Shown here one piece after another: positions 1-64,000 of a stretch of DNA of 64,000 nucleotides. The position numbers were made by a program, and so were the translations under genes. The stretch covers positions 1,933,001 through 1,997,000 of the forward strand of contig JABTUZ010000001.1 in assembly GCA_015075105.1 (NCBI GenBank). Reading direction: 5' to 3'. This DNA is from Leptospiraceae bacterium. GTDB taxonomy: Bacteria; Spirochaetota; Leptospiria; Leptospirales; Leptospiraceae. Below the pieces are notes generated by a model. The model did no database searches and was not told the DNA's origin. It saw only the letters and a list, made by a program, of their open reading frames with translations. Numbering within the stretch: the first letter of the stretch is position 1; each line of letters opens with the position of its first letter.

Positions 1-1831
1 CGTAACCCACATATCCGGGAGGAGCACCGATTAGTCTGCTTACAGAGTGGGGCTCCATGTATTCACTCATGTCAACTCTCAACAGGTGGTCTTCTTTCCC
101 GAATAAAAATACTGCCAAAGCCTTAGCAAGCTCTGTTTTTCCTACACCGGTGGGTCCGAGGAATATAAACGATCCGGTAGGTCTTCTTTCATTTTTAAAT
201 CCGGTTCTTGCTCTTCTCACTGCCCTTGCTACATTTTCAATAGCTTCTTTTTGTCCTACGATTCGGTCTCTTAAAGATTCTTCCATCTTTAATAGCTTAT
301 CATTTTCTGTTTCTTCCATTTTTTCGAGAGGAATGCCTGTCCACATAGAAACTACAGAAAGAATCGCATCTTCGTCAATAGATACTGCAAAGCCTTCCAT
401 CTTTTCTTGCCATGCTTGGGTTTTTTCGTCTATTAGAATCTTTTTGCGATTCACCTCGTCTCGCACACTTGCTGCTTTCTCGTATTCCTGAGAGCGTACC
501 ATTTCTTCTTTTTTCAAAGACAACAATCGAATCTCTTCTTCCATTTCTTTGATTTCTTGAGGTCTTGCACAATTGGCAAGTCTTGCTTTTGCACCTGCTT
601 CATCAATTATATCAATAGCCTTATCAGGAAGATAACGATCATTTATATATCTATGCGACATCTTAACCGCTTGCTCTAAGGCCCTTGGAGTATATCGCAC
701 TTTGTGATGAGCTTCATAAGCCTTTTTCAATCCTTGTAAAATCTGGATCGCATCATCAACTGAAGGCTCTGCCACCTTCACTGTTTGAAATCTTCTTTCA
801 AGTGCAGAATCTTTTTCTACATATTTTCTGTATTCTGTATTTGTGGTTGCACCGATACACTGCAACTCACCTCTCGCAAGCGCTGGTTTCAATATATTGG
901 CAGCGTCCACAGCGCCTTCGGCTGCGCCTGCACCTATGAGAGTATGAAGCTCATCGATAAATATAATTATATTTGTTGAAGAGGTGATCTCTTTCATAAT
1001 TTTTTTTAACCTCTCTTCAAATTCCCCCCTATACTTTGTTCCGGCTATTAAACCGGCTAAATCCAAAGAAATCACTCTTTTTTCAAACAACAAATCTGGT
1101 ACAGTCTTTTGCACTATAGAAAGCGCAAGTCCTTCTACGATTGCAGTTTTTCCAACACCGGATTCACCGATTAAGACTGGATTATTTTTTGTTTTTCTAG
1201 AAAGAATCTGAATCACTCTTTCTATTTCCTTACTTCTTCCTACAACAGGGTCTAACTTTCCGTCTCTTGCAAGAGTTGTTAAGTCCCTGCCAAATTCATC
1301 CAATATGGGAGTTTTGCTCTTTTCTGCTTTTGTCGATTGAGAGTGAGATGTTTGGGAACCGGCTCCCGCAGCAACACCTACAGGACTCACGGGAGGCGCG
1401 CCTAACAATCTCATAATTTCACTTTTAATTACATTATAATTTACGCTAAAAGAAGAAAGTGCCCCTCCAGCGATATTATTATTATCTCGTAAGAGTGCGA
1501 GAAGTATATGCTCTGTCCCTACATAATTATGTTTTAGCCTTTTCGCTTCTTCTCTTGCACTTTCTACTATCTTCTGATACTTGTCTTGACCTGAACTTAA
1601 ATCGAGTAGCAGGTTTCCAGAATTTTCGCGAGTTCTTCTTTCTATTTCCTTTTTTAAATCGTTTAAATTGATATTTAAGTTGGATAATATTTTAATTGCA
1701 ACAGAATCATCCTCTTTTAAAAGACCGAGTAAAATATGCTCTGGACCAATAAAATCACTTCCTAATCTTTTTGCCTCGTCCTGAGCCATTTCGTTAATGA
1801 CTCTTTTTGCTCTTTTTGTAAAATCCAGCAT
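1..1831 (-). CDS. clpC: ATP-dependent Clp protease ATP-binding subunit ClpC (3' part outside window)
   Basis: AAA+ unfoldase that feeds substrates to ClpP. About 610 residues are visible of a protein that is usually 800-850 long; the C-terminal half of the second ATPase domain lies beyond position 1. Reading from the ATG at 1831, there is a double Clp-N repeat (two copies of an EHILL.LL-type motif), then the first Walker A (GESGVGKT) and the Walker B (FIDELHTL). A UvrB/C-type central segment with KAASVRDEV follows, and then the second Walker A ([12 protein letters not shown]). The Clp-N repeats plus the middle UVR-like segment favour ClpC over ClpB. A strong ribosome site (AGGGGGAG) precedes the ATG. 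It sits downstream of the McsA-McsB-like gene, an arrangement reminiscent of the Firmicutes mcsA-mcsB-clpC cluster. I see no CtsR or CIRCE operator in the 175-base gap. Confidence 0.93.
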
Positions 1832-2006
1832 AACTCCCCCTGTATTTTCCTTAAAATATTAGACTAAAACCAATCCAAACCCGGCTAAAGCACCAGAATT
1901 TATATAAAAGACTAAAATTTCTTTCAAAAAACTATATTTTCTAAGATTTTTGAACTCTTAATTATTATATTATCTTTATCGTAAAAATTAGCAAGAATTA
2001 TCCAAA

Positions 2007-2978
2007 CTATTTCGATATTTTTCGGGTTTTATCAAATTCTAATAAGAAATAGACAAATTCATAAAAAGAAAAAATCTGCCTTTTTGAAATATTTTTTTTA
2101 TAAATATACAGTCGAGTCTTAGGATACTCTTCTTTTGCAATTTTTACATTTTCCAAAACAAAATCAAAACTATCCCCTACCATGCTCTCTAAAATCCAAT
2201 TCTCTTTCTCGTGAAAACTCGGAAGGTCGATGTAAACCGATAACTTATTCGCAAGACCAATATTTGTAGGGCAAGAAGTTATATATCCGATTCCGAGAAA
2301 ATAATCAAAAAGATTCTTTGAATTCAGCAATCGAAAAAATATTTCATACTCTTTAAAGAATTTAAAAAACTTTCCATTCAATGAAAAAAATTCTAACCGA
2401 AAATGATCTTCGTCAAAAAATATGCAATTCAGATTGCTCTCAAATCTCACAAAATCTTCCTTATTTTTATCCGAGGCAGAAGACTGAAACAATTTCAAGA
2501 CTTTAGTTTTGATTTTCGTCTTAATTGAAGTTTCTTTTCCAAACTTTGAAACAGGATATACAAACTCTTTCAAATTCCTTGCGATTCTATATCTGAATGA
2601 AACTTTAGAATTTGGAAAATTTTGAAAAATCTGCGATTCGAGATCAATGAGTTTTGTAAATTTTTGGGAGGTGAATTTTTTTAGAGCTAAATGAAAATTT
2701 TCTATTTCGCTTTCTGGAATTTTTTTTTGAATATTTAAAAAAAATTTTTTTTTATCAGATAGAAACTCTTCCCATTTTTTATGTTGGAATTTCTTTTCGA
2801 TTTTTTTATAAGGAAGAATTGCATCTTGAAAAGATATAAAACAATTCCCACACCCGATTTTTCCAGATTTCAGAAATTCCTGAAAACTATATCCGCATCT
2901 GAGACAAAATTCTATCCCACTATATTGGTTGTAATTTTCCGGAAACAATTCGATTTCGCTTGAAAGCCAAAGATGCAA
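2007..2978 (-). CDS. McsA-McsB-like fusion: zinc-finger plus degenerate protein-arginine-kinase domain
   Basis: Residues 25-46 have a Cys-x2-Cys ... Cys-x2-Cys finger (CLRCG then GCGNCF) laid out like the McsA zinc finger. Residues 127-250 align with McsB and phosphagen kinases: a [11 protein letters not shown] segment (RxRxARNL), DEDHFR in place of the NEEDHxR motif, and [11 protein letters not shown], the kinase active-site Cys motif. After that, the Arg-rich and GEGSEAxGN segments of active McsB are not recognisable, and a Lys stands where an Arg is expected after the CPTN motif. Nucleotide handling is therefore doubtful and the protein may be a pseudokinase or adaptor. It lies just upstream of clpC, which supports a Clp-linked role. 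The start is uncertain: the frame opens with TTG at 2978, inside lolD, and another TTG occurs at 2948. The McsA/McsB assignment is by motif, not by search. Confidence 0.72.
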
Positions 2979-3594
2979 GCTCCATGTCGTGGGTTACAAG
3001 AATCATGGAAAATTGAAACTCTTTTTGAAGTCCTAAAACAAGTCCCATTAAATTTCTAGAATTTTCTCTGTCTAAATTTCCGGTCGGCTCGTCTGCCAAA
3101 ATCAATTGCTTTTTTGCAACCAGTGCCCTTGCCACTCCTACTCTTGCACTTTCTCCACCTGAAATTTCGGAGGGATAATTTTCTGTTCTTGAGATAAGCC
3201 CCACTCTCTCTAAAATTTCTAACGACTGAGACCTCGCCTTATTTTTTTTAACACCTGAAATGAGTAGTGGCATCATTACATTTTCCAAAGCAGTAAAATC
3301 AGGAAGCAGTAAATGGTGTTGAAAAATAAAAGAAATTTTTTCTCTCCTGAATCTTTCTTTTTCCCTCTCTTTCATATCAGACAGACTTTCCCCACAAACT
3401 ACAACTTTGCCGCTTTCAAAATTATCCATTGCACCAAGTATATTCAACAAAGTGGATTTACCGACACCTGAAGAGCCTTCTACAGAAACAATCTCATTCG
3501 CTAAAACAGTAAAATCTAAATTGGTTAAAATAGGAACGCCTTTCTCGCTTTTGAAATAAGACTTGTTCAGATTTTTAATTTCTACCAGAGCCAT
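2920..3594 (-). CDS. lolD: LolD-type ABC transporter ATP-binding protein
   Basis: ATPase of a LolCDE-type system, which extracts lipoproteins from the inner membrane for delivery to the outer membrane. The 224 residues contain Walker A ([11 protein letters not shown]), a Q-loop region (FIFQHH), the ABC signature ([15 protein letters not shown]), Walker B ([12 protein letters not shown]) and the H-loop (VTHD), all typical of the LolD/MacB branch. The gene starts one base after the end of the permease gene upstream, so the two are almost certainly co-transcribed and coupled. Its last 59 bases overlap the open frame of the McsA-McsB-like gene. Organisms of this type export very many lipoproteins, several of them encoded in this window. 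Confidence 0.9.
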
Positions 3595-3595
3595 G

Positions 3596-4945
3596 TTATT
3601 CGTTCCTTATCGTATCTATCGGGTTGAGTCTCGCTGCCCACCTTGCAGGGAAATACCCGGCTATTCCAGACAAAATAGTCGCAGCAGTTGTCACCATAAA
3701 TATAAATGAAATATCAATGTCCACAGGCAAGTGATCAAAGTAGTAAATGTCTTTTGGAACTAACTCAACAGTCCGCCAATCGCTTTGATAAATTGCAGAC
3801 CCGATTAAATTGATGATTTCGCTTAACGCATTGATTATTGACTCCAATTGGTTGGCTCCGAATATACCGATCATCCCCCCTACACTCGAAGCCAAAACTC
3901 CTATAATCATGGAGTTCAAAGTAAAAATCAAAAGTATGGAATTGGAAGATAAGCCTAAGGCTTTTAGTGTCCCGATAGATTTTTGTTTGGAGCGCACGAG
4001 CGAATATACAGTAGCCACCATTCCAAGTGCAGCAAGTACTATGAATAAAAATACGATAATAGAAATAATTGTTTTTTCCAATTTCAAAGCTGCCAGAAAA
4101 TTTTCCTGCTCTTCTGCAATTGTTCTGACTGTGAGAGATGTTCGCACTTTAATTTCAGGATCAAAATCAGGATCATTAAAAATCTCAAGTAGAGTGGACT
4201 TGACTCTTACTAAATCATCTAAAGACTTTACCTTGATAATAATTTGATTGACCGAGCCTTTCAGTTTAAAAAGTTTTTGTGCAACCGGAAGAGAAAGAAA
4301 AATAAATCTGGAGTCGTAGTTGTAATACCCTGTTCTAAAAAAACCAGAAACCCTAAAAGACTCAACATTCACCTCTACCCCTTTTCCGACAGTAAAAGTA
4401 CCGCCCGGCACTGCTACTGTAATAGTTTTTCCTAAAGAATAGCCATAGAGAGAAGCCATTTCCTTTCCTATGAGAATATAATTTTTAGAATTCATTAACC
4501 TCACCTCGTCTCTATTGTAATAAGTCAGATGAGGTAGGTTCGTAAAATTCAGATCAGACGAGCTTGTAGCCTCCATAGGAACTGCTCGAATCATTATCGG
4601 AATAAAAGATGTACTATTTTGTAAAAGACCGTGGCTTGTGATATTTCCTTGAATAGAAACAACCCTTTCTTTTAAATATTTATTTTTTAGTACAAGATCA
4701 ATAATTTTCTGGTAATTCTGAATTTCCCCAGATTCGTAATTATTCTCAATTGTAACATGAGAGCCTCCCGACCAGAGAGATTCTTTGACCTGTTTTTGGA
4801 ATCCGTTAAAGATAGATAATACAATCACCAATAAAGATACGCCTACTGCCATAACGATAAACGATAATCTTGACTTTAAAGACAGTAGCCCGAATATCTT
4901 GGCTCCTCTCAAATACCTCGATGTAATTAAAAAAACTATTCCCAT
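3596..4945 (-). CDS. lolC: LolC/LolE-family lipoprotein-releasing permease
   Basis: Inner-membrane permease of the FtsX/MacB superfamily, partner of LolD. The 449-residue protein has the expected plan. An N-terminal helix at about residues 25-50 is preceded by a SRYLRGAK-type start, followed by a large periplasmic domain and three C-terminal membrane segments near residues 285-310, 330-365 and 405-430. The ending [20 protein letters not shown] is a classic LolC/E signature. Only one permease gene is seen here, so the transporter may use a homodimer or a partner encoded elsewhere. It is divergent from the gene at 5029, with overlapping promoter-like elements between them. Confidence 0.9.
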
Positions 4946-4971
4946 AATTTATTGCTATAAATAATCCTTGT

Positions 4972-5005
4972 TTGACAATATTCCTAAGGTAGCTTAATCT
5001 GTCAA
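4972..5005. promoter_or_regulatory. Overlapping divergent promoters for lolC and the gene at 5029
   Basis: On the plus strand, TTGACA (4972-4977) is followed after 17 bases by TAATCT (4995-5000). On the minus strand, TTGACA (5005-5000) is followed after 17 bases by AATATT (4982-4977). The two -35 boxes form the inverted repeat TTTGACA ... TGTCAAA, and the two promoters occupy almost the same DNA on opposite strands. The hexamers and spacing are read directly; promoter activity is inferred. Confidence 0.55.
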
Positions 5006-5028
5006 AAAAGGATTATTTTTGAGATTTT

Positions 5029-5994
5029 ATGGGTGAAAGCGATAAAGTTTATTCTATCCGATTTATCGCAAAAGATGAAGAATCAGGGTTGAATTGCCTA
5101 TTTTGTGCTATTTTTGACCCTGTAATCGGCAAATTTGAGCAATTTGAAATACTTCTTGGAAGTAATGTATCTATTTCAAACCCAAGTCAAGCAACATTTA
5201 AAGACTTTTCTAATTCTATTCAGCTTTCCAAATACAAGGGAGATTTTTCTAAAAACTACACAAATAGCCTCTCAGAAAACTATAAAACTGGATTTTTATC
5301 AGAAAGTTTTATAGAAGAACTTAGACACTATTTAGAGACAAGCGATAACGAAAGACTAAATTACCTATTTCAACAACCACAGATCCAAGTTTTAGGTGCC
5401 ACTGCCAAAATAAATATGGAGCTATTCTATGAAAAAATAGAGCGAAATGATATAGAAAAAACCAACCAAGTGATTAATACTTCCGCCGATGAGTCGAACA
5501 CCGGGTCACAAGACATAATACCTCAAGGCTCGATGGTTGTGAATTTTAAATTTGCACTTTCTCCAGTATCTGGAGTCAAAGTCAGTGAGTTGAAAGATGG
5601 CAGCCGGATTATGGTAAAAATTGTACCGGGAGATACAAATTCAAACAATACAATAAACCTCCTAAAACTCAGAGACGACGGAGGAAATATCAAAGTTATT
5701 CCCGCCACAATAGTTTTCATAAATCACACTGCCAAAGGTACTGAAACTATTATTAAAATAACGGACTCTATATTCGGTAAATACACCGAAGAAGAAGCCT
5801 CTATCAAAGTAAAACTTGCAGGCAACGAAACTCTCGCATCCTCTGTTTCGACCCCTCAAACAGAAACCAGAAAAGCCCCTGCAATCCAACCAAGACAAAC
5901 TAAGGAAGATTCGGGTTCTCTACCTATAGGCGTGCTTATAATTATCGGAGCACTCGGTATAATTGGGGCATTCATTACCATTTTCCTATTGTAA
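5029..5994 (+). CDS. Unknown protein with a C-terminal membrane anchor
   Basis: I do not recognise this 321-residue protein. It has no signal peptide. The N-terminal 130 residues are mixed alpha/beta, residues 170-275 are predicted beta-rich (VVNFKFALSPVSGVKV onward), and a Thr/Pro/Gln-rich linker at 275-297 leads to one strongly hydrophobic segment at about 298-321 that ends the protein. This is a tail-anchored layout with a cytoplasmic body. The end overlaps the next reading frame's possible upstream start; the next gene's ATG at 6005 lies 11 bases after the stop, so the two probably form an operon driven from the promoter at 4972. Confidence 0.75.
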   Translation: MGESDKVYSIRFIAKDEESGLNCLFCAIFDPVIGKFEQFEILLGSNVSISNPSQATFKDFSNSIQLSKYKGDFSKNYTNSLSENYKTGFLSESFIEELRHYLETSDNERLNYLFQQPQIQVLGATAKINMELFYEKIERNDIEKTNQVINTSADESNTGSQDIIPQGSMVVNFKFALSPVSGVKVSELKDGSRIMVKIVPGDTNSNNTINLLKLRDDGGNIKVIPATIVFINHTAKGTETIIKITDSIFGKYTEEEASIKVKLAGNETLASSVSTPQTETRKAPAIQPRQTKEDSGSLPIGVLIIIGALGIIGAFITIFLL

Positions 5995-6004
5995 CTCAGA
6001 ATTT

Positions 6005-7036
6005 ATGAAAAAAATACTTTTTATTCTACTTCCTTTTGTTACCTTTCTTTTGACAATAGAGATGATGTTTCTGGATATACAACTCCAAAAGCCTTTTGAC
6101 CCATATAAATTTTCTTTGGAAGAAGGAAGCACTACTCTAAAAGAAGAAAAAAATACACCAATCCCAATGCAAATCGGGAAAGGAATATTTCAAAAAATCT
6201 CTTTTTTTTCTGAGTTGCATAGAGCACTAAAAGACACAAATTCTCCCTCCGACGGAAAGGTAGAAAAAACTATTTCTAAAATAGAAAGAGTAATACTTTC
6301 ATTAAAGATTGCTTTTTTTATAAACCTATTCCTAGCCGCTCTTTCTATATGTGCATTCATCTCTATGAATTTAGAAGCCTACTTTTCTCCATTTCTGAAT
6401 CGTTTCCAAGCAATTTCTTCTATTTTCATATTCATGCCATATATGTCTGAAAGTTCCAGACTAATAGAAACAAAACCTATTCTTGGAATACTGGGGGTTC
6501 TATTTTTCCTCAGCTCCTCTGTGTATGCGATTTGGATATTTCGTAAATTTGGCAAATTGAAAAAACAAGACAATTTCACATACCAAGCTCTCTACCACGC
6601 ATCAAAGTCAGAAGAAGAAAATTTAACAAAACAAGAAAATGACCCAATTAGCTTTATTACTTTTGCTTTTCATTTTTCTGTTATCATATTTTCGGGAATT
6701 CTAATCGGAAATTTTTTATACATACCACTTTTTTCTCTTCAAAAAAACTTTTCAGCTCAATTTGGAATTCTTTTGATTGTTCTATTTTTCGGGCTATCTC
6801 TATTCTATATAAAAAACTATTATACAATAGGAAAGGAAATCGGTTACTCAAAATTTCAAAATATTCTTGCCAGCATTGCTTTTTTACAATTTCGTTTTAT
6901 AAAAAATATCCTATTTACAGTTCTATCTCTCACAGGCGTGATTTTTTTTATTACACTTTTGTTTTCTCTACTCGCCTTCAATAGTTTTTTTTTAAAAAGT
7001 GCAAACTTCCTGCTTCAAACTCAAGTTAGCCTGTAA
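6005..7036 (+). CDS. Unknown multi-spanning membrane protein
   Basis: Unrecognised protein of 343 residues. It starts with a hydrophobic helix (ILFILLPFVTFLL), followed by about 80 polar residues and then paired membrane segments near residues 100-125, 135-150 and 160-180, a polar loop, and three or four more segments in the C-terminal third. I chose the ATG at 6005 because it puts the first hydrophobic segment at the N-terminus; an in-frame ATG at 5963 would overlap the previous gene. Its last 11 bases overlap the convergent small gene at 7026. The pairing with the tail-anchored protein upstream suggests a shared membrane role, but no function can be assigned. Confidence 0.72.
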   Translation: MKKILFILLPFVTFLLTIEMMFLDIQLQKPFDPYKFSLEEGSTTLKEEKNTPIPMQIGKGIFQKISFFSELHRALKDTNSPSDGKVEKTISKIERVILSLKIAFFINLFLAALSICAFISMNLEAYFSPFLNRFQAISSIFIFMPYMSESSRLIETKPILGILGVLFFLSSSVYAIWIFRKFGKLKKQDNFTYQALYHASKSEEENLTKQENDPISFITFAFHFSVIIFSGILIGNFLYIPLFSLQKNFSAQFGILLIVLFFGLSLFYIKNYYTIGKEIGYSKFQNILASIAFLQFRFIKNILFTVLSLTGVIFFITLLFSLLAFNSFFLKSANFLLQTQVSL

Positions 7037-7277
7037 TATTTTTCTGAATAAAAACAATCACAAAGAATTGTACGAAAAATAGAATGGAATAAAAAATATG
7101 AATCCGATTTGGAATTTTTTGAAAGATCAAATACAAAGAGAGTAAAAGTATCAATGAAAGCAGAAAATTTTGTAAAATGTCAAAATCAATAAAATTTAAA
7201 ATACCAAAAGAATATAAACAAACAATGGCAAATATGAAATAGCAAAAATAGTAAAGATAAAGGAAAAAATCTTTCAA
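7026..7277 (-). CDS. Small unknown membrane protein
   Basis: Unrecognised 83-residue protein made almost entirely of three hydrophobic stretches (about residues 4-26, 33-51 and 58-80), probably three membrane helices. Its ATG overlaps the stop of the upstream lipoprotein gene by four bases (ATGA), the usual sign of translational coupling, which is the best evidence that it is a real gene. It overlaps the convergent gene ending at 7036 by 11 bases. Confidence 0.55.
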   Translation of the reverse strand: MKDFFLYLYYFCYFIFAIVCLYSFGILNFIDFDILQNFLLSLILLLSLYLIFQKIPNRIHIFYSILFFVQFFVIVFIQKNITG

Positions 7278-7978
7278 CCTTTGTTACCGAAACACTCCGA
7301 CTTTTTTTCTTCGCCTAAAATACGGCACTGAATTTGTCCGTTTTCAAAATACGTTATTCGATGCACTAACTTACCCGTAATGTCGTACGTTTCTTTGGCT
7401 TCGACCAAACCGGATGGATAATAAAAAATCCACTCTTTTATTTTCAGGTCTTTATGGTAAGAGCCGGAATATTCTTTTTTCCCGTCTATAAAATATTTCT
7501 CCCAGTTCCCTGTCTTGTAACCGCTATCGTAGTACCCTTTTTCTTCCAGATTGCCATTCTCGTAAAATCTTTCATACAACCCATCCTCGTTTCCCCAGAT
7601 ATCGGTTTGTATCCAAAAGACTCTTTTTTTCCCATAGGTAAAATATTGTTTGCAGTATGGTTTTCCATTTAAAAAATTCCAAACCCAAAGCCCATCTCTT
7701 TGCCCATTTTTAAAATTCCCAAAACTTAAAACAGATTTTGACTTGGTGTATTGAAAACATTCACCATCGTTAATTCCTAATGGATTTACCTTACAAGATG
7801 AATACAATTCACCTGTATCATACCAAGCTAATCTTTTGTTGTTCTCTATAGCAGTATAGAGATTCGTCTTCTTGTCAAATTTTGCATTTGAAGAAATAGA
7901 ATCAGGAAAACTTTTTTTGGGACTACAACCAATAGTTATAAAAATTAAAAAAATAGAAAAAGCTGATTGAATAATCAT
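7274..7978 (-). CDS. Lipoprotein with MORN/YwqK-like repeats
   Basis: Predicted outer-envelope lipoprotein of 234 residues. The signal peptide ends in IGC, a spirochaetal lipobox, with Cys at residue 18. The body is a series of about 22-residue repeats of the form YENGNLEEKGYYDSGYKTGN, each with a Tyr-x-x-G-x-x-x-x-x-x-Y/W rhythm, as in MORN-like or YwqK antitoxin-type proteins. In Leptospira-type genomes such proteins are common and mostly of unknown role. I chose the ATG at 7978 over an in-frame TTG at 7990 because GAAGAG lies at a suitable distance upstream. It is translationally coupled to the small membrane protein downstream. Confidence 0.8.
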   Translation of the reverse strand: MIIQSAFSIFLIFITIGCSPKKSFPDSISSNAKFDKKTNLYTAIENNKRLAWYDTGELYSSCKVNPLGINDGECFQYTKSKSVLSFGNFKNGQRDGLWVWNFLNGKPYCKQYFTYGKKRVFWIQTDIWGNEDGLYERFYENGNLEEKGYYDSGYKTGNWEKYFIDGKKEYSGSYHKDLKIKEWIFYYPSGLVEAKETYDITGKLVHRITYFENGQIQCRILGEEKKSECFGNKG

Positions 7979-8014
7979 ACAACTCTTCAATGTAAGATAA
8001 ACTAAATTACAAAT

Positions 8015-8692
8015 TTAGTTTATCGTAAACTTCTTTACCGCCAAGACTTCATCTTTTTCATTTCTGATTTCTACTTCGTATTTTCCAGGTGAATCAAAAA
8101 AAGTCTCATCGTAATAGGTCTGCGCTTTTTCGGCATCCTTTTTAAAAGAACGTACATAACTGTGGATTTCTTCCTTCCCACCTTCTGTCTTGTAAATTTT
8201 CAAGCTCAAAGTTTTTGGAGTGCTCCAACCTTTTCTATAATAAACATAGAAATCTTGACCGGCTTTAAAATCATAGTCTTTGTCAGGATCCATCTGTGAA
8301 ACCTTGTCCGGTGTCATCTTATTCACATCCATAAAAATGGCGTGCTTCTGTGGCCAGAAAAGCCAAATCAACCAGAGAGCCGCAATAAAGCCCCCTAAAA
8401 TTAAATATTTTTTCGGCTTGTTTTCGCCGCCCTTAGGTGAGGTATAATCTTCCAATCTCATAACACTTTTTACGTTGTAAAGAGTGCTTTTTTTGGGCAA
8501 TAGTTTTTCTTGGTTTTTTCCCTCAAAGCGATGGTTTTTTACGATTTCTTTTTTATTCACTTTCTCTACCGGCTCTTTTTTGGAAACTTCTACTGTAGAT
8601 TGAACACCCTCCACCGGGTTATCCGTTTTATTGCCTAAAGCCCTATTGATCTGAGTGCCGGCCGCTTGAAATAGTCGATCCTTTTTAGCCAA
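8015..8692 (-). CDS. Unknown single-pass membrane protein coupled to ParA
   Basis: Unrecognised 225-residue protein. Residues 1-95 are charged and Lys-rich, residues 96-115 form one membrane helix (YLILGGFIAALWLIWLFW), and the rest is a beta-rich domain probably outside the cytoplasm (KYEVEIRNEKDEVLAVKKF near the end resembles an Ig-like strand pair). It starts with TTG at 8692, overlapping the ParA stop by eight bases, so it is translated with ParA. The position a ParB would normally hold is taken by this membrane protein, so it may be the ParA's localisation partner; that is inference. Confidence 0.72.
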   Translation of the reverse strand: MAKKDRLFQAAGTQINRALGNKTDNPVEGVQSTVEVSKKEPVEKVNKKEIVKNHRFEGKNQEKLLPKKSTLYNVKSVMRLEDYTSPKGGENKPKKYLILGGFIAALWLIWLFWPQKHAIFMDVNKMTPDKVSQMDPDKDYDFKAGQDFYVYYRKGWSTPKTLSLKIYKTEGGKEEIHSYVRSFKKDAEKAQTYYDETFFDSPGKYEVEIRNEKDEVLAVKKFTIN

Positions 8693-9443
8693 TTTCTAAG
8701 ATATCCTCTACCAACCCCTCATAAGCCAAGGCCACCTTATTTTTCTTCTGGTATTCAAACAAAGTCTTTTGCATAAGATGGGATTCCTCGACTGCCACAG
8801 AAACCGGAAGGGTTGTGCGAAATAATTTTAAATATTGCTGTATTTGAGGGACAACTGCCTGCGAAATAGAAGTTCGGGGATTGAACATAGAAAGTAAAGC
8901 TCCAAATATTTTTAAATTCGGGTTGTACCTTTTTGTAACAGTTTCATAAATATCAAGAATCCCCTCAATCCCATCAATAGAAAATTTTGACACTTGTAAT
9001 GGAATAATTATCCCCGTCCCTGCAACTAAAGCATTTAACGTAAGCATTGAAAGGCTTGGAGGACAATCAATCACCACATAATCAAAGTCTTCTTTTATCA
9101 TTTCCATGGAATCCCGTAACATGAAAAACCCATCGAGTTTGCCGGACAAAATACTGTCAACCTCAGATAACTTTATGTTAGAAGGGATAATCTTCAAATT
9201 TTCGATACGAGTCTCAGATATTAAATTTTGAATTGGAGCGATCTTGTCCCTAAACACCGGGTAAATAGTTTTTTCTGAGTCGGTTTCCTTGCTAACAAAA
9301 ATACTCGACGAATTTCCCTGGGGGTCCAAGTCGATGAGTAGAGTCCTCTCCCCTTTTTTTGCAAGCCCGACTGCGATATGCACTGAAGTAGTAGTTTTTC
9401 CTACCCCACCCTTTTGATTCGTGATACATAGTATTTGTTTCAT
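8685..9443 (-). CDS. parA: ParA/Soj-family ATPase
   Basis: ParA/MinD-type P-loop ATPase of 252 residues. It has the deviant Walker A KGGVGKTTTS, the A' motif LLIDLDPQGNSS and Walker B VVIDCPPSLSMLTLNAL. Family members position chromosomes, plasmids or protein clusters. There is no N-terminal helix-turn-helix, which favours the chromosomal Soj type. No parB follows; instead a membrane protein gene overlaps its end. The ATG at 9443 is the natural start. The upstream region is filled with dispersed hairpin repeats rather than obvious parS-like sites. Confidence 0.88.
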   Translation of the reverse strand: MKQILCITNQKGGVGKTTTSVHIAVGLAKKGERTLLIDLDPQGNSSSIFVSKETDSEKTIYPVFRDKIAPIQNLISETRIENLKIIPSNIKLSEVDSILSGKLDGFFMLRDSMEMIKEDFDYVVIDCPPSLSMLTLNALVAGTGIIIPLQVSKFSIDGIEGILDIYETVTKRYNPNLKIFGALLSMFNPRTSISQAVVPQIQQYLKLFRTTLPVSVAVEESHLMQKTLFEYQKKNKVALAYEGLVEDILEIG

Positions 9444-9526
9444 GCAGTCCGTAATTGTGTCAGCGTGGATTTTTTTCTCATAATTTTAGTCTTGAAATTT
9501 TTTTTCTTAGTGTCAAGAAATAAAAC

Positions 9527-9800
9527 CCCCGCTTCAGACCTCAGTCCTCAGCCATCAGTTCTCCACATTGGAGTTCCCACATTTTTGCACGAAAAGTGCA
9601 GATTTTGCACTAAAAGCGAAATTCGCTGAAATAGGTGGAGATCCCACTTTTTTGCACGAAAAGTACAGATATTGTACTAAAAGCGTAAACTCAAAACCTC
9701 TATCTCAGAAAGATAAATCTAAATGAAAAAGATATACAACTCCACTATTTCCTACCTCAGACTTCAGGCATCAGTCCTCCGTATTGGAGTTCCAATAGGA
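9527..9800. repeat. Dispersed hairpin repeat, array A
   Basis: Non-coding repeat block between parA and the toxin-antitoxin pair. Each unit carries a CAGTCCTCnnnATTGGAG segment, the phrase GGAG(A/T)TCCCAC, then TTTTTGCACGAAAAGTGCA followed by GATTTTGCACTAAAAGCG. Two hairpin cores are present: GTGCA-loop-TGCAC at 9596-9610, and GTACA-loop-TGTAC at 9663-9677, where both arms changed together. Units also share the tails CTCAAAACCTC and CTCCACTATTTCCTACCTCAGAC. The same family recurs at 10455-10857 and, more divergent, at 29635-30080. Confidence 0.85.
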
Positions 9801-9873
9801 AGATAATGGTCAGTAAAGTGTAAAAGGGATAGCCTCATACTCATAGACGAAAGCCTTGCGATATTTTCTTTTC

Positions 9874-10176
9874 TTATCTGTAAGAATCTTTTCTTTCGGA
9901 GATATCAAGAATGATTATTAATACTTGCTTATTTTTAATTTGATAAAACAAACGATAATCGCCAATACGATACCGATAAACACCTTCAAATTCACCCTTT
10001 AACTTTTTGATGTTATTTCCAAAAAAAGGATTCAATTTTAATTGTGGATAAATGTATTCTCGAATTTTTTTATAAATCTTTTTATATTTCGTTTCTTTAA
10101 TTTTTGAAATAAAACTTTCCGTTTCAGCAATTTCAAAATTATTTAACAAATTTATACTTTCCCTTCTTCGCTTCAT
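9874..10176 (-). CDS. RelE-type toxin of a type II toxin-antitoxin pair
   Basis: Predicted ribosome-dependent mRNA interferase of the RelE/ParE fold, 100 residues or fewer. The C-terminal half carries the family pattern (LKGEFEGVYRYRIGDYRLFYQI, quoted in part, followed by a hydrophobic strand and ISERKDSYR), with Arg and Tyr residues placed as in RelE/YoeB-like toxins. The frame opens with ATG at 10176, inside the antitoxin gene. A TTG at 10149, immediately before a more usual N-terminus, is an alternative start. It is encoded directly after its antitoxin with overlapping frames. Repeat blocks lie on both sides, so the pair sits like a cassette in repeat DNA. Confidence 0.8.
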   Translation of the reverse strand: MKRRRESINLLNNFEIAETESFISKIKETKYKKIYKKIREYIYPQLKLNPFFGNNIKKLKGEFEGVYRYRIGDYRLFYQIKNKQVLIIILDISERKDSYR

Positions 10177-10378
10177 TAATTCCCGTTTTAAGGCTTTTGA
10201 TTAACGAATGATCGTTTAAAATTTGTTCCATCTCTATATCTGAAATATAAATTTCATTAGTCAAATAGGATAAAGATGCGTTTTCCATAAAATTAGAAAT
10301 AGTCCTCCTTTCTCCATCTGCAGCTTTTTTCAATAAATTATATACATTATCATCTACACGAACAGTAACGGTTTTCAT
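10139..10378 (-). CDS. CopG/RHH-type antitoxin
   Basis: Antitoxin of 79 residues that should bind its own promoter and neutralise the RelE-type toxin. The N-terminus KTVTVRVDDNVYNLLKKAA has the ribbon-helix-helix layout: a short strand followed by two helices with RRTISNFMENA. The C-terminal half is the likely toxin-binding tail. I chose the ATG at 10378 rather than the in-frame ATG at 10405 because GAGGGA lies at the right distance upstream of 10378 and the protein then begins exactly at the RHH strand. The toxin frame overlaps its 3' end. Confidence 0.8.
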   Translation of the reverse strand: MKTVTVRVDDNVYNLLKKAADGERRTISNFMENASLSYLTNEIYISDIEMEQILNDHSLIKSLKTGINEAKKGKYKFVK

Positions 10379-10454
10379 AAAGTCCCTCAAAGCAAACATA
10401 TTCAATTAGATTCAATTTATCAATAATTTATTCAATTTACAAAATTTTAATTCC

Positions 10455-10857
10455 TCTATATCAGTCCTCCGAATTGGAGATCCCACTTTTTTGCACAAAA
10501 AGTGCAGATTTTGCACTAAAAGCGTAAGCTCAAAACCTCATCCTACAAGATAAATCTATTGGCAAAGATTCTACCTCCACTATTTCCTACCTCAGACCTC
10601 AGACATCAGTCCTCCGAATTGGAGATCCCACATTTTTGCACGAAAAGTGCAGATTTTGCACTAAAAGCGAAATTCACCGAAATAGGTGGAGATCCCACTT
10701 TTTTGCACGAAAAGTGCAGATTTTGCACTAAAAGCGTAAGCTCAAAACCTCATCCTACAAGATAAACCTATTGGCAAAGATTCTACCTCCACTATTTCCT
10801 ACCTCCGACCTCAGACCTCAGACATCAGTCCTCCGAATTGGAGATCCCACATTTTAG
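10455..10857. repeat. Dispersed hairpin repeat, array B
   Basis: Second block of the hairpin repeat. CAGTCCTCCGAATTGGAG recurs at about 10462, 10607 and 10825, giving steps of 145 and 218 bases. The three hairpin cores GTGCA-GATTT-TGCAC lie at 10502-10516, 10647-10661 and 10714-10728. Just upstream of each is a third arm TTTGCAC, so TGCAC, GTGCA, TGCAC can pair in two exclusive ways. The segment CTCC-GAATT-GGAG is itself a short hairpin. The units are nearly identical, implying recent amplification. I see no convincing coding frame. Confidence 0.87.
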
Positions 10858-10860
10858 GCA

Positions 10861-10893
10861 AAAAAAAACCCTCCGAGCAATCGGAGGGTTTTT
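10861..10893 (-). terminator. Rho-independent terminator of the ompL1 operon
   Basis: Perfect nine-base stem ACCCTCCGA / TCGGAGGGT with a GCAA loop (10868-10889), followed on the minus strand by a run of nine T. It lies 43 bases beyond the stop of the lipoprotein gene and also has T residues on the other side, so it may work in both directions. Confidence 0.9.
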
Positions 10894-10935
10894 GCTAAAA
10901 AAGAAAGGCAAAGCCTTCCTAAAAAATGAAAATCT

Positions 10936-12528
10936 CTATGGAGTTGTCTTAGAGTTCGGGTAAGCAGTATCCCAAGAAACTATGCCTGTTCCAAACAAAG
11001 AGGACACACCTTGTGCAGCTAAAGGACACTCTGCAAGTCCACCAAGAGTGCTTCCAAGAATACCTGTTACTGAAGCACGTGTTGTTGCATCTCCACCGTA
11101 AGTACATGCTGTCACTAGACCGGTAGTTCCACCATCACCATAAGCTACGTTTAAGTCTGGTAGAGTTCCGCCACCTAAAACTTGAGGGACTGCATATTTC
11201 TTTCTAAAAGACCTGTTACAAGCAATACCGTCATTTGTAGCTGTGGAAGAAGAGTTTGTAGCCATCCAAGTATAGTAAGCTGTTGCTGCAGACCCATTTG
11301 TTGACACAGAGTAAGCGATCTCTTTAGCTTCTGTCAATTGCTTTGGAGTGGTACTTGCAGGAGATGGATTTAATGCAGGTGAAAATCCGATTCCTTCACA
11401 AGAATCAACTACAGAAAAATTGATATTTGACCCATCTCTAAAACTAGCTTCACCATAAGCAGTTGTACCTGTTACAAGTGGGAAAGCGTTTGCAAAGCTC
11501 GAAGAAATACTCATAAGAGCAGTTGATACAGGGTATGCTTGCTCTGGTAGGATTGAATTCGATGTAAAGGAGCTGGTAGAGCCTTCATCTTCTACACGAT
11601 TAGTATAGATCCCGCCTGTAATAGCGCCTGTTCTAACTTGAGTTTCTTTTGGCATTCCCAAAAATAAAGCTCGAGCCATCTTCACATCAAAATTTGCTTC
11701 AGGTTTTCTGCAATCTGAGTTTCCCATAATTGCTTCAAACGTTGCAGTTTGGTTTGCAATCGCAGCAGTACGAGTAGCTGTAGTTATACCAGCTAAAGAA
11801 CAACTTGCTCTTGGGATTCTGGAGCACGCTAATAGTGCACCACCTTTAGTGTATGCCAATCTGGTCATATAAGCACTAGCAGCATTAGATGTTCCAACTG
11901 CACCATAAAATGCAGCAAATGCACCTGCTATCGCGCCACAGTTTCCAAATCCACCCTCAACTGTTGTAGTTCCACCGGCGATACCGTTAGCGATTAACGC
12001 AGCATTCACAGCAGTAGCCTCAGCAGTGGACAAATTCCCTGTTCTAAACGCCGCCAAGGAAGTTGCAAGTATTGTAGTAGCAGTAGGGTTTTTTGCACAA
12101 ATTGCTACCGGTACACCCATATAAGCAAGCATATTTACAGTTGTTTTTGCACTGGTTAAAGCAGTGTTTCTGTTGTCAGTTGTAAATGCAGAGCCATCTA
12201 CTGGTCTTACAAATGCGTCATACTTTCTGTTAAATGGAACAGTAGCATAAGAGCTAAAACCTTGAGCAGTTACAGTACTACCGGACGCAGCCTCATAATT
12301 CGCCTGTGTAAAAATTGTTGAGTTACCTGCAGCAACCGAGTATAGAGAGCCTGCATACAAAGAAGCAAGGTTCAAGCTGATTGCACAGTTACCCTTTCCA
12401 AGTCCACCGATTAGCTGTCCTAGGATTAGCCCGTTTACTTGATTTCCTCCGATTTCACGCTTGTGGCAATTTGCAAAAATACCAAAAGCAAGGAGGGATG
12501 TTAAAGTTATTAATTTAAGATTTTTCAT
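10936..12528 (-). CDS. Large Ala/Thr/Ser/Gly-rich lipoprotein downstream of ompL1
   Basis: Predicted lipoprotein of 530 residues with a signal peptide ending in FANC (Cys at residue 21). I do not recognise the family. The mature protein is unusually rich in Ala, Thr, Ser and Gly, has about a dozen scattered Cys that could form disulfides (for example CSRIPRASC and CSLAG), and shows no clear repeats or membrane segments. It begins 18 bases after the ompL1 stop and ends just before a strong terminator, so it is co-transcribed with the porin. A surface or outer-membrane partner of OmpL1 is plausible from context only. Confidence 0.82.
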   Translation of the reverse strand: MKNLKLITLTSLLAFGIFANCHKREIGGNQVNGLILGQLIGGLGKGNCAISLNLASLYAGSLYSVAAGNSTIFTQANYEAASGSTVTAQGFSSYATVPFNRKYDAFVRPVDGSAFTTDNRNTALTSAKTTVNMLAYMGVPVAICAKNPTATTILATSLAAFRTGNLSTAEATAVNAALIANGIAGGTTTVEGGFGNCGAIAGAFAAFYGAVGTSNAASAYMTRLAYTKGGALLACSRIPRASCSLAGITTATRTAAIANQTATFEAIMGNSDCRKPEANFDVKMARALFLGMPKETQVRTGAITGGIYTNRVEDEGSTSSFTSNSILPEQAYPVSTALMSISSSFANAFPLVTGTTAYGEASFRDGSNINFSVVDSCEGIGFSPALNPSPASTTPKQLTEAKEIAYSVSTNGSAATAYYTWMATNSSSTATNDGIACNRSFRKKYAVPQVLGGGTLPDLNVAYGDGGTTGLVTACTYGGDATTRASVTGILGSTLGGLAECPLAAQGVSSLFGTGIVSWDTAYPNSKTTP

Positions 12529-12546
12529 ATTCGTCTATTCCTCCTA

Positions 12547-13416
12547 TTATAGTTCGTGCTTGTAGCCGATTCTGTAAATCTGTCCACCGAGTACCACAGG
12601 GTAAGCTGGAAGTGGAGACATACCTGTCATACCGCCATAAGACTTGGTTCCTGCAGTTCCCATTTTCGCGCTTAGGATTGTTTCCAATTCGAGGAAAAGT
12701 GAGCCTTTGTCGGAAATCTTGGTTTGAGCACCGAGTAACCAGTTAAAACCAAATCCTGTAACATGGAATTGAGCGTCTTCATTGATAACCGCAGGGTCAG
12801 CAGCAGAAGATACTAAAGATTTTCCGAGTCCACCTGATGCAGCGTTTAAGCCGGCACCGTCGTTTCTGCCTTTTACTCCCCAACCACCATTGTAGTAGTG
12901 GATACCTGCACCCATATAGAACGCAGAAGACTCAGCTACAGCAATTTTAATACCAAAATAAGCAGGAACTATAATAGAACGGTAATTCCAAGTAATGTCA
13001 TACCAGTTGTATCCCATGAAATTAGAAGTGGTGCGACCACCCATAATTTTTTGGGTATAGTTTACGCCTACTCTGAAAAAGAACGCCTTTCCTATATCCT
13101 GCTCGTATCCAAAGTTTAAAACTCCACCGGTCATAGAACCATCACCTTTTACGTTGAGTGCACCACCAGATACGTTTTCCGCAGCCTGTAGTTTGTTTTC
13201 AGCGATAATCAGCTTTTGCTGTCCGTTGTAGTTACCGTAACTGTCTCTTGTCACTTGAGTAGAATCAAGACCATCTTTCATGATGGTTCCACCCAACTGA
13301 CCTAGATCAAATTGAAGACCGCCCCCCACTATGATACTGGATTTAGCACTTAGTGCAGACCCTGTACAAGCTACGAGACCGATCGCTAAAAAGATTCTAA
13401 TAATCTTTTTGATCAT
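12547..13416 (-). CDS. ompL1: Outer membrane porin OmpL1
   Basis: Leptospiral transmembrane porin, 289 residues. Recognised from the conserved mature N-terminus (GLQFDLGQLGGTIMKDGLD), the middle FRVGVNYTQKIMGG and YMGAGIHYYNGGW, and the C-terminal run ending GGQIYRIGYKHEL, which I remember as typical of OmpL1. A signal peptide precedes it and the chain alternates as expected for a beta-barrel. It is somewhat shorter than the pathogen protein (about 320 residues), with a shorter first loop. It leads a two-gene operon. GAGGT lies upstream of the ATG, and a promoter with an inverted repeat over it is described separately. Confidence 0.93.
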   Translation of the reverse strand: MIKKIIRIFLAIGLVACTGSALSAKSSIIVGGGLQFDLGQLGGTIMKDGLDSTQVTRDSYGNYNGQQKLIIAENKLQAAENVSGGALNVKGDGSMTGGVLNFGYEQDIGKAFFFRVGVNYTQKIMGGRTTSNFMGYNWYDITWNYRSIIVPAYFGIKIAVAESSAFYMGAGIHYYNGGWGVKGRNDGAGLNAASGGLGKSLVSSAADPAVINEDAQFHVTGFGFNWLLGAQTKISDKGSLFLELETILSAKMGTAGTKSYGGMTGMSPLPAYPVVLGGQIYRIGYKHEL

Positions 13417-13454
13417 ACATTACCTCTTCTTAATTTTTTTCGTTTTTTTATAGC

Positions 13455-13510
13455 CTAACTAATTATAAAGATTTAGTGAATATTTATAATTAGTTAGACA
13501 CAATTGGCAA
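13455..13510 (-). promoter_or_regulatory. ompL1 promoter overlapped by a perfect 15-bp inverted repeat
   Basis: On the minus strand, TTGCCA (13510-13505) and TATAAA (13488-13483) are 16 bases apart, each one base from consensus. The -10 box lies inside the arm at 13483-13497. The other arm, CTAACTAATTATAAA at 13455-13469, is its exact inverse after a 13-base spacer. A TTGACA lies further upstream (13539-13534) without a good -10. Placement over the promoter and start region suggests an operator; a leader hairpin is the alternative. Confidence 0.6.
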
Positions 13511-13606
13511 TTCTCTTAGCTTATGTAGTCTCTTGTCAACCTATATACTAAGTTTTTTTAATTTTTTTAAAAAAAATGTCACAATTTGACTTATTTTGCA
13601 TACAAC

Positions 13607-14644
13607 TTAGGTCATATCCCAAAAAAAGTCTTTGTTTGTAAGTTTTTCTTCTTGATCTTCTATTTTGGGCAGGGCTATATTTTTCTGTCTTGGTTTTGAG
13701 ATAAATTTTAGCTGGCTTTCTAAGTCTTGGGTTTCTTTTTCCCAGTAATCCGTACTTCCGAAATGGGGGAAAAGTGCAGGAAAAGTAGGGTCTTCCCACC
13801 TCCTTGCAATCCAAGCAGAATAGTGTATATATCGGAAAGCTCTTAACGGCTCTACTAAATTCAGCCAATTTTCCTGAAATTCAGAAAATTCACTGTATGC
13901 TTCTAAAAAAACTCCCCTTCTGTGCTCCCTAAATTCTACTGAAGAAGGGAGTAGCATCCAAAGATCCTGCACTACAGGCCCTGTTCTAAAATCATCAAAG
14001 TCTAAAAAAAACCAGCCCGAGTTTCCGTTCAGCAGATTTCCGTTGTGGCAGTCTCCGTGGATTCTCTGGGTGGGAACTCCAAGTGAGATTTCATCATAAA
14101 TTTCTGCAATTTTTTCTGCGGTCAATATATACCTTTCAGCGCAAGACTTAGGCAAAAAGCTCTTTTCTGTTAAAAACCTTAATGGTTTATGTACATATTC
14201 TTCCGAATTCACATGGGGTCTATGAAGCGATTTTTTAGACCTTCCTATTCTATGAATTCTGGAAATTAGTCTTCCAACTATTTTCAAATCTGTATCGGTA
14301 AACTCATCCGGAGACCTTCCTCCAATTTTTTCCCACATAGAATAATATATCCCGGATATTTCTCTGATACTTTCTCCGTTTTGGAATCGAATAGGTTTAG
14401 AAACAGGGATTTCGTTTTCTGACAATTCATATAGAAAATCGTGCTCTTCTTGGATTTCTTCTTTTGACCACCTTCCGGGTCTGTAAAATTTTACGATAAT
14501 ATTTTGAGAGTCCTCCAAATACACGTCAAACACTCTATTTTCATAGCTATTCAAGGCAAAAACTCTTCCTGTAGGAGAATATCCGCATTCTTCGCATGCA
14601 AGGATTACTTTTTCGGGAGTGAGATCATAAAAATATTCATTCAT
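13607..14644 (-). CDS. srkA: SrkA/YihE-family stress response kinase
   Basis: Ser/Thr kinase of the APH-like fold (family also called YihE or RdoA), 345 residues. It matches the remembered E. coli protein along its length: ALNSYENRVFDV, VVKFYRPGRWS with an EEH helix, the catalytic loop RIHGDCHNGNLL (HGDCHxGN), FLDFDDFRTGPVVQDLWML as the metal site, and EPLRAFRYIHYSAWIARRWEDP. In enterobacteria it protects cells from stress-induced death. The ATG at 14644 is the only reasonable start. It is monocistronic here, with ompL1 downstream on the same strand after a 190-base gap. Confidence 0.9.
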   Translation of the reverse strand: MNEYFYDLTPEKVILACEECGYSPTGRVFALNSYENRVFDVYLEDSQNIIVKFYRPGRWSKEEIQEEHDFLYELSENEIPVSKPIRFQNGESIREISGIYYSMWEKIGGRSPDEFTDTDLKIVGRLISRIHRIGRSKKSLHRPHVNSEEYVHKPLRFLTEKSFLPKSCAERYILTAEKIAEIYDEISLGVPTQRIHGDCHNGNLLNGNSGWFFLDFDDFRTGPVVQDLWMLLPSSVEFREHRRGVFLEAYSEFSEFQENWLNLVEPLRAFRYIHYSAWIARRWEDPTFPALFPHFGSTDYWEKETQDLESQLKFISKPRQKNIALPKIEDQEEKLTNKDFFWDMT

Positions 14645-14765
14645 AATTCTTGGATTTCTTCAAAATTTCTTTAGGATTTAGTTTTGTCTTCCTTTTTCCC
14701 TTATAAGAACTTAAATTGACGAAATTCTCACATAAAAAAAACTTTCATTAAGGAGATTTTTCGAC

Positions 14766-16043
14766 ATGATTAAAAAAGCTGAGCTTCTATTAGACGGGAA
14801 GACTTATCCTCTTTCTATCTCCGAGGGTACGGACGGCAGTCAAGGAATCCATATCGGAGAGCTTTACAATAAGACAGGTCTTGTAACTATTGACCCGGGG
14901 TATTTTAATACCGCATCTGGCGTTTCAGAAATTTCCAAAAGAGACGCAGATAAGGGTGAGTTAATCTACCGAGGCTATCACATCGAAGACCTAGTGAAAA
15001 ATTCTACCTTTGTTGAGACTTCCTATCTCCTGATTTATGGCAGTCTCCCCACTCAAAATGAATTGTCCGATTTTTCCAAGCGTCTTTCCAAGCATTCTCT
15101 AATCCATGAAAATATGATAAACCTACTCGACGGTTTTCCGGGGAAGGCTCACCCTCTTGCTGTTCTTTCTGTGATGGTAATGAGTTTGTCGAGTTATTAC
15201 CCCGACAATTACGAAGAAAGTCTCGACAGAGGTATCGACCTAGTTACGAGGCTACTCGCAAAGATTCGTACTATTGCAGCCTATATCTACAAAAAAATGG
15301 TAGGTCAACCTTTCAACTATCCCCAAGACAAACTCCCCTATTGCACCAACTTCCTTCAGATGATGTTTGCAATTCCTACAGAGCCTTACGAGGTAAAACC
15401 AGAACACGACAAAATCTTAAACCAATTTTGGATCATGTATGCAGAGCACGAGATGAATGTAGCTGCAGCCACAGTAGAAATGATCGGCAGCACCCAAGCC
15501 AATCTATTTGCCTCTATCAGTGCCGGCATGAGTGCTTTATGGGGTTCCAGAGAAGGAGGTAAAAACGTAGCCGCAGTTGAGTTGATAGAAGATATTTTAA
15601 AAAATGGTGGAGACGTAAAAAACTATTTTGAAAAGTTCAAAAATGGTGGTGCAAAGCTCGACTCTAACGGCTTTGGGCACGAAGCCTATAAAGGTACCAG
15701 CCCTCGCTCGGTTGTTGCAAAAGAGTTGTTTAGAAATTTCTACAAAAATACAAAAGACCCAATCGCAGAAACTGCTCTAAAAGTGGAAGAATATGTCTTA
15801 AACGACCCGTATTTTATAAAAGAAAACCTCTATCCAAATCTTGATTTTTATAGTGGTGTGATTTTCCACTCTCTCGGAATTCCAAAAAACATGTTTACTG
15901 TCATGCAGACTATCGGGAAATTGCCTGGCTGGCTTGCTCACTGGAGACAACTAAGATTACAAACAAAAACGAGTAAGGCAAGACCAAGACAAATTTACAC
16001 TGGCAAAGTGGGCTTAACTTATAAACCTATTGAAAAAAGATAG
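14766..16043 (+). CDS. Citrate-synthase-family protein with two catalytic residues replaced (gltA-like)
   Basis: A 425-residue protein with the full type II citrate synthase fold signature: an N-terminal GLVTIDPGYFNTASGVSEIS segment, GELIYRGY, EHEMN, ALWG, PNLDFYSGVI, GWLAHW and RPRQIYTG. Comparing with the E. coli triad (His264, His305, Asp362), the first His is kept (His228 in EHEMN). The second falls on Glu263 (LWGSREGG instead of LWGPxHGG) and the Asp falls on Ser312 (YKGTSPR instead of YKxxDPR). Normal citrate synthesis is therefore unlikely. AAGGAG precedes the ATG. The gene is intact with no frameshift, so the changes look selected rather than due to decay. It may be a divergent condensing enzyme or a regulatory relative. 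Confidence 0.85.
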   Translation: MIKKAELLLDGKTYPLSISEGTDGSQGIHIGELYNKTGLVTIDPGYFNTASGVSEISKRDADKGELIYRGYHIEDLVKNSTFVETSYLLIYGSLPTQNELSDFSKRLSKHSLIHENMINLLDGFPGKAHPLAVLSVMVMSLSSYYPDNYEESLDRGIDLVTRLLAKIRTIAAYIYKKMVGQPFNYPQDKLPYCTNFLQMMFAIPTEPYEVKPEHDKILNQFWIMYAEHEMNVAAATVEMIGSTQANLFASISAGMSALWGSREGGKNVAAVELIEDILKNGGDVKNYFEKFKNGGAKLDSNGFGHEAYKGTSPRSVVAKELFRNFYKNTKDPIAETALKVEEYVLNDPYFIKENLYPNLDFYSGVIFHSLGIPKNMFTVMQTIGKLPGWLAHWRQLRLQTKTSKARPRQIYTGKVGLTYKPIEKR

Positions 16044-16194
16044 TTCTTTTGTGTAAGTTTATTTTTTTATGGGTGCATCTGCTAAAATCCTTTTTTGGAA
16101 ATATACACTCTCAAATTCCTAAGAGAAATCGTCATTTAATAACGATACCTTTGTCTTGCAACACAAGGGCTGGATAATTATTAATAATATTGGT

Positions 16195-16223
16195 TTGAAA
16201 ATTATTTTATATGATTGTATTTT
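16195..16223 (+). promoter_or_regulatory. Promoter for the uvrD-like helicase, possibly leaderless
   Basis: TTGAAA (16195-16200), 17 bases, then TATTTT (16218-16223). The ATG at 16234 is only 10 bases beyond the -10 box and no ribosome site is visible, so the transcript would begin very near the start codon. Confidence 0.4.
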
Positions 16224-16233
16224 TTAATCTAGC

Positions 16234-18237
16234 ATGAATCTAAACTCTGAACAAAAAAAAGCAGTTGAACACGTAAAGGGGCCCCTTCTTATCTTTGCAG
16301 GAGCCGGCTCCGGTAAGACAAGAGTAATCACGAACAGGATTGTAAACCTGATCACAAAAGAAAAAGTCAAACCCTCTGAAATTGTTGCACTCTCTTTTAC
16401 AAACAAAAGTGCAAAAGAACTAAGAGAAAGGGTTTTTTCTATGGTCGGAAGAAAAGGAGTCAAGGGGATAGAGCTGTCCACATTCCACTCTTTTGGTCTG
16501 AAACTATTAAAAAAGTTTATAGAAAATTTAGACTACAAAAATCCTTTTTCATTACTTTCCCCATCCGACTTAGAGCCTATTGTGATAGGTTTACTAAAAG
16601 AAAAAAAGTTAGACCCTAAGAAATTTCCTATCTATTCCATTCTCTCCAAGTTGAGTTTCCGAAAAAATTCAAACTCATTTCAAAAACAAGAGATTTCAGA
16701 ATTAGAAGAATACGTGGAAGCAATTTTTGAAAATTATTCCGAAAAACTAAAAAGTATAAATTCTATAGACTTTGACGATCTCATCTTACTCCCTATAGTT
16801 TTGCTGAAGAATTTCAAAGAAGTAAAAGACTACTGTCACAAAAAGTACAAGTTTTACATGGTGGACGAGTTTCAAGACACTAACCAATCTCAGTATGAAC
16901 TCGTAAAACTTCTTCTTGGGAAAAATGACAATCTTTGTGTTGTGGGAGACGACGACCAGAGTATCTACGGGTTTAGAGGAGGAGACGTAAACCTCATACT
17001 AAACTTTGAAAAAGATTTTCCTCATGCGAAAAATGTTCAACTCATGCAAAACTACCGCTCATCAAAAAATATTCTGGAAGCCGCAAACTCACTCATCCAA
17101 AAAAATCCCACCAGAGTTTCAAAAGAATTGTACTCGAGTTTTCACTACCCCGAAAAAGTGAAGTATGTAGAAAGAGAAGACGAAAAAGACGAGGCCTCTT
17201 TTGTAATAGATGAAATAGAAAGAGAGATTTTAAAAGAAAAAAGAAAAGGTGGAGAAATCGCAATTTTATTCAGAACAAACTACCAGTCCAGACCTTTTGA
17301 AGAAGAGTTACGACTTCGCTCTATCCCCTACAGACTTTTTGGTGCTTACAATTTTTTTGACAGAAAAGAAGTAAAAGATATTTTAGCGTATCTTAGAGTT
17401 CTTGCAAATCCGAAAGACGAGCTAAGTCTTCTTAGGATTCTAAACTACCCCAAAAGGGGAATAGGGGACACTGCAATTTCTAAAATTCACAAAGCCTCTG
17501 TAGAGAAGAACTTGCACACGATTGATGTTTTGTATGCGTTATGCGAAAGCGATAGTTTTGTAGAGGGTTTAAAAAAAAATGTAATTTCCGAAATCTATGA
17601 ATTTTTAGAGACTATCGAAAAATACAAAAAAAGATTTTTTGGAAACGAAGGCCTGTCTTTCGTATTGAAAGATTTTATTAAAGAAATCGGTTTTGAAAAA
17701 GAAATCCAATTGGAAGAAGACAATGAAAAGATTGCAAAAGCAAGAATTTTAAACCTATTTGAAATCCTGAATATGTTGAAATTTTTTGAAGAGGAGTGGG
17801 ACTCTGAAACTAAGCCGACTCTGTTTGACTTTCTTTTGAAAATTTCTTTACTCACAAACGATGACACAAATGATTCTCCCGAAGAAAACAAGGTCAACCT
17901 TATGACCATGCACCTCTCCAAGGGCTTAGAATTTGAAACAGTTTTTCTAACAGGTGTAGAAGAAGGAATCATACCATCTTCAAGGTCGATGGAATTCCCG
18001 ACTGGAGAAGAAGAAGAAAGAAGACTGATGTATGTGGGGATGACCAGAGCAAAAAAAAAATTATATTTGACAAGTACGAGGGGTAGGAAAAAATTTGGAG
18101 AATCAGTTCCGAGTATTCCCAGCCGCTTCCTAAGTGAAATCAACCAAGAATATTTGGATCGCTTTTTGATAGAGTCTGAAGAGGAGAATTCCGGTTTTAA
18201 CTTTATTGCAGAACTGGAAAAGCTAAAAATTGTTTAA
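16234..18237 (+). CDS. uvrD: UvrD/PcrA-type superfamily 1 DNA helicase
   Basis: 3'-5' DNA helicase of 667 residues for repair and replication restart. All seven SF1 motifs are present: I AGAGSGKTRVI, Ia LSFTNKSAKEL, II VDEFQDTNQSQYE, III GDDDQSIYGFRGGDVN, IV QNYRSSKNIL, V LMTMHLSKGLEFETVF and VI EERRLMYVGMTRAKK. The motif III and VI wording fits UvrD, PcrA and Rep equally; I use uvrD as the general name. The protein is shorter than PcrA (about 720), mainly at the C-terminus. The downstream lipoprotein gene follows by one base. Confidence 0.92.
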   Translation: MNLNSEQKKAVEHVKGPLLIFAGAGSGKTRVITNRIVNLITKEKVKPSEIVALSFTNKSAKELRERVFSMVGRKGVKGIELSTFHSFGLKLLKKFIENLDYKNPFSLLSPSDLEPIVIGLLKEKKLDPKKFPIYSILSKLSFRKNSNSFQKQEISELEEYVEAIFENYSEKLKSINSIDFDDLILLPIVLLKNFKEVKDYCHKKYKFYMVDEFQDTNQSQYELVKLLLGKNDNLCVVGDDDQSIYGFRGGDVNLILNFEKDFPHAKNVQLMQNYRSSKNILEAANSLIQKNPTRVSKELYSSFHYPEKVKYVEREDEKDEASFVIDEIEREILKEKRKGGEIAILFRTNYQSRPFEEELRLRSIPYRLFGAYNFFDRKEVKDILAYLRVLANPKDELSLLRILNYPKRGIGDTAISKIHKASVEKNLHTIDVLYALCESDSFVEGLKKNVISEIYEFLETIEKYKKRFFGNEGLSFVLKDFIKEIGFEKEIQLEEDNEKIAKARILNLFEILNMLKFFEEEWDSETKPTLFDFLLKISLLTNDDTNDSPEENKVNLMTMHLSKGLEFETVFLTGVEEGIIPSSRSMEFPTGEEEERRLMYVGMTRAKKKLYLTSTRGRKKFGESVPSIPSRFLSEINQEYLDRFLIESEEENSGFNFIAELEKLKIV

Positions 18238-18238
18238 T

Positions 18239-18904
18239 ATGAAATTTTCTAATCTGGTATTAATTAGTGTAATTTTAGGCTCTTGTGCATCAGGAGGAAA
18301 CAAACAAGACCCGATCTTGTTAAAAAAGTTAGAATCTGAAAACTCATTAAAAGCAGAAATTCGTAAGGCAGATGAGGAGCTTTCCGCTACCGGTCTCACG
18401 GAAGAAAAGAAAAATGGAATACTTTTAAACAAAGCAAAGGCATTCATTCAATTAGGCTCTTATAAAGAAGCACTGCAAACACTAACAGAAATTTTACAAA
18501 CTCGGTCAGGGATTCACACTCCTCACATCAGCTACTACGCCGGACTCGCCTATTTTTATGACAAGGACTATAAAAAAGCAATTTCATTTTTCATTCGCTC
18601 GGACAGTGAAGACCCACTTTTTGAGCCTGATTCAAAAAGGAAGATCTTGGCAAAAGCCTACTTTCAGGAAAACCAATTTGGCCCCGGAGTGGCAATTCTT
18701 GGCAAAGCGTCCCAAGACAAGAATTTTGTGAAAGATTTAGAATATTATGAAATGGTTTCGCTCGGATTTTATAAGATGAATTTAATTCAGAGGAGTCTTC
18801 CTTTTGCAGAAGAAGGCTTGACGAAATTTCCTGAAAGCAAAGTATTACAGGAAATAAAAAAAGACTGCCTGACATACCTTGAATCTAAAAAAATTAAATC
18901 GTGA
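18239..18904 (+). CDS. TPR-containing lipoprotein
   Basis: Predicted lipoprotein of 221 residues. The signal peptide ends ILGSC (Cys near residue 16). The mature part contains helical pairs with the tetratricopeptide pattern (NKAKAFIQLGSYKEALQTL, then YAGLAYFYDKDYKKAISFF, then YEMVSLGFYKMNLIQRSLPF). TPR proteins of this kind hold envelope complexes together. I chose the ATG at 18239 rather than a TTG nine bases upstream. It lies one base after the helicase stop and overlaps the AsmA-like gene by 26 bases, so it belongs with the envelope genes that follow. Confidence 0.85.
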   Translation: MKFSNLVLISVILGSCASGGNKQDPILLKKLESENSLKAEIRKADEELSATGLTEEKKNGILLNKAKAFIQLGSYKEALQTLTEILQTRSGIHTPHISYYAGLAYFYDKDYKKAISFFIRSDSEDPLFEPDSKRKILAKAYFQENQFGPGVAILGKASQDKNFVKDLEYYEMVSLGFYKMNLIQRSLPFAEEGLTKFPESKVLQEIKKDCLTYLESKKIKS

Positions 18905-21098
18905 AATAAAAAAATTTCAAAAAGATTTCTTCGATTTTTTAAAATCTTCAGCCCCCACTATAAAGAAAACCTCGCTTCTTATATCTTCCCTCCTCATCAC
19001 AGCATTTGTATTCAACTCTTCCTATAAATATTTTAATTCAAAATTCAAGGAAGAATACATCAATGTATCTCACTTCAAAAAATTAGCCAAAAATTTAATT
19101 TCTTCCAGACTCAAAAAAGCTATAGATATTGGGGTCATTGATTTTAATTTAATAGATGGCGTTACAATGGAAGATTTCAGAATATCGATTGATGAAGATT
19201 TTTCCAGTGGTAAGTTTCTTTTTGTTTCAAAAAAAATAGCTCTAAAATTCTCTACCTTATTCGGGAAAGACCCATTCCTAAAAAAAATAGCTATCTACGG
19301 CTCTAAACTAACCATCGATACAAACGATCCAATAAGCGATTCTATATTAGAATATTTTCAGAATTTTTCTTTGTCGGAAGTCACTTTAAAGAACACAGAA
19401 ATCACTGTCATTCAAAACGGGAAAATTCTATTCACTACCGAAAAACCTGTAAACTTTTTTTTCAAGAAAGAGCAAGGCAAAGTTATTTTTCAGTTTTCGG
19501 ACAACACTATTCCAAAAAATCTTTTTTCTAAATTCTATGGCAAAGGAGAAATCAACCTCAAAAAAAAAACTTATACAATTACAACTCAATTCCAAAATTT
19601 TCCTGCTGAAAATTTACAAGGTCTTTCTACAGAGCTAATCGGGGTAGTGCCTGAATCTGGAAAAGTGAACTCTTCTTTTGAAATCCAAAAAGAAGAGAAT
19701 TCGTTTAGAGTCTTTGGGCAAGTCCACTTAAACGAAATCAACGGATTTTTAGATATGCAAAAAGACACAAAAATTAAAAACCTTTTTCTCTCAGAAAATT
19801 TTCACATTACAAGAAGTTCCGTAATGGTGAAGGGAATTCCAAAGTACGAATTCTCTACCAAGAGAGATATTGTCACAGATTTTTTTCATATCAATTTAGA
19901 AAAAGTAACGACTGTAGATAAGCTGAACAAGATTCAACTTTTTGTAAATACAACCGACTTAGAAAAATTTTCAAAAGTTTTTTTATTTTCAGAAAGTATT
20001 GTAATGGAAGGAGGGTTTGTTTTAAAATTAGAACTCAATGAAACCGGAAAAGAAATCGACTGGTTTAAGACGGAAGCCTCTCTCTCCTCGTTGGGGATGA
20101 ATTTTAAAAGTAGAAATTCTTCCAAAGTAAATCTCGATCTTTCGTATTTGAATGCCACTTTGAATAAAAAAGGAGAATTGACAGCTGAGACTACAGGAAC
20201 AAGCTTCGGAAAGGATTTTTCCAGTAAGCTCAATGGAAATATTTTATTTTCAAAAATTAGAGACAGATACGGGAATATTTACTACCCTCTCCAGTCCGAC
20301 ACGAAATTGCAATTGCAATTACAAGACATCAACTTGTCTGCTTATAAACCGATTTATGACGACCTACTTAAATGGGTGCAATCAGACATCAAAGAAAGGC
20401 AAGAAAAATTAATTCCAGTGAATTATATTTTTCAAACTCCACTATATAAAATCTTATTTGAAAAAATGAAACTGTCTTCTGATTTTAATTTTTCTAATCT
20501 AAAAGTCCAAGAGGACAATATCAACCTTGGAAACTGGAATATTAAAACCAATGTTGCGGGCGGGCAAGCTAATATTACTTTAATCGGTGGCGACAAAAAT
20601 CAATCCTCAGCCATATTGAAACTAAACACAAGCATACAATCTCCCTACATTGATCTAAAAGTCAAAACCGGGGATATATTCTGGTTGAATGAGACCATCC
20701 CAATTTGTGGAGTCACGATGTACAGCGATATAGTCAACTTAGATTTTTCACTGGTTACCACCGGGAATAATTTTTGGGACTTCCTACTTTCCAAGAGGGT
20801 AACGGGCACGATGGAGTTTAGAAATAGCTCTATCTTCCATAACAAAGCAACTGAAAATAAAATTTCTGCTTTACCATTTTTGCTTGAAAAAGATATTTTT
20901 TCGTATAGATATGAATTTGATGTTTATGCTTTTGAAGGGTTTAAGCGAAAGATTGAACTAAAGGGTAGTGAGTTTCAGATAAATGGCAACAGTCAGATTA
21001 AAGAAGATTCAGAAAACTTCTTCTACACCGGTATTTACAAAAAAGTACCGGTTTTCTATTCTGTTACGAATACAGGTGAATCATGTATAAAAAAATAA
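18879..21098 (+). CDS. AsmA-like large periplasmic protein
   Basis: A 739-residue protein with one N-terminal membrane helix (about residues 30-48) followed by a long beta-rich chain. The first 150 residues after the helix follow the AsmA/YhdP plan: a conserved helix ending in KAIDIGVIDFNLIDGVTMEDFRIS, then FVSKKIALKFS and IAIYGSKLTID, meaning alternating strands describing a membrane-anchored groove. AsmA-like proteins are thought to move phospholipids between membranes. It starts with TTG at 18879, inside the TPR lipoprotein gene; no ATG is available nearby. Its 3' end overlaps the small lipoprotein gene by 16 bases, so three envelope genes are co-translated. Confidence 0.7.
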   Translation: MNLKKLNREIKKFQKDFFDFLKSSAPTIKKTSLLISSLLITAFVFNSSYKYFNSKFKEEYINVSHFKKLAKNLISSRLKKAIDIGVIDFNLIDGVTMEDFRISIDEDFSSGKFLFVSKKIALKFSTLFGKDPFLKKIAIYGSKLTIDTNDPISDSILEYFQNFSLSEVTLKNTEITVIQNGKILFTTEKPVNFFFKKEQGKVIFQFSDNTIPKNLFSKFYGKGEINLKKKTYTITTQFQNFPAENLQGLSTELIGVVPESGKVNSSFEIQKEENSFRVFGQVHLNEINGFLDMQKDTKIKNLFLSENFHITRSSVMVKGIPKYEFSTKRDIVTDFFHINLEKVTTVDKLNKIQLFVNTTDLEKFSKVFLFSESIVMEGGFVLKLELNETGKEIDWFKTEASLSSLGMNFKSRNSSKVNLDLSYLNATLNKKGELTAETTGTSFGKDFSSKLNGNILFSKIRDRYGNIYYPLQSDTKLQLQLQDINLSAYKPIYDDLLKWVQSDIKERQEKLIPVNYIFQTPLYKILFEKMKLSSDFNFSNLKVQEDNINLGNWNIKTNVAGGQANITLIGGDKNQSSAILKLNTSIQSPYIDLKVKTGDIFWLNETIPICGVTMYSDIVNLDFSLVTTGNNFWDFLLSKRVTGTMEFRNSSIFHNKATENKISALPFLLEKDIFSYRYEFDVYAFEGFKRKIELKGSEFQINGNSQIKEDSENFFYTGIYKKVPVFYSVTNTGESCIKK

Positions 21099-21463
21099 TA
21101 TTTCTTCTAATCATCATAATTCCACTTTTCTCTTGTAAAAAAAAAGTGAACCACAAAGAGCCTATTTTTGACGAATCCTACTACAAATCTCTACAAGGAA
21201 CTTGGGACGTTAGTCCATCCGCAGGAAAAAAAATAATTTTTAATGGAGACAAGAAAGCGATCCTTATTGTCGGGGGGAATCCGATTCCTTTGAATATCCA
21301 AATGGATTCTTATGGAATGAGGTTGATTTTCTTAGAGAACGAAAAGGCATTCGGATATTTTGTACACAGCGAAAAAAAAGAATCTGTTTGGGTGGGTGTT
21401 TTGGAAGACGAAGTGGTAAAGTTAAGTAAAGTTAAAGAAGAAAATTCATCCGTTTTAGAATAG
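21083..21463 (+). CDS. Small unknown lipoprotein
   Basis: Predicted lipoprotein of 126 residues with signal peptide ending LFSC (Cys near residue 18) followed by a Lys run. The short mature domain begins around LQGTWDVSPSAGKKIIFNGDKKA and reads like a small beta-sandwich or lipocalin-like domain, as in many proteins beginning with xGxW. No family is recognised. It overlaps the AsmA-like gene upstream by 16 bases and lpxB convergently by 32 bases. Confidence 0.72.
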   Translation: MYKKIIFLLIIIIPLFSCKKKVNHKEPIFDESYYKSLQGTWDVSPSAGKKIIFNGDKKAILIVGGNPIPLNIQMDSYGMRLIFLENEKAFGYFVHSEKKESVWVGVLEDEVVKLSKVKEENSSVLE

Positions 21464-22652
21464 CGCTCGCACTTTTTTTAGAACTATCTCCACTACCCAG
21501 ACTCTTCTTTACTTTTTGAATTTTCTCGATCATTGTATTTCTGTACTTGGGCTTATCCAATATATTCAAAACTTCTTCTTTCACATACTCAGGCTTACAC
21601 TCTGCTTGCAACAACTCTTGGCAAATCTCTTCGCCACCTAAAATATTTACGAGTCCGATCCAAGGAACCTTAATCACACTCGACCCGATTAAGTAAGTCA
21701 ACAAACTCACCTTGTACAAAATAACCATCGGCTTTTCAAAATACGCCACTTCCAAAGTAGCTGTACCCGATGCAACAATCACAAGATCAGAGGCTTGAAT
21801 ACACCTAAGTGATAAATCAAAAAAATACAAAACTTCGATTTCAGGGTATTCTCTTTTGAGTTTTTCGATTTCAAACTGTATTTTTTCTTCTGCATTTTTA
21901 TTTATATTGGGAAGGAGAAATTGGATTTTTTTATTTTGAGAAGTTATTTCTTTATGGAGCATTGGAATAAATTTCATAATTACCGGAAGAATTCTTTTTA
22001 TCTCTGATGTTCTAGAACCGGGCATTACACAAATTCGAATACAATCTGTTTTAAATTTTATTTTTTCTTCGGAGTGCAATTTTTCAGAAATTCTTTTTGC
22101 AAGAGGATGGCCTACGAATTCAGACGGGACTCCATACTCGTCATAAATTTTTTTTTCAAACTCAAACAAGACCAACATCAAATCTATGTATTTTTTAATG
22201 AAAAAAATTCTTTTAAATCTCCATGCCCATATCTGAGGTGAAACATAAAAAAAGACTTTTATTCCTTTTTCTTTGAGTGCCTTCGCTAATTGCAGATTGA
22301 ACCCGGGGTAATCTATCAAAATAGCAAACTCTGTTTTTCTTTTTATTGCCTCATCAACTATTCTATTTAGTAATTTTTTTAAAAATCCGTATTTAGATAC
22401 TATTTGAGAAAATCCTATAACGGAAAGATTTTCCATGTCTTCCAAAGATTCAAAACCCTCTGAGATCATTGCAGGACCACCCACCCCGAAAAATTTCATT
22501 TTCCGATCCGACAACTTCAGTTCTTTTATAAGTGGTGCCCCCAGCAGATCACCGGAATGCTCTCCCGCAATCATCAAAATAGGAAATTTCTCTACTTTGG
22601 AAACTTGTTTTAGTTTTTTCGACGTTTTGCTAAATGTTTTTTTGACTGCCAT
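21432..22652 (-). CDS. lpxB: Lipid-A-disaccharide synthase LpxB
   Basis: Condenses UDP-2,3-diacylglucosamine with lipid X to give the lipid A disaccharide. 406 residues. The GT19 signatures are present: MIAGEHSGDLLGAPLI near the N-terminus, FFGVGGPAMISEGFESL, VIGFSQIV, ILIDYPGFNLQLAKALK, YVSPQIWAWRFKR, EFVGHPL, and ASGTATLEVAYFEKPMVILYK near the C-terminus. About 25 extra basic residues precede the usual start. It overlaps the end of lpxI by 23 bases, placing two consecutive lipid A steps in one operon. Confidence 0.94.
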   Translation of the reverse strand: MAVKKTFSKTSKKLKQVSKVEKFPILMIAGEHSGDLLGAPLIKELKLSDRKMKFFGVGGPAMISEGFESLEDMENLSVIGFSQIVSKYGFLKKLLNRIVDEAIKRKTEFAILIDYPGFNLQLAKALKEKGIKVFFYVSPQIWAWRFKRIFFIKKYIDLMLVLFEFEKKIYDEYGVPSEFVGHPLAKRISEKLHSEEKIKFKTDCIRICVMPGSRTSEIKRILPVIMKFIPMLHKEITSQNKKIQFLLPNINKNAEEKIQFEIEKLKREYPEIEVLYFFDLSLRCIQASDLVIVASGTATLEVAYFEKPMVILYKVSLLTYLIGSSVIKVPWIGLVNILGGEEICQELLQAECKPEYVKEEVLNILDKPKYRNTMIEKIQKVKKSLGSGDSSKKSASAILKRMNFLL

Positions 22653-23475
22653 TTAAGATTTTAACTCCACTTTCGCCATAGCTGACTAAATCGATTTTAT
22701 TTTTTTCTGCAAAGTCGATGACTTCTTTCGGATTTACAACAAGTGCTTCTCCTGCGTGAAAAGCCAAAGTAGAGCAACCCGATTCTTTCATGTATTGAAG
22801 AGTATGAATCCCTATTCCAGGGAGGTCAAATCTATCGTCCTGATTTTTTTTGGCGCTTTTGCAAACCACACCACCTTTTTTATTGGAAAGTTTTCCTCCT
22901 CTGAGTATTGTTTCATCTGTTCCTTCAACTGCCTCTACCGCTAAAACAGTCTGATTGAACACTACTACTGTCTGCCCAATATCAAGCTCGGTTAATTTTT
23001 TTGCATAGTCCATTCCAAACTTAATGTCGCATAACGTATCTTTCGATAATTTTTTCTTGGTGTATCTGCCTTCTGATAGCAATAGAGACTGTAGATATTT
23101 TTTTTGAGATAGAATTTCTATTTTATTTTTTAAAAACTCATCAGAGATAATTTTAAAAATTGTATAGTCGTGCTTATTTATCATTTTAGCAAGAAGTGTG
23201 ATTGCCTTTAAGTCATACTTCAACGACCTAAACAATAACTCTTTTTTAATTTTCCCGAGAAGTAGTAGCCTGTCTATTTTTTCCTTTTTGCAGATTTGAA
23301 TGAGCTTTCCAATTTTAGCAATATAACAATAAACCGTTCTTGCCTCAAACTCTCTTGCTTGAAAATCAGACTCCCTGATTCCTAGAAAAATCGGATCTTC
23401 ACCATTGGATAGAGCCTCTTTCATTCCTATAAATGGAAGTTCTCCTCCACCAGCTAAAATTCCGAGTCTTCCCAA
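22630..23475 (-). CDS. lpxI: UDP-2,3-diacylglucosamine pyrophosphatase LpxI
   Basis: Hydrolyses UDP-2,3-diacylglucosamine to lipid X; the non-homologous replacement for LpxH. The N-terminus GRLGILAGGGELPFIGMKEA is the family hallmark; QTVVVFNQTVLAVEAVEGTDETI and the FDLPGIG / AFHAGEALVV segments also match. I place the start at TTG 23475, one base after the zinc-ribbon gene's stop, because this gives the usual length (281 residues) and puts the Rossmann-like strand at the N-terminus. The frame is open further upstream to 23622, but that stretch lies inside the neighbouring gene. It directly precedes lpxB. Confidence 0.9.
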   Translation of the reverse strand: MGRLGILAGGGELPFIGMKEALSNGEDPIFLGIRESDFQAREFEARTVYCYIAKIGKLIQICKKEKIDRLLLLGKIKKELLFRSLKYDLKAITLLAKMINKHDYTIFKIISDEFLKNKIEILSQKKYLQSLLLSEGRYTKKKLSKDTLCDIKFGMDYAKKLTELDIGQTVVVFNQTVLAVEAVEGTDETILRGGKLSNKKGGVVCKSAKKNQDDRFDLPGIGIHTLQYMKESGCSTLAFHAGEALVVNPKEVIDFAEKNKIDLVSYGESGVKILNGSQKNI

Positions 23476-23476
23476 G

Positions 23477-23752
23477 TTATTTTTTTTCCGGTGTACTTGC
23501 AGCCGTTGCACTATTCGAAGGCGAGGTGTCCTTTTTTTCTGTAGGTACACTTCCTGTTTTATTGTCTTTCTTGTAATCCGTGACGTAAAAACCAGTACCT
23601 TTGAATATAATCCCTCCACCACTCGAAATCAATCTCGTGACTCTCCCTTTTTCGCCACACACAAGGCACTCCTGCAAAGGCTCCTCTTTCATAGACTGAA
23701 AATGTTCAAACTCTTTCCCACATGCATCACACCTATAATCGTAAGTTGGCAT
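23477..23752 (-). CDS. FmdB-family zinc ribbon protein
   Basis: Small putative regulatory protein of 91 residues. The first 45 residues (MPTYDYRCDACGKEFEHFQS, then a second CLVCG) form the paired Cys-x2-Cys zinc ribbon of the FmdB/CxxC_CxxC family. GGGIIFKGTGFYVTDYK follows as usual, and then a low-complexity Ser/Thr/Lys/Pro tail. Its partners and targets are unknown. It is the first gene of the lpxI-lpxB operon here. A second family member lies at 36147. Confidence 0.88.
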   Translation of the reverse strand: MPTYDYRCDACGKEFEHFQSMKEEPLQECLVCGEKGRVTRLISSGGGIIFKGTGFYVTDYKKDNKTGSVPTEKKDTSPSNSATAASTPEKK

Positions 23753-23766
23753 AGTCCCTCCAAAAA

Positions 23767-25203
23767 TTAATTATTATACTGCCGGTTATCCAAAAACTTA
23801 AAACCAAAAATTGCTGCACTGGAAGTATTTTGTTTTGTACTTTGGGTAATACAAATTTCCCATATTAAATTTTTGTCGTTGGATAAATTATCTAATTTAT
23901 GAGATTTCAAATTCAATAAAATATCTTCTCCCTCAAGTTTTGTCAGAAAAAAATCACCTTTATAGGAAAAAATCTTCAACCCTAATTCATGAATATTTTT
24001 TTCTTTTTCGAGTATCACCCTATTCTCATTCACAATAATCCCTTGTGGGTCAACTTCTATCTTATACGCAAGGTAGGAATCTTCTCCACTGATTGCATTC
24101 AATAGAAATAATAAAACTCTCCCTTTGCCTGAAATATACTTAAACCGAAAATCGATGCTGTTTGCAGAAAGATTTGTTTTTTTACAAATTTTCCTTTTAA
24201 ATATATCCGCTCCTTCCCAAACTACAAACCCGACATTCCCGTCAATATTTATAGATTTTGTTTTAATATAGTTTCCTGTAAAATTTTCCGGGATAGAGTC
24301 TTCTTTCCATTCGTTAAAATCCCAAATACTACCTTCCAAGATTTTTGGAAAATGAGAAACTACCTTTTCTTTCCTTAGATTGTCCACACTTAACTTTTCA
24401 GTAAAAGCAGAAAACACCCAGCCTTTCAGATCAGAAGAAAAATCTATAACCTCCAGCCAAACTCCAGTCTTCCCTAAAATTACAGAGCTTCTCAAATCAC
24501 TGTCTATCACAAAAAGAAATTCGTTTGATTTTAGTTTTCCAATATTCGGGTTTTCAGTACCGGGGCCGGATCTAAGATTGATATTCTCTCCTTTGGAAAC
24601 AAGAATTCTGTTTTTAAAATCGGTTTCTTCCATACTCGCAAAATAATGCAATAAATTGATGAGCTTTTCTTTTTTTTCGATAGAGAAAACTGAAATAGAA
24701 TTGTATTTCAAATAGTCAAAGATTGCACTCACAAATTCTTTTGTGAAAGGTCTCGGATCCATGTATAGCAATTCCTGAAAGATTCGCTCTGTTCCTTTCA
24801 TTTTTGATCTGGAAATTACTTTTTCAATCAAAGATCTATTATAAAAGTATTCATTTTTTTTCATTTCTGAAAAGTATGGGTCTTCCAAGCTCCAATATTT
24901 TTGGCTTCCCTCTGAAGTTTCTGCTACAGAACAAAAACACATTTTCTGTATTTCTTTTTTATTTTTATTTCCTATATTGTTGATTTTTTTTTCCAATCTT
25001 GAAATAGACATAGAGGCAAAAGATAATTCTTCATCAGAAAGGTTCTTTTCTTTGTATGCAATTTTTAGAATTTTTTCGTATTTCTCTTTTTGAAAATAGG
25101 AATGAAACTTATCTACTCTGCTACGAAAATCCAATATAAAAAAAATTCCAAGTAGAGTAAGAAAAGAGAAAAGCCCTATGCTAATAAAAAATTTTTTTTT
25201 CAG
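23767..25203 (-). CDS. Membrane-anchored protein with an SH3-like domain
   Basis: Residues about 205-275 form a bacterial SH3 domain (NLRSGPGTENPNIGKLKSNE, ending GWVFSAFTEKL). Before it lies a helical region and after it a beta-rich region of about 200 residues that could be a LamG-like or carbohydrate-binding fold; no family is recognised. The start needs care. The first TTG is at 25134, but the frame continues upstream through KKKFFISIGLFSFLTLLG, an evident membrane anchor. GGAG then lies six bases before a CTG at 25203. I therefore annotate CTG as the start (478 residues). It follows the tolC-type gene by 23 bases. Confidence 0.7.
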   Translation of the reverse strand: MKKKFFISIGLFSFLTLLGIFFILDFRSRVDKFHSYFQKEKYEKILKIAYKEKNLSDEELSFASMSISRLEKKINNIGNKNKKEIQKMCFCSVAETSEGSQKYWSLEDPYFSEMKKNEYFYNRSLIEKVISRSKMKGTERIFQELLYMDPRPFTKEFVSAIFDYLKYNSISVFSIEKKEKLINLLHYFASMEETDFKNRILVSKGENINLRSGPGTENPNIGKLKSNEFLFVIDSDLRSSVILGKTGVWLEVIDFSSDLKGWVFSAFTEKLSVDNLRKEKVVSHFPKILEGSIWDFNEWKEDSIPENFTGNYIKTKSINIDGNVGFVVWEGADIFKRKICKKTNLSANSIDFRFKYISGKGRVLLFLLNAISGEDSYLAYKIEVDPQGIIVNENRVILEKEKNIHELGLKIFSYKGDFFLTKLEGEDILLNLKSHKLDNLSNDKNLIWEICITQSTKQNTSSAAIFGFKFLDNRQYNN

Positions 25204-25226
25204 AAATTTCTCCGATAGAAAAAATT

Positions 25227-26825
25227 TTAATTCACATCCGGAACAAGAGAATTTACGTCAATTTTGTATTTATCAAATAAAGAATTCTTTGCCAACTCAT
25301 ATCTAAGTACATCTATATTAAAATTGATTTTTGCCTGAGTCAATTGTAATTGATTTTGAATCACTGTGTCCAACGCATTCTTTACGGCAACTGCAGTAAA
25401 CCTTCCTTTTCTGAAACTGCTTAGTATTCCATTGTAGTAGGACTCAGCGTCTCTATAGGACTGTATCGAATTCTGCAAGATTCTGTGGTTTGCTTCAACA
25501 GAAGAAATTCTTGTTTTTATCTCGTCTCGAATCTCTTTTTTCAAATCTTCTTCACTAAGCAATGTTTGTCTAAGAGAAATATGTGCATCTCGAATCGTAG
25601 CTTTAACCCCGCGATCGGCCACAGGGTACACTAACTTCAACTGTCCGACTCTTTCTTCAAATTTAAAAGTAGGAATCCCAGAATTTTGGTTTGTAAAATT
25701 TTCTTGAGGTGAAATCAAGGTTTGACCTTTAGAAGAATAAGAGCCCATAGCGGTGAGAGAAGGAAGTGCACTATTCTCTGCATTTTTTATTGTCAAGTCA
25801 ACAATTTGTTTTTTTCTTTGCATATTTTTAAAATCAATTCTATTTTTAAAAGCGAACTCTAAATCTTTTTCGTAGTTCATTTCTGGAGGATTGTCAAATA
25901 ACTCTCCCGCCCCCGTAACATCTGAATCTGTCGAAAGACCCATTGCACGAATTAGTTTTCTTTTAGCTTCTTCTCTATCAACTTTTGCCTTCTCCATTTG
26001 ATTCTCTGCCTGAGAAACAAGTGCACTCCACTGGTTGACTTCAAATTTTTCGGATAGACCGATGTTTTGTTTTTGCCTTGTTAGATTTCTGATATTTTTT
26101 GCGTTGTTCCATAATTTCTCATAAGCTTTATAAGCTGCATCAGCCACAGAAAATCCCCAGTAATCCACAAGAGTCTGAACCACTGACCCGGATAATTTAA
26201 AAATCAACTCATCTCTTGTAATAGCAGCTTGATTTTCTAAGATCTTTTCTAAATTTCTATCCTGATACCCAAAAGAATTCTTCAATAACTCCTGACTTAA
26301 AGTTGCAGTAATCGCTCCTGTATAAAGTGGAGGAATTCCAAGAACTCTAAATCCCGCAGGAGTTGTACTCGGATCTTCAAATGCGTTTGAGTCAAATCTT
26401 GTGGTGCTTGCTTCTAATTTAAAATAAGTACCCGTAATAAAGATTTTTTCTATTCCGACACTTATCTTGTCATTTTGCGTTTTTGTTCCAGTCATTAAGT
26501 TCGATTGATTAAATGGTAGAACTGACTTTTGTGAGTCTAACCCTCCAAGAACTCTCCAAGTATATTTTGATTGGCTTTTCAATAGATTGGAGTCAGATTT
26601 TACAAGCTCGTATTCTATATTTTTTAAATTTACATTATTGGAAAGTGCGGTCACGATAGCATCTTTCAAACTAAGGAAATCAATTTTTTTCGTAGGTGCT
26701 TTTTTTTCCTCTTTAGAAATCTTTTCTTTTAAGGTGTTTGTCTTTTCTTGAATTGTATCTTCTGAAAATACTCCATAGCTTAAAATATACAATAGAACAC
26801 AACAAATTCTAAAAAAAACTTTCAT
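25227..26825 (-). CDS. TolC-family outer membrane channel
   Basis: Outer-membrane factor for an efflux or type I secretion system, 532 residues with a signal peptide. The internal repeat of the family is visible: long helices in each half (for example WSALVSQAENQMEKAKVDRE in the first, and AVKNALDTVIQNQLQLTQAK in the second) and strand segments between them. A charged Lys/Glu insertion follows the signal peptide at about residues 25-50. No pump or adaptor genes adjoin it; the next gene on the strand encodes the SH3 protein, so the substrate cannot be inferred. Confidence 0.88.
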   Translation of the reverse strand: MKVFFRICCVLLYILSYGVFSEDTIQEKTNTLKEKISKEEKKAPTKKIDFLSLKDAIVTALSNNVNLKNIEYELVKSDSNLLKSQSKYTWRVLGGLDSQKSVLPFNQSNLMTGTKTQNDKISVGIEKIFITGTYFKLEASTTRFDSNAFEDPSTTPAGFRVLGIPPLYTGAITATLSQELLKNSFGYQDRNLEKILENQAAITRDELIFKLSGSVVQTLVDYWGFSVADAAYKAYEKLWNNAKNIRNLTRQKQNIGLSEKFEVNQWSALVSQAENQMEKAKVDREEAKRKLIRAMGLSTDSDVTGAGELFDNPPEMNYEKDLEFAFKNRIDFKNMQRKKQIVDLTIKNAENSALPSLTAMGSYSSKGQTLISPQENFTNQNSGIPTFKFEERVGQLKLVYPVADRGVKATIRDAHISLRQTLLSEEDLKKEIRDEIKTRISSVEANHRILQNSIQSYRDAESYYNGILSSFRKGRFTAVAVKNALDTVIQNQLQLTQAKINFNIDVLRYELAKNSLFDKYKIDVNSLVPDVN

Positions 26826-26863
26826 AAAAACCTCCTACTCATTTAACCAAATCCGATACATTG

Positions 26864-27739
26864 TTATTTTCCAAGCGCATTTTTCATAGTAATCCCAACA
26901 TCTGAAATAGACTTACATACGTGGATACCTGCGTCTTTCATCGCTTTCATCTTAGACTCAGCAGTGCCAAGCCCACCACTAATAATTGCACCTGCGTGCC
27001 CCATTCTTTTTCCGGGTGGTGCAGTCTGACCAGCAATAAACCCCACAATAGGTTTTTTAATATTTTCTTTAGCGTATTTGGCTGCCTCTTCTTCACTTGT
27101 ACCGCCAATTTCCCCAATCATTACAATACCTTCTGTATCAGGGTCTTCATTAAACAATTTCAAAGCATCTGTGTGAGTAGTTCCAACTATTGGATCTCCT
27201 CCAATACCTATACAAGTGGATTGACCTAATTTCAGAGAAGTTAGTTGCCACACCGACTCGTAAGTCAAGGTGCCGGATCTCGACACCACACCAATCCTTC
27301 CCTTCTCATGGATAAACCCGGGCATTATACCAATCTTACATTCTCCAGGTGTAGTCAAACCCGGGCAATTTGGACCAATGAGTCTTGTCTTAGAATTTTT
27401 TAAAACACTCCATGCCTTTAACATATCGTGGGTAGGAATTCCCTCTGTGATACAAACTACAAGTGGGATCTCCGCAAATACACACTCAATAATTGCATCC
27501 GCAGCAAAAGCAGGAGGCACAAAAATTACCGCAGCATTGGCTCCCTCTTTATCAATTGAATCTTTGACACTATTAAAAATTGGTACTCCATGCTCAGACT
27601 TTTGCCCCCCTTTTCCAGGCGTAACCCCTCCTATTACCTTTGTGCCATACTCGATCATCTGAGAAGCATGGAATGATCCTTCTTTGCCTGTAATACCTTG
27701 AACTACTACTCTTGTGTTTTTATTTACTAATACTGACAT
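26864..27739 (-). CDS. sucD: Succinyl-CoA synthetase alpha subunit SucD
   Basis: TCA-cycle enzyme subunit that binds CoA and carries the phospho-His. 291 residues. Signatures: [24 protein letters not shown] (quoted in part) at the N-terminus, [48 protein letters not shown] and the active-site region [11 protein letters not shown] with the conserved His. It lies nine bases after sucC and is clearly co-transcribed with it. Confidence 0.96.
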
Positions 27740-27748
27740 ATCCTATCC

Positions 27749-28915
27749 CTATCGAATTAAACTAACAATTTTTTCTGCACCTTCCATCGCATGGTCTGCG
27801 ACAAAAAGCTTGATCCCACTTTCGGAAAGTAATTTTTTCCCTTCCTCTGCATTTGTACCCTTTAATCTGACTACAAGAGGTACTGTAATATTTACAGCTT
27901 TTGCTGCTTCAACAATTCCTTGAGCAATTCTCTCGCAACGCACTATCCCACCAAAAATATTTACAAATATACCTTTCACATTCGGATCACTCAAAATTAA
28001 TTTAAACCCATTTGTAACTGTATGAACATTGGCACCACCACCCACATCGAGAAAGTTTGCAGGCTCGGCTCCAGCTAACTTAACTATATCCATAGTAGCC
28101 ATTGCAAGACCTGCACCGTTTACCATACAACCAATGTTTCCGTCTAACTTCACATAGTTTAGGTTAAACTCACCAGCTTGAACTTCTAACGGGTCTTCTT
28201 CAGTCTTGTCTCTGTAAACTACAGTGTCCGGATGACGAAATCCTGCGTTTTCGTCTAAGTCTATTTTACAATCCCCTGCAACGATTTGGTTTTCCTTAGT
28301 CAATATCAATGGATTAATCTCAAGTAAAGAGCAATCCTCTGCTATATACGCTTTATAAAGAGACATGAAAAATAGAACAGCTGACTTGATAGACTCTTGT
28401 GGCAATCCAAGTGAATAGGCGAGTTGCCTTGCCTGATTGTCCTGAAGCCCGATACCCGGATCTACTACAATTTTCAAAATTTTTTCCGGGTGCTTTTCTG
28501 CGACCTCTTCAATTTCCATCCCACCCTCAGTAGATGCCATGATGATTGTTTTACGAATAGATCGATCCAAAAGAATGCTAATATAAAACTCTTTTGCAAT
28601 ATTTATACCTTGCTCCAAATATACTTTTAAGACTTTCTTGCCTTCGGGGCCTGTCTGGTGAGTTATTAACTGCATCCCAAGAATTTTATTAACTGCCGAA
28701 ATTGCTTCATCTTTTGACTTTGTTACTTTTACCCCTCCTCCTTTTCCGCGACCACCTGCGTGGATTTGAGCTTTCACAACTACAACAGATGAATGCTTTG
28801 CTACCTCGTTGTATGCACCATCTGCCTTTTCTTTTAAATCAATTACAACACCGAATGGAGTGTTTACGTTGTATTTCCTGAGTATTTCTTTTGCCTGAAA
28901 CTCGTGAATTTTCAT
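27749..28915 (-). CDS. sucC: Succinyl-CoA synthetase beta subunit SucC
   Basis: ATP-grasp subunit of succinyl-CoA synthetase, 388 residues, the normal length. Signatures: [76 protein letters not shown] (quoted in part), [19 protein letters not shown] and [16 protein letters not shown]. It is the first gene of the sucCD pair. With the citrate-synthase-like gene at 14766 this is a second TCA-related locus in the window, but the two are not linked. Confidence 0.96.
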
Positions 28916-29151
28916 ATTCGGGAGGCTTCCTTTTCTTATTACAAATTCTTAATTTTTGACTTTTTTAGGGTAAATCCTATTGTCATTCCTATAATCCTGA
29001 ATTCATTTATAAAATCAAGGGCATTTTTTCTTACTATGTTGAATTTAGTTTTAGGTTGCGTTTTTGTTTTTTTTTGTTTTTCGTCGGTTTTTGTCGTTTT
29101 AGTCTGTTGTAGCGGGTTGTTTTTCTCTTGGAGAGGTAAGCTCCCCCGCAA

Positions 29152-29539
29152 TCATGTGGTTACAGGGTGGAACTCCATTTCGAAGAATCTGCTGGGGAGA
29201 ATTATGTCCCATTCGGCAAGGTCAAGCACCAACAGAAGAGTAAAAAAGAGCGGTCTTTGTTGATACTAAGCCAGTCTGCAAGAACTCCAATTCAATCCAG
29301 TCCTCGTTATTTGGGTAAATTCTTTAACTTCTGCAAATTTTGCCCGACCTCTTGATACGCTTTCTTTACCCTCTCCATCTTCTCAAAGTCCCCCCAAAGA
29401 ATCACATTTCTGTATCTGTTCAGCAATGCGTGCAAATATTTTCGTCTCGAAAAACCCGTCGTTCTTCTATTGAACTCGTCCATATATTTTGCTGGAACAA
29501 GCAAGCTCGATTGGGTTTCTGTAAATTTTTGTGGTTCAT
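29152..29539 (-). pseudogene. Decayed DUF1564 gene
   Basis: Remnant of a DUF1564-type protein, a paralogous family I know only from Leptospira. The ATG at 29539 has a fine ribosome site (AGGAGA), but the frame shifts after about a dozen codons. The core reads in a second frame (LLVPAKYMDEFNRR, FSRRKYLHALLNRYRNVI, KKAYQEVGQNLQK). An extra C near 29310 shifts to a third (PNNEDWIELEFLQTG). A further shift is needed for LVLDLAEWDIILPSRFFEME before the stop at 29152. At least three frameshifts in under 400 bases mark it as dead. Confidence 0.8.
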
Positions 29540-29634
29540 AAATTTCTCCTAAAGTAAATTTTTCTACTCTCCTTTATAAGGTAAAAAAAGTTTGCTTTAG
29601 AAAAAAAATTTTTGCAATTTTTGGAAAATTTTTT

Positions 29635-30080
29635 TAGCTTTTACAGAAAAAGTCCCAAATCTACACTAAATGCGTAATCTCTTGAAATTCCCTAAAAAAG
29701 TGGAGTTCCCACATTTTTGCATACAAAGTGAAAAATCTGTACTAAATGCGAAATTTCAAAAACTCTACTAAAGCTCAAAACCTCATCCTAAAAGATGAAC
29801 CTATTTGCAAAGATTCTACCTCTACGATTTCCGACCTCAGACTTCAGGCATCAGTCCTCCGAATTGGAGTTCCCACATTTTTGCGTGAAAGGTGAACAAT
29901 TGGTATAAAACATGCACTTTACTGAAAAAAGTGGAGATCCCACATTTTTGCACGAAAAGTGTAAAATCTGTACTAAAAAGATAATTCTCTGAACTATTCT
30001 AAAGCTCAAAACCACTCGTAAAAGATAAATCAAATAAAAAAAATTACCAACTTCTCTATTTCAGTCATCAGTCTTCAGAA
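29635..30080. repeat. Dispersed hairpin repeat, array C (divergent copies)
   Basis: Non-coding stretch between the DUF1564 pseudogene and the lipoprotein gene, related to arrays A and B. GGAGTTCCCACATTTTTGC occurs near 29701 and 29867 and GGAGATCCCACATTTTTGCAC near 29935, each followed by a degraded hairpin core. GCTCAAAACC(T/A)C is present three times, and the CAGACTTCAGGCATCAGTCC tail near 29837 matches array A. The copies differ from each other far more than those in array B, so this is an older array. Confidence 0.75.
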
Positions 30081-30175
30081 TAGTTACCACTAATTCTAAT
30101 ATTTCAAACTAAAATACAAAAAATACTGGAAAAAAATTTACTCAAAATTACAAAGTAAATCTCAAGGAGACATTT

Positions 30176-31111
30176 ATGTTTTTAAATTTTTCTAAAATAT
30201 TTGTAATTTTACAATTATTTTTCTTTATCACTTGTTCTTCGCCACAAAAAGTGAAGACTGACACTTCATCAACATCCCAAAGCAAGCCAGAAATAGACCC
30301 AAAATATGTTCGACCAGTATTCAATAAAAAAGAACCACCTCTTTTTTCTCCTTTAGGTCTGTGGGCAAATGATGGATCTCAACCAAGAGAAAACGGATAT
30401 TACCAAGAAACTACAGAAATTTTTCCTCCCGATACAAATGGTCGCTACCCTTTTCGAGGCACTCTGTTAAAGTTAAATCTCGCAAAAACAGAGCAAGTCG
30501 AGGCGATCAATGAAGGTTATGCTGAGGTCAGCGGAATGGAAATTATAATCAACTTTGAAAAGCAAAAAGTTCGGAGAAGAACTGCATCTTCCGAAGATGC
30601 TCTTTATCAAGCTCCTTATAGTGAGTGGAGAGATTTCCAATTGAATAGAGCCGAAAAATCTACTTTTAACATGCTAAAAAATAGATTAGACTTAGAAATC
30701 TATTTTGAAAAAGGGATTGCTACCTATTGGCAAGTCGATTCAAACGATCCAAATAAAGTAAATCAAGTAGGTACCTCTTTTACTATGCCTGCCGGAATTT
30801 TACGATACGCAAGAGTCGGGAAATCTGAATCTTCAGATGGTGGAAGAGCAAACGCAAAACCTGCAAAACTTCCCATTTTCTCTGGTGTAGTTTTTGATGT
30901 CAGGCCGGCCTCGAAGGAGATTATTATTACAAGCCAATATCTAAAAGATGTTCGCATTGGTTCAGTAGTAGATATAATAAATATGGAGCAAAAAAAAGAA
31001 CTCGGAAAAGCGAGAATTATTCAGATAAATTTTTCTAATGCAAAAGCTATTTTAATCTCCGGTGATTTTTCCAAGATTATGAGAAGTGATGGAGTCGTAA
31101 TTTACAAATAG
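30176..31111 (+). CDS. Unknown lipoprotein
   Basis: Predicted lipoprotein of 311 residues with signal peptide ending FITC (Cys near residue 20). The mature chain has a Ser/Thr linker and a domain starting FSPLGLWANDGSQPRENGYY. A C-terminal part (residues about 225-311) follows, with several beta-strands including GVVFDVRPASKEIIITSQYL and SVVDIINMEQKKELGKARII, which resembles a small SH3-like or FlgT-C-like barrel. I do not recognise the family. AAGGAG lies eight bases before the ATG. It ends next to the convergent ruvA stop with no gap, so the two transcripts must overlap. Confidence 0.8.
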   Translation: MFLNFSKIFVILQLFFFITCSSPQKVKTDTSSTSQSKPEIDPKYVRPVFNKKEPPLFSPLGLWANDGSQPRENGYYQETTEIFPPDTNGRYPFRGTLLKLNLAKTEQVEAINEGYAEVSGMEIIINFEKQKVRRRTASSEDALYQAPYSEWRDFQLNRAEKSTFNMLKNRLDLEIYFEKGIATYWQVDSNDPNKVNQVGTSFTMPAGILRYARVGKSESSDGGRANAKPAKLPIFSGVVFDVRPASKEIIITSQYLKDVRIGSVVDIINMEQKKELGKARIIQINFSNAKAILISGDFSKIMRSDGVVIYK

Positions 31112-31708
31112 TTACAATTTCTTTAAAACTGCTTTTATAATTTCTCCGGTATCTGTAAGGCTATTCTCTTTCAGAATACCGGTGATTTCTTTTCTGGCTG
31201 TTTTTTCTTCAAATCCAAGTTGAATAAGTGCAAGGACTGCCAACTCAATCTTATCGTCTTTCGTAGCCTGAAAATTCTCACCCTCAACTAAGAAGGCTTC
31301 AAATCTCTTTATATTTCTTTTCACTTCAAAAAGAATTTTTTCTGATGTTTTCCCCTTTACCTTTGGAATTTTTTCTAATTTTGTTTTATCTTCATTTACA
31401 ACCGCAAAGTACAATTCTTCAAAATTCATAAAAGATAATATCTTCAATGCCGTCAATTCACCTATCCCATTCAAAGATTTCATCACTTTAAACAATTCTC
31501 TATCTTTGTTGGATAGAAATCCAAAAAGTTTTTCAGCCCTATCTGAAATAGAATGATAGACATGCAAGTAAACTTCAGTGATATTTTTTTCTTTTAATTC
31601 AAAATAAGTTTTAAAACTAATCAATACCTCGTAAACGATACACCCGGTATCTATATTTAGAGAGTTTACTTCTAATTTTATAATTTTCCCTTTTAAGCCA
31701 CAAATCAT
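31112..31708 (-). CDS. ruvA: Holliday junction branch migration protein RuvA
   Basis: Junction-binding subunit of RuvAB, 198 residues. Domain I is an OB-fold starting MICGLKGKIIKLEVNSL. Domain II has two helix-hairpin-helix motifs (LNGIGELTALKIL and IPKVKGKTSEKILFEVK), and a C-terminal helical domain III (VLALIQLGFEEKTARKEI) contacts RuvB. The acidic-pin and hairpin spacing is normal. No ruvB or ruvC adjoins it. Confidence 0.93.
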   Translation of the reverse strand: MICGLKGKIIKLEVNSLNIDTGCIVYEVLISFKTYFELKEKNITEVYLHVYHSISDRAEKLFGFLSNKDRELFKVMKSLNGIGELTALKILSFMNFEELYFAVVNEDKTKLEKIPKVKGKTSEKILFEVKRNIKRFEAFLVEGENFQATKDDKIELAVLALIQLGFEEKTARKEITGILKENSLTDTGEIIKAVLKKL

Positions 31709-31972
31709 GTCTGTTATTCACCTTGTAAATTTACAATTCCATATATCGCATTATTTCAATAACGATTTTTTTTATTGATAGTCAATGGAATTTTACTTGA
31801 GTTTCTACGTATTTTCGATCATAGGAATATCTTTTACAGAAGTACCATTTATTATTAGAATATATTTCTTTACTTGAAATAATTTAACAGAAAATATTAG
31901 TAAATAACAAAGTGCATTTTAGTCAAATGAAAATTCACCAAATCATTCAAGAAATTTATACTCTAAAATACA

Positions 31973-32842
31973 ATGAAATTTTTTTATACAATTTTTTTTA
32001 AATATTTTGAATTCAAAAGATATTCCTATCTAAGGAATACACTTAACCTATCTCAAAACTCTGTCGTACTCGGAGGCCACCATCTGACCTATTTCAAGTC
32101 TCAAAATACGGGAAAGCCAGTCATTTTTATTCATGGGTTACTTGATGCTTCTTACGGTTTTCGAAAAATCGTTCCTTTAATCAAAGAAGAATACCAGATA
32201 TTTTTATTCGATATTCCTGGATTCGGTAAAAGTCCGATGCCAAAAATAAAATACTTATATCAGTTGGATATTTTTGCAGACCTAATCTACGAGGCAATTC
32301 TAAATCTTGGCTTAAAAAATATTACACTAATTGGTCATTCTATGGGAGGATTAATTTCTCAACACATTGCACTCAAAGATAAATTACAAAAAAACAATAT
32401 AGTAAAAAAACTTATTCTTATTTCATCCGGAGGGACTCCACACAAGAAAAGAGACGAAATGAAAGAAATTCTTTTTCCTGAAAATCGCCCTCAATTGCAA
32501 AGGCTTTTACGTCATCTCTACTACGAAAAATTTCCTGAGCCAAATATTTTTATTCAAAATATTTTGATTCACGCTTGGAATTCTACAGAATACAAATACT
32601 TAACTGAAAATACAATTAAAAGAGAGAAAGAAATATTTTTTGGAAATAAAATCGGGGAGGCTAAAATTCCTACCCTCATTCTTTCCGGGCTTCAAGATGA
32701 GATTACAACTCCCAAAATGATGAATACACTGGCGAATTATATAAAGGGAAGTAAACTTAAATTGATTCCTTACGCAAAGCACGCCATCCACTTAGAAAAA
32801 CCGGAATGTATCGCAAAAGAAATAAACGCCTTTCTAAATTAG
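31973..32842 (+). CDS. Alpha/beta hydrolase
   Basis: Serine hydrolase of the alpha/beta fold, 289 residues. The oxyanion strand VIFIHGLLDASYGF, the nucleophile elbow GHSMGG (Ser), the acid in LSGLQDEITTP (Asp) and the final His in YAKHAIHLEKPE give a complete catalytic set in the right order. The substrate cannot be deduced; family members act on esters, lipids or C-C bonds. The N-terminus has a hydrophobic stretch that could associate with membrane. It is convergent with mtgA, with 10 bases between stops. Confidence 0.87.
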   Translation: MKFFYTIFFKYFEFKRYSYLRNTLNLSQNSVVLGGHHLTYFKSQNTGKPVIFIHGLLDASYGFRKIVPLIKEEYQIFLFDIPGFGKSPMPKIKYLYQLDIFADLIYEAILNLGLKNITLIGHSMGGLISQHIALKDKLQKNNIVKKLILISSGGTPHKKRDEMKEILFPENRPQLQRLLRHLYYEKFPEPNIFIQNILIHAWNSTEYKYLTENTIKREKEIFFGNKIGEAKIPTLILSGLQDEITTPKMMNTLANYIKGSKLKLIPYAKHAIHLEKPECIAKEINAFLN

Positions 32843-32852
32843 ATTTTGCATT

Positions 32853-33461
32853 TTAGCTATTTTCTGGAAAATCTTCTATATCGTAGTTGTCGGGCTTTTT
32901 CAATATGTCTATAAGCGATCGTATTTGTGAGATATCCAATTCTTCAGGTGGAGTTTGAAAATAATACAAAGCCGCTGCATGCAATCCATAATTGCCATGC
33001 CCCCAATAAACAGTATTGATATAGTATTCCAAAATTTCTTTTTTTGAAATCTCTTTTTCCAAATCTACTGAAATTCTAATTTCTTTTATTTTTCTGTCTA
33101 AGGTTTTTTCTCTTGTTAAAAATAGAGTTCTTGCAAGTTGCTGAGTAATAGTCGATGCCCCTCTTAATTTTCTATGAAAAAGTATAAACTTGAAAATAGA
33201 AGAATGAATATCTTTTAATGAGTAGCCTTTGTGTGTAAAAAACCTTTTATCTTCAATACGAATAAGTGTGTTTACGGTATCCTCCGGCAAGCGATCTAAG
33301 CCGATCCAGTTTTCGGTTAGAGATTTAGAAGAATAATTCATTCTAAGCCAAAGAATTTCGCTATCTTTGAATATGAAATTCTTAAACTCAAAAAATTGTA
33401 AGCCAAATAGCGCGAGCGAGAGTAAGAAAAAAGAGTAGTAAAACTTTTTACTGATTCGCAT
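32853..33461 (-). CDS. mtgA: Monofunctional peptidoglycan glycosyltransferase MtgA
   Basis: GT51 enzyme that polymerises lipid II into glycan strands. 202 residues: one membrane helix near residues 7-25, then the GT51 motifs IRIEDKRFFTHKG (catalytic Glu), GASTITQQLARTLFL, and RKIKEIRISVDLEKEISKKE followed by ILEYYINTVYWGHGNYGLHAAA. There is no transpeptidase domain, so this is the monofunctional form. I chose the ATG at 33461 over one at 33521 because AGGAGC lies just upstream and the protein then begins at its membrane anchor. Confidence 0.9.
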   Translation of the reverse strand: MRISKKFYYSFFLLSLALFGLQFFEFKNFIFKDSEILWLRMNYSSKSLTENWIGLDRLPEDTVNTLIRIEDKRFFTHKGYSLKDIHSSIFKFILFHRKLRGASTITQQLARTLFLTREKTLDRKIKEIRISVDLEKEISKKEILEYYINTVYWGHGNYGLHAAALYYFQTPPEELDISQIRSLIDILKKPDNYDIEDFPENS

Positions 33462-33654
33462 AATATTTCGCTCCTGAGACTTCCAGAGTGTATTTTCACT
33501 TATTTTTTTAAAATATTTCACTACAAGTAAATTTTAAGAAGACATAATCAGAAAAAAAAGTCATTTATTAAAAAATTATAAAAAAATCATTGCTATCTAA
33601 AGAAACAAGGGTTAAAATATCGATAATATTTCTATACCCTTGAGAGAAAAATCT

Positions 33655-34437
33655 ATGCGATATTTATTTTTTTTCAGTTTCTTAATCTCACTTACACTGA
33701 CCGCTGCACCGGCTACGATTACATTGGAAGAGCAGGAATTCAACAAACAAGTAGAAGCACTCCGCAAAGCTGGCTTTGCAGATATAGAAATCGACAATCT
33801 GCACGGCTCGATAGGGGAGTCGCTCGGAAAAATTAAAGCATTTGTGGACAAGGGGATTGATAAAAAGCACGCTCGTTATATTAACGATCTTCCTGAAACT
33901 GTCCCGGACGTATTCTCCAAAGACTCGGAAGGAAAATTGTATTTAGACTTGGAGCTTTTAAGAGGTGAGTCGTTCATTGATTACCCAAAAACTTACCTAT
34001 ACCAGTCGAGGGTTTACCTCTACCCCGGGCAAGACGGAAAAAGTATAGATAAGCTAATTCTTCAATTTAAGAGAACAAACTCTAAGGGAGAAGTTTTTAT
34101 CAGGGAAATGAGAAGACTTATCAATCCTTCTCCAAAAAGCATTGCAAGAACTGGAAACACAGATAAGCCGGACGACAACAGCGATATTTCTTTGGAGTAT
34201 TTTACAAGCAATGAAGGATCTGGACTTTGGCCGGATAATCCTATTCAAAAAGAAAAAGCAAGCCTTGTAAACCAATTGAATGACCCGGAAAATCTTTTAC
34301 CTTTTCAAAAACAAAAATCCATAATCGAAAAATACAAAGTAATTGTTCGATCCATTGACAAAGCAGTAAAGAAAAAACTTTACTTACTCGAATTAGACAG
34401 AAAAGTTATGGTCAGTAAAATGTTGGAGTTCTATTAA
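33655..34437 (+). CDS. Secreted unknown protein, mostly helical C-terminus
   Basis: A 260-residue protein with a cleavable signal peptide (cut near TAAPA, residues 15-20) and no lipobox, so probably periplasmic. It has an N-terminal helix pair (EEQEFNKQVEALRKAGFADI), a middle beta segment (YLYQSRVYLYPGQDGKSIDK), and a long C-terminal coiled stretch of about 55 residues rich in Lys and Glu. Leptospira carries periplasmic helical proteins of its flagellar sheath, but I cannot establish a relation from memory. I chose the ATG at 33655 over an in-frame TTG at 33640. It is convergent with ilvD, with five bases between stops. Confidence 0.72.
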   Translation: MRYLFFFSFLISLTLTAAPATITLEEQEFNKQVEALRKAGFADIEIDNLHGSIGESLGKIKAFVDKGIDKKHARYINDLPETVPDVFSKDSEGKLYLDLELLRGESFIDYPKTYLYQSRVYLYPGQDGKSIDKLILQFKRTNSKGEVFIREMRRLINPSPKSIARTGNTDKPDDNSDISLEYFTSNEGSGLWPDNPIQKEKASLVNQLNDPENLLPFQKQKSIIEKYKVIVRSIDKAVKKKLYLLELDRKVMVSKMLEFY

Positions 34438-34442
34438 AAACT

Positions 34443-36125
34443 TTATAATAAATTTGTGATAGCTCCATTGGTTGCAGACTGAACTAAGTGAGCGTATTTA
34501 GCTAATACACCAGTTTTATATCTTGGCTCAGGCTTTACCCATTTTTCAAAGCGCTTTTTAATTTCTTCGTCACTCAGATCTACACTGAGTAAATTCTGGA
34601 TTGCATCTATTGTAATTTTATCCCCTTCTTGCAATACTGCAATCGGTCCTCCAAGAGAGGCTTCAGGAGCAACGTGACCTACAACCATTCCGTGAGTTCC
34701 ACCACTAAACCTTCCGTCCGTGATCAAGCCCACTTCTTCTCCAAGACCCTTTCCTTGGATTGCTGCGGTAACGGCGAGCATCTCCCTCATCCCCGGTCCA
34801 CCCTTAGGGCCTTCGTAACGGATAACGATTACGTCCCCTTTGTTAATTTTATTAGATACAATCGCTTCAAAGCAATCTTCCTCAGAATCAAATACTCTAG
34901 CAGGCCCTGTAATAGAAAATCTTTTCAATCCGGAAATTTTTGCAACAGAGCCTTCTGGAGCAATATTTCCTTTTAAAATCACAAGAGGCCCCGACTTGTG
35001 CATAGGATTGTCAAATGACCTAACTACAGATTGTCCTTTTACAAGCCCTGGAACATCTTTTAGATTTTCTGCAATAGTTTTACCAGTGACTGTTATCAAG
35101 TCCCCATGGAGCATTCCTTTCTCTAATAGAGTTTTCATCACAGCTTGAACTCCACCTACCTTGTCCAACTCTATCATTTCATATTTTCCACCAGGTTTTA
35201 AGTCAGCGAGATGAGGAGTCTTTTTACTGATTCGATCAAAATCTTCTAAACTAAGCCCGACCCCAATTTCTTTTGCAATTGCAATCAGGTGAAGAACTGC
35301 ATTGGTAGAGCCTCCTAAGACCAACACTACAGTGATCGCATTTTCAAAAGCCTCTTTTGTGAGGATATGTTTTGGTGTAATATCTCTTCTCATTAATTCG
35401 AGTAGAGCGAATCCGGTTTTATAACAATCGTTCTCTTTTCTGGAGCTTACCGCAGGCATGGAAGCAGAGCCTGGAAGACTCATTCCAAGCGCCTCAATCG
35501 CAGAGGACATAGTGTTTGCAGTGTACATTCCACCACAACTACCCGCACCAGGACAAGCGTTTTGCTCTATTCTTACAAATTCTTCTCTGGATATTTTTCC
35601 TTCATTGAATTTCCCTACTGCTTCAAATATAGATACAATGTCTATTTCGTGTCCATCGCAGTGACCCGGTAAAATTGTACCACCATAAACAAATATAGAA
35701 GGTATGTCCAATCTGCAAAGCGCCATGAGACAACCCGGCATATTTTTATCGCATCCACCAAGGGCTACTACACCGTCAAATCTCATAGAATTCGTCACAA
35801 GCTCTATAGAGTCAGCGATCACCTCTCTCGAGGGCAGGGAAAATCTCATTCCCTCGTGACCCATTGCGATTCCGTCTGATACAGTAATTGTACCAAAAGT
35901 CTGAGCAATTCCGCCTGCCGCACGAATTCCTTCTTTTACTTTTTCAGCAAGACGATTAATATGAATATTGCAAGGAGTAATCTCACTCCAAGTTGAAGCA
36001 ATGCCCACCATAGGTTTTTGAAAATCTTCATCTGTAAACCCAACTGCTCTTAGCATGGCTCGATTGGGAGCTCTGTTGTCTCCCTCTGTAGTCATAGAAC
36101 TTCTTCTTTTTAGATTATCTGACAT
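34443..36125 (-). CDS. ilvD: Dihydroxy-acid dehydratase IlvD
   Basis: Fe-S enzyme of branched-chain amino acid synthesis, 560 residues, normal length. Cluster ligands and signatures are present: [32 protein letters not shown], and [19 protein letters not shown] near the C-terminus, with [16 protein letters not shown] in the middle. The N-terminus ([15 protein letters not shown], then [19 protein letters not shown]) is also typical. The zinc-ribbon gene follows closely at its upstream side. Confidence 0.96.
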
Positions 36126-36146
36126 GAATATCCCCTAATTAATAAA

Positions 36147-36395
36147 TTAACAACACATACAACCAGAATGAGACAAACTGCTCGGTTCATTCATGCAGCA
36201 AGACTCGCCCTGCCCACATACGTTAGACGATTCTGTCGCTCCAGTGAACGCAAAACTAGACAACTTCTTTTTCAAGTTACCGTCATTCTTACAATTAGAA
36301 TCTATTTCAGAACATTTTGTAAAAACTTGAGACATGGACTGCAAAACCTCTAAATTTTTTCCACAAGTCAAACACTCGTATTCGTAAACCGGCAT
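36147..36395 (-). CDS. FmdB-type zinc ribbon with a Cys-rich tail
   Basis: Protein of 82 residues. The start MPVYEYECLTCGKNLEVLQS is FmdB-like, but the second Cys pair is rearranged (CSEIDSNC) and the C-terminus has a cluster of Cys (CGQGESCCMN ... GCMCC), seven in the last 24 residues. This may bind metal or an Fe-S cluster. It is divergent from the neighbour's typical family member at 23477. It stands 21 bases upstream of ilvD, an Fe-S enzyme, on the same strand, so a role near Fe-S or metal supply is possible but unproven. Confidence 0.78.
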   Translation of the reverse strand: MPVYEYECLTCGKNLEVLQSMSQVFTKCSEIDSNCKNDGNLKKKLSSFAFTGATESSNVCGQGESCCMNEPSSLSHSGCMCC

Positions 36396-36575
36396 AGAAA
36401 ATCTCCTCTAAATATAAATTTTATTTTTCGGCATTCTGTGTAAATTAGAAAATACACATTGCTTGCTTATAAGAAATAGTTCTTTCAGTGATTTCTCTCA
36501 TGTATATGAACGTTAATATTTTCAAAAAGGACTTTTTACGGGTGTGGCAAGTAGAAACATCAAGAATCTTCGTAT

Positions 36576-37529
36576 TCACAAATCTTCAATTCTTTCAATC
36601 ATAAGTTTTCTGTACGGACTTTGCGGGAATTTTTTTAAAAAAGTAATTAGTTTCAGTTTTTCCAAATTCATTTCGTCTTGAAGTGTTTTCTCAATTTTGT
36701 AATAGTCCATAAAATTTTCTATTACAGATGTGTCTTCTAAAGTTCTTTCCGGCTTAGAAAATATTTTTTGAATAATTTTCTTTTCAGTCTTGTTGCATTG
36801 GTCACGAAGTACAATCACGGGGTAAGTATATAATCCGTTATAAAAATCTTTATAGGGCGTTTTTCCATTTTTTGCAACTCCAGAAAAATAATCTATATAG
36901 TCGTCTCTTTTCTGAAACATATTTCCCATTAATATTCCAAAATTTTTCAAAGATTGAACTCTCCTTGAATCAGCTCCAAAAAGAATTCCCGCAGTTTCAC
37001 AAACCGCACCGAATAAAGAAGCAGTTTTACCATAAATTATTTTTCCGTAGATTTCTTCCGTAATGGCAAAACTTCTCTCCCATTGCATCTGGATCAATTC
37101 TCCAACAGACAAATCTCTGATGACTCGTGTAAAAGAATCCATCAAGTGAGGGTTACGAAGCCTGTTCAAACTTTCGATACCGCAAGCAAGCAGAAAATCC
37201 CCAGACAGGATTGCAGTTTTATTTCCATAGAGTTTGCCTATAGTTGGCTTTCCCCTTCTTAGTTCAGCCTTATCTATAACATCGTCGTGCAATAAACTCG
37301 CAGCGTGGATAAGCTCAGAAACAACGCCCACTAAAATATTGTCCCTTCCTTTATAACCAAGCATTACGCTAAAAAAATAATGGGTAAGCGGGCGAATTCT
37401 TTTTCCGCCGGATTCAATCACATTTGTTTTTATATCTTTGATAATTTTTAAATCTTCGTGAATTATTTCACTCAGTTTTTGATCAAACTTCCCGATCAGA
37501 GAAGAAATCTTCAGACGATTTAAAGACAT
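36576..37529 (-). CDS. Polyprenyl diphosphate synthase (trans, long-chain)
   Basis: Makes the C35-C45 isoprenoid side chain of menaquinone or ubiquinone from FPP and IPP. 317 residues. The first Asp-rich motif is LLHDDVIDKAELRRGKPT and the second is MFQKRDDYIDYFSG (DDxxD). GGKRIRPL near the N-terminus binds IPP. No bulky aromatic directly before the first motif blocks elongation (AASLLHDD), consistent with a long-chain product. It could be ispB or hepT; product length cannot be told from sequence alone. Confidence 0.88.
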   Translation of the reverse strand: MSLNRLKISSLIGKFDQKLSEIIHEDLKIIKDIKTNVIESGGKRIRPLTHYFFSVMLGYKGRDNILVGVVSELIHAASLLHDDVIDKAELRRGKPTIGKLYGNKTAILSGDFLLACGIESLNRLRNPHLMDSFTRVIRDLSVGELIQMQWERSFAITEEIYGKIIYGKTASLFGAVCETAGILFGADSRRVQSLKNFGILMGNMFQKRDDYIDYFSGVAKNGKTPYKDFYNGLYTYPVIVLRDQCNKTEKKIIQKIFSKPERTLEDTSVIENFMDYYKIEKTLQDEMNLEKLKLITFLKKFPQSPYRKLMIERIEDL

Positions 37530-37560
37530 GAGTTTTTAAAAGAAAAAATATATTTCAAAT

Positions 37561-38457
37561 CTAAACCGTAAATGCGTTTCCTTCTTTATTTTCCAAAATC
37601 TGCAATTGTTTTGTTAGAACTCTTTCCATCTCACGCTGACCATTTTTTCTATAGATATGAATCAGATTTCTGTACATCCTTTTTAAAATAGAAAGTGTTC
37701 CTGTTTTATCAAAAAATTTTGATACATCTTCATAGCCATTTGCACGTAAAAATTTCTCACAAGTAGATTTTTCCAATAATATCCCACCATGAAATGGATC
37801 TATAAATGTTGTAAAATTCTCAGACTCATACTGCAAAATAAAATGAAGTGGTATATTTGTGCCATAAACAGGAAGTCTTAAACGGTTGGCAACTAACAGA
37901 TACACAACAGACAGAGAAATCGGAATTCCTTTTTTAGATTGAATCACTCTTGTAAGATAAGAATTGTTCGGATCCCCATAAGAATCTTGATTTCCTATAA
38001 ACCCACTTTCTTGAAATAAAACTCTTGATAGCAAGTGCACTTTTACATCATCCGATAAAATTTCTTTGTTCAATTCAAATAATTCTTTTAATCGAAATGC
38101 AAGCCTGTCCAATTCTTTTTTAAAATCACTATAAGAAGAAAATATATCTCCCATACCTGAAAGTAAAAAACTGGCTTCTTCTAAATCATCGTAATTTGTC
38201 CCATTTCCTCTTTTTGCAAGTCTTTTCAATCGAAAATTAGTTCTTTGAATTTGGATGGCAAGTGCAAATTGGCGACTGGAGATTCTTAAAGAAGCATTTT
38301 TAAAAGAATCAACAATTTCAATAATAGAATACTGCCAAGGAATCAACTCTGCAATTTCTCGTATGGTTCTATTTTTGTCGTCTAAGGTTTCTGATAAATC
38401 GAGTTGATAAAATTTTTCTTCAATTTCTATGATAGGAAATGGTAAATTATCTCGCAT
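37561..38457 (-). CDS. SirB1-family transglutaminase-like protein
   Basis: A 298-residue protein of the SirB1/YchA family (transglutaminase-like core 2 plus TPR). Signatures are YGDPNNSYLTRVIQSKKGIP, ISLSVVYLLVANRLRLPVYG and IPLHFILQYES, in the order the family shows, ending with a helical tail. The usual catalytic Cys is absent at the expected position, as in many family members thought to be non-enzymatic. Its role is unknown. It lies 31 bases upstream of the polyprenyl synthase, on the same strand. Confidence 0.82.
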   Translation of the reverse strand: MRDNLPFPIIEIEEKFYQLDLSETLDDKNRTIREIAELIPWQYSIIEIVDSFKNASLRISSRQFALAIQIQRTNFRLKRLAKRGNGTNYDDLEEASFLLSGMGDIFSSYSDFKKELDRLAFRLKELFELNKEILSDDVKVHLLSRVLFQESGFIGNQDSYGDPNNSYLTRVIQSKKGIPISLSVVYLLVANRLRLPVYGTNIPLHFILQYESENFTTFIDPFHGGILLEKSTCEKFLRANGYEDVSKFFDKTGTLSILKRMYRNLIHIYRKNGQREMERVLTKQLQILENKEGNAFTV

Positions 38458-38525
38458 AGTGTAATGTTTTTTTATTTTATTTTTTTTTCGTCAATCTATT
38501 TGATAAAATTTTACAAAAATATTTT

Positions 38526-39344
38526 TTACACTTTCTCAAGTTCCTGTAAGGCCAATTTTTCTTGTTCCATACTAGGTGGAGTTCCGTGCCATTCAGGTTT
38601 ATTTTCCATAAAAGACACGCCTTTCCCTAAAATCGTACGAAATACAATCAGACTGGGAACACCTTTTACGGATTTTGCTTTTTCAAATCCAGAAAGTATA
38701 GAATCAAAATTATGTCCGTCTGCATCAATTACATTCCAACCAAAAGTCTTGAATTTTTCACCAAGAGGCTCTAATCTCATAACATCTTCGGTATTGCCGT
38801 CTATTTGAATAAAATTTCTATCCATAAATACTGTTAAATTATCCAATTTGTAGTGTACTGCGGATTGTGCTGCTTCCCAAGTCATTCCCTCTCCACACTC
38901 TCCATCAGAAATACAAGTATAAACCCTATAATCTTTTTTTTGAAATCTTGCCCCAAGCGCTAAACCAACGCTTACAGAAAGCCCCTGCCCTAGAGATCCA
39001 CCACTGGATTCAAGCCCCTTCATGTATCTCGTGGACGGATGACCTTGTAAATCGCTTTTGATATTCCTAAATGTCAGTAATTTTTCTACAGGAAAATAAC
39101 CCGATAAAGCCATAGAAGCATAACGAACAGCGCAAACATGTGCATTAGAAAGAATTAATCGATCTCTGTCTTCCATATCCGGATTTTTTGGATCATGTTT
39201 TAAAATAGAAAAATACAGTGCAGAAAAAATATCTGCAAGCCCAAGTGGACCACCCGGATGACCCGATTTTGCAGCAGAGATCATTTTAATAATTTGAATT
39301 CTAATTTGTTTGGCTCTTTCTTCTAATTCTATTGTGTTTGTCAT
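38526..39344 (-). CDS. Transketolase, N-terminal (TPP-binding) subunit
   Basis: Pentose-phosphate enzyme encoded as a split subunit. 272 residues. Signatures: [57 protein letters not shown], and the TPP/Mg motif [14 protein letters not shown] ... DRNFIQIDG. Such N-terminal halves need a C-terminal partner for activity, normally the next gene. Here the downstream gene is sirB1-like and no C-terminal half occurs in the window. Either the partner gene is elsewhere or this is a stand-alone member. Confidence 0.9.
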
Positions 39345-39501
39345 AATTCCATTTCCTTTTCCATACTACAGATAAAAATACCATTCTATAGAAACAAAGA
39401 AATCGTTAAGTACATTTTCCCTGTTTCTGTAGATTTTTTAGAAATCAAATGAAATATTTCATTTGACCAGAGGGATTCATTCCAAAAACTGGAATTATCC
39501 T

Positions 39502-39574
39502 GCTGTCTTAGCTCAATTGGTAGAGCAGCTGATTTGTAATCAGCCGGTTGGGGGTTCAAGTCCCTTAGACAGCT
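39502..39574 (+). tRNA. tRNA-Thr (anticodon TGT)
   Basis: Complete 73-base cloverleaf without encoded CCA. The acceptor stem GCTGTCT pairs with AGACAGC and the discriminator is T. The anticodon stem GCTGA/TCAGC holds the loop TTTGTAA, giving anticodon TGT. The T-loop GGTTCAAGTCC is normal. It lies 57 bases upstream of tRNA-Tyr. Confidence 0.95.
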
Positions 39575-39631
39575 ATTTGTTTTTAGTAACCCTTGGAAAA
39601 ACCCACTGTTTATTAAAGACTATCCCTAAAT

Positions 39632-39713
39632 GGGTAGGTACTCAAGTGGTCAACGAGATCAGACTGTAAATCTGCCGGCTACGCCTTCGGAGGTTCGAAT
39701 CCTCCCCTGCCCA
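39632..39713 (+). tRNA. tRNA-Tyr (anticodon GTA)
   Basis: Class II tRNA of 82 bases with a long variable arm (CCGGCTACGCCTTCGG). The acceptor stem GGGTAGG pairs with CCTGCCC (one G-T pair) and the discriminator is A. The anticodon loop CTGTAAA gives GTA. No encoded CCA. Its last 18 bases and the following 108 bases are duplicated downstream (see the repeat at 39696). Confidence 0.95.
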
Positions 39714-39997
39714 AGTTTTTCTATTTTCATAAAATAAGATTCGAAGCGAAACAAAGCGACCGACATTAACGACCCACAGGGAGTGTAATGGCGGGCATTT
39801 TTTCAGGATGGAAAAATGAGCGACTTTCGTGCCGGAGTGAAAAAAAAACACGATGTTTTTTTAAACGATGGCGAATCCTCCCCTGCCCAAGTTTTTCTAT
39901 TTTCAAAAATTAAGATTCGAAGCGAAACAAAGCGACCGACATTAACGACCCATAGGGAGTGTAATGGCGGGCATTTTTTCAGGATGGAAAAATGAGC
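39696..39997. repeat. Direct duplication of the tRNA-Tyr 3' end and downstream DNA
   Basis: Two nearly identical 126-base copies, at 39696-39821 and 39872-39997, separated by 50 bases (GACTTTCGTGCC ... AACGATGG). Each begins with CGAATCCTCCCCTGCCCA, the tRNA-Tyr 3' end, and ends GGATGGAAAAATGAGC. They differ at only a few bases. A short GC-rich phrase GCGAAACAAAGCGACCGAC lies in each. The second copy marks the start of the accessory region. No gene is seen from 39998 to 40151. Confidence 0.9.
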
Positions 39998-40151
39998 TAA
40001 ACTCCTTAGAGATTAACTCAGAATATTTGTAGACTTCTTTTATCTTAAACCCGCTGTCTGAACTATGATTATGATATTTGTGATTTTTATGATTTCGTAT
40101 TGTGAAAAGTTTTCCTTAAAAAAAAATCATGGCAATCATTTAAATCACAGT

Positions 40152-41491
40152 TCAGACATTCTCCCCCTCCACAATTTTAATTTCATCTGGAGTGAGGTCG
40201 TACAAACCATAAACAAGTTTATCAATTTGTCTATCAACTAAATCAATCTTTTGATTAATAGCTCTCTTTTCTGATTCTGTTCCGATGGCTGAAATCTCTT
40301 TCTGCGCCAACAACATAGTATCCACTAGAGAAACTATTTTATCATGAACTTCTTTTTGTTTTGAATTGGTTTGAGCGTATTTCTTAAAATCTTCTTCCAA
40401 AATTTCTTGTCTCACCCAAGGCGGATTTCCAATCACACAATGAAATCCACCATTATTTAAAATAGCAGGAAATTCTATATTCCATTCAAAAGCATTTAAC
40501 TTTCTCATCAAATCCATCGAAAAAAGAGAAATATCCTTATCTGTATAAAAATCCGTTCCCACCAAGCTATTCCCACACTTAATATTTCCTTCCAATGTAG
40601 GCAAGATTGTAGTATGAAACAAAGTCCTTTCATTATGGACTTCATAGTGATTAGTGTCCTCCAAAGCCTTTAGCGACAAACTCATCTTAGTCACTTCAAC
40701 AGCTTGTGCGTCAATATCTACGCCGTAAATACAAGAACGAAGAATATCTCGTTTGATTTTAGACGTTAGGCGAACTTGTCCGTCAGAGTCTAGGTAAACT
40801 AATTTTCGCTCTTCCTTTGACAACGACGTAGGGACAGGTTTCAAACCTGTCCCTACGTCCCCTTTTACTTTTGATTTATAATACTCAACAGTCCACTTTA
40901 TCAAAGCATCATAAGCGGCTAACAGAAAAGAACCGGAACCACAGGCGGGATCGCAGATTTTTATTTCCAATAGGTCGTTCAAGCCCCCACCCTGAAGGGT
41001 GAGGCTACGAAGCTTTTCGCCTACCGTCTTTTCTACGATGTAATTTACAATATAATCAGGGGTATAATAAACACCACCTGCTTTCCTAACTTCTGGTTTA
41101 TAATCAATGCTAGCACGTTTGTCAGTGGTTACTACTACTTTGCCCAAAAACTGTTCGTAGATAGTTCCGAGAATTTCGATAGGAATGACTTTAAAGTTAT
41201 ATCGAGAATTTTCCGGTTGCAAGTCTTTTAAAATTTCTAGTAAGACTTTATTGCTTACCTTAACAGAATCGAGTTCAGAACGTTTTGTGAAAATACTTCC
41301 ATTGTATGTCTTATCTAACACATCAAAAATTTCTTTGCATTCATCATACACAGAATAGGCAGAAGAATCTTCTGCCTCTGCGGATTTTTCTTTTATGTTT
41401 TGGATTTTATTTACTATATTGTGAATAATGTCTTCTTCGATTTCTCGATCTGATAATACTTTAATAAAAATAAAACGATCTAGAATTAATG
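40152..41491 (-). pseudogene. Type IIG restriction-modification gene, 3' part (methyltransferase)
   Basis: C-terminal portion of an Eco57I-like combined nuclease-methyltransferase. From the IS edge it reads ILDRFIFIKVLSDREIEED, then GTIYEQFLGKVV, RKAGGVYYTPDYIVNYIV, the AdoMet motif DPACGSGSFLLAAYDAL, CIYGVDIDAQAVEVTKMSL and the catalytic GNPPWVRQE. Right after NPPW the sequence jumps to LVDTMLLAQKEI ... LVYGLYDLTPDEIKIVEG, the usual extreme C-terminus. The central few hundred residues, including target recognition, are therefore deleted. Palindromic insertions add residues GDVGTGLKPVPTS and LTLQGGGLND. The 5' part lies beyond the IS256-type element. Non-functional. Confidence 0.82.
40825..40859. 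repeat. Perfect palindrome inside the type IIG gene
   Basis: Arms GACGTAGGGACAGGTTT (40825-40841) and its exact inverse (40843-40859) with a one-base loop. It is read through in frame and adds residues around VGTGLKPVPT within the methyltransferase. A second, unrelated palindrome (CACCCT-GA-AGGGTG, near 40987) lies 130 bases on in the same gene. Confidence 0.85.
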
Positions 41492-42798
41492 AAGGTGTAA
41501 TTAATTTTGTGTAAATATCTTTTACTCCGAAAATAAAAGAGGGTAAAGAATATGGCAAAAACAAAATCCAGAAAAGACGAGCTCCTTGAAGAGTTGATCA
41601 AGGAATACAAAAATCCTGAAGAATTGATCGGTGAAAATGGTCTTCTGAAAGAATTAACCAAAGCTATAGTCGAGAAGGCTATGCGGCAGGAACTGACCCA
41701 TGAATTGGGTTATGAAAAACATTCTCGGCAAAATGGTGCCGGCAATTCCCGCAATGGTTTTTTGAAAAAGACTATCAAGGGCGATTTTGGAAACCTGCAA
41801 ATCGACGTTCCCAGAGACCGGAATCTGAATTTGAACCGAAGATAATAAGAAAAACCAGACCCATTGAATGGATTTGATGATAAAATAATTTCTATATTAA
41901 CGAGGAATGACGACACGCGACATCCAGGCTCATCTTCAGGAAATCTATCAGGTTGAAGTTTCTCCTGATCTGATCTCCACAGTAACAGATGGTGTAATCG
42001 AAGAAGTAGTAAAATGGCAGACCAGACCTATTGATTCAATCTATCCGATTATTTATCTTGATGCATTGAGGGTCAAAATTAGAGACGATGGTCAGGTCAA
42101 AAACAAGGCTGTTCATATGGCTATCGGCGTCAATATGAACGGTTTTAAAAGAGGTTTTGGGCTACTTGGATTGAAAATGAAGGATCCAAGTTCTGGCTCC
42201 AAATCCTGACTGAACTAAAAACCGTGGGTTGCAGGATATATTGATTGCCTGTGTTGATGGACTTACCAGGTTTTCCGGAAGCGATTAAAACTATTTATCC
42301 AAATGCCGAAGTTCAGCTTTGTATCGTTCATATGGTCAGAAATTCTCTGAAGTATGTTTCCTTTAAAATCGAAAGAGCTTTCATCTGACTTGAAAAAATC
42401 TATCGGATGCAGTGAACGTTGAGGAAGCAAAATTAAAACTTCAGGAATTTTCTAAAAATGGATTCAAAATATCCGATGATTTCAAAATCCTGGGAAAACA
42501 GATGGAATGAGATAATTCCTTTTCTTGCCTATCCGGCAGAAATCAGAAAAGTAATTTACACAACCAATGCAATCGAGTCTTTGAATATGACGCTCTGAAA
42601 AGTGATCAAAACTGGGCTTCATTTCCCAATGATGATGCGGCAAAAACTGTTGTATCTGGCTCTGCAGAATGCATCAAAAAAATGGACCATGCCTATCCGG
42701 GATTGGGGTGCTGCGATTAATCAGTTTGCAATAAATTTTGAAGGGAGAATGGAAATTTAAACGGAAAAGGATTTTACACAAAATTTCCTACACCCTCA
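41492..42798 (+). mobile_element. Degenerate IS256-family insertion sequence
   Basis: About 1.3 kb element within the type IIG gene. Inverted ends resemble each other (GGTGTAattAATTTTGTGTAAA at the left; GGGTGTAGGAAATTTTGTGTAAA on the opposite strand at the right, quoted approximately). AATTAAT flanks it on both sides (41484 and 42799), a 7-8 base target duplication; joining the flanks restores the host gene frame (VQLILDRFIF). The Mutator-type transposase is read in pieces: a 97-residue N-terminus from 41552, then ARG-type segment from 41907 with [13 protein letters not shown], then GFPEAIKTIYPNAEVQLCIV near 42265 and [10 protein letters not shown] near 42560. Several frameshifts make it inactive. 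Confidence 0.85.
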
Positions 42799-42844
42799 AA
42801 TTAATTGAACCGCCTGGGTGATAAATTCTGCAGAACTTCAGTCG

Positions 42845-42864
42845 CCCCCAGCTTAAGCTGGGGG
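42845..42864. repeat. Perfect 20-bp palindrome inside the type IIG remnant
   Basis: CCCCCAGCTT followed by its exact inverse AAGCTGGGGG, located in the coding frame where the family has a short variable stretch (NPQLKLGA). It is a third palindrome type within this one gene. Confidence 0.8.
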
Positions 42865-43586
42865 TTATATTTATATATATCTTTTGCAAGTTTAATTCGC
42901 CATCCATCTTTCTCGTCATCTAAATCTTTTAAGAAAGCTTTGTCAGGAGGAATGCGATTCTCTTTTACTTTTTTTCGTTTATATATAATTTATTTAAGCT
43001 ACCTTGCCTAACGTTTTCTTTTTCAAAGTATTCCCATAGCGTATCAAATTTTCTATGTAGTCTTTTGTAAGTCAATCGAGGACACAATAATTATTAATTA
43101 AATCAGAATTTTTAACAGCAAAAGTGCAATAAAACGAAAAACGAAACTCTTCAAAGTCAGTTAAATGCTTAACAAATCGACTTTTCGTAACTAATGGTTC
43201 TTCTTTTGTGGCTTTAATATCCTGAATAAAGAATAGGCTTGCCAAATATAATCTGTTCTTTCTTTTACTTATGCCTTTATCCTCAGTCCTTCGACCCAAA
43301 TAATATTTTTGAATTGTTTTGCAGCGATATTTAGCATTGTTTCTCAAATATTCCATTTTGATAAGCGGTTAGATCTGGCTCTTTTTGAGCTTCTTTACTG
43401 ACCGGTATTGAATAATAATTTTCTCTTTCAGCATGATTTTAATTCTTGCATTCGAGATATTCCAATTAAGGTATTTGAAAAGCGGCTTGATTTTTTCTTT
43501 AATTGCATTGGTAATGACCGGATTCTAATTTTCGCCAAACTTTCAGCTAAATTTTTTATTCTTTCGGATACATCGTTTAACTCTGA

Positions 43587-43641
43587 ATAGTATACTTCAC
43601 TTAACGAATCATAATTTTCAAGTCTATTTTCTTAAGCTTTT
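43587..43641. repeat. 55-bp direct repeat, left copy
   Basis: Runs from ATAGTATACTTCACTTAACG to TTCTTAAGCTTTT. It matches 52717-52771 with one mismatch (A/G at the 13th base). On the minus strand it encodes part of the type IIG protein (KLKKIDL ... YDSLSEVYY). The two copies bound the type I restriction-modification operon. Confidence 0.92.
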
Positions 43642-43670
43642 TGCCGTAGCCACGGATGGCGAAGGCAATT

Positions 43671-44012
43671 TTAAGCAACCTTCCGACTGTAAAGATATTC
43701 TTGTATTTCAATAAACAAATCTCTTATTGTTTGTATATCACCTAATTCCTTTTTTGCATCCCCAATAGCATGATATTTCAACACAAGCAAGTCGCCTATT
43801 TTAGTGTCGTCCAATTCTTCAACGCCTTGTTTTACATACTGGCTCAAAACGAAGTTTAAAAACTCTTGCTGTTTTGGATCGTAGTTGCCCAAGTGTATTT
43901 TTGCTTTGTCTGCTCGTGTTGCTCTTTCTAAAATGTCAGCATGAAAAGCGATATAAGCCAAAACATCATACAGGTCGCTATTTTCAGCATTCAGTAATTT
44001 TTGAAATTGAAG
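43671..44012 (-). pseudogene. hsdR: Type I restriction subunit HsdR, 3' end (severed by IS3 element)
   Basis: Last about 110 residues of HsdR: FQKLLNAENSDLYDVLAYIA, then HLGNYDPKQQEFLNFVLSQYV and GDIQTIRDLFIEIQEYLYS before the stop at 43671. It is separated from the rest by the element at 44013-45197. Removing the element and one copy of AAG joins IEFGL to QFQKLL in frame, restoring a normal family sequence, which proves that it belongs to the same gene. Confidence 0.9.
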
Positions 44013-45197
44013 TGCCCCCCTAAAACTGTAAAGAAAAAAATCATATTTTTTGTTTATTTTTAAATTGCAGAGGAGATAGTCCTCCTAAAGCTGAATGAGG
44101 TCTGATTGATTGTACTTGATCAATAAATAGAAAATACTTTTAACGCTTCAATTTTATCAGCATAACAGGAGATATTTATCTCTTGATACTTGAATAGTTT
44201 ATTAAAAGATTCTGCGTATTGCATTTTCATATGCATTACCAAAGACACATTGAAATTTGGTGTTCAAAGTTCTATATATTCATGCGAACAATATCTTCTA
44301 TCAGAATCATGATGAATGTAACCTGAGACTTCCTCTGTTCATGAGAGCCGACTCAAATGCAGACCTGACAAGTTCACTATTAAGTTTATCAGAAACAGCT
44401 CGTATTTGATGACCTCTCTGTTTTCCATATCCATTAGTGATGCCAGATAATGATTTTTCCCCTGAACATCAAAAAGTAACATCACCAACTATTACTCGTG
44501 CATGATTAATTGACTTGTCCTTAAGAAGATTTGGATATTTTTCAGGTTATGTTTTGAATCCGTGGTCGCATGATGATAAGCCTCTTCGGACTGCATTTTA
44601 AAAGGTTTTCATGCATGATCCTGTAAACTCGCTTATGATTGATTTTCATATCATTTCTCAGAAAATATATGATAGACCTGTAACCTGATTGAGGCATTAA
44701 ATCCAGATATAACTTAATCTTTTCTATTAGTTGCTTATCCTCCTGTTTTCTTTTTAATCTTTGCATCCGATTGGTAATAAAAGAAGAGATACTGATCTCC
44801 AAAGCTTTACAGCTTTTTTACAATTAAATTCTGGTGCGAGATACTTCCTGATAATTTCTCTTTGCTTCCAGTCTTGCAGATATTTTTGGGCTTTTTTTTA
44901 AAATGTGATTATCTAACGCAAGGTTGGCAAGTGCACCTTCCAATTCTGCGACTCGTTTCCTTAAAGCAAATTCGGTTTGATTATTTTGTTCAAACTTTCC
45001 TGTATCTATCTCATTTCTCCAATTTCGGATTGTTTGAGGATTTACCTTTTCCCTTTGAGCTATTTGCGAAACGGAACTCTGCCCGGACAAAATTTCCATT
45101 ACTATTTTTTCCTTAAATTCTTTGCCATAGTTATTTCTTCTTATCATATTATCAAGTCTCCTTTATCCCCTTTTTTTGTATTCCAGTTTTAGGGGGC
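44013..45197 (-). mobile_element. IS3-family insertion sequence within hsdR, transposase decayed
   Basis: A 1,185-bp element with terminal inverted repeats (TGCCCCCCTAAAACTG at the left, CAGTTTTAGGGGGC at the right) and a 3-bp duplication AAG (44010-44012 and 45198-45200). OrfA (45147-44824) is an intact 107-residue helix-turn-helix protein beginning MIRRNNYGKEFKEKIVMEIL, with QIAQREKVNPQTIRNWRNE and a Leu-rich helix. OrfB is broken: the HTH_21-like part (YLDLMPQSGYRSIIYFLRND) is readable at 44802-44542, but the integrase core beyond it is scattered over several frames. Probably immobile alone. Confidence 0.88.
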
Positions 45198-47715
45198 AAG
45201 ACCAAATTCTATCAACTGTTGTTTGGCAAAACCTTTTTCAGTTAGTTCTTCCAATAATTTCTTTCTTGTGTCGGGTTTGCTCCATATAGTTCTCAATTCA
45301 TCTTCACTTTTGAAAAGTTCGGGCAATGCTCCGAATAAGGAACGTAAAAATTCTTCTGCTGAAATCGGTCTGCCGTCTGGACTATAGAATGATGTGCTAA
45401 TCATGTGCTGAAACTGTCGCACTTTTCCGTCAGCCAATTTTACTTTTACCATTCGTCTTGGTGGTGTGTCGCAACGGCACTCAATGTATCCGCAAACTTC
45501 GCATGGTTCGGGAGTTGGTTTAGGACAAATACAAGGTCTTTGTCCGCAAACATCACATGATTGTGGCTGTGGGCTTGGTGTGGGTGTTTCAGGTTCTTCG
45601 GGTTCTCCGTCCCATTCAGGGTCGCTGAAATGATGATGTGCTTTTACAAAGTCGTAAATGGTGAAATAGTCCTTACCATCAAACAAACGTGTTCCACGTC
45701 CAATGATTTGCTTAAACTCAATCATGGAGTTTACAGGACGAAGCAAAACAATGTTTCTTAATTCGGGTGCATCAACACCTGTGCTTAACTTTTGCGAAGT
45801 AGTCAGAATGGTTGGAATGCTTTTTTCGTTGTCTTGAAAATCTCTTAAATGTTGTTCGCCTATTTTTCCGTCATGTGCAGTAACTCGGTGGCAATAATTC
45901 GGCACTTCGGCTTCGCTCAGTACCCGAACTATTATGGTATTGAATGATTAAATCACGAATTGCCAAGGCATGTAATTGTGTGGCACAGAAAACCAAAGTT
46001 TTTTCGCTTTGATTTATCAGGCTCATAAAAATCTTTACCCGATATTCTTCACGTTCTTTAATTTCAATTATGCGGTTCATTTCCGCTTCGGTATAGCGTT
46101 TACCTTCTTCAATTTCTCCTTCTAAAACGGTGTCGTCCGAAGTGAATAAATACTCGTCAATGGCTGTGTCAATTTGCTTGACTTTGAAAGGTGTTAAGAA
46201 ACCATCATTGATTCCTTCTTTTAGTGAATATACATAAACCGGCTCACCGAAATAATTGTAAGTATCTGCGTTTATGGTTCGCTTTGGTGTTGCTGTCAAA
46301 CCTAATTGAACGGCAGGTTTAAAATATTCCATTATGGCTCGCCAACTGCTTTCGTCATTGGCTCCGCCACGGTGACACTCGTCTATAATGATGAAATCAA
46401 AAAAGTCTTTCGGATATTCTCCAAAGTAGGGTTCGACAAGCTCACCATCCTTTGTTTTAGTAAGAGACTTACTTTTTGATAATTTCTTTAGTTTTTCAAT
46501 ATCACCTTTTATGAGTGCGATTTTTTTGGCCTTGCTCCATTTTTGAATTTGTTTTTCTCTTTTAAAAGCTTCATCAATTCTTGTGAATTCCTCATAGTAA
46601 ACTAATTTAACTGGCAAATGACTTGAAGTAAAGTTTGCTCCTTCACCATTTTTATGTTGTTCAATTCTTAATGCTAAGTCTTTTGTAATTCCTGTGTAAA
46701 AGCTTCCATCAGCACATTGAAGAATATACATATATCCGTATGCGTCCACTTCGGCAAGCTCAGTGTCCGTTATTTCTGGGAAATCTATTTCTTCGTCTTC
46801 GCCAGCGGTGGGTGAGCTTGTCAATTGAGCGGTGGGTGAGCTTGTCGAACCCCCGCTCATAAAGGTTTGGAAAATGGTAAAAAACACACTTCCGTTTTTC
46901 GGAACTCTGCCTTTTTTCTTGATGTCGCTTGGATTGATACGAACCAAAGCATCTTCTTCAAAAGCTGAAAAAGCGTTGAATGCCTGGTCTGCCAAAATAT
47001 TTCTGTCGGCTAAGAATAAAATTCTTGGGCTTCGGGCTTCGGCAACCTCAGCCTGCGATTTAGCAGGTGGGCGGTGAGCTTGCCGAACCGTCCATTTTGC
47101 CTGAAACAGTTTCCATGCAATTTGAAAAGCAATGGCTGTTTTTCCAGTTCCTGTGGCAAGGGTTAATAAAATGCGTTGCTGGTCATTGGCAACGGCTTCT
47201 AAAACTTTGGTAATGGCGTTTTCCTGATAGTAGCGTGGTTGCCATGTTCCGCCACGGTCTTCAAACGGAACGGAAAGTAATTTGTCTCGCCATGCTTCGG
47301 CAAGCTCAGCATTCGGCTCGCTTGATTTTGGAAAGGTTAAGTTCCACAATTCGTCCGGAGTAGGATAGGAAGTTACATCGCCTTCCTGACCTGCTTCCAT
47401 GTCTATGCGGTAAATCTGTAAACCATTTGTGCTGTATGTAAACCGAACTTGTAATTTGCCTGCATAATCTTTGGCTTGTCCAACGCCTTCGGTATAGTAT
47501 TTATCTCTTGCTTTGGCTTCAATTACTGCAAGATTTCTGTTTTTATATTGCAATACATAATCTGCTTTGTCGGGTTTGCTACGGTGACCATGCCCGATTA
47601 AACGACCTTTGTTTATGGGAAACTCCATGCGAATGCGACTGCCTTCCACAACGCCCCAACCCGCTGCTTTTAATGCAGGGTCTACATATTCTGCTCTTGT
47701 TTCGGTTTCGTTCAT
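45198..47715 (-). pseudogene. hsdR: Type I restriction subunit HsdR, 5' part with GIY-YIG insertion and frameshift
   Basis: Motor and nuclease subunit of the type I system. Order: nuclease domain with IEAKA (Glu67, Lys69) and Asp52; motif I LATGTGKTAIAF; an extra segment VRQAHRPPAKSQAEVAEA; LFLADRN; then an inserted domain at residues about 326-412 (YMYILQCADGSFYTGIT ... FKREKQIQKW), which is a GIY-YIG nuclease; then the normal YFGEYPKDFFDFIIIDECHR, GLTATPKRT and so on. The frame is lost near 45905, where a palindromic element of about 25 bases is inserted. The second frame (45905-45189) carries PNYCHRVTAHDGK, STGVDAPELRN and the Cys-rich linker before the IS. Type I restriction should be dead. 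Confidence 0.9.
45901..47318. repeat. Palindromic elements of the GTGAGCTTGTCGAAC type in hsdR
   Basis: At least seven copies or part copies: 45901-45930 (CACTTCGGCTTCGCTCAGTA), 46430-46447 (GGTTCGACAAGCTCACC), 46749-46766, 46806-46822 and 46831-46855 (tandem GGTGGGTGAGCTTGTC), 47028-47091 (inverted pair CTTCGGCAACCTCA ... GGTGAGCTTGCCGAAC) and 47291-47318. They encode foreign-looking peptides such as RQAHRPP, STSSPTAQ, GELVEP and GTERSRSAE. The GIY-YIG domain (46480-46740) lies between copies. Confidence 0.85.
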
Positions 47716-49913
47716 GCAATCATTTTCTTGTAATGTTCTTCGTAACCTGCGACTTTGAAAAGTTCTGCAAAAGCATCTTTAAAGTCTTGGTAGTTGAACT
47801 CTTTAAAATCAAAAATATTCTGTCCTAAGGAATGTGACTCCCTATTGATGTATCTATAAAAAGCCTGATAGCGAATTTCTTGCATAGTAGGTTGATTGAA
47901 GAAATTATTCAGGTCTTTGTTTTCAATGAAGTTGAAGAAATACTCAATTATATTTCTCATGCAATTGGCTATTAATGCAGGATGCTGATTTTGGTCTTTA
48001 ATCACATACCAATATGCCTGATAGTCATTTTTAATTGATTCGTAAGTTAGTTTCTCAAAGTAACTGCCAGTGTCATTTTTTATCAGCCTGAACAGCTTTT
48101 GAGTTTCTTTCCTTTCATCATGTTTTGTTTCTGTAATCTCATAGAAGAAGTAAAGACTGTGAGTTAATACAAACACTTGCTCATATTTGTAATTCCAAGT
48201 AGTTGCACCATTCTTTTTTTCTTTTTTACCAAAAAACTCATTCTTAATCAGCCTGCCAACATTGAAAACATAAACATGCGAAAGGCTGGAAATCGGGTCA
48301 TCTATGACAATGATTTTCTTCTTTGCTGCTTCCGTTGCATCTTTTTTCCCCCGACACAGTTCCAAGAAATATAAAAAGCTAATTATCATTTTTTCGCCTT
48401 CACTTAGTGAATGGAAAACTCTGTTATCGTTTTGTTCTCGAACTATTTTGTAAAGGTTATCAGCATGTGGCTTTATTTTGAAATCATGAATTCCAAGGTC
48501 TAAAAGTCCGTTGTTGATGTTGGCAATTGCTTCTTCGATATTTACGGTCTGCTTTTGCTGTTCTACAATTATTTCTCTTTGTTTCTGAATATCTGAATCC
48601 AGTTTTTCAATTGCTTGATTTAAGCCAGCAATTGTTTTTTGTGATTGAGCTTTGTCAGAAATGTAAGAACTGATAGTTTGGTCATACTCCCAACGCATAA
48701 TGTTCCAAAAATCAGTTTTCAGGTCATTTAACGCTGTTTGCTTTTGGTCTATTTTAGTGTTGTGTTCTTTTATTTGTTTATTGATATTTTCAATTATTCC
48801 ATTGATTTCACTCAAAGAAGCAACTGAACTTTTTAATGTGATTTGAACGCTTGGCGTTTTAATTTTATCATCAATTAGCTTTAAGTTCTCTGCTGCAAGC
48901 TTTGTGAAAGCGTTGTAGTTGATTTCAAAGTCCTTTTTGTGATTTTCAAACTTCGGATTGCTCTCAAAAGTTGATTTGTCTGGTATTAGTTCAATTGCTT
49001 CAGCGTATTGCTTGCGAAATTCCTTTATTGCTGATAAGTCAGCTTCATACGATTCATCAAAATATTCTTTGATACTTTGAAGCAATTGACTTGAAATAGT
49101 TTGCTCTTGACAAAATGGGCAGGTTTCATTCTCTATTTCAATTTCGGTTGGTAAGTATTTTAAACCATCTTTTACCCAATCTGAATTTTCAAGTTTGTTT
49201 ATTAATCCTGAAACCGTGCTATTTTCATTACCAACAATCTGCTTTTTAAATATTAGCTCCGTTTCAATATTAGCGACATCAAAAACAATAGGGTCGAGTG
49301 TATTATACTTTTGAGCATTTTCGCCTGAAAGTGCTTGAACTTCTTCTTTTATGTTATCAGTTGTTTTTGGTGGCTTACTATCGGGTTTCTTTAAACTTTC
49401 AATGTAACTCAATAGCTTGTTGCCGTCATTTCTATAACCTTATAAACAAAATTCTAATACTCTGTCGCCACCTGTATAGTTCTTTTTGATTTCCCAAACT
49501 TTGTCTTTTGCTTTATCGTGCTTTTCGGAAATAGAGTCAGTTTCTTTTTTTAAGTCCGCAGATTTCTGAATCTTTTCTGCATCAAGCTTTTTGATTTCCT
49601 TTTCTGCATTTAAAATTTTGGTTTCCGCTTCTTTGTTCTCTTTTGACAAAGTGAAAATACCCTTTAAACTCTCGGGCTGATAAAAGTTATCTTGAATGAA
49701 TGTTTGATTGTAAACCAAAATTTCTTCATCAGGATTAAGCCCTTCAATTGAACATGCTTTGAAATTCGGGTCGCCTTGTTTGTCTAGAAAATCAGAAAAT
49801 GTGCTTTTACCAGTTCCATTTAAGCCATACACAAGATTTACCTTCATGTCTGTTTCCAAGACAGCTGGTTTCTTGTAACTGACTACGCCATTCAATGTAA
49901 CTTTGGTAATCAT
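47712..49913 (-). pseudogene. rloC: RloC/PrrC-like anticodon nuclease with one internal stop codon
   Basis: AAA_13-type ATPase coupled to a C-terminal RNase, expected to cut tRNA anticodon loops when the type I system is inhibited. Walker A GLNGTGKST at residues 30-38; coiled coil; a CPFC motif like the RloC zinc hook; signature SLSEGEKMI; Walker B KKIIVIDDPISSL; then the nuclease-like triad: MRNIIE (Arg-x3-Glu) and RESH (His 41 residues on). It sits between hsdS and hsdR, as prrC does in E. coli, overlapping hsdS by one base and hsdR by four. Codon 158 is TAA (49442-49440) in EFCL*GYRND; both sides are in the same frame, so a single substitution splits an otherwise complete 733-codon gene. 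Confidence 0.85.
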
Positions 49914-51088
49914 TATTCTGCTTCTATTAATTCGTTTTCAAAGGCTCGTTTTAAAACACCTGATTTTAATTCTTCAACTGATTCAAGTTTTGAAGTGTAT
50001 TTTTCACCAAGTGTTTTAGTGATTATGAATAATTGGTCAAGTCTATCAATGATTTGTTTTTGTTCATTTGTAGAGATAGGGAATGAAATTTTCATTTTAC
50101 CTAACTTACTTGCATTAAATCCACCTTGAGCAGCACCTGTTATTCCTTCATTAATTTCTTTCCAATAAATACCAGACTGAAAAAAGTAATAAATAAGTTT
50201 TGGCAGAATTACATCCTTGGAATTTATCTTTAACCGAATAAGATATGATGCGAAAACACCAATTGGCGGATTTTCCAACAAATAACTTTTACCAGTAGTT
50301 GCACCTGTTCGGGCAAAAACAATGTCACCCGTTTCCAACGCATATTTTGTATAATCTTCATCAGAACATTTACAATAGGGAACAGTCTCCCAATCAACTC
50401 CATTTTCTTGTATGTCTGTTATTCTAAGGTATTTTGGGCCGATTGGTTGGCTTGATGCCTTTTCTGTATATCCGTAATTTATTTTTGAAATTTCAGCAAG
50501 TTCCTTCTCAATCCAATGTTCATTTTTTGTGGTGAAAAGTTTGTTTAACTCACTTCTAAAAAGTTCTTTGGAATTTTGATAGTTGACTTCAAGATTATTA
50601 CATACTGCATTTATCATAGAATATGCATTATCTAATTCTGCAACCATTCTTTTCTGTTCTTCCATTGAAGGCTTAATCAATGGACAAGCAAGAATATCGT
50701 CTTTTCGTAAGTTGGTTTGGTTTTCTCCGTTGTTGAAAGCTAAAAAGTGTTCGTGTCGGTTGAGTTGGTAATACAGATACTTTGTGTCAAACTCTTTGCT
50801 TCGTATGCAACAAATACGCTGGTTCAAAGAATAGATGTCGTCTTTGTCAATGATAAAACACTTTGCTAATGCTTTGCCATTGGGCACATCACTCATTACC
50901 ATTACTATGTCACCTTTGTATAATGGGAACATTTGTTCTTTAGTGCGTTTTACAACTCTACCTTCTTGCGAAATGAATTTTGAATTGACTACAATGTATT
51001 TTCCATTTTCGTCAATGCTCTTTTCATGGGCTTTACCATTGAAAAACTCACACGATTTTCCTAAAGTGGTTATTTCTAATTGGCTCAT
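49913..51088 (-). CDS. hsdS: Type I specificity subunit HsdS
   Basis: DNA-recognition subunit, 391 residues, with the two-half layout of the family. Each half has a variable target-recognition domain followed by a conserved helix: the first ends around KPSMEEQKRMVAELDNAYSM and the second around FPISTNEQKQIIDRLDQLFI. LLENPPIGVFASYLIRLKIN and RTGATTGKSYL are typical TRD phrases. It overlaps hsdM by four bases (ATGA) and the rloC-like gene by one base. Intact, so a HsdM-HsdS methyltransferase could still form. The target sequence cannot be read from the protein. Confidence 0.9.
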   Translation of the reverse strand: MSQLEITTLGKSCEFFNGKAHEKSIDENGKYIVVNSKFISQEGRVVKRTKEQMFPLYKGDIVMVMSDVPNGKALAKCFIIDKDDIYSLNQRICCIRSKEFDTKYLYYQLNRHEHFLAFNNGENQTNLRKDDILACPLIKPSMEEQKRMVAELDNAYSMINAVCNNLEVNYQNSKELFRSELNKLFTTKNEHWIEKELAEISKINYGYTEKASSQPIGPKYLRITDIQENGVDWETVPYCKCSDEDYTKYALETGDIVFARTGATTGKSYLLENPPIGVFASYLIRLKINSKDVILPKLIYYFFQSGIYWKEINEGITGAAQGGFNASKLGKMKISFPISTNEQKQIIDRLDQLFIITKTLGEKYTSKLESVEELKSGVLKRAFENELIEAE

Positions 51089-52587
51089 GAAAACATATCT
51101 TTTATTCCGTTCAAAATTTCGATTGTTTCTTCGTCCAATGCTTCCATCTCTGCCAATATCTCATCCATAGAACGGAACGTTTGCTCCACTTTTCCATTTG
51201 GATTTTTTACACTCAAATCATAATTAGCTGTGCTTATTGCTGAAACATCTACTGACCAAGATTTATCAGAATCTGCTAAGGTCTTTTGCAGTTCCTTAAA
51301 TTCTTTCAAATCATCATCATTCAAAGGAGAAGTTTTACCCAAACTTCTGCCCGGCACACATTGGTAATACCAAATCTTTTTGGTCGGCTCACCTTTTGTA
51401 AAAAATAACACAACAGTTTTTACTCCTGCACCCAAAAACGTTCCTGCGGGCATATCCAAAATGGTGTGCAAGTTGCAACTTTCCAATAAATGTTTTCGCA
51501 ATGAAACAGAAGCATTGTCGGCATTGCTCAAAAAAGTATTTTTGATTACAATACCTGCTCGTCCGCCTGCTTTCAAACTTTTGATAAAATGCTGTAAGAA
51601 TAAGGAAGCCGTTTCACTGGTTTTGATGTCGAAGTTTTGTTGAACTTCTTTCCTTTCCTTTCCGCCAAATGGTGGATTGGCAAGAATTACATTGTAACGG
51701 TCTTTCTCCTGAATGTCTCTGATATTCTCGGTCAGCGTATTGGTGTGAATGATGTTTGGGGCTTCAATGCCGTGCAAAATCATGTTCATCACACCAATGA
51801 TATAAGCCAAATTCTTTTTCTCTTTTCCGTAAAGTGTGTTTTCCTGTAAGGTTTTTAGGTTGGCTGTGTTTTTCTCCATGCGGTCATACATGTATGCGTA
51901 TGCTTCGCACAAGAAGCCCGCACTTCCGCAAGCAGCATCATAAATCTTTTCGCCAACTTGTGGATTCAGCACTTCAATAATGGCACGAATCAAAGGTCGT
52001 GGTGTATAATACTGGCCGCCATTGCGACCAGCATTTCCCATGTTTTTGATTTTCGTTTCATACAAGTGGCTGAGTTCGTGCTTGTCTTTAGAACTACCGA
52101 AAGGCAGTTCATCAGTCATTTCAATAATCTCACGAAGATTGTAGCCACTCTTTATTTTGTTGTTGAGTTCACTAAAAATTTCACCGATTTTATATTCAAT
52201 AGATTTCGGGTTGTCAATTGCCTTCTGCTTGAAGCTTGCCAAATAAGGAAACAATTTCAAGTCCACAAACTGCACTAAGTCAGGTCCAGTCATGGCTTTA
52301 TGGTGGTCCAGTTCGGCAAGCTCACCGTCCTTCATTCTGGATTTTGGTGACGGCCTCTGAGCCTGTCGAAGAGGCATTGCCCAATTTGGCCAACGGTATT
52401 GCTCGTCCAAAATGTATTGATATTCTTTTCCTTCCAAAGCAGCTTCGTCCGCTTTTTCACTTTCCAATTGGTCAAGGTAACGCAAGAACAAAACCCAAGA
52501 AGTTTGTTCAATGTAGTCCAGTTCGCTGTCTGCACCTGCGTCCTTGTAAAGTATGTCGTCTATATTTTTAAAAGTCTGTTCAAACAT
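51085..52587 (-). CDS. hsdM: Type I DNA methyltransferase subunit HsdM
   Basis: Adenine-N6 methyltransferase subunit, 500 residues. The N-terminal helical domain (FKNIDDILYKDAGADSELDY, then SWVLFLRYLDQLE) precedes the AdoMet motif YDAACGSAGFLCEAY, the catalytic ILANPPFGG, and TASLFLQHFIKSLK. Between residues about 88 and 112 there is an extra segment (PLRQAQRPSPKSRMKDGELA) where relatives continue directly into the DHxKAxTG phrase; it is encoded by a palindromic element. Apart from that in-frame insertion the gene is intact. It heads the four-gene operon. Confidence 0.92.
   Translation of the reverse strand: MFEQTFKNIDDILYKDAGADSELDYIEQTSWVLFLRYLDQLESEKADEAALEGKEYQYILDEQYRWPNWAMPLRQAQRPSPKSRMKDGELAELDHHKAMTGPDLVQFVDLKLFPYLASFKQKAIDNPKSIEYKIGEIFSELNNKIKSGYNLREIIEMTDELPFGSSKDKHELSHLYETKIKNMGNAGRNGGQYYTPRPLIRAIIEVLNPQVGEKIYDAACGSAGFLCEAYAYMYDRMEKNTANLKTLQENTLYGKEKKNLAYIIGVMNMILHGIEAPNIIHTNTLTENIRDIQEKDRYNVILANPPFGGKERKEVQQNFDIKTSETASLFLQHFIKSLKAGGRAGIVIKNTFLSNADNASVSLRKHLLESCNLHTILDMPAGTFLGAGVKTVVLFFTKGEPTKKIWYYQCVPGRSLGKTSPLNDDDLKEFKELQKTLADSDKSWSVDVSAISTANYDLSVKNPNGKVEQTFRSMDEILAEMEALDEETIEILNGIKDMFS
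52310..52375. repeat. Palindromic element inside hsdM
   Basis: GTTCGGCAAGCTCACCGTCC at one end and GCCTCTGAGCCTGTCGAAGAGG at the other, flanking a short unique stretch. Same family as the elements in hsdR. It is inserted in frame and adds the peptide LRQAQRPSPKSRMKDGELAE to the methyltransferase. Confidence 0.82.
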
Positions 52588-52617
52588 GTTATTATTTATC
52601 TCTTTTTACCACAAATT

Positions 52618-52638
52618 GCCCGCCACGGACGGCGGGCA
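52618..52638. repeat. GC-rich hairpin upstream of hsdM
   Basis: TGCCCGCC-acgga-GGCGGGCA (eight-base arms), 31-50 bases before the hsdM start codon in its probable leader. A related but imperfect GCCGTAGCCACGGATGGCGA lies at 43643, just inside the other end of the island. It could affect hsdM translation or be another inserted palindrome. Confidence 0.65.
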
Positions 52639-52716
52639 TCATTTTGCGGGGGTAAAAATATTTATATTCATCTTTTTTTCTCTTTGTCATCGCCACCCAA
52701 GCATTTCACATAACAG

Positions 52717-52771
52717 ATAGTATACTTCGCTTAACGAATCATAATTTTCAAGTCTATTTTCTTAAGCTTTT
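52717..52771. repeat. 55-bp direct repeat, right copy
   Basis: Counterpart of 43587-43641. Beyond it, to about 52806, the minus strand keeps an open frame reading ESLENTLKFVLEKLKKIDL that runs into the repeat. This looks like the continuation of the type IIG protein toward its N-terminus. The rest of that N-terminus is missing before the chromosomal gene at 52828. Confidence 0.9.
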
Positions 52772-52827
52772 CCAAAACGAATTTTAAAGTATTTTCAAGA
52801 GATTCGTAAAGATTGCACTATTAAGAA

Positions 52828-53511
52828 TTATGGGTTTACTACTACTTTTGAATTGAGAAAAACCCATTTATCTGAAGCGTGTTCAAATTTTTTTTCGGTT
52901 GATGCACCTATAGTTTTTATGGAAGATAACGAATACCGAATAGACCTTTTGTAGATATGAAGAGCGTAAGAAAGATTTCCATCACGAAAGAATTTCTCTG
53001 CCGTATTGTATTCTTCCTTTGCCATCGTAAAATACTTGGCTGCTTTCTCTTTTTTCTCTAATGAATTGCGAGTTTCTTTCACTTCTTCCCGATGGGCATC
53101 CGCATAAGATTTGGTCATGGAAATTTTGTGAATTAATTCTTTGGAAGTATTAGAAAGATATTCAACAAAAACTCTCTGTGTTTCCAAGAGAGTAATTTCT
53201 GCTTTTGTTATGGCTTCCCGACGCTCTCTTTCATTCCCTCTTTTATATATTTCGCTCAACTCATTTGCTGATTTCTCTAATTTGTCTTTTTTTTGAGTTA
53301 AATTCTCTTCTGGAAAAATACTCTGGATTTCTTCGATCAATTTTACTTTTTTTTCAAAACTTTTTTTTCTTTCTTTTAGTGACGGATTTGTTTCAGAAAA
53401 AAGTCTCTCCCCGGAAAATAAGGAGAATATTAATATTGAAAGAATGATAAATACAAAAAAGACATGCCGGAACCCTGATCTACTTTTTTGTTGAAAACTA
53501 TTTTTTTTCAT
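52828..53511 (-). CDS. Unknown membrane-anchored helical protein
   Basis: Unrecognised 227-residue protein. A basic N-terminus precedes one hydrophobic helix (about residues 17-37), then a long charged coiled-coil stretch (KKSFEKKVKLIEEIQSIF ... EVKETRNSLEKKEKAAKYFT), and finally a TPR-like pair (EEYNTAEKFFRDGNLSYALHIY). Probably periplasmic. It overlaps the upstream gene by 14 bases, so the two form an operon. Its stop lies at the right border of the accessory region. Confidence 0.78.
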   Translation of the reverse strand: MKKNSFQQKSRSGFRHVFFVFIILSILIFSLFSGERLFSETNPSLKERKKSFEKKVKLIEEIQSIFPEENLTQKKDKLEKSANELSEIYKRGNERERREAITKAEITLLETQRVFVEYLSNTSKELIHKISMTKSYADAHREEVKETRNSLEKKEKAAKYFTMAKEEYNTAEKFFRDGNLSYALHIYKRSIRYSLSSIKTIGASTEKKFEHASDKWVFLNSKVVVNP

Positions 53512-54457
53512 CTTCTTTTAATTGATCTGGACGAACAGGCACGGAATCTCTTTGTTTTGCATCGTCTTTTTTAATAGTCATATTGCTTTCTTCGAGCAAG
53601 GACAACCTATTATTAGTAATGTATCCATAATTATCATCGTGAACCTCAAGAATATTAATCGGAGGAGACTTTGGATCAGTAGGAGACACAACTTTTTCTT
53701 CAAGAAATTTATTATCTATATAATTACGAAGAGTATGCCTTATCCTGTCATAATCTTTTATGCTTTCCTCTACCACAGTCTTTTTTAGATCGTCTAAACT
53801 TCTAAATTTATATTCCAACTTATCTTCATCGGGAGTCTTTGCTGCAATCATTGCAAGTAGCGCATAACGTCTTGCTCTGCGAGCAGTTTTTAATCCTTCG
53901 CTGTATTGCAGTAACTTATATCTATATTGATGAGGTGCAGAATTCAAGCCTGTAGTATAAAAATCTTCCGCATTCTTTAAATCTCTAAATCCCAACTTCA
54001 ACAGGTGCTTTGCTATCGCATCATTACTTCGAATAATCATTGGTGCAGTGGCTTCCAATAATATCCTCGCCGAATCATTATACTTTTCAAGTGTAAATTG
54101 AAATATATTTTTTAATTGCCCTTGTGCCCCTCGCAATTGTCTATACGCCAATTTATAATTACTCTGGAGATACCACATATTTCCGTTAAAGTCCATTTGA
54201 TTTGCTTTCATCAATTCTTGAAAATAAATATGGTCTAAGTTCTTTTTTTGAGTTTTAGTCTCTTGACCATTGGCATCTTTGGAAACCTCTTCAGGCGGTA
54301 AGGGTGGCGCAAGATTACTAACGCATACATTGATAAACTTAAAATTAATTTTATTTTCTAAAATCAGTATGCCAAGATTTGTCTGATCCGGAGATACTGC
54401 AAATAACCGGCTTACAAAGCTAAGTAGAATAAATGTAAGTGCAAGGCGTATCATCAT
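53498..54457 (-). CDS. Unknown exported protein
   Basis: Unrecognised 319-residue protein with a signal peptide (cleaved near LFAVS, residues 18-22) and no lipobox. The body is mainly helical: NMWYLQSNYKLAYRQLRGAQ and LKTARRARRYALLAMIAAK suggest repeated helix pairs of a TPR-like or all-alpha scaffold. The C-terminus is charged and probably disordered. Translationally coupled to the coiled-coil protein downstream (14-base overlap), suggesting they work together in the periplasm. Confidence 0.78.
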   Translation of the reverse strand: MMIRLALTFILLSFVSRLFAVSPDQTNLGILILENKINFKFINVCVSNLAPPLPPEEVSKDANGQETKTQKKNLDHIYFQELMKANQMDFNGNMWYLQSNYKLAYRQLRGAQGQLKNIFQFTLEKYNDSARILLEATAPMIIRSNDAIAKHLLKLGFRDLKNAEDFYTTGLNSAPHQYRYKLLQYSEGLKTARRARRYALLAMIAAKTPDEDKLEYKFRSLDDLKKTVVEESIKDYDRIRHTLRNYIDNKFLEEKVVSPTDPKSPPINILEVHDDNYGYITNNRLSLLEESNMTIKKDDAKQRDSVPVRPDQLKEDEKK

Positions 54458-54606
54458 GGTTTTATAATGAAATTATCGGGATTTATTGATTTTTTAGAGA
54501 ATAATTTTTTATCCATTGTTCAGTTTTTTTCAATTAATTCGTGCAAAGGCGTAATTTTCCCATTTTTTTTTATTTTTTTCAAATGTATTTTTACCTTATC
54601 CAATGT

Positions 54607-57600
54607 ATGAAAAAAATAACTACTTTATTCTGTTTTATTTCATTCCTGATTTTGACCTGCAAAGAGAAAAAGTCAAGCGAATCCTACTTGAATTTATCCA
54701 GATCAGAATATTTTTACTTCAACTATGGTTCAAGAAGTGAGACTTCAAATTTACAAACAAATAAAAGCAGGGTGTTTTTTGAACCGGAAATCAGAGAATC
54801 CGAATTTGAAGTGTGTATTCATTCTCACCCTATAGAATTAGAATTATCAGAGTGGGGGCCTGTTTCCAAGTTTTGCTTTGTTCCAAGTAACAATACTTCA
54901 GAAAACTTAAAATCTGCAATTTCTGATTTAAGAAATTCAGACTCCTCTAAAATATTTTTAGAGAGCAGTTTGCAGACAAAGGAAGGCATAGCAGAATTAA
55001 AATTTTATAACTCAAATGAGATAGCTGAAATCGCAATCTCTTCAGAAGAAAATATACTTCTAATCGGAGACAAAAAATTACACGATAAAATTTTTCGTAA
55101 TCCTACTTTTAAACCTATAAAATTCTATTCTAAATATTCCAAATCCGAAAATAACTATGAAACAAGCTATTCTGCAAGGTATCCTACTTATATTTTGGAT
55201 GAGAACGGACTCACTGTCTTTTTTCCACCAAACAATCTTGATATTTCTTCTGATAGTGAAATGTATATCGGAATATTTTTTTCTACAGAAAATACAATGC
55301 TTATAAATGCATTCACTGCTTTTATAAACACTATTCCGGTTCAAAATGAAAATTTCAGAAATACATGTACAAACCTATCTCCAGAGCTTACCGAGCTTGC
55401 TAATTTTTCTAATTTTCCATTAAAGCGATTTTTAGAATTTAAAAATCCAAATATTGAGAAAGCAATATGCCTAACGTATTTTTCAATCAATAATCAAAGT
55501 AATAAAACAGAGTTTGAAAATACTTCAGGATTTATGCTGCCTGGATCGGTAAAATTAATCATAGAAGCAGACTCTAAATTAGAAGGAATTCAGAAAAAAG
55601 AATTTTCTTGGTCTGATATAAAAGATAAAAGCACAATCGAATTTACAACCAAACAAACAAACTTTGAATGGTCTCTTCCTGAGAAATTAGAGATGAATTT
55701 CGAATCTGATTTTTTTAGCATTAGAAATGACGGGATATTCCATTGCAACACTTCACCGATTCTTTACAAGAAAAGTGCCAACATTTGCTCAAGCCCCGGT
55801 TCAGAAATATATTTTGAAACCACTGATATTTCAAACTGTGATCCGGAGAAATTCTTTCTTACAGAAATAAATTTTGGTGGTGTGCAAATTGATAACACGC
55901 TATCAAGCAAGGGCAATTTTATTGAATTACAATACACGGGCGAAGTATGCGATATTTCTTTTATGAAAATTATCAATGGGAAAAGCCATACCCCACTTTC
56001 TGTAAAAAATCAAAACATTACAACGAATCAGACCTTCCTTATAGGACACTCAGATATTTTCCAGAATTTAACTAATTTGATAAAAAGAGACCTTAGCAGC
56101 CTGTCTCCTTATTCTTCTGTCTCAATATCCAACGGAATAAAAGAGAAAGTTTTATTCAAAGCCATAGAAAAAGAAACTATCTTAATAAACAAAAATGCGT
56201 CAGGCGAAACCCATTCGATAATTCTTGAAGATAATTCGTTTCAGTTTCATCCTCCGTTTACATCTTCTTACCTAAGGCCTGATTCCAAAAGACAAAATAC
56301 AATGAGCCCGGGGGAGATACACAACAAATATAGAAATACAATTTACTCTAAAATAAACGAAATAAACCCTTTTGGCTCGTATAAGGATGGAATGTCTATC
56401 ACAAAAGATAAATTTATAGAATTCTATTCTACGGGAAACGGAACTTTAAGTTTAGAAATAATTGGAGAATCGAACTATCAAAAGATAATTTTTCCGGTCA
56501 TTGACAAGGAAAAATTCAGCTATATTGCAAAAGACAAGCCTGAGTGTTTTTCAGAGGCCGGGTTGATACAAAGTCCATCATTCAGATTAAATTCAGAAAA
56601 CCTACGACTAATACTAAAAGATTTTTCAAATAACAAAGTACTGGATGAAGTTGTATTTCAACCTGCAAAAGGGCACGGACTGAATTCGAACTCACCCAAG
56701 TTAAGAAGGAGTTACACCCGAACCGGATATTTGAATCAATTTAAAAATAGTACAAAAGATACTGAAAGTGGAGTGTTCTACTCTTGCCTTGAAGAAACAG
56801 AAATGAGTCCGGGAAAAGAAAATTTTTTCTTTCCCTATCTCGTATTACAAAATAATTTTCTTGGCTCAAGAGACTATTTGATTATAAAACCAAAAAATTA
56901 TAAATTTTCTTTTCTGAATATTCGACAATATACGGCTGAGCCTTTCAGCGAATTTAATTCAGAAATAAGTATTACACCAAGTTATGAGTTTGAGCCAATA
57001 ACAATATTTCAAGGAAACACTCTTAGCGAAAGGGGGATGATTTATCAGTCTATCGGAAACTCGGAGGAGATTAAAATAATTCCACGAGAAGGAATTTTTA
57101 TACAAGCAATCCTACCTGATCCAAGTAACTCTCAAAATGAATGGATTTTGCTTTGCAATTATTCAGATACAGATAAAGACCTGACAAATTTTGAAATAGA
57201 AGACGAATCTGCAACCGACAAAATCACATCCTACTTCAAAAGAAAAAAAATAAATCTGCCATCGGGCTTGGATGACGCATTCTTTTATGGCAATACTACT
57301 ATTTTAAAATCCAATCAATGTGGGTACTTAATCGATCCAGATGCCTACAATATTTTCTTAAGGCCTTTTGGTATTACTCCTACTAATATTTTTACCATAG
57401 ACTCAACTTCTGCAATTGGAAATGGAATATCGAATAATGAAAAAGTAGATCTATACGAAATCACTCCAACTTCAAGAGTGCATATTCACTCCTATGGGAA
57501 TAAACGCTCTCACTCACCTTTTAGCATCAACTCGAAAAAAGATGAAGTGATACTTTTACTTCCTAAAAAAAGTGGGGAAACCGCAGAGGATTACGAGATT

Positions 57601-57615
57601 CAATTATGGCAATAA
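54607..57615 (+). CDS. Giant lipoprotein with lamin-tail-like segments
   Basis: Predicted lipoprotein of 1,002 residues with signal peptide ending LTC (Cys near residue 18). I chose the ATG at 54607 because the frame's earlier start at 54541 would bury the signal peptide. Two places resemble lamin-tail (LTD) domains: FFLTEINFGGVQID ... NFIELQYTGE in the middle, and NEWILLCNYSDTDKDLTNFE followed by IED near the C-terminus. LTDs often accompany secreted nucleases and surface proteins. It overlaps the barrel gene downstream by 10 bases. The LTD call is by pattern only. Confidence 0.72.
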   Translation: MKKITTLFCFISFLILTCKEKKSSESYLNLSRSEYFYFNYGSRSETSNLQTNKSRVFFEPEIRESEFEVCIHSHPIELELSEWGPVSKFCFVPSNNTSENLKSAISDLRNSDSSKIFLESSLQTKEGIAELKFYNSNEIAEIAISSEENILLIGDKKLHDKIFRNPTFKPIKFYSKYSKSENNYETSYSARYPTYILDENGLTVFFPPNNLDISSDSEMYIGIFFSTENTMLINAFTAFINTIPVQNENFRNTCTNLSPELTELANFSNFPLKRFLEFKNPNIEKAICLTYFSINNQSNKTEFENTSGFMLPGSVKLIIEADSKLEGIQKKEFSWSDIKDKSTIEFTTKQTNFEWSLPEKLEMNFESDFFSIRNDGIFHCNTSPILYKKSANICSSPGSEIYFETTDISNCDPEKFFLTEINFGGVQIDNTLSSKGNFIELQYTGEVCDISFMKIINGKSHTPLSVKNQNITTNQTFLIGHSDIFQNLTNLIKRDLSSLSPYSSVSISNGIKEKVLFKAIEKETILINKNASGETHSIILEDNSFQFHPPFTSSYLRPDSKRQNTMSPGEIHNKYRNTIYSKINEINPFGSYKDGMSITKDKFIEFYSTGNGTLSLEIIGESNYQKIIFPVIDKEKFSYIAKDKPECFSEAGLIQSPSFRLNSENLRLILKDFSNNKVLDEVVFQPAKGHGLNSNSPKLRRSYTRTGYLNQFKNSTKDTESGVFYSCLEETEMSPGKENFFFPYLVLQNNFLGSRDYLIIKPKNYKFSFLNIRQYTAEPFSEFNSEISITPSYEFEPITIFQGNTLSERGMIYQSIGNSEEIKIIPREGIFIQAILPDPSNSQNEWILLCNYSDTDKDLTNFEIEDESATDKITSYFKRKKINLPSGLDDAFFYGNTTILKSNQCGYLIDPDAYNIFLRPFGITPTNIFTIDSTSAIGNGISNNEKVDLYEITPTSRVHIHSYGNKRSHSPFSINSKKDEVILLLPKKSGETAEDYEIQLWQ

Positions 57616-58931
57616 TTTTCTATATTCTATTTATTATAACTTCACTCAGCGCATCGCCGGCTATCGACTTCGATATTCTGGGAATAGAAGAAAGAAAATT
57701 GTCAAAAGATTCTTTACAAAAAGGAAAAAGAGTTATCAATGAAAATTCAATTCAGTCTTATCTGATCACGGGAAAATATTCTACCATAGGCGAAATTGCA
57801 GGTGCAGATATAAATCTTATTTTAGTAAAAAAAAATAGTAGAACGGATAAAGACTCATTCTATTTAAAAGAGAATGCGCATATAACATTTTTTTTCCCGA
57901 TCTTTCAATTGAATATAGGAAGGAAAATCTTCCACCCAAGTGAGCCATTGCTGTCTGATTATAAAGATGGGGTAGAAGGAATCTCTATCGAGAAAGATAT
58001 CCATAGAAATTTCAAATTGTATTTCTATCTTTATGATTACTATAGAGGCTACCCACTGCTCGAAAAAAATCTTCTTCTCAATTCAGAGAATTCAGCAAAC
58101 AGAGAAGGAAAACGATCCAGACACGGGTTATCATTTGATTTTATCAAAAATGGACTCTTCGCACATATTCAAATTTTATATCTAAATCTTGGAAGCTGGG
58201 GAAAATTTTCAGAAGACGATAGAATTAATCAACAGAGAGGAACAGGCGATGGCGATTTCATTTATAATTCAGAATTTCAAATCGGTAAAAAATGGAATAA
58301 ATTCTCTATCCAAACTTCAATAATTTTTTCAAGAGGATTGGACAAAGTAGCCTCGAATCCAGCAAGAAATGAAAAGTCCATTCCATTTAGTGGAGAGCTA
58401 TTTCTATTGAGAACAAATTGGAAAGGGGAGTTAGTGTCTTGGCAATTTGAAACTTTTTTACCGGACTCAGACAAAACAAATAAAGAAGGAGAAATTCTAG
58501 AAATCGGTTTTACGGGAATGGGGACAAACCCGATTCGCTCAATGTTAATTTCTCAAAGTATGAATTTCTACCCATCCGCATGGGTGACACCGAATGGTTT
58601 AGAAAAAACAGATTCGATTCAAAACGGTAGAAAAAATTCTTTATACATCAAGTCTGGGTTTGGTTTATCTGTACTTAAAACGATCGTATCTTTGGATTTA
58701 GAAACAATGATTCCAAGGTTAGAAAAAAATAACGATACAGGAAATATTTCAATTCAGAAGAGAGACTATTCCAAAGAATCCTTAACCTCACTAACTCTAT
58801 CTATTCACACAGATCGGATACTGAGCCCAAACTACTTTCTTTTAATCTCTGCCTCAAAATTATTTTCTTCCAAAGAACTAAATATTGACTCAACTATTCT
58901 GTATTTTCAGGCAGGAATCCGATTTCTATGA
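57606..58931 (+). CDS. Predicted outer-membrane beta-barrel protein
   Basis: A 441-residue protein with a signal peptide (cleaved near SLSASPA) and no membrane helices. Alternating hydrophobic strands with aromatic ends recur every 10-14 residues (for example FKLYFYLYDYYRGYPLL, GLFAHIQILYLNLGSWGKF, and the last strand ILYFQAGIRFL ending in Leu). The C-terminal aromatic-x-x-x-x-hydrophobic ending suits insertion by BamA. No family is recognised. It overlaps both neighbours (10 and four bases), so it is made together with the two lipoproteins. Confidence 0.72.
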   Translation: MAIIFYILFIITSLSASPAIDFDILGIEERKLSKDSLQKGKRVINENSIQSYLITGKYSTIGEIAGADINLILVKKNSRTDKDSFYLKENAHITFFFPIFQLNIGRKIFHPSEPLLSDYKDGVEGISIEKDIHRNFKLYFYLYDYYRGYPLLEKNLLLNSENSANREGKRSRHGLSFDFIKNGLFAHIQILYLNLGSWGKFSEDDRINQQRGTGDGDFIYNSEFQIGKKWNKFSIQTSIIFSRGLDKVASNPARNEKSIPFSGELFLLRTNWKGELVSWQFETFLPDSDKTNKEGEILEIGFTGMGTNPIRSMLISQSMNFYPSAWVTPNGLEKTDSIQNGRKNSLYIKSGFGLSVLKTIVSLDLETMIPRLEKNNDTGNISIQKRDYSKESLTSLTLSIHTDRILSPNYFLLISASKLFSSKELNIDSTILYFQAGIRFL

Positions 58932-60670
58932 AAAATTATTTTTTCTTCGTTTTGTTTTCCATTTCACACATACACTGTACAAATAAAAATTCAAATTCTA
59001 TAGATATGTATTCTCTTTTTACCGATATTCAATCCCCAAAAATTTATTTTTCTTATCCGGGGAGATACACAGAAACAGAGAAAAAGGAAAATGTAAGAAA
59101 TGCTATTCTACGAATTTTACAAAACACAAAATTTGATCTTAAAATATACGCTTATTCTTTGAACGATCCAAAAATCATAGACGAAATCTTAATTGCAAAA
59201 AATAGAGGAGTTAAAATTTCAATCACTCTCGACAATGAGAAAGATTATTCCGCATTAAAAGAAAAAAATATAAGTTATTCTGTTTGGAGATCAAGCGGAC
59301 TTCATCACCAAAAAGTAATCATTTCAGATCGAACGCTTGTATTTTTTGGAACTGGAAATTTTACAAATTACGGTCTCACTCAGGATCATAACGGATACAT
59401 TGAATTTACTCTTGAAGAAAAAAATTTGGATTCTTTTATTTCACTTCTTGAAAATACTTACTCGAATCCAATTTTAAAAAATAAAAAAATGTTTTTTATG
59501 ACTTCGCCAAAAGATGGCAGAAGAATTCAATCACAAATACTTAGAGAGATTCAATATTCCACTACCTCGATCCATTATTTGATCTTTGATCATTTCGATC
59601 CCATAATTTCACATTCTTTAAAGGAAGCAAGTTCAAGAGGGGTAGAGGTAATCGGTGTTTATGATTCTCCGACAGACGAAGAAGGAAAATATCTGAAAGA
59701 TTCTTTTTATGGTTTCTTGAGTGGAATTTATCGAGATGGAAATGAAGATAAAAATGAAACAGATAGTTTTCCTGAAGGAGGATTACTGCACCACAAAACA
59801 ATGATAATAGACAAAAAAAAAGTTCTAACAGGTTCTTATAATTACTCTTCCAGTGCTCGTGACAGCAATAAAGAAATCTTTATGCAAATTGAAGATACCG
59901 GTTTTGTGAATGAATTTGAAAATGAGTTCCAAAGAATAAAAAATAAAGCCTACCGAGAAATTCCAGAAAAATTTTTTACGAATAAGTTAAATCTAAACAC
60001 ATCAATAGAAAACAAAACAGATGAAGTTTGCTTCTCCGATTTGCTGCTAAGCCCGACGACCATAAAATTAGGCGAAGGAATTTTCCGTACACTGCTATAC
60101 TACCCAACAAATCCAGAAAATCACTGTATCACAAAAAAATATTTTCATATAGTATCCTCTAACTTTTCTTATCCAAAGTCAAATTCATTTTTGGATTTGA
60201 ATGAATTCTGGAATAATATCAATATATTTGAACGAAATTCTGAAAAGGTTTATAAAAATATAAATAGGGAAGAAGATTCAATTTTTCAAAAAAAATTACC
60301 AATTAATTTTATCCAAATAAGTTTTTTTGACCTAACCGGCACAAATATAATTTTTCAAACTAATAGAAACGATATAGAGTTTAAGAAAATCACTCTTTTT
60401 TTTCCTGGAGATATTTTGTACTACGCTACGCTTTCTAAATATTCAGCCGAACAAAATGAAGTCTTGTATGGAAATGTTGCACTTGGAAGTAATTACAAAA
60501 AAACAGGAATCGCATTTATTGAACTACCCGATGAAACCTTGTTTTTTTGCTTTCAAAAAAATGGCGACTCAAATAAAAATGCAATCGAAGAATTTCTTTC
60601 TGAGTGGACTGTATTTCAGTCTTTTTCAAAGAACATGGAAATACAAAAACCATCCTGTGTATTTTACTGA
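58928..60670 (+). CDS. Phospholipase-D-family lipoprotein with two HKD motifs
   Basis: Predicted lipoprotein of 580 residues (signal peptide ending IHC, Cys near residue 17). Two HxKxxxxD motifs are complete: LHHQKVIISDRTLVFFGTGN near residue 125 and LHHKTMIIDKKKVLTGSYN near residue 285. The wording, with KIYAYSLNDPKIIDEILIAK before the first, is like the Nuc/bacterial PLD endonuclease and cardiolipin-hydrolase branch. An unrecognised 200-residue C-terminal domain follows. The likely reaction is phosphodiester cleavage of nucleic acid or phospholipid at the cell surface or in the periplasm. The ATG overlaps the barrel gene's stop (ATGA), and the 3' end overlaps uup convergently by seven bases. 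Confidence 0.85.
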   Translation: MKNYFFFVLFSISHIHCTNKNSNSIDMYSLFTDIQSPKIYFSYPGRYTETEKKENVRNAILRILQNTKFDLKIYAYSLNDPKIIDEILIAKNRGVKISITLDNEKDYSALKEKNISYSVWRSSGLHHQKVIISDRTLVFFGTGNFTNYGLTQDHNGYIEFTLEEKNLDSFISLLENTYSNPILKNKKMFFMTSPKDGRRIQSQILREIQYSTTSIHYLIFDHFDPIISHSLKEASSRGVEVIGVYDSPTDEEGKYLKDSFYGFLSGIYRDGNEDKNETDSFPEGGLLHHKTMIIDKKKVLTGSYNYSSSARDSNKEIFMQIEDTGFVNEFENEFQRIKNKAYREIPEKFFTNKLNLNTSIENKTDEVCFSDLLLSPTTIKLGEGIFRTLLYYPTNPENHCITKKYFHIVSSNFSYPKSNSFLDLNEFWNNINIFERNSEKVYKNINREEDSIFQKKLPINFIQISFFDLTGTNIIFQTNRNDIEFKKITLFFPGDILYYATLSKYSAEQNEVLYGNVALGSNYKKTGIAFIELPDETLFFCFQKNGDSNKNAIEEFLSEWTVFQSFSKNMEIQKPSCVFY

Positions 60671-62544
60671 ATTACAGAATGGTTTAACTCTTCCCATCGA
60701 TTCAATTTTAATAAAAGAGTTTCGTCTAACTTCTTTAAATCCTCGTTCAAGTCCTTCACCTTCAAAAAATCTGTCCGGTGTTTCGCCATATCTTCATGGA
60801 TTATTTTTTTTTGATTTTCCAACTTTTCAATTTCAGATTCAACGTTTTGAATTTCTTTTTGCGTTTTTGCTAGATTTTTTTTCTTAATCCCTTCTTTACC
60901 AAAAGAATAACCATTCTCATTGGAAGGTTTAGACTTTTCTTGATTGTTGGATTTTTTCTGAGCTAAATACTCACTATACGTTCCTGTAAATGTATGAATT
61001 CCACCTTGCCCATCAAAAACTAAAAGATGGTCAGCGACCCTATCCATAAAATATCTATCGTGGGAAACTGTAACTACGCATCCCGAAAATCCCATTAAAA
61101 ACTCTTCCAAAATAGATAAAGTCCGAATATCAAAATCATTCGTAGGCTCATCTAAAATGAGAAAATTCGGATTGTGCATTAAAATCTGAACAAGGTATAG
61201 TCTTCGCTTTTCTCCACCAGAAAGTTTTTCAATTAGACTTGATTGCAATTTAGAAGAAAACTGAAATCTCTCTAGCAATTTCGAAGCACTTAACTTTTCT
61301 CCATTTTCTAAACTTATATATTCTCCAACGTTTTTTTGGATATATTCCAGAACGCGCATATACAAAGGAAGCTCTATACTAGTTTGATCAAAGTAGCCAA
61401 TATGAGTATTTACACCGAGACTAACGCTTCCAAAATCTGAATGAACCCTACCTGAGAGAATATTTAAGAATGTAGATTTTCCTACACCATTTGGACCGAT
61501 GATCCCAAGTTTTTCATAATGTTTGAAAGTATAAGAGAAGGAATTTATCAATTTATTTCCATCAAAACTTTTCGATATATTTGAAACTTCTAATATTTTT
61601 TTCCCGACCTTTTTTGGATCCACTTGAAAAGAATAATTTTCCTGAACTGAAAACCTTTCAGTGTTCATTGCACTTATAATTTTATCTGTTCTTGCTTTTT
61701 GCTTTGTGCCACGAGCCTTTGGTTGTCGTTTCAGCCACTCCAATTCAACTCGCAGAAAACTTATTCTTTTAGCTTCTTTACGTAAATTAGCATCTTCTAT
61801 CTCTACTTTTTTTTCTAAATAATAATCGTAATTGCCCTCAAATAAAATTGAATCGGGTATAGAAATTTCAAAAATTTTATCTACAACTAAATCTAAAAAA
61901 TATCTATCGTGTGTAACGATTAACAATGCCTTGTCTGTCTTGATTAAAAATGACTCTAACCAAAGAATTGTTTCAATATCTAAATGATTTGTTGGCTCGT
62001 CTAAAATTAAAAGATTGGAATCATCAATTAAAGTTTGAACTAATTCTACCTTCTTTAACATTCCACCAGACAACTCTGACATTTTTCTGTTCAATCCCTT
62101 TATACCAAGCTCTTGGAGGATAGAAGTAATGCGATTTTCATATTGCCATGCGTTATGCGAATCCATTTTCTCCATAATCTTGTGCATTTCTTTTTCTAGG
62201 GCTTCGCTTGAATCAACCTCCATTCTCTCGCAGATTTCCATGTATTGCTTGACTAAACCCAAAGCCTGACTCTTACCTTTATAGATATGCCCCAAGATAG
62301 AATCCTCAGGATTGAAAGTCGGATTTTGCTCAAGGTAACTAATAGATAAATTTCTATTTCTAAAAATTTCACCATTATCGACTTCTTCCACGCCCAATAT
62401 CATTCTGAGAAAAGTAGATTTACCTGAGCCATTCACTCCAATGATACCAACTTTTTCTCCTTCGTTCAAACCAAATGTAAGCTCTCGAAAAAGCTCTGTT
62501 TCTCCCGATTTCTTGGATATTTTATTGATAGATAATAGATTCAT
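60664..62544 (-). CDS. uup: ABC-F family ATPase Uup
   Basis: Soluble ribosome-associated ABC-F protein with two ATPase domains, 626 residues. First Walker A GVNGSGKSTFLRM, signature ELSGGMLKKVELVQ, Walker B LLILDEPTNHLD; second GPNGVGKSTFLNIL, KLSGGEKRRLYLVQ and FLILDEPTNDFD. The linker contains WLKRQPKARGTKQKARTDK. A C-terminal coiled coil of about 70 residues (EIQNVESEIEKLENQKKI) distinguishes Uup from EttA and YbiT. No membrane domain. Uup acts on stalled ribosomes and has been linked to transposon excision in E. coli. Confidence 0.92.
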   Translation of the reverse strand: MNLLSINKISKKSGETELFRELTFGLNEGEKVGIIGVNGSGKSTFLRMILGVEEVDNGEIFRNRNLSISYLEQNPTFNPEDSILGHIYKGKSQALGLVKQYMEICERMEVDSSEALEKEMHKIMEKMDSHNAWQYENRITSILQELGIKGLNRKMSELSGGMLKKVELVQTLIDDSNLLILDEPTNHLDIETILWLESFLIKTDKALLIVTHDRYFLDLVVDKIFEISIPDSILFEGNYDYYLEKKVEIEDANLRKEAKRISFLRVELEWLKRQPKARGTKQKARTDKIISAMNTERFSVQENYSFQVDPKKVGKKILEVSNISKSFDGNKLINSFSYTFKHYEKLGIIGPNGVGKSTFLNILSGRVHSDFGSVSLGVNTHIGYFDQTSIELPLYMRVLEYIQKNVGEYISLENGEKLSASKLLERFQFSSKLQSSLIEKLSGGEKRRLYLVQILMHNPNFLILDEPTNDFDIRTLSILEEFLMGFSGCVVTVSHDRYFMDRVADHLLVFDGQGGIHTFTGTYSEYLAQKKSNNQEKSKPSNENGYSFGKEGIKKKNLAKTQKEIQNVESEIEKLENQKKIIHEDMAKHRTDFLKVKDLNEDLKKLDETLLLKLNRWEELNHSVIQ

Positions 62545-62556
62545 AAATATAAAATT

Positions 62557-63594
62557 TCACCACTTAGCAAAATGTTCTTCCGCCCAACCTGTTAAGTTTT
62601 CCAAATAATACTCCCTCCCTTGAAAATTAATTCTACCTTTATAATGCCCGAATAATTGATGAACCTCTGATTGAATTATTAAAAAATTGGAGACAGCAAC
62701 TCTCTCATAAAAAGGAGTAAAGACTAAATCAACATTTTTGTAAATCGTCGATTGAATTTTCCATGGCTCCATGAAATTTTTTGTATTGTATGTAAACTGT
62801 AAAGGCTCTTTGATTTTTTCTAATTTCCCATCTAAGCATATTGAGTTTTCAGAAATTCCAGTATTGTCAGTCCATTTGGCTCCAAGATTTAGACCGATTA
62901 ATGCGTTATCCGACATACCTGATACACCTCCCCAATTCCAAGAAATACTCCGAGGCCAAATCCCCCTACCAAAATCCAAACACCCAAGAGTCTCGTCTTT
63001 TCTAAACTGTATTTTCTTTTCACCGTGAATAAAATATCCTTCAGTAGGGAGAGTGTGGTGTTTGGAAGTAAACTGAAATTGTGAATCGCTCCAAGGGACT
63101 ACAACGTTTAATGTTTCGTGGTTTTTAGGGTTGTGTACCTTGAGCTCAGATTTTAAAGGCTTCCCTATGAAATCTTTCCAATCTATTTTCAATTCTGTGT
63201 AACCATTTTTGGGTAACATCTCTACAGTGCACTTTTTAGATTTATAGACTGCATCGTCACCCACCCTCTCCCCCATTTTTAAATTTAAACCAAAAGAAAT
63301 CAAAATAGAATCTTCAAAAAATTCCTTAGTCTTATAATTCAAGTAGTAAGCAAAGACCATCCCTGAATAATCCAAATCAGTAAGAGTAATTGAAAACATA
63401 TAGTCTTTGCCAACCACACACCAATAATTCCACTTTTTCTTTCGTAGCCAATTTCCAGATAAATTTGAAACTTGCAAAGGATTTCTTGACCATCCGACAG
63501 AATCCCAATTCAATAACCCATTCTTATTGCAAAGAAAAACTTCCTCTTTGATTTCTCTTTCTTCAAATTGATTTGTATGATTATTTTGATTCAT
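62557..63594 (-). CDS. DUF2804 family protein
   Basis: A 345-residue protein of the DUF2804 family, a lipocalin-like beta fold of unknown function. Family phrases: NPLQVSNLSGNWLRKKKWNY, DLDYSGMVFAYYLNY, SKHHTLPTEGYFIHGEKK, LDFGRGIWPRSISWNWGGVS, LIGLNLGAKWTDNTGISENS, and GHYKGRINFQGREYYLENLT near the end. No signal peptide. It lies 12 bases upstream of uup on the same strand. Confidence 0.85.
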   Translation of the reverse strand: MNQNNHTNQFEEREIKEEVFLCNKNGLLNWDSVGWSRNPLQVSNLSGNWLRKKKWNYWCVVGKDYMFSITLTDLDYSGMVFAYYLNYKTKEFFEDSILISFGLNLKMGERVGDDAVYKSKKCTVEMLPKNGYTELKIDWKDFIGKPLKSELKVHNPKNHETLNVVVPWSDSQFQFTSKHHTLPTEGYFIHGEKKIQFRKDETLGCLDFGRGIWPRSISWNWGGVSGMSDNALIGLNLGAKWTDNTGISENSICLDGKLEKIKEPLQFTYNTKNFMEPWKIQSTIYKNVDLVFTPFYERVAVSNFLIIQSEVHQLFGHYKGRINFQGREYYLENLTGWAEEHFAKW

Positions 63595-63761
63595 AAGCTC
63601 TCACCCCATTGCACTTTTTCTAAAAAAATTCATCGTAAAAATAATGTCGAAAATCTCAATCCCTTATTTCCCATTTCCATAAAATTTCACATAAGCTAAA
63701 CACAAAAACTCATTTGCATTTATTTGGAAAAATAAAACAATGAAATTCTAAAGGAAACAAA

Positions 63762-64000
63762 ATGATAGATAGATACAGCAATCCTGAAATTGCACAAATT
63801 TGGGAGTTAGAAAATAAATTCAAAATCTGGACTGAGATAGAAATTCTTGCTTGTGAAGCGAGGTTTAACAAAGGAGAAATTCCTGAGAAAGATTTTTTTG
63901 ACATAAAATCTAAAGCTAAATTTAACGTTGCAGAAATTTTAGAATTAGAAGAAAAACTGCAACACGATGTTATTGCCTTTCTTACGAATTTAGGCTCTTA
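63762..64000 (+). CDS. purB: Adenylosuccinate lyase PurB (5' part)
   Basis: The first 79 residues of adenylosuccinate lyase, which acts twice in purine synthesis. MIDRYSNPEIAQIWELENKF followed by KIWTEIEILACEARFNKGEIPE and LQHDVIAFLTNLG is the typical N-terminus of the shorter (about 430-residue) bacterial form. The ATG at 63762 follows AAGGAAAC at a good distance. The gene continues past the window. Confidence 0.92.
   Translation, partial: MIDRYSNPEIAQIWELENKFKIWTEIEILACEARFNKGEIPEKDFFDIKSKAKFNVAEILELEEKLQHDVIAFLTNLGS

Follow-up and report, generated by a model that had tools for sequence, protein, structure and literature searches.

Locus and Gene Order

The window, which is the whole 64,000-nucleotide stretch of Leptospiraceae DNA analyzed here, carries lolC, lolD, a fused McsA-finger/McsB-core gene, and clpC on its minus strand in this order, so that the fusion lies upstream of clpC. 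The lolC-type permease is encoded at positions 3596-4945 and the lolD-type ABC ATPase at 2920-3594, its 3′ end overlapping the fusion frame. The fusion gene occupies 2007-2978. The gene clpC, which is complete in the genome, is represented in the window by its first 610 codons (2-1831). The sites reported by a scan for promoters and terminators were no more frequent than in shuffled sequences.

The fusion protein consists of 323 residues if translation starts at TTG 2978, or 313 residues if it starts at TTG 2948; ATG is absent nearby. The start is uncertain because the first ~20 residues overlap lolD. Since lolD constrains this DNA, residues 1-20 are unfit as evidence, and N-terminal similarity within the overlap may reflect only lolD. 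A McsA-type zinc finger, CxxC...CxxC, was recognized at residues 25-46 (C25-x2-C28...C43-x2-C46; 2841-2906, minus strand) through hhalign to McsA and the conservation of its Cys residues. The SxRxRxARN segment, read here as F-R129-Y-R131-I-A-R-N and containing the ATP-phosphate arginines R129 and R131, spans residues 127-135 (2574-2600, minus strand). It is followed by DEDHFR (D189-E-D-H-F-R194; residues 189-194; 2397-2414, minus strand) with the first catalytic Glu E190 and the phosphate Arg R194, by CPTN within C236PTNIG (residues 236-239; 2262-2273, minus strand) with the reactive Cys, and by the degenerate lid equivalent VKIAKEE (residues 278-284; 2127-2147, minus strand), the last located in two of three alignment modes.

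An uncharacterized gene pair (5029-5994 and 5963-7036) is divergent from the lolC/lolD side. One protein of the pair has a C-terminal membrane segment, and the other is a multi-span membrane protein. The pair is conserved: in each of three genomes of Leptospiraceae (the window, L091 5886-7897, and L092 7136-9177), it lies next to lolC or lolD in divergent orientation.

Homology of the Two Halves

The window protein matches the Pfam ATP-gua_Ptrans model (PF00217) with 37.8 bits and the e-value 1.7e-9, the curated cut-off being 22.4. It also matches the NCBIfam models for protein arginine kinase (e-value 1.5e-11) and McsA (e-value 1.4e-7), both far below their equivalog cut-offs (44 bits against 385; 39.8 against 500). 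A sequence search of PDB with the window protein returned McsA and McsB chains, and also arginine kinases. Profiles extended these similarities. The profile of the four members from the family of the window aligned to McsB residues 23-189 with the e-value 2e-16 and to the McsA finger with the e-value 6e-11 (hhalign), only the finger being aligned in the latter. The order-wide fusion profile aligned to McsB residues 19-249 (e-value 2e-29) and to McsA residues 5-129 (e-value 2e-16). An AF2 model of the window protein, built from an alignment of four sequences (the window and three relatives), had a pLDDT of 44 and was too poor to use.

The S. aureus McsB is composed of a phosphotransferase domain (1-251), including a lid (199-209), and a dimerisation domain (252-336) (PMC12467219). 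The order-wide match ends at McsB residue 249, which is the boundary between the two domains. The window protein terminates after the phosphotransferase domain, and the C-terminal dimerisation domain with its pArg receptor site is missing, as are the UVR motif and the N-terminal CxxC pairs of McsA. The frame thus has an McsA-type finger in front of an McsB phosphotransferase core, and the homology is statistically real. The first-pass annotation, made from the letters alone, had recognized a four-Cys finger and McsB-like segments in one 323-residue frame upstream of clpC and had taken the gene for an McsA-McsB fusion; the motifs and the Pfam, NCBIfam, and hhalign matches bear out both points, and the same fusion recurs across the order.

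Distribution in the Order and the Phylum

In the genome of the window, no PF00217 protein other than the fusion and no separate mcsA or mcsB was found; the sole other match to the McsA model covers the C-terminal part of the model, not the finger. The sample of the order comprised 30 genomes, eight from the same family (f1) and 22 from the sister family (f2). The fusion is present in 22 of them, four from f1 (the genome of the window, G001, G002, and G004) and 18 from f2. The three f1 relatives are metagenome-assembled genomes named Leptospiraceae at NCBI; a scan of genome contigs with the four-row alignment matched just three such Leptospiraceae genomes. Presence was not assigned for G024, a genome 78% complete.

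The fusion was not detected in the f1 genus g4 (G003, G005, G006, and G007), where lolD is followed by other genes, nor in the f2 genus g12 (G016, G019, and G027). Two genera of the order thus appear to have lost the fusion gene, yet they keep clpC. In G016 and G019 (L151 and L152), clpC directly follows lolD and the fusion is missing, as in a natural deletion; the clpC of G016 (L151 1583-2065 and 2005-3999) is in two overlapping frames, indicating a frameshift or an assembly error. The order lolC-lolD-fusion-clpC is seen in most genomes. Four fusion-carrying genomes (G001, G004, G010, and G011) have clpC elsewhere, and the fusion adjoins lolD in all four f1 members that carry it.

Outside the order, none of the 18 other members of the class sampled had a PF00217 match. 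Elsewhere in the phylum, other families have mcsA and mcsB as separate genes ahead of clpC. On plasmids, the search returned nothing beyond neighboring genes for McsA and McsB in Monoglobus. The open-licence literature searched contained no description of an McsA-McsB fusion, or of McsB in Leptospira or Treponema.

Origin of the Fusion

The tree covers 53 phosphotransferase cores; a branch (87/88) has every fusion on the same side, and the fusions of each family form a clade (f1, 95/92; f2, 96/86). This topology favors a single fusion event but, with branches as long as those of the tree, is no proof of it. A distant spirochaete (G050, L089) has the gene order lolC-lolD-mcsA-mcsB-clpC, which suggests that the cluster is older than the fusion.

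Active-Site Residues and Constraint

Eight catalytic or phosphate-binding residues were scored with McsB numbering (R29, R31, E122, R125, C167, R176, R207, and E212); their roles are established for phosphagen kinases. The f2 table includes 17 of the 18 fusions, G026 being left out because its gene is cut by a contig end. All eight residues are kept in 13 of the 17, and the remaining four differ at C167, R176, or E212. Among 32 separate spirochaete McsBs, all eight residues are present in two (G058 and G080), six are altered solely at R176, R207, or E212, and 24 lack C167 and other residues of the first half, in a table whose rows are not independent and which is limited to proteins detected by the Pfam model. 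Eroded active sites are seen in the separate McsBs beside clpC in most sampled spirochaete families (L044-L073 and L085-L088). The repeated erosion of McsB with the clpC linkage retained may count as a separate finding.

The f1 fusions keep R29, R31, E122, R125, and C167, which are R129, R131, E190, R194, and C236 in the window. Of the five ATP-phosphate arginines, f1 thus retains three, together with the first catalytic Glu and the reactive Cys, while the remainder of the protein diverges; both N-terminal arginines are invariant across the fusions. The position of R176 is occupied by Lys in three of the four f1 fusions, and in the window, the positions of R176 and R207 are probably both Lys (K245 and K279). 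The lid segment of the window, VKIAKEE, contains no glycine, and the Gly-rich RGxxGE lid is not found. In two of three MAFFT modes, K279 falls on R207 and E284 near E212, so K279 may stand for R207 and E284 for E212, an assignment that depends on the aligner. At the lid positions, G002 has Arg and Glu with the correct spacing, and in G001 and G004 the segment is shortened at the expected site. A loss of the lid residues throughout f1 was considered and rejected, since R and E remain at this spacing in G002, and the window has K and E in their place. On the question whether it is a pseudokinase, the window protein has lost the lid glycines and probably has Lys in place of two arginines, and the second Glu is possibly kept, the lid alignment being ambiguous.

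None of the 19 aligned fusions deviates at the four finger Cys residues, and CPTN is invariant in f1, with CPxN or a variant in most f2 fusions. Invariance in the kinase part of the f1 alignment is found at 12 of 13 motif positions versus 9 of 142 other gap-free positions (Fisher p 1e-11), this alignment having four rows and being partly guided by the motifs themselves. The zinc-binding Cys residues and the half-site are invariant in f1 at an overall identity of 28-30%. A dN/dS of 0.08 in the single unsaturated f2 pair indicates purifying selection.

The conservation of the finger and CPTN in relatives was one of the checks set by the first-pass annotation, and both are conserved as given above. 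Its statement that the GEGSEAxGN region is unrecognizable is correct for the motif, while by position K279...E284 may match R207...E212. Its description of the protein as small and degenerate suits f1: no fusion has the dimerisation domain, but only f1 is without the Gly-rich lid.

Proposed Function and Alternative Explanations

The window gene is best explained as a divergent Leptospiraceae form of the order-wide McsA-McsB fusion, a "mini-McsAB", impaired in f1 and acting as a regulator or adaptor of ClpC, to which a probability of about 0.55 is given. The ancestral cluster would have been lolC-lolD-mcsA-mcsB-clpC, in which a single event linked the zinc finger of McsA to the phosphotransferase domain of McsB, the fusion shedding the UVR tail of McsA and the dimerisation domain of McsB. 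In McsAB of S. aureus, the finger of McsA touches loop 147-153 of McsB, which precedes CPTN, and orients Cys157 (PMC12467219). Because the fusion keeps both elements, the activating contact probably takes place in cis, within the single chain. The f2 fusions, judged by their residues, are likely to be catalytically competent and would be working single-chain protein-arginine kinases. Dimerisation is reported to be necessary for full McsB activity (PMC8370763), and an active fusion would therefore have to act as a monomer or pair otherwise.

In f1, phosphoryl transfer would be lost or strongly reduced, because the lid has no glycines left and, in the window, Lys probably replaces two arginines that bind phosphate. 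The retained half-site (the finger, R129/R131, E190, R194, and C236) may bind nucleotide or the side chain of an arginine, and the f1 protein would regulate ClpC or serve as its substrate adaptor. A pseudokinase adaptor for ClpC in f1 is a plausible hypothesis. The ClpC-adaptor role of B. subtilis McsB depends on kinase activity (PMC5506225), and a non-catalytic adaptor would thus be a new mode. The link of the fusion to a ClpC-adaptor role comes from the gene neighborhood, and the location of clpC elsewhere in four fusion carriers, together with clpC in two genera where no fusion was detected, counts against it. Against the impaired state, Arg or Lys and Glu fill the lid positions in G002, and the same can be argued for the window under the ambiguous lid alignment.

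An alternative is that the window protein is a diverged but working protein-arginine kinase, in which Lys replaces two arginines and E284 is the second catalytic Glu. R129, R131, E190, R194, and C236 are retained, K245, K279, and E284 occupy the equivalent positions in two of three alignments, and G002 has R, R, and E there. However, the window lid has no glycines, the segment is shortened at the lid site in two of the four f1 members (G001 and G004), and the dimerisation domain reported to be needed for full McsB activity (PMC8370763) is missing, which makes such a kinase unlikely. That the f1 gene is instead a decaying relic with no function would agree with the very long branches and with the apparent loss of the gene in two genera, but it is very improbable for a frame of 323 intact codons that stays next to lolD in all four f1 carriers and whose zinc-binding Cys residues and half-site are invariant at so low an identity.

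The linkage to lolD persists where clpC is elsewhere (G001, G004, G010, and G011), as expected if the protein had a ClpC-independent role, for example as a LolCD-tied or redox-sensing zinc protein, with the clpC neighborhood as ancestral baggage. The overlap with lolD can keep the pair together by translational coupling alone, though, both halves descend from ClpC partners, and the cluster order is also found in a distant spirochaete; such a role is thus considered quite unlikely. Beyond the impaired ClpC regulator, a wider proposal is put forward tentatively, namely that spirochaetes have a single-chain ClpC arginine-kinase without the dimerisation domain, that its f1 form turned into a non-phosphorylating reader or adaptor, and that the erosion of McsB was repeated in the phylum, its genes remaining next to clpC.

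Two further components of the pathway were surveyed. The GxEH segments of ClpC carry the glutamates of the pArg pocket. The ClpC of the window has both, and they are uninformative on the fusion because both are also present in the ClpC of G019, whose genome has no fusion. Among the best-scoring low-molecular-weight phosphatase P-loops of the order, with none recovered for G022, no YwlE-like CTGNTC was found. All recovered P-loops are CxGNICRS, so a canonical pArg eraser is not evident among these best copies, a point against the favored explanation. Used as an indicator of active pArg signalling, a YwlE-type arginine phosphatase does not distinguish f1 from f2.

Comparison with Known McsA and McsB Systems

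McsA and McsB normally act as partners that label damaged proteins with phospho-arginine for destruction by ClpC. Most knowledge of this arginine phosphorylation comes from Firmicutes, where the system is dimer-based and made of two proteins. A single chain that naturally does without the dimerisation domain would reveal the essential part of McsAB, and the fusion is a compact protein for probing cis activation by the zinc finger. With intact f2 fusions, eroded f1 fusions, and the widespread erosion of spirochaete McsBs, it becomes testable whether a ClpC-related function of McsB can be separated from catalysis.

The window protein shares SxRxRxARN, DEDHxR, and CPTN with McsB of G. stearothermophilus, B. 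subtilis, and S. aureus, and its gene is likewise upstream of clpC, as in neighborhoods of the mcsA-mcsB-clpC type. It differs from them in the absence of the dimerisation domain and lid glycines, in the probable Lys at R176 and R207, in the fusion to the McsA finger, and in scores far below the family cut-offs. From McsA, the activator of McsB, it has the equivalent CxxC...CxxC finger spacing but not the UVR tail. The N-terminal CxxC...CxxC like that of McsA is kept in most f2 fusions (L035-L039 and L074-L084), whereas it is lost in f1.

The f2 fusions (e.g., L038 3967-4989 and L037 6456-7448) are the same fusion in the same slot after lolD, but are longer and have a near-complete active-site set including an RGxxGE-type lid. 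The separate spirochaete McsA and McsB resemble the window protein in being encoded upstream of clpC, most with eroded active sites, while they are unfused and their McsB is full-length with the C-terminal domain. Chlamydia has an McsAB pair in another Gram-negative group, encoded by separate genes away from clpC (PMC10128030).
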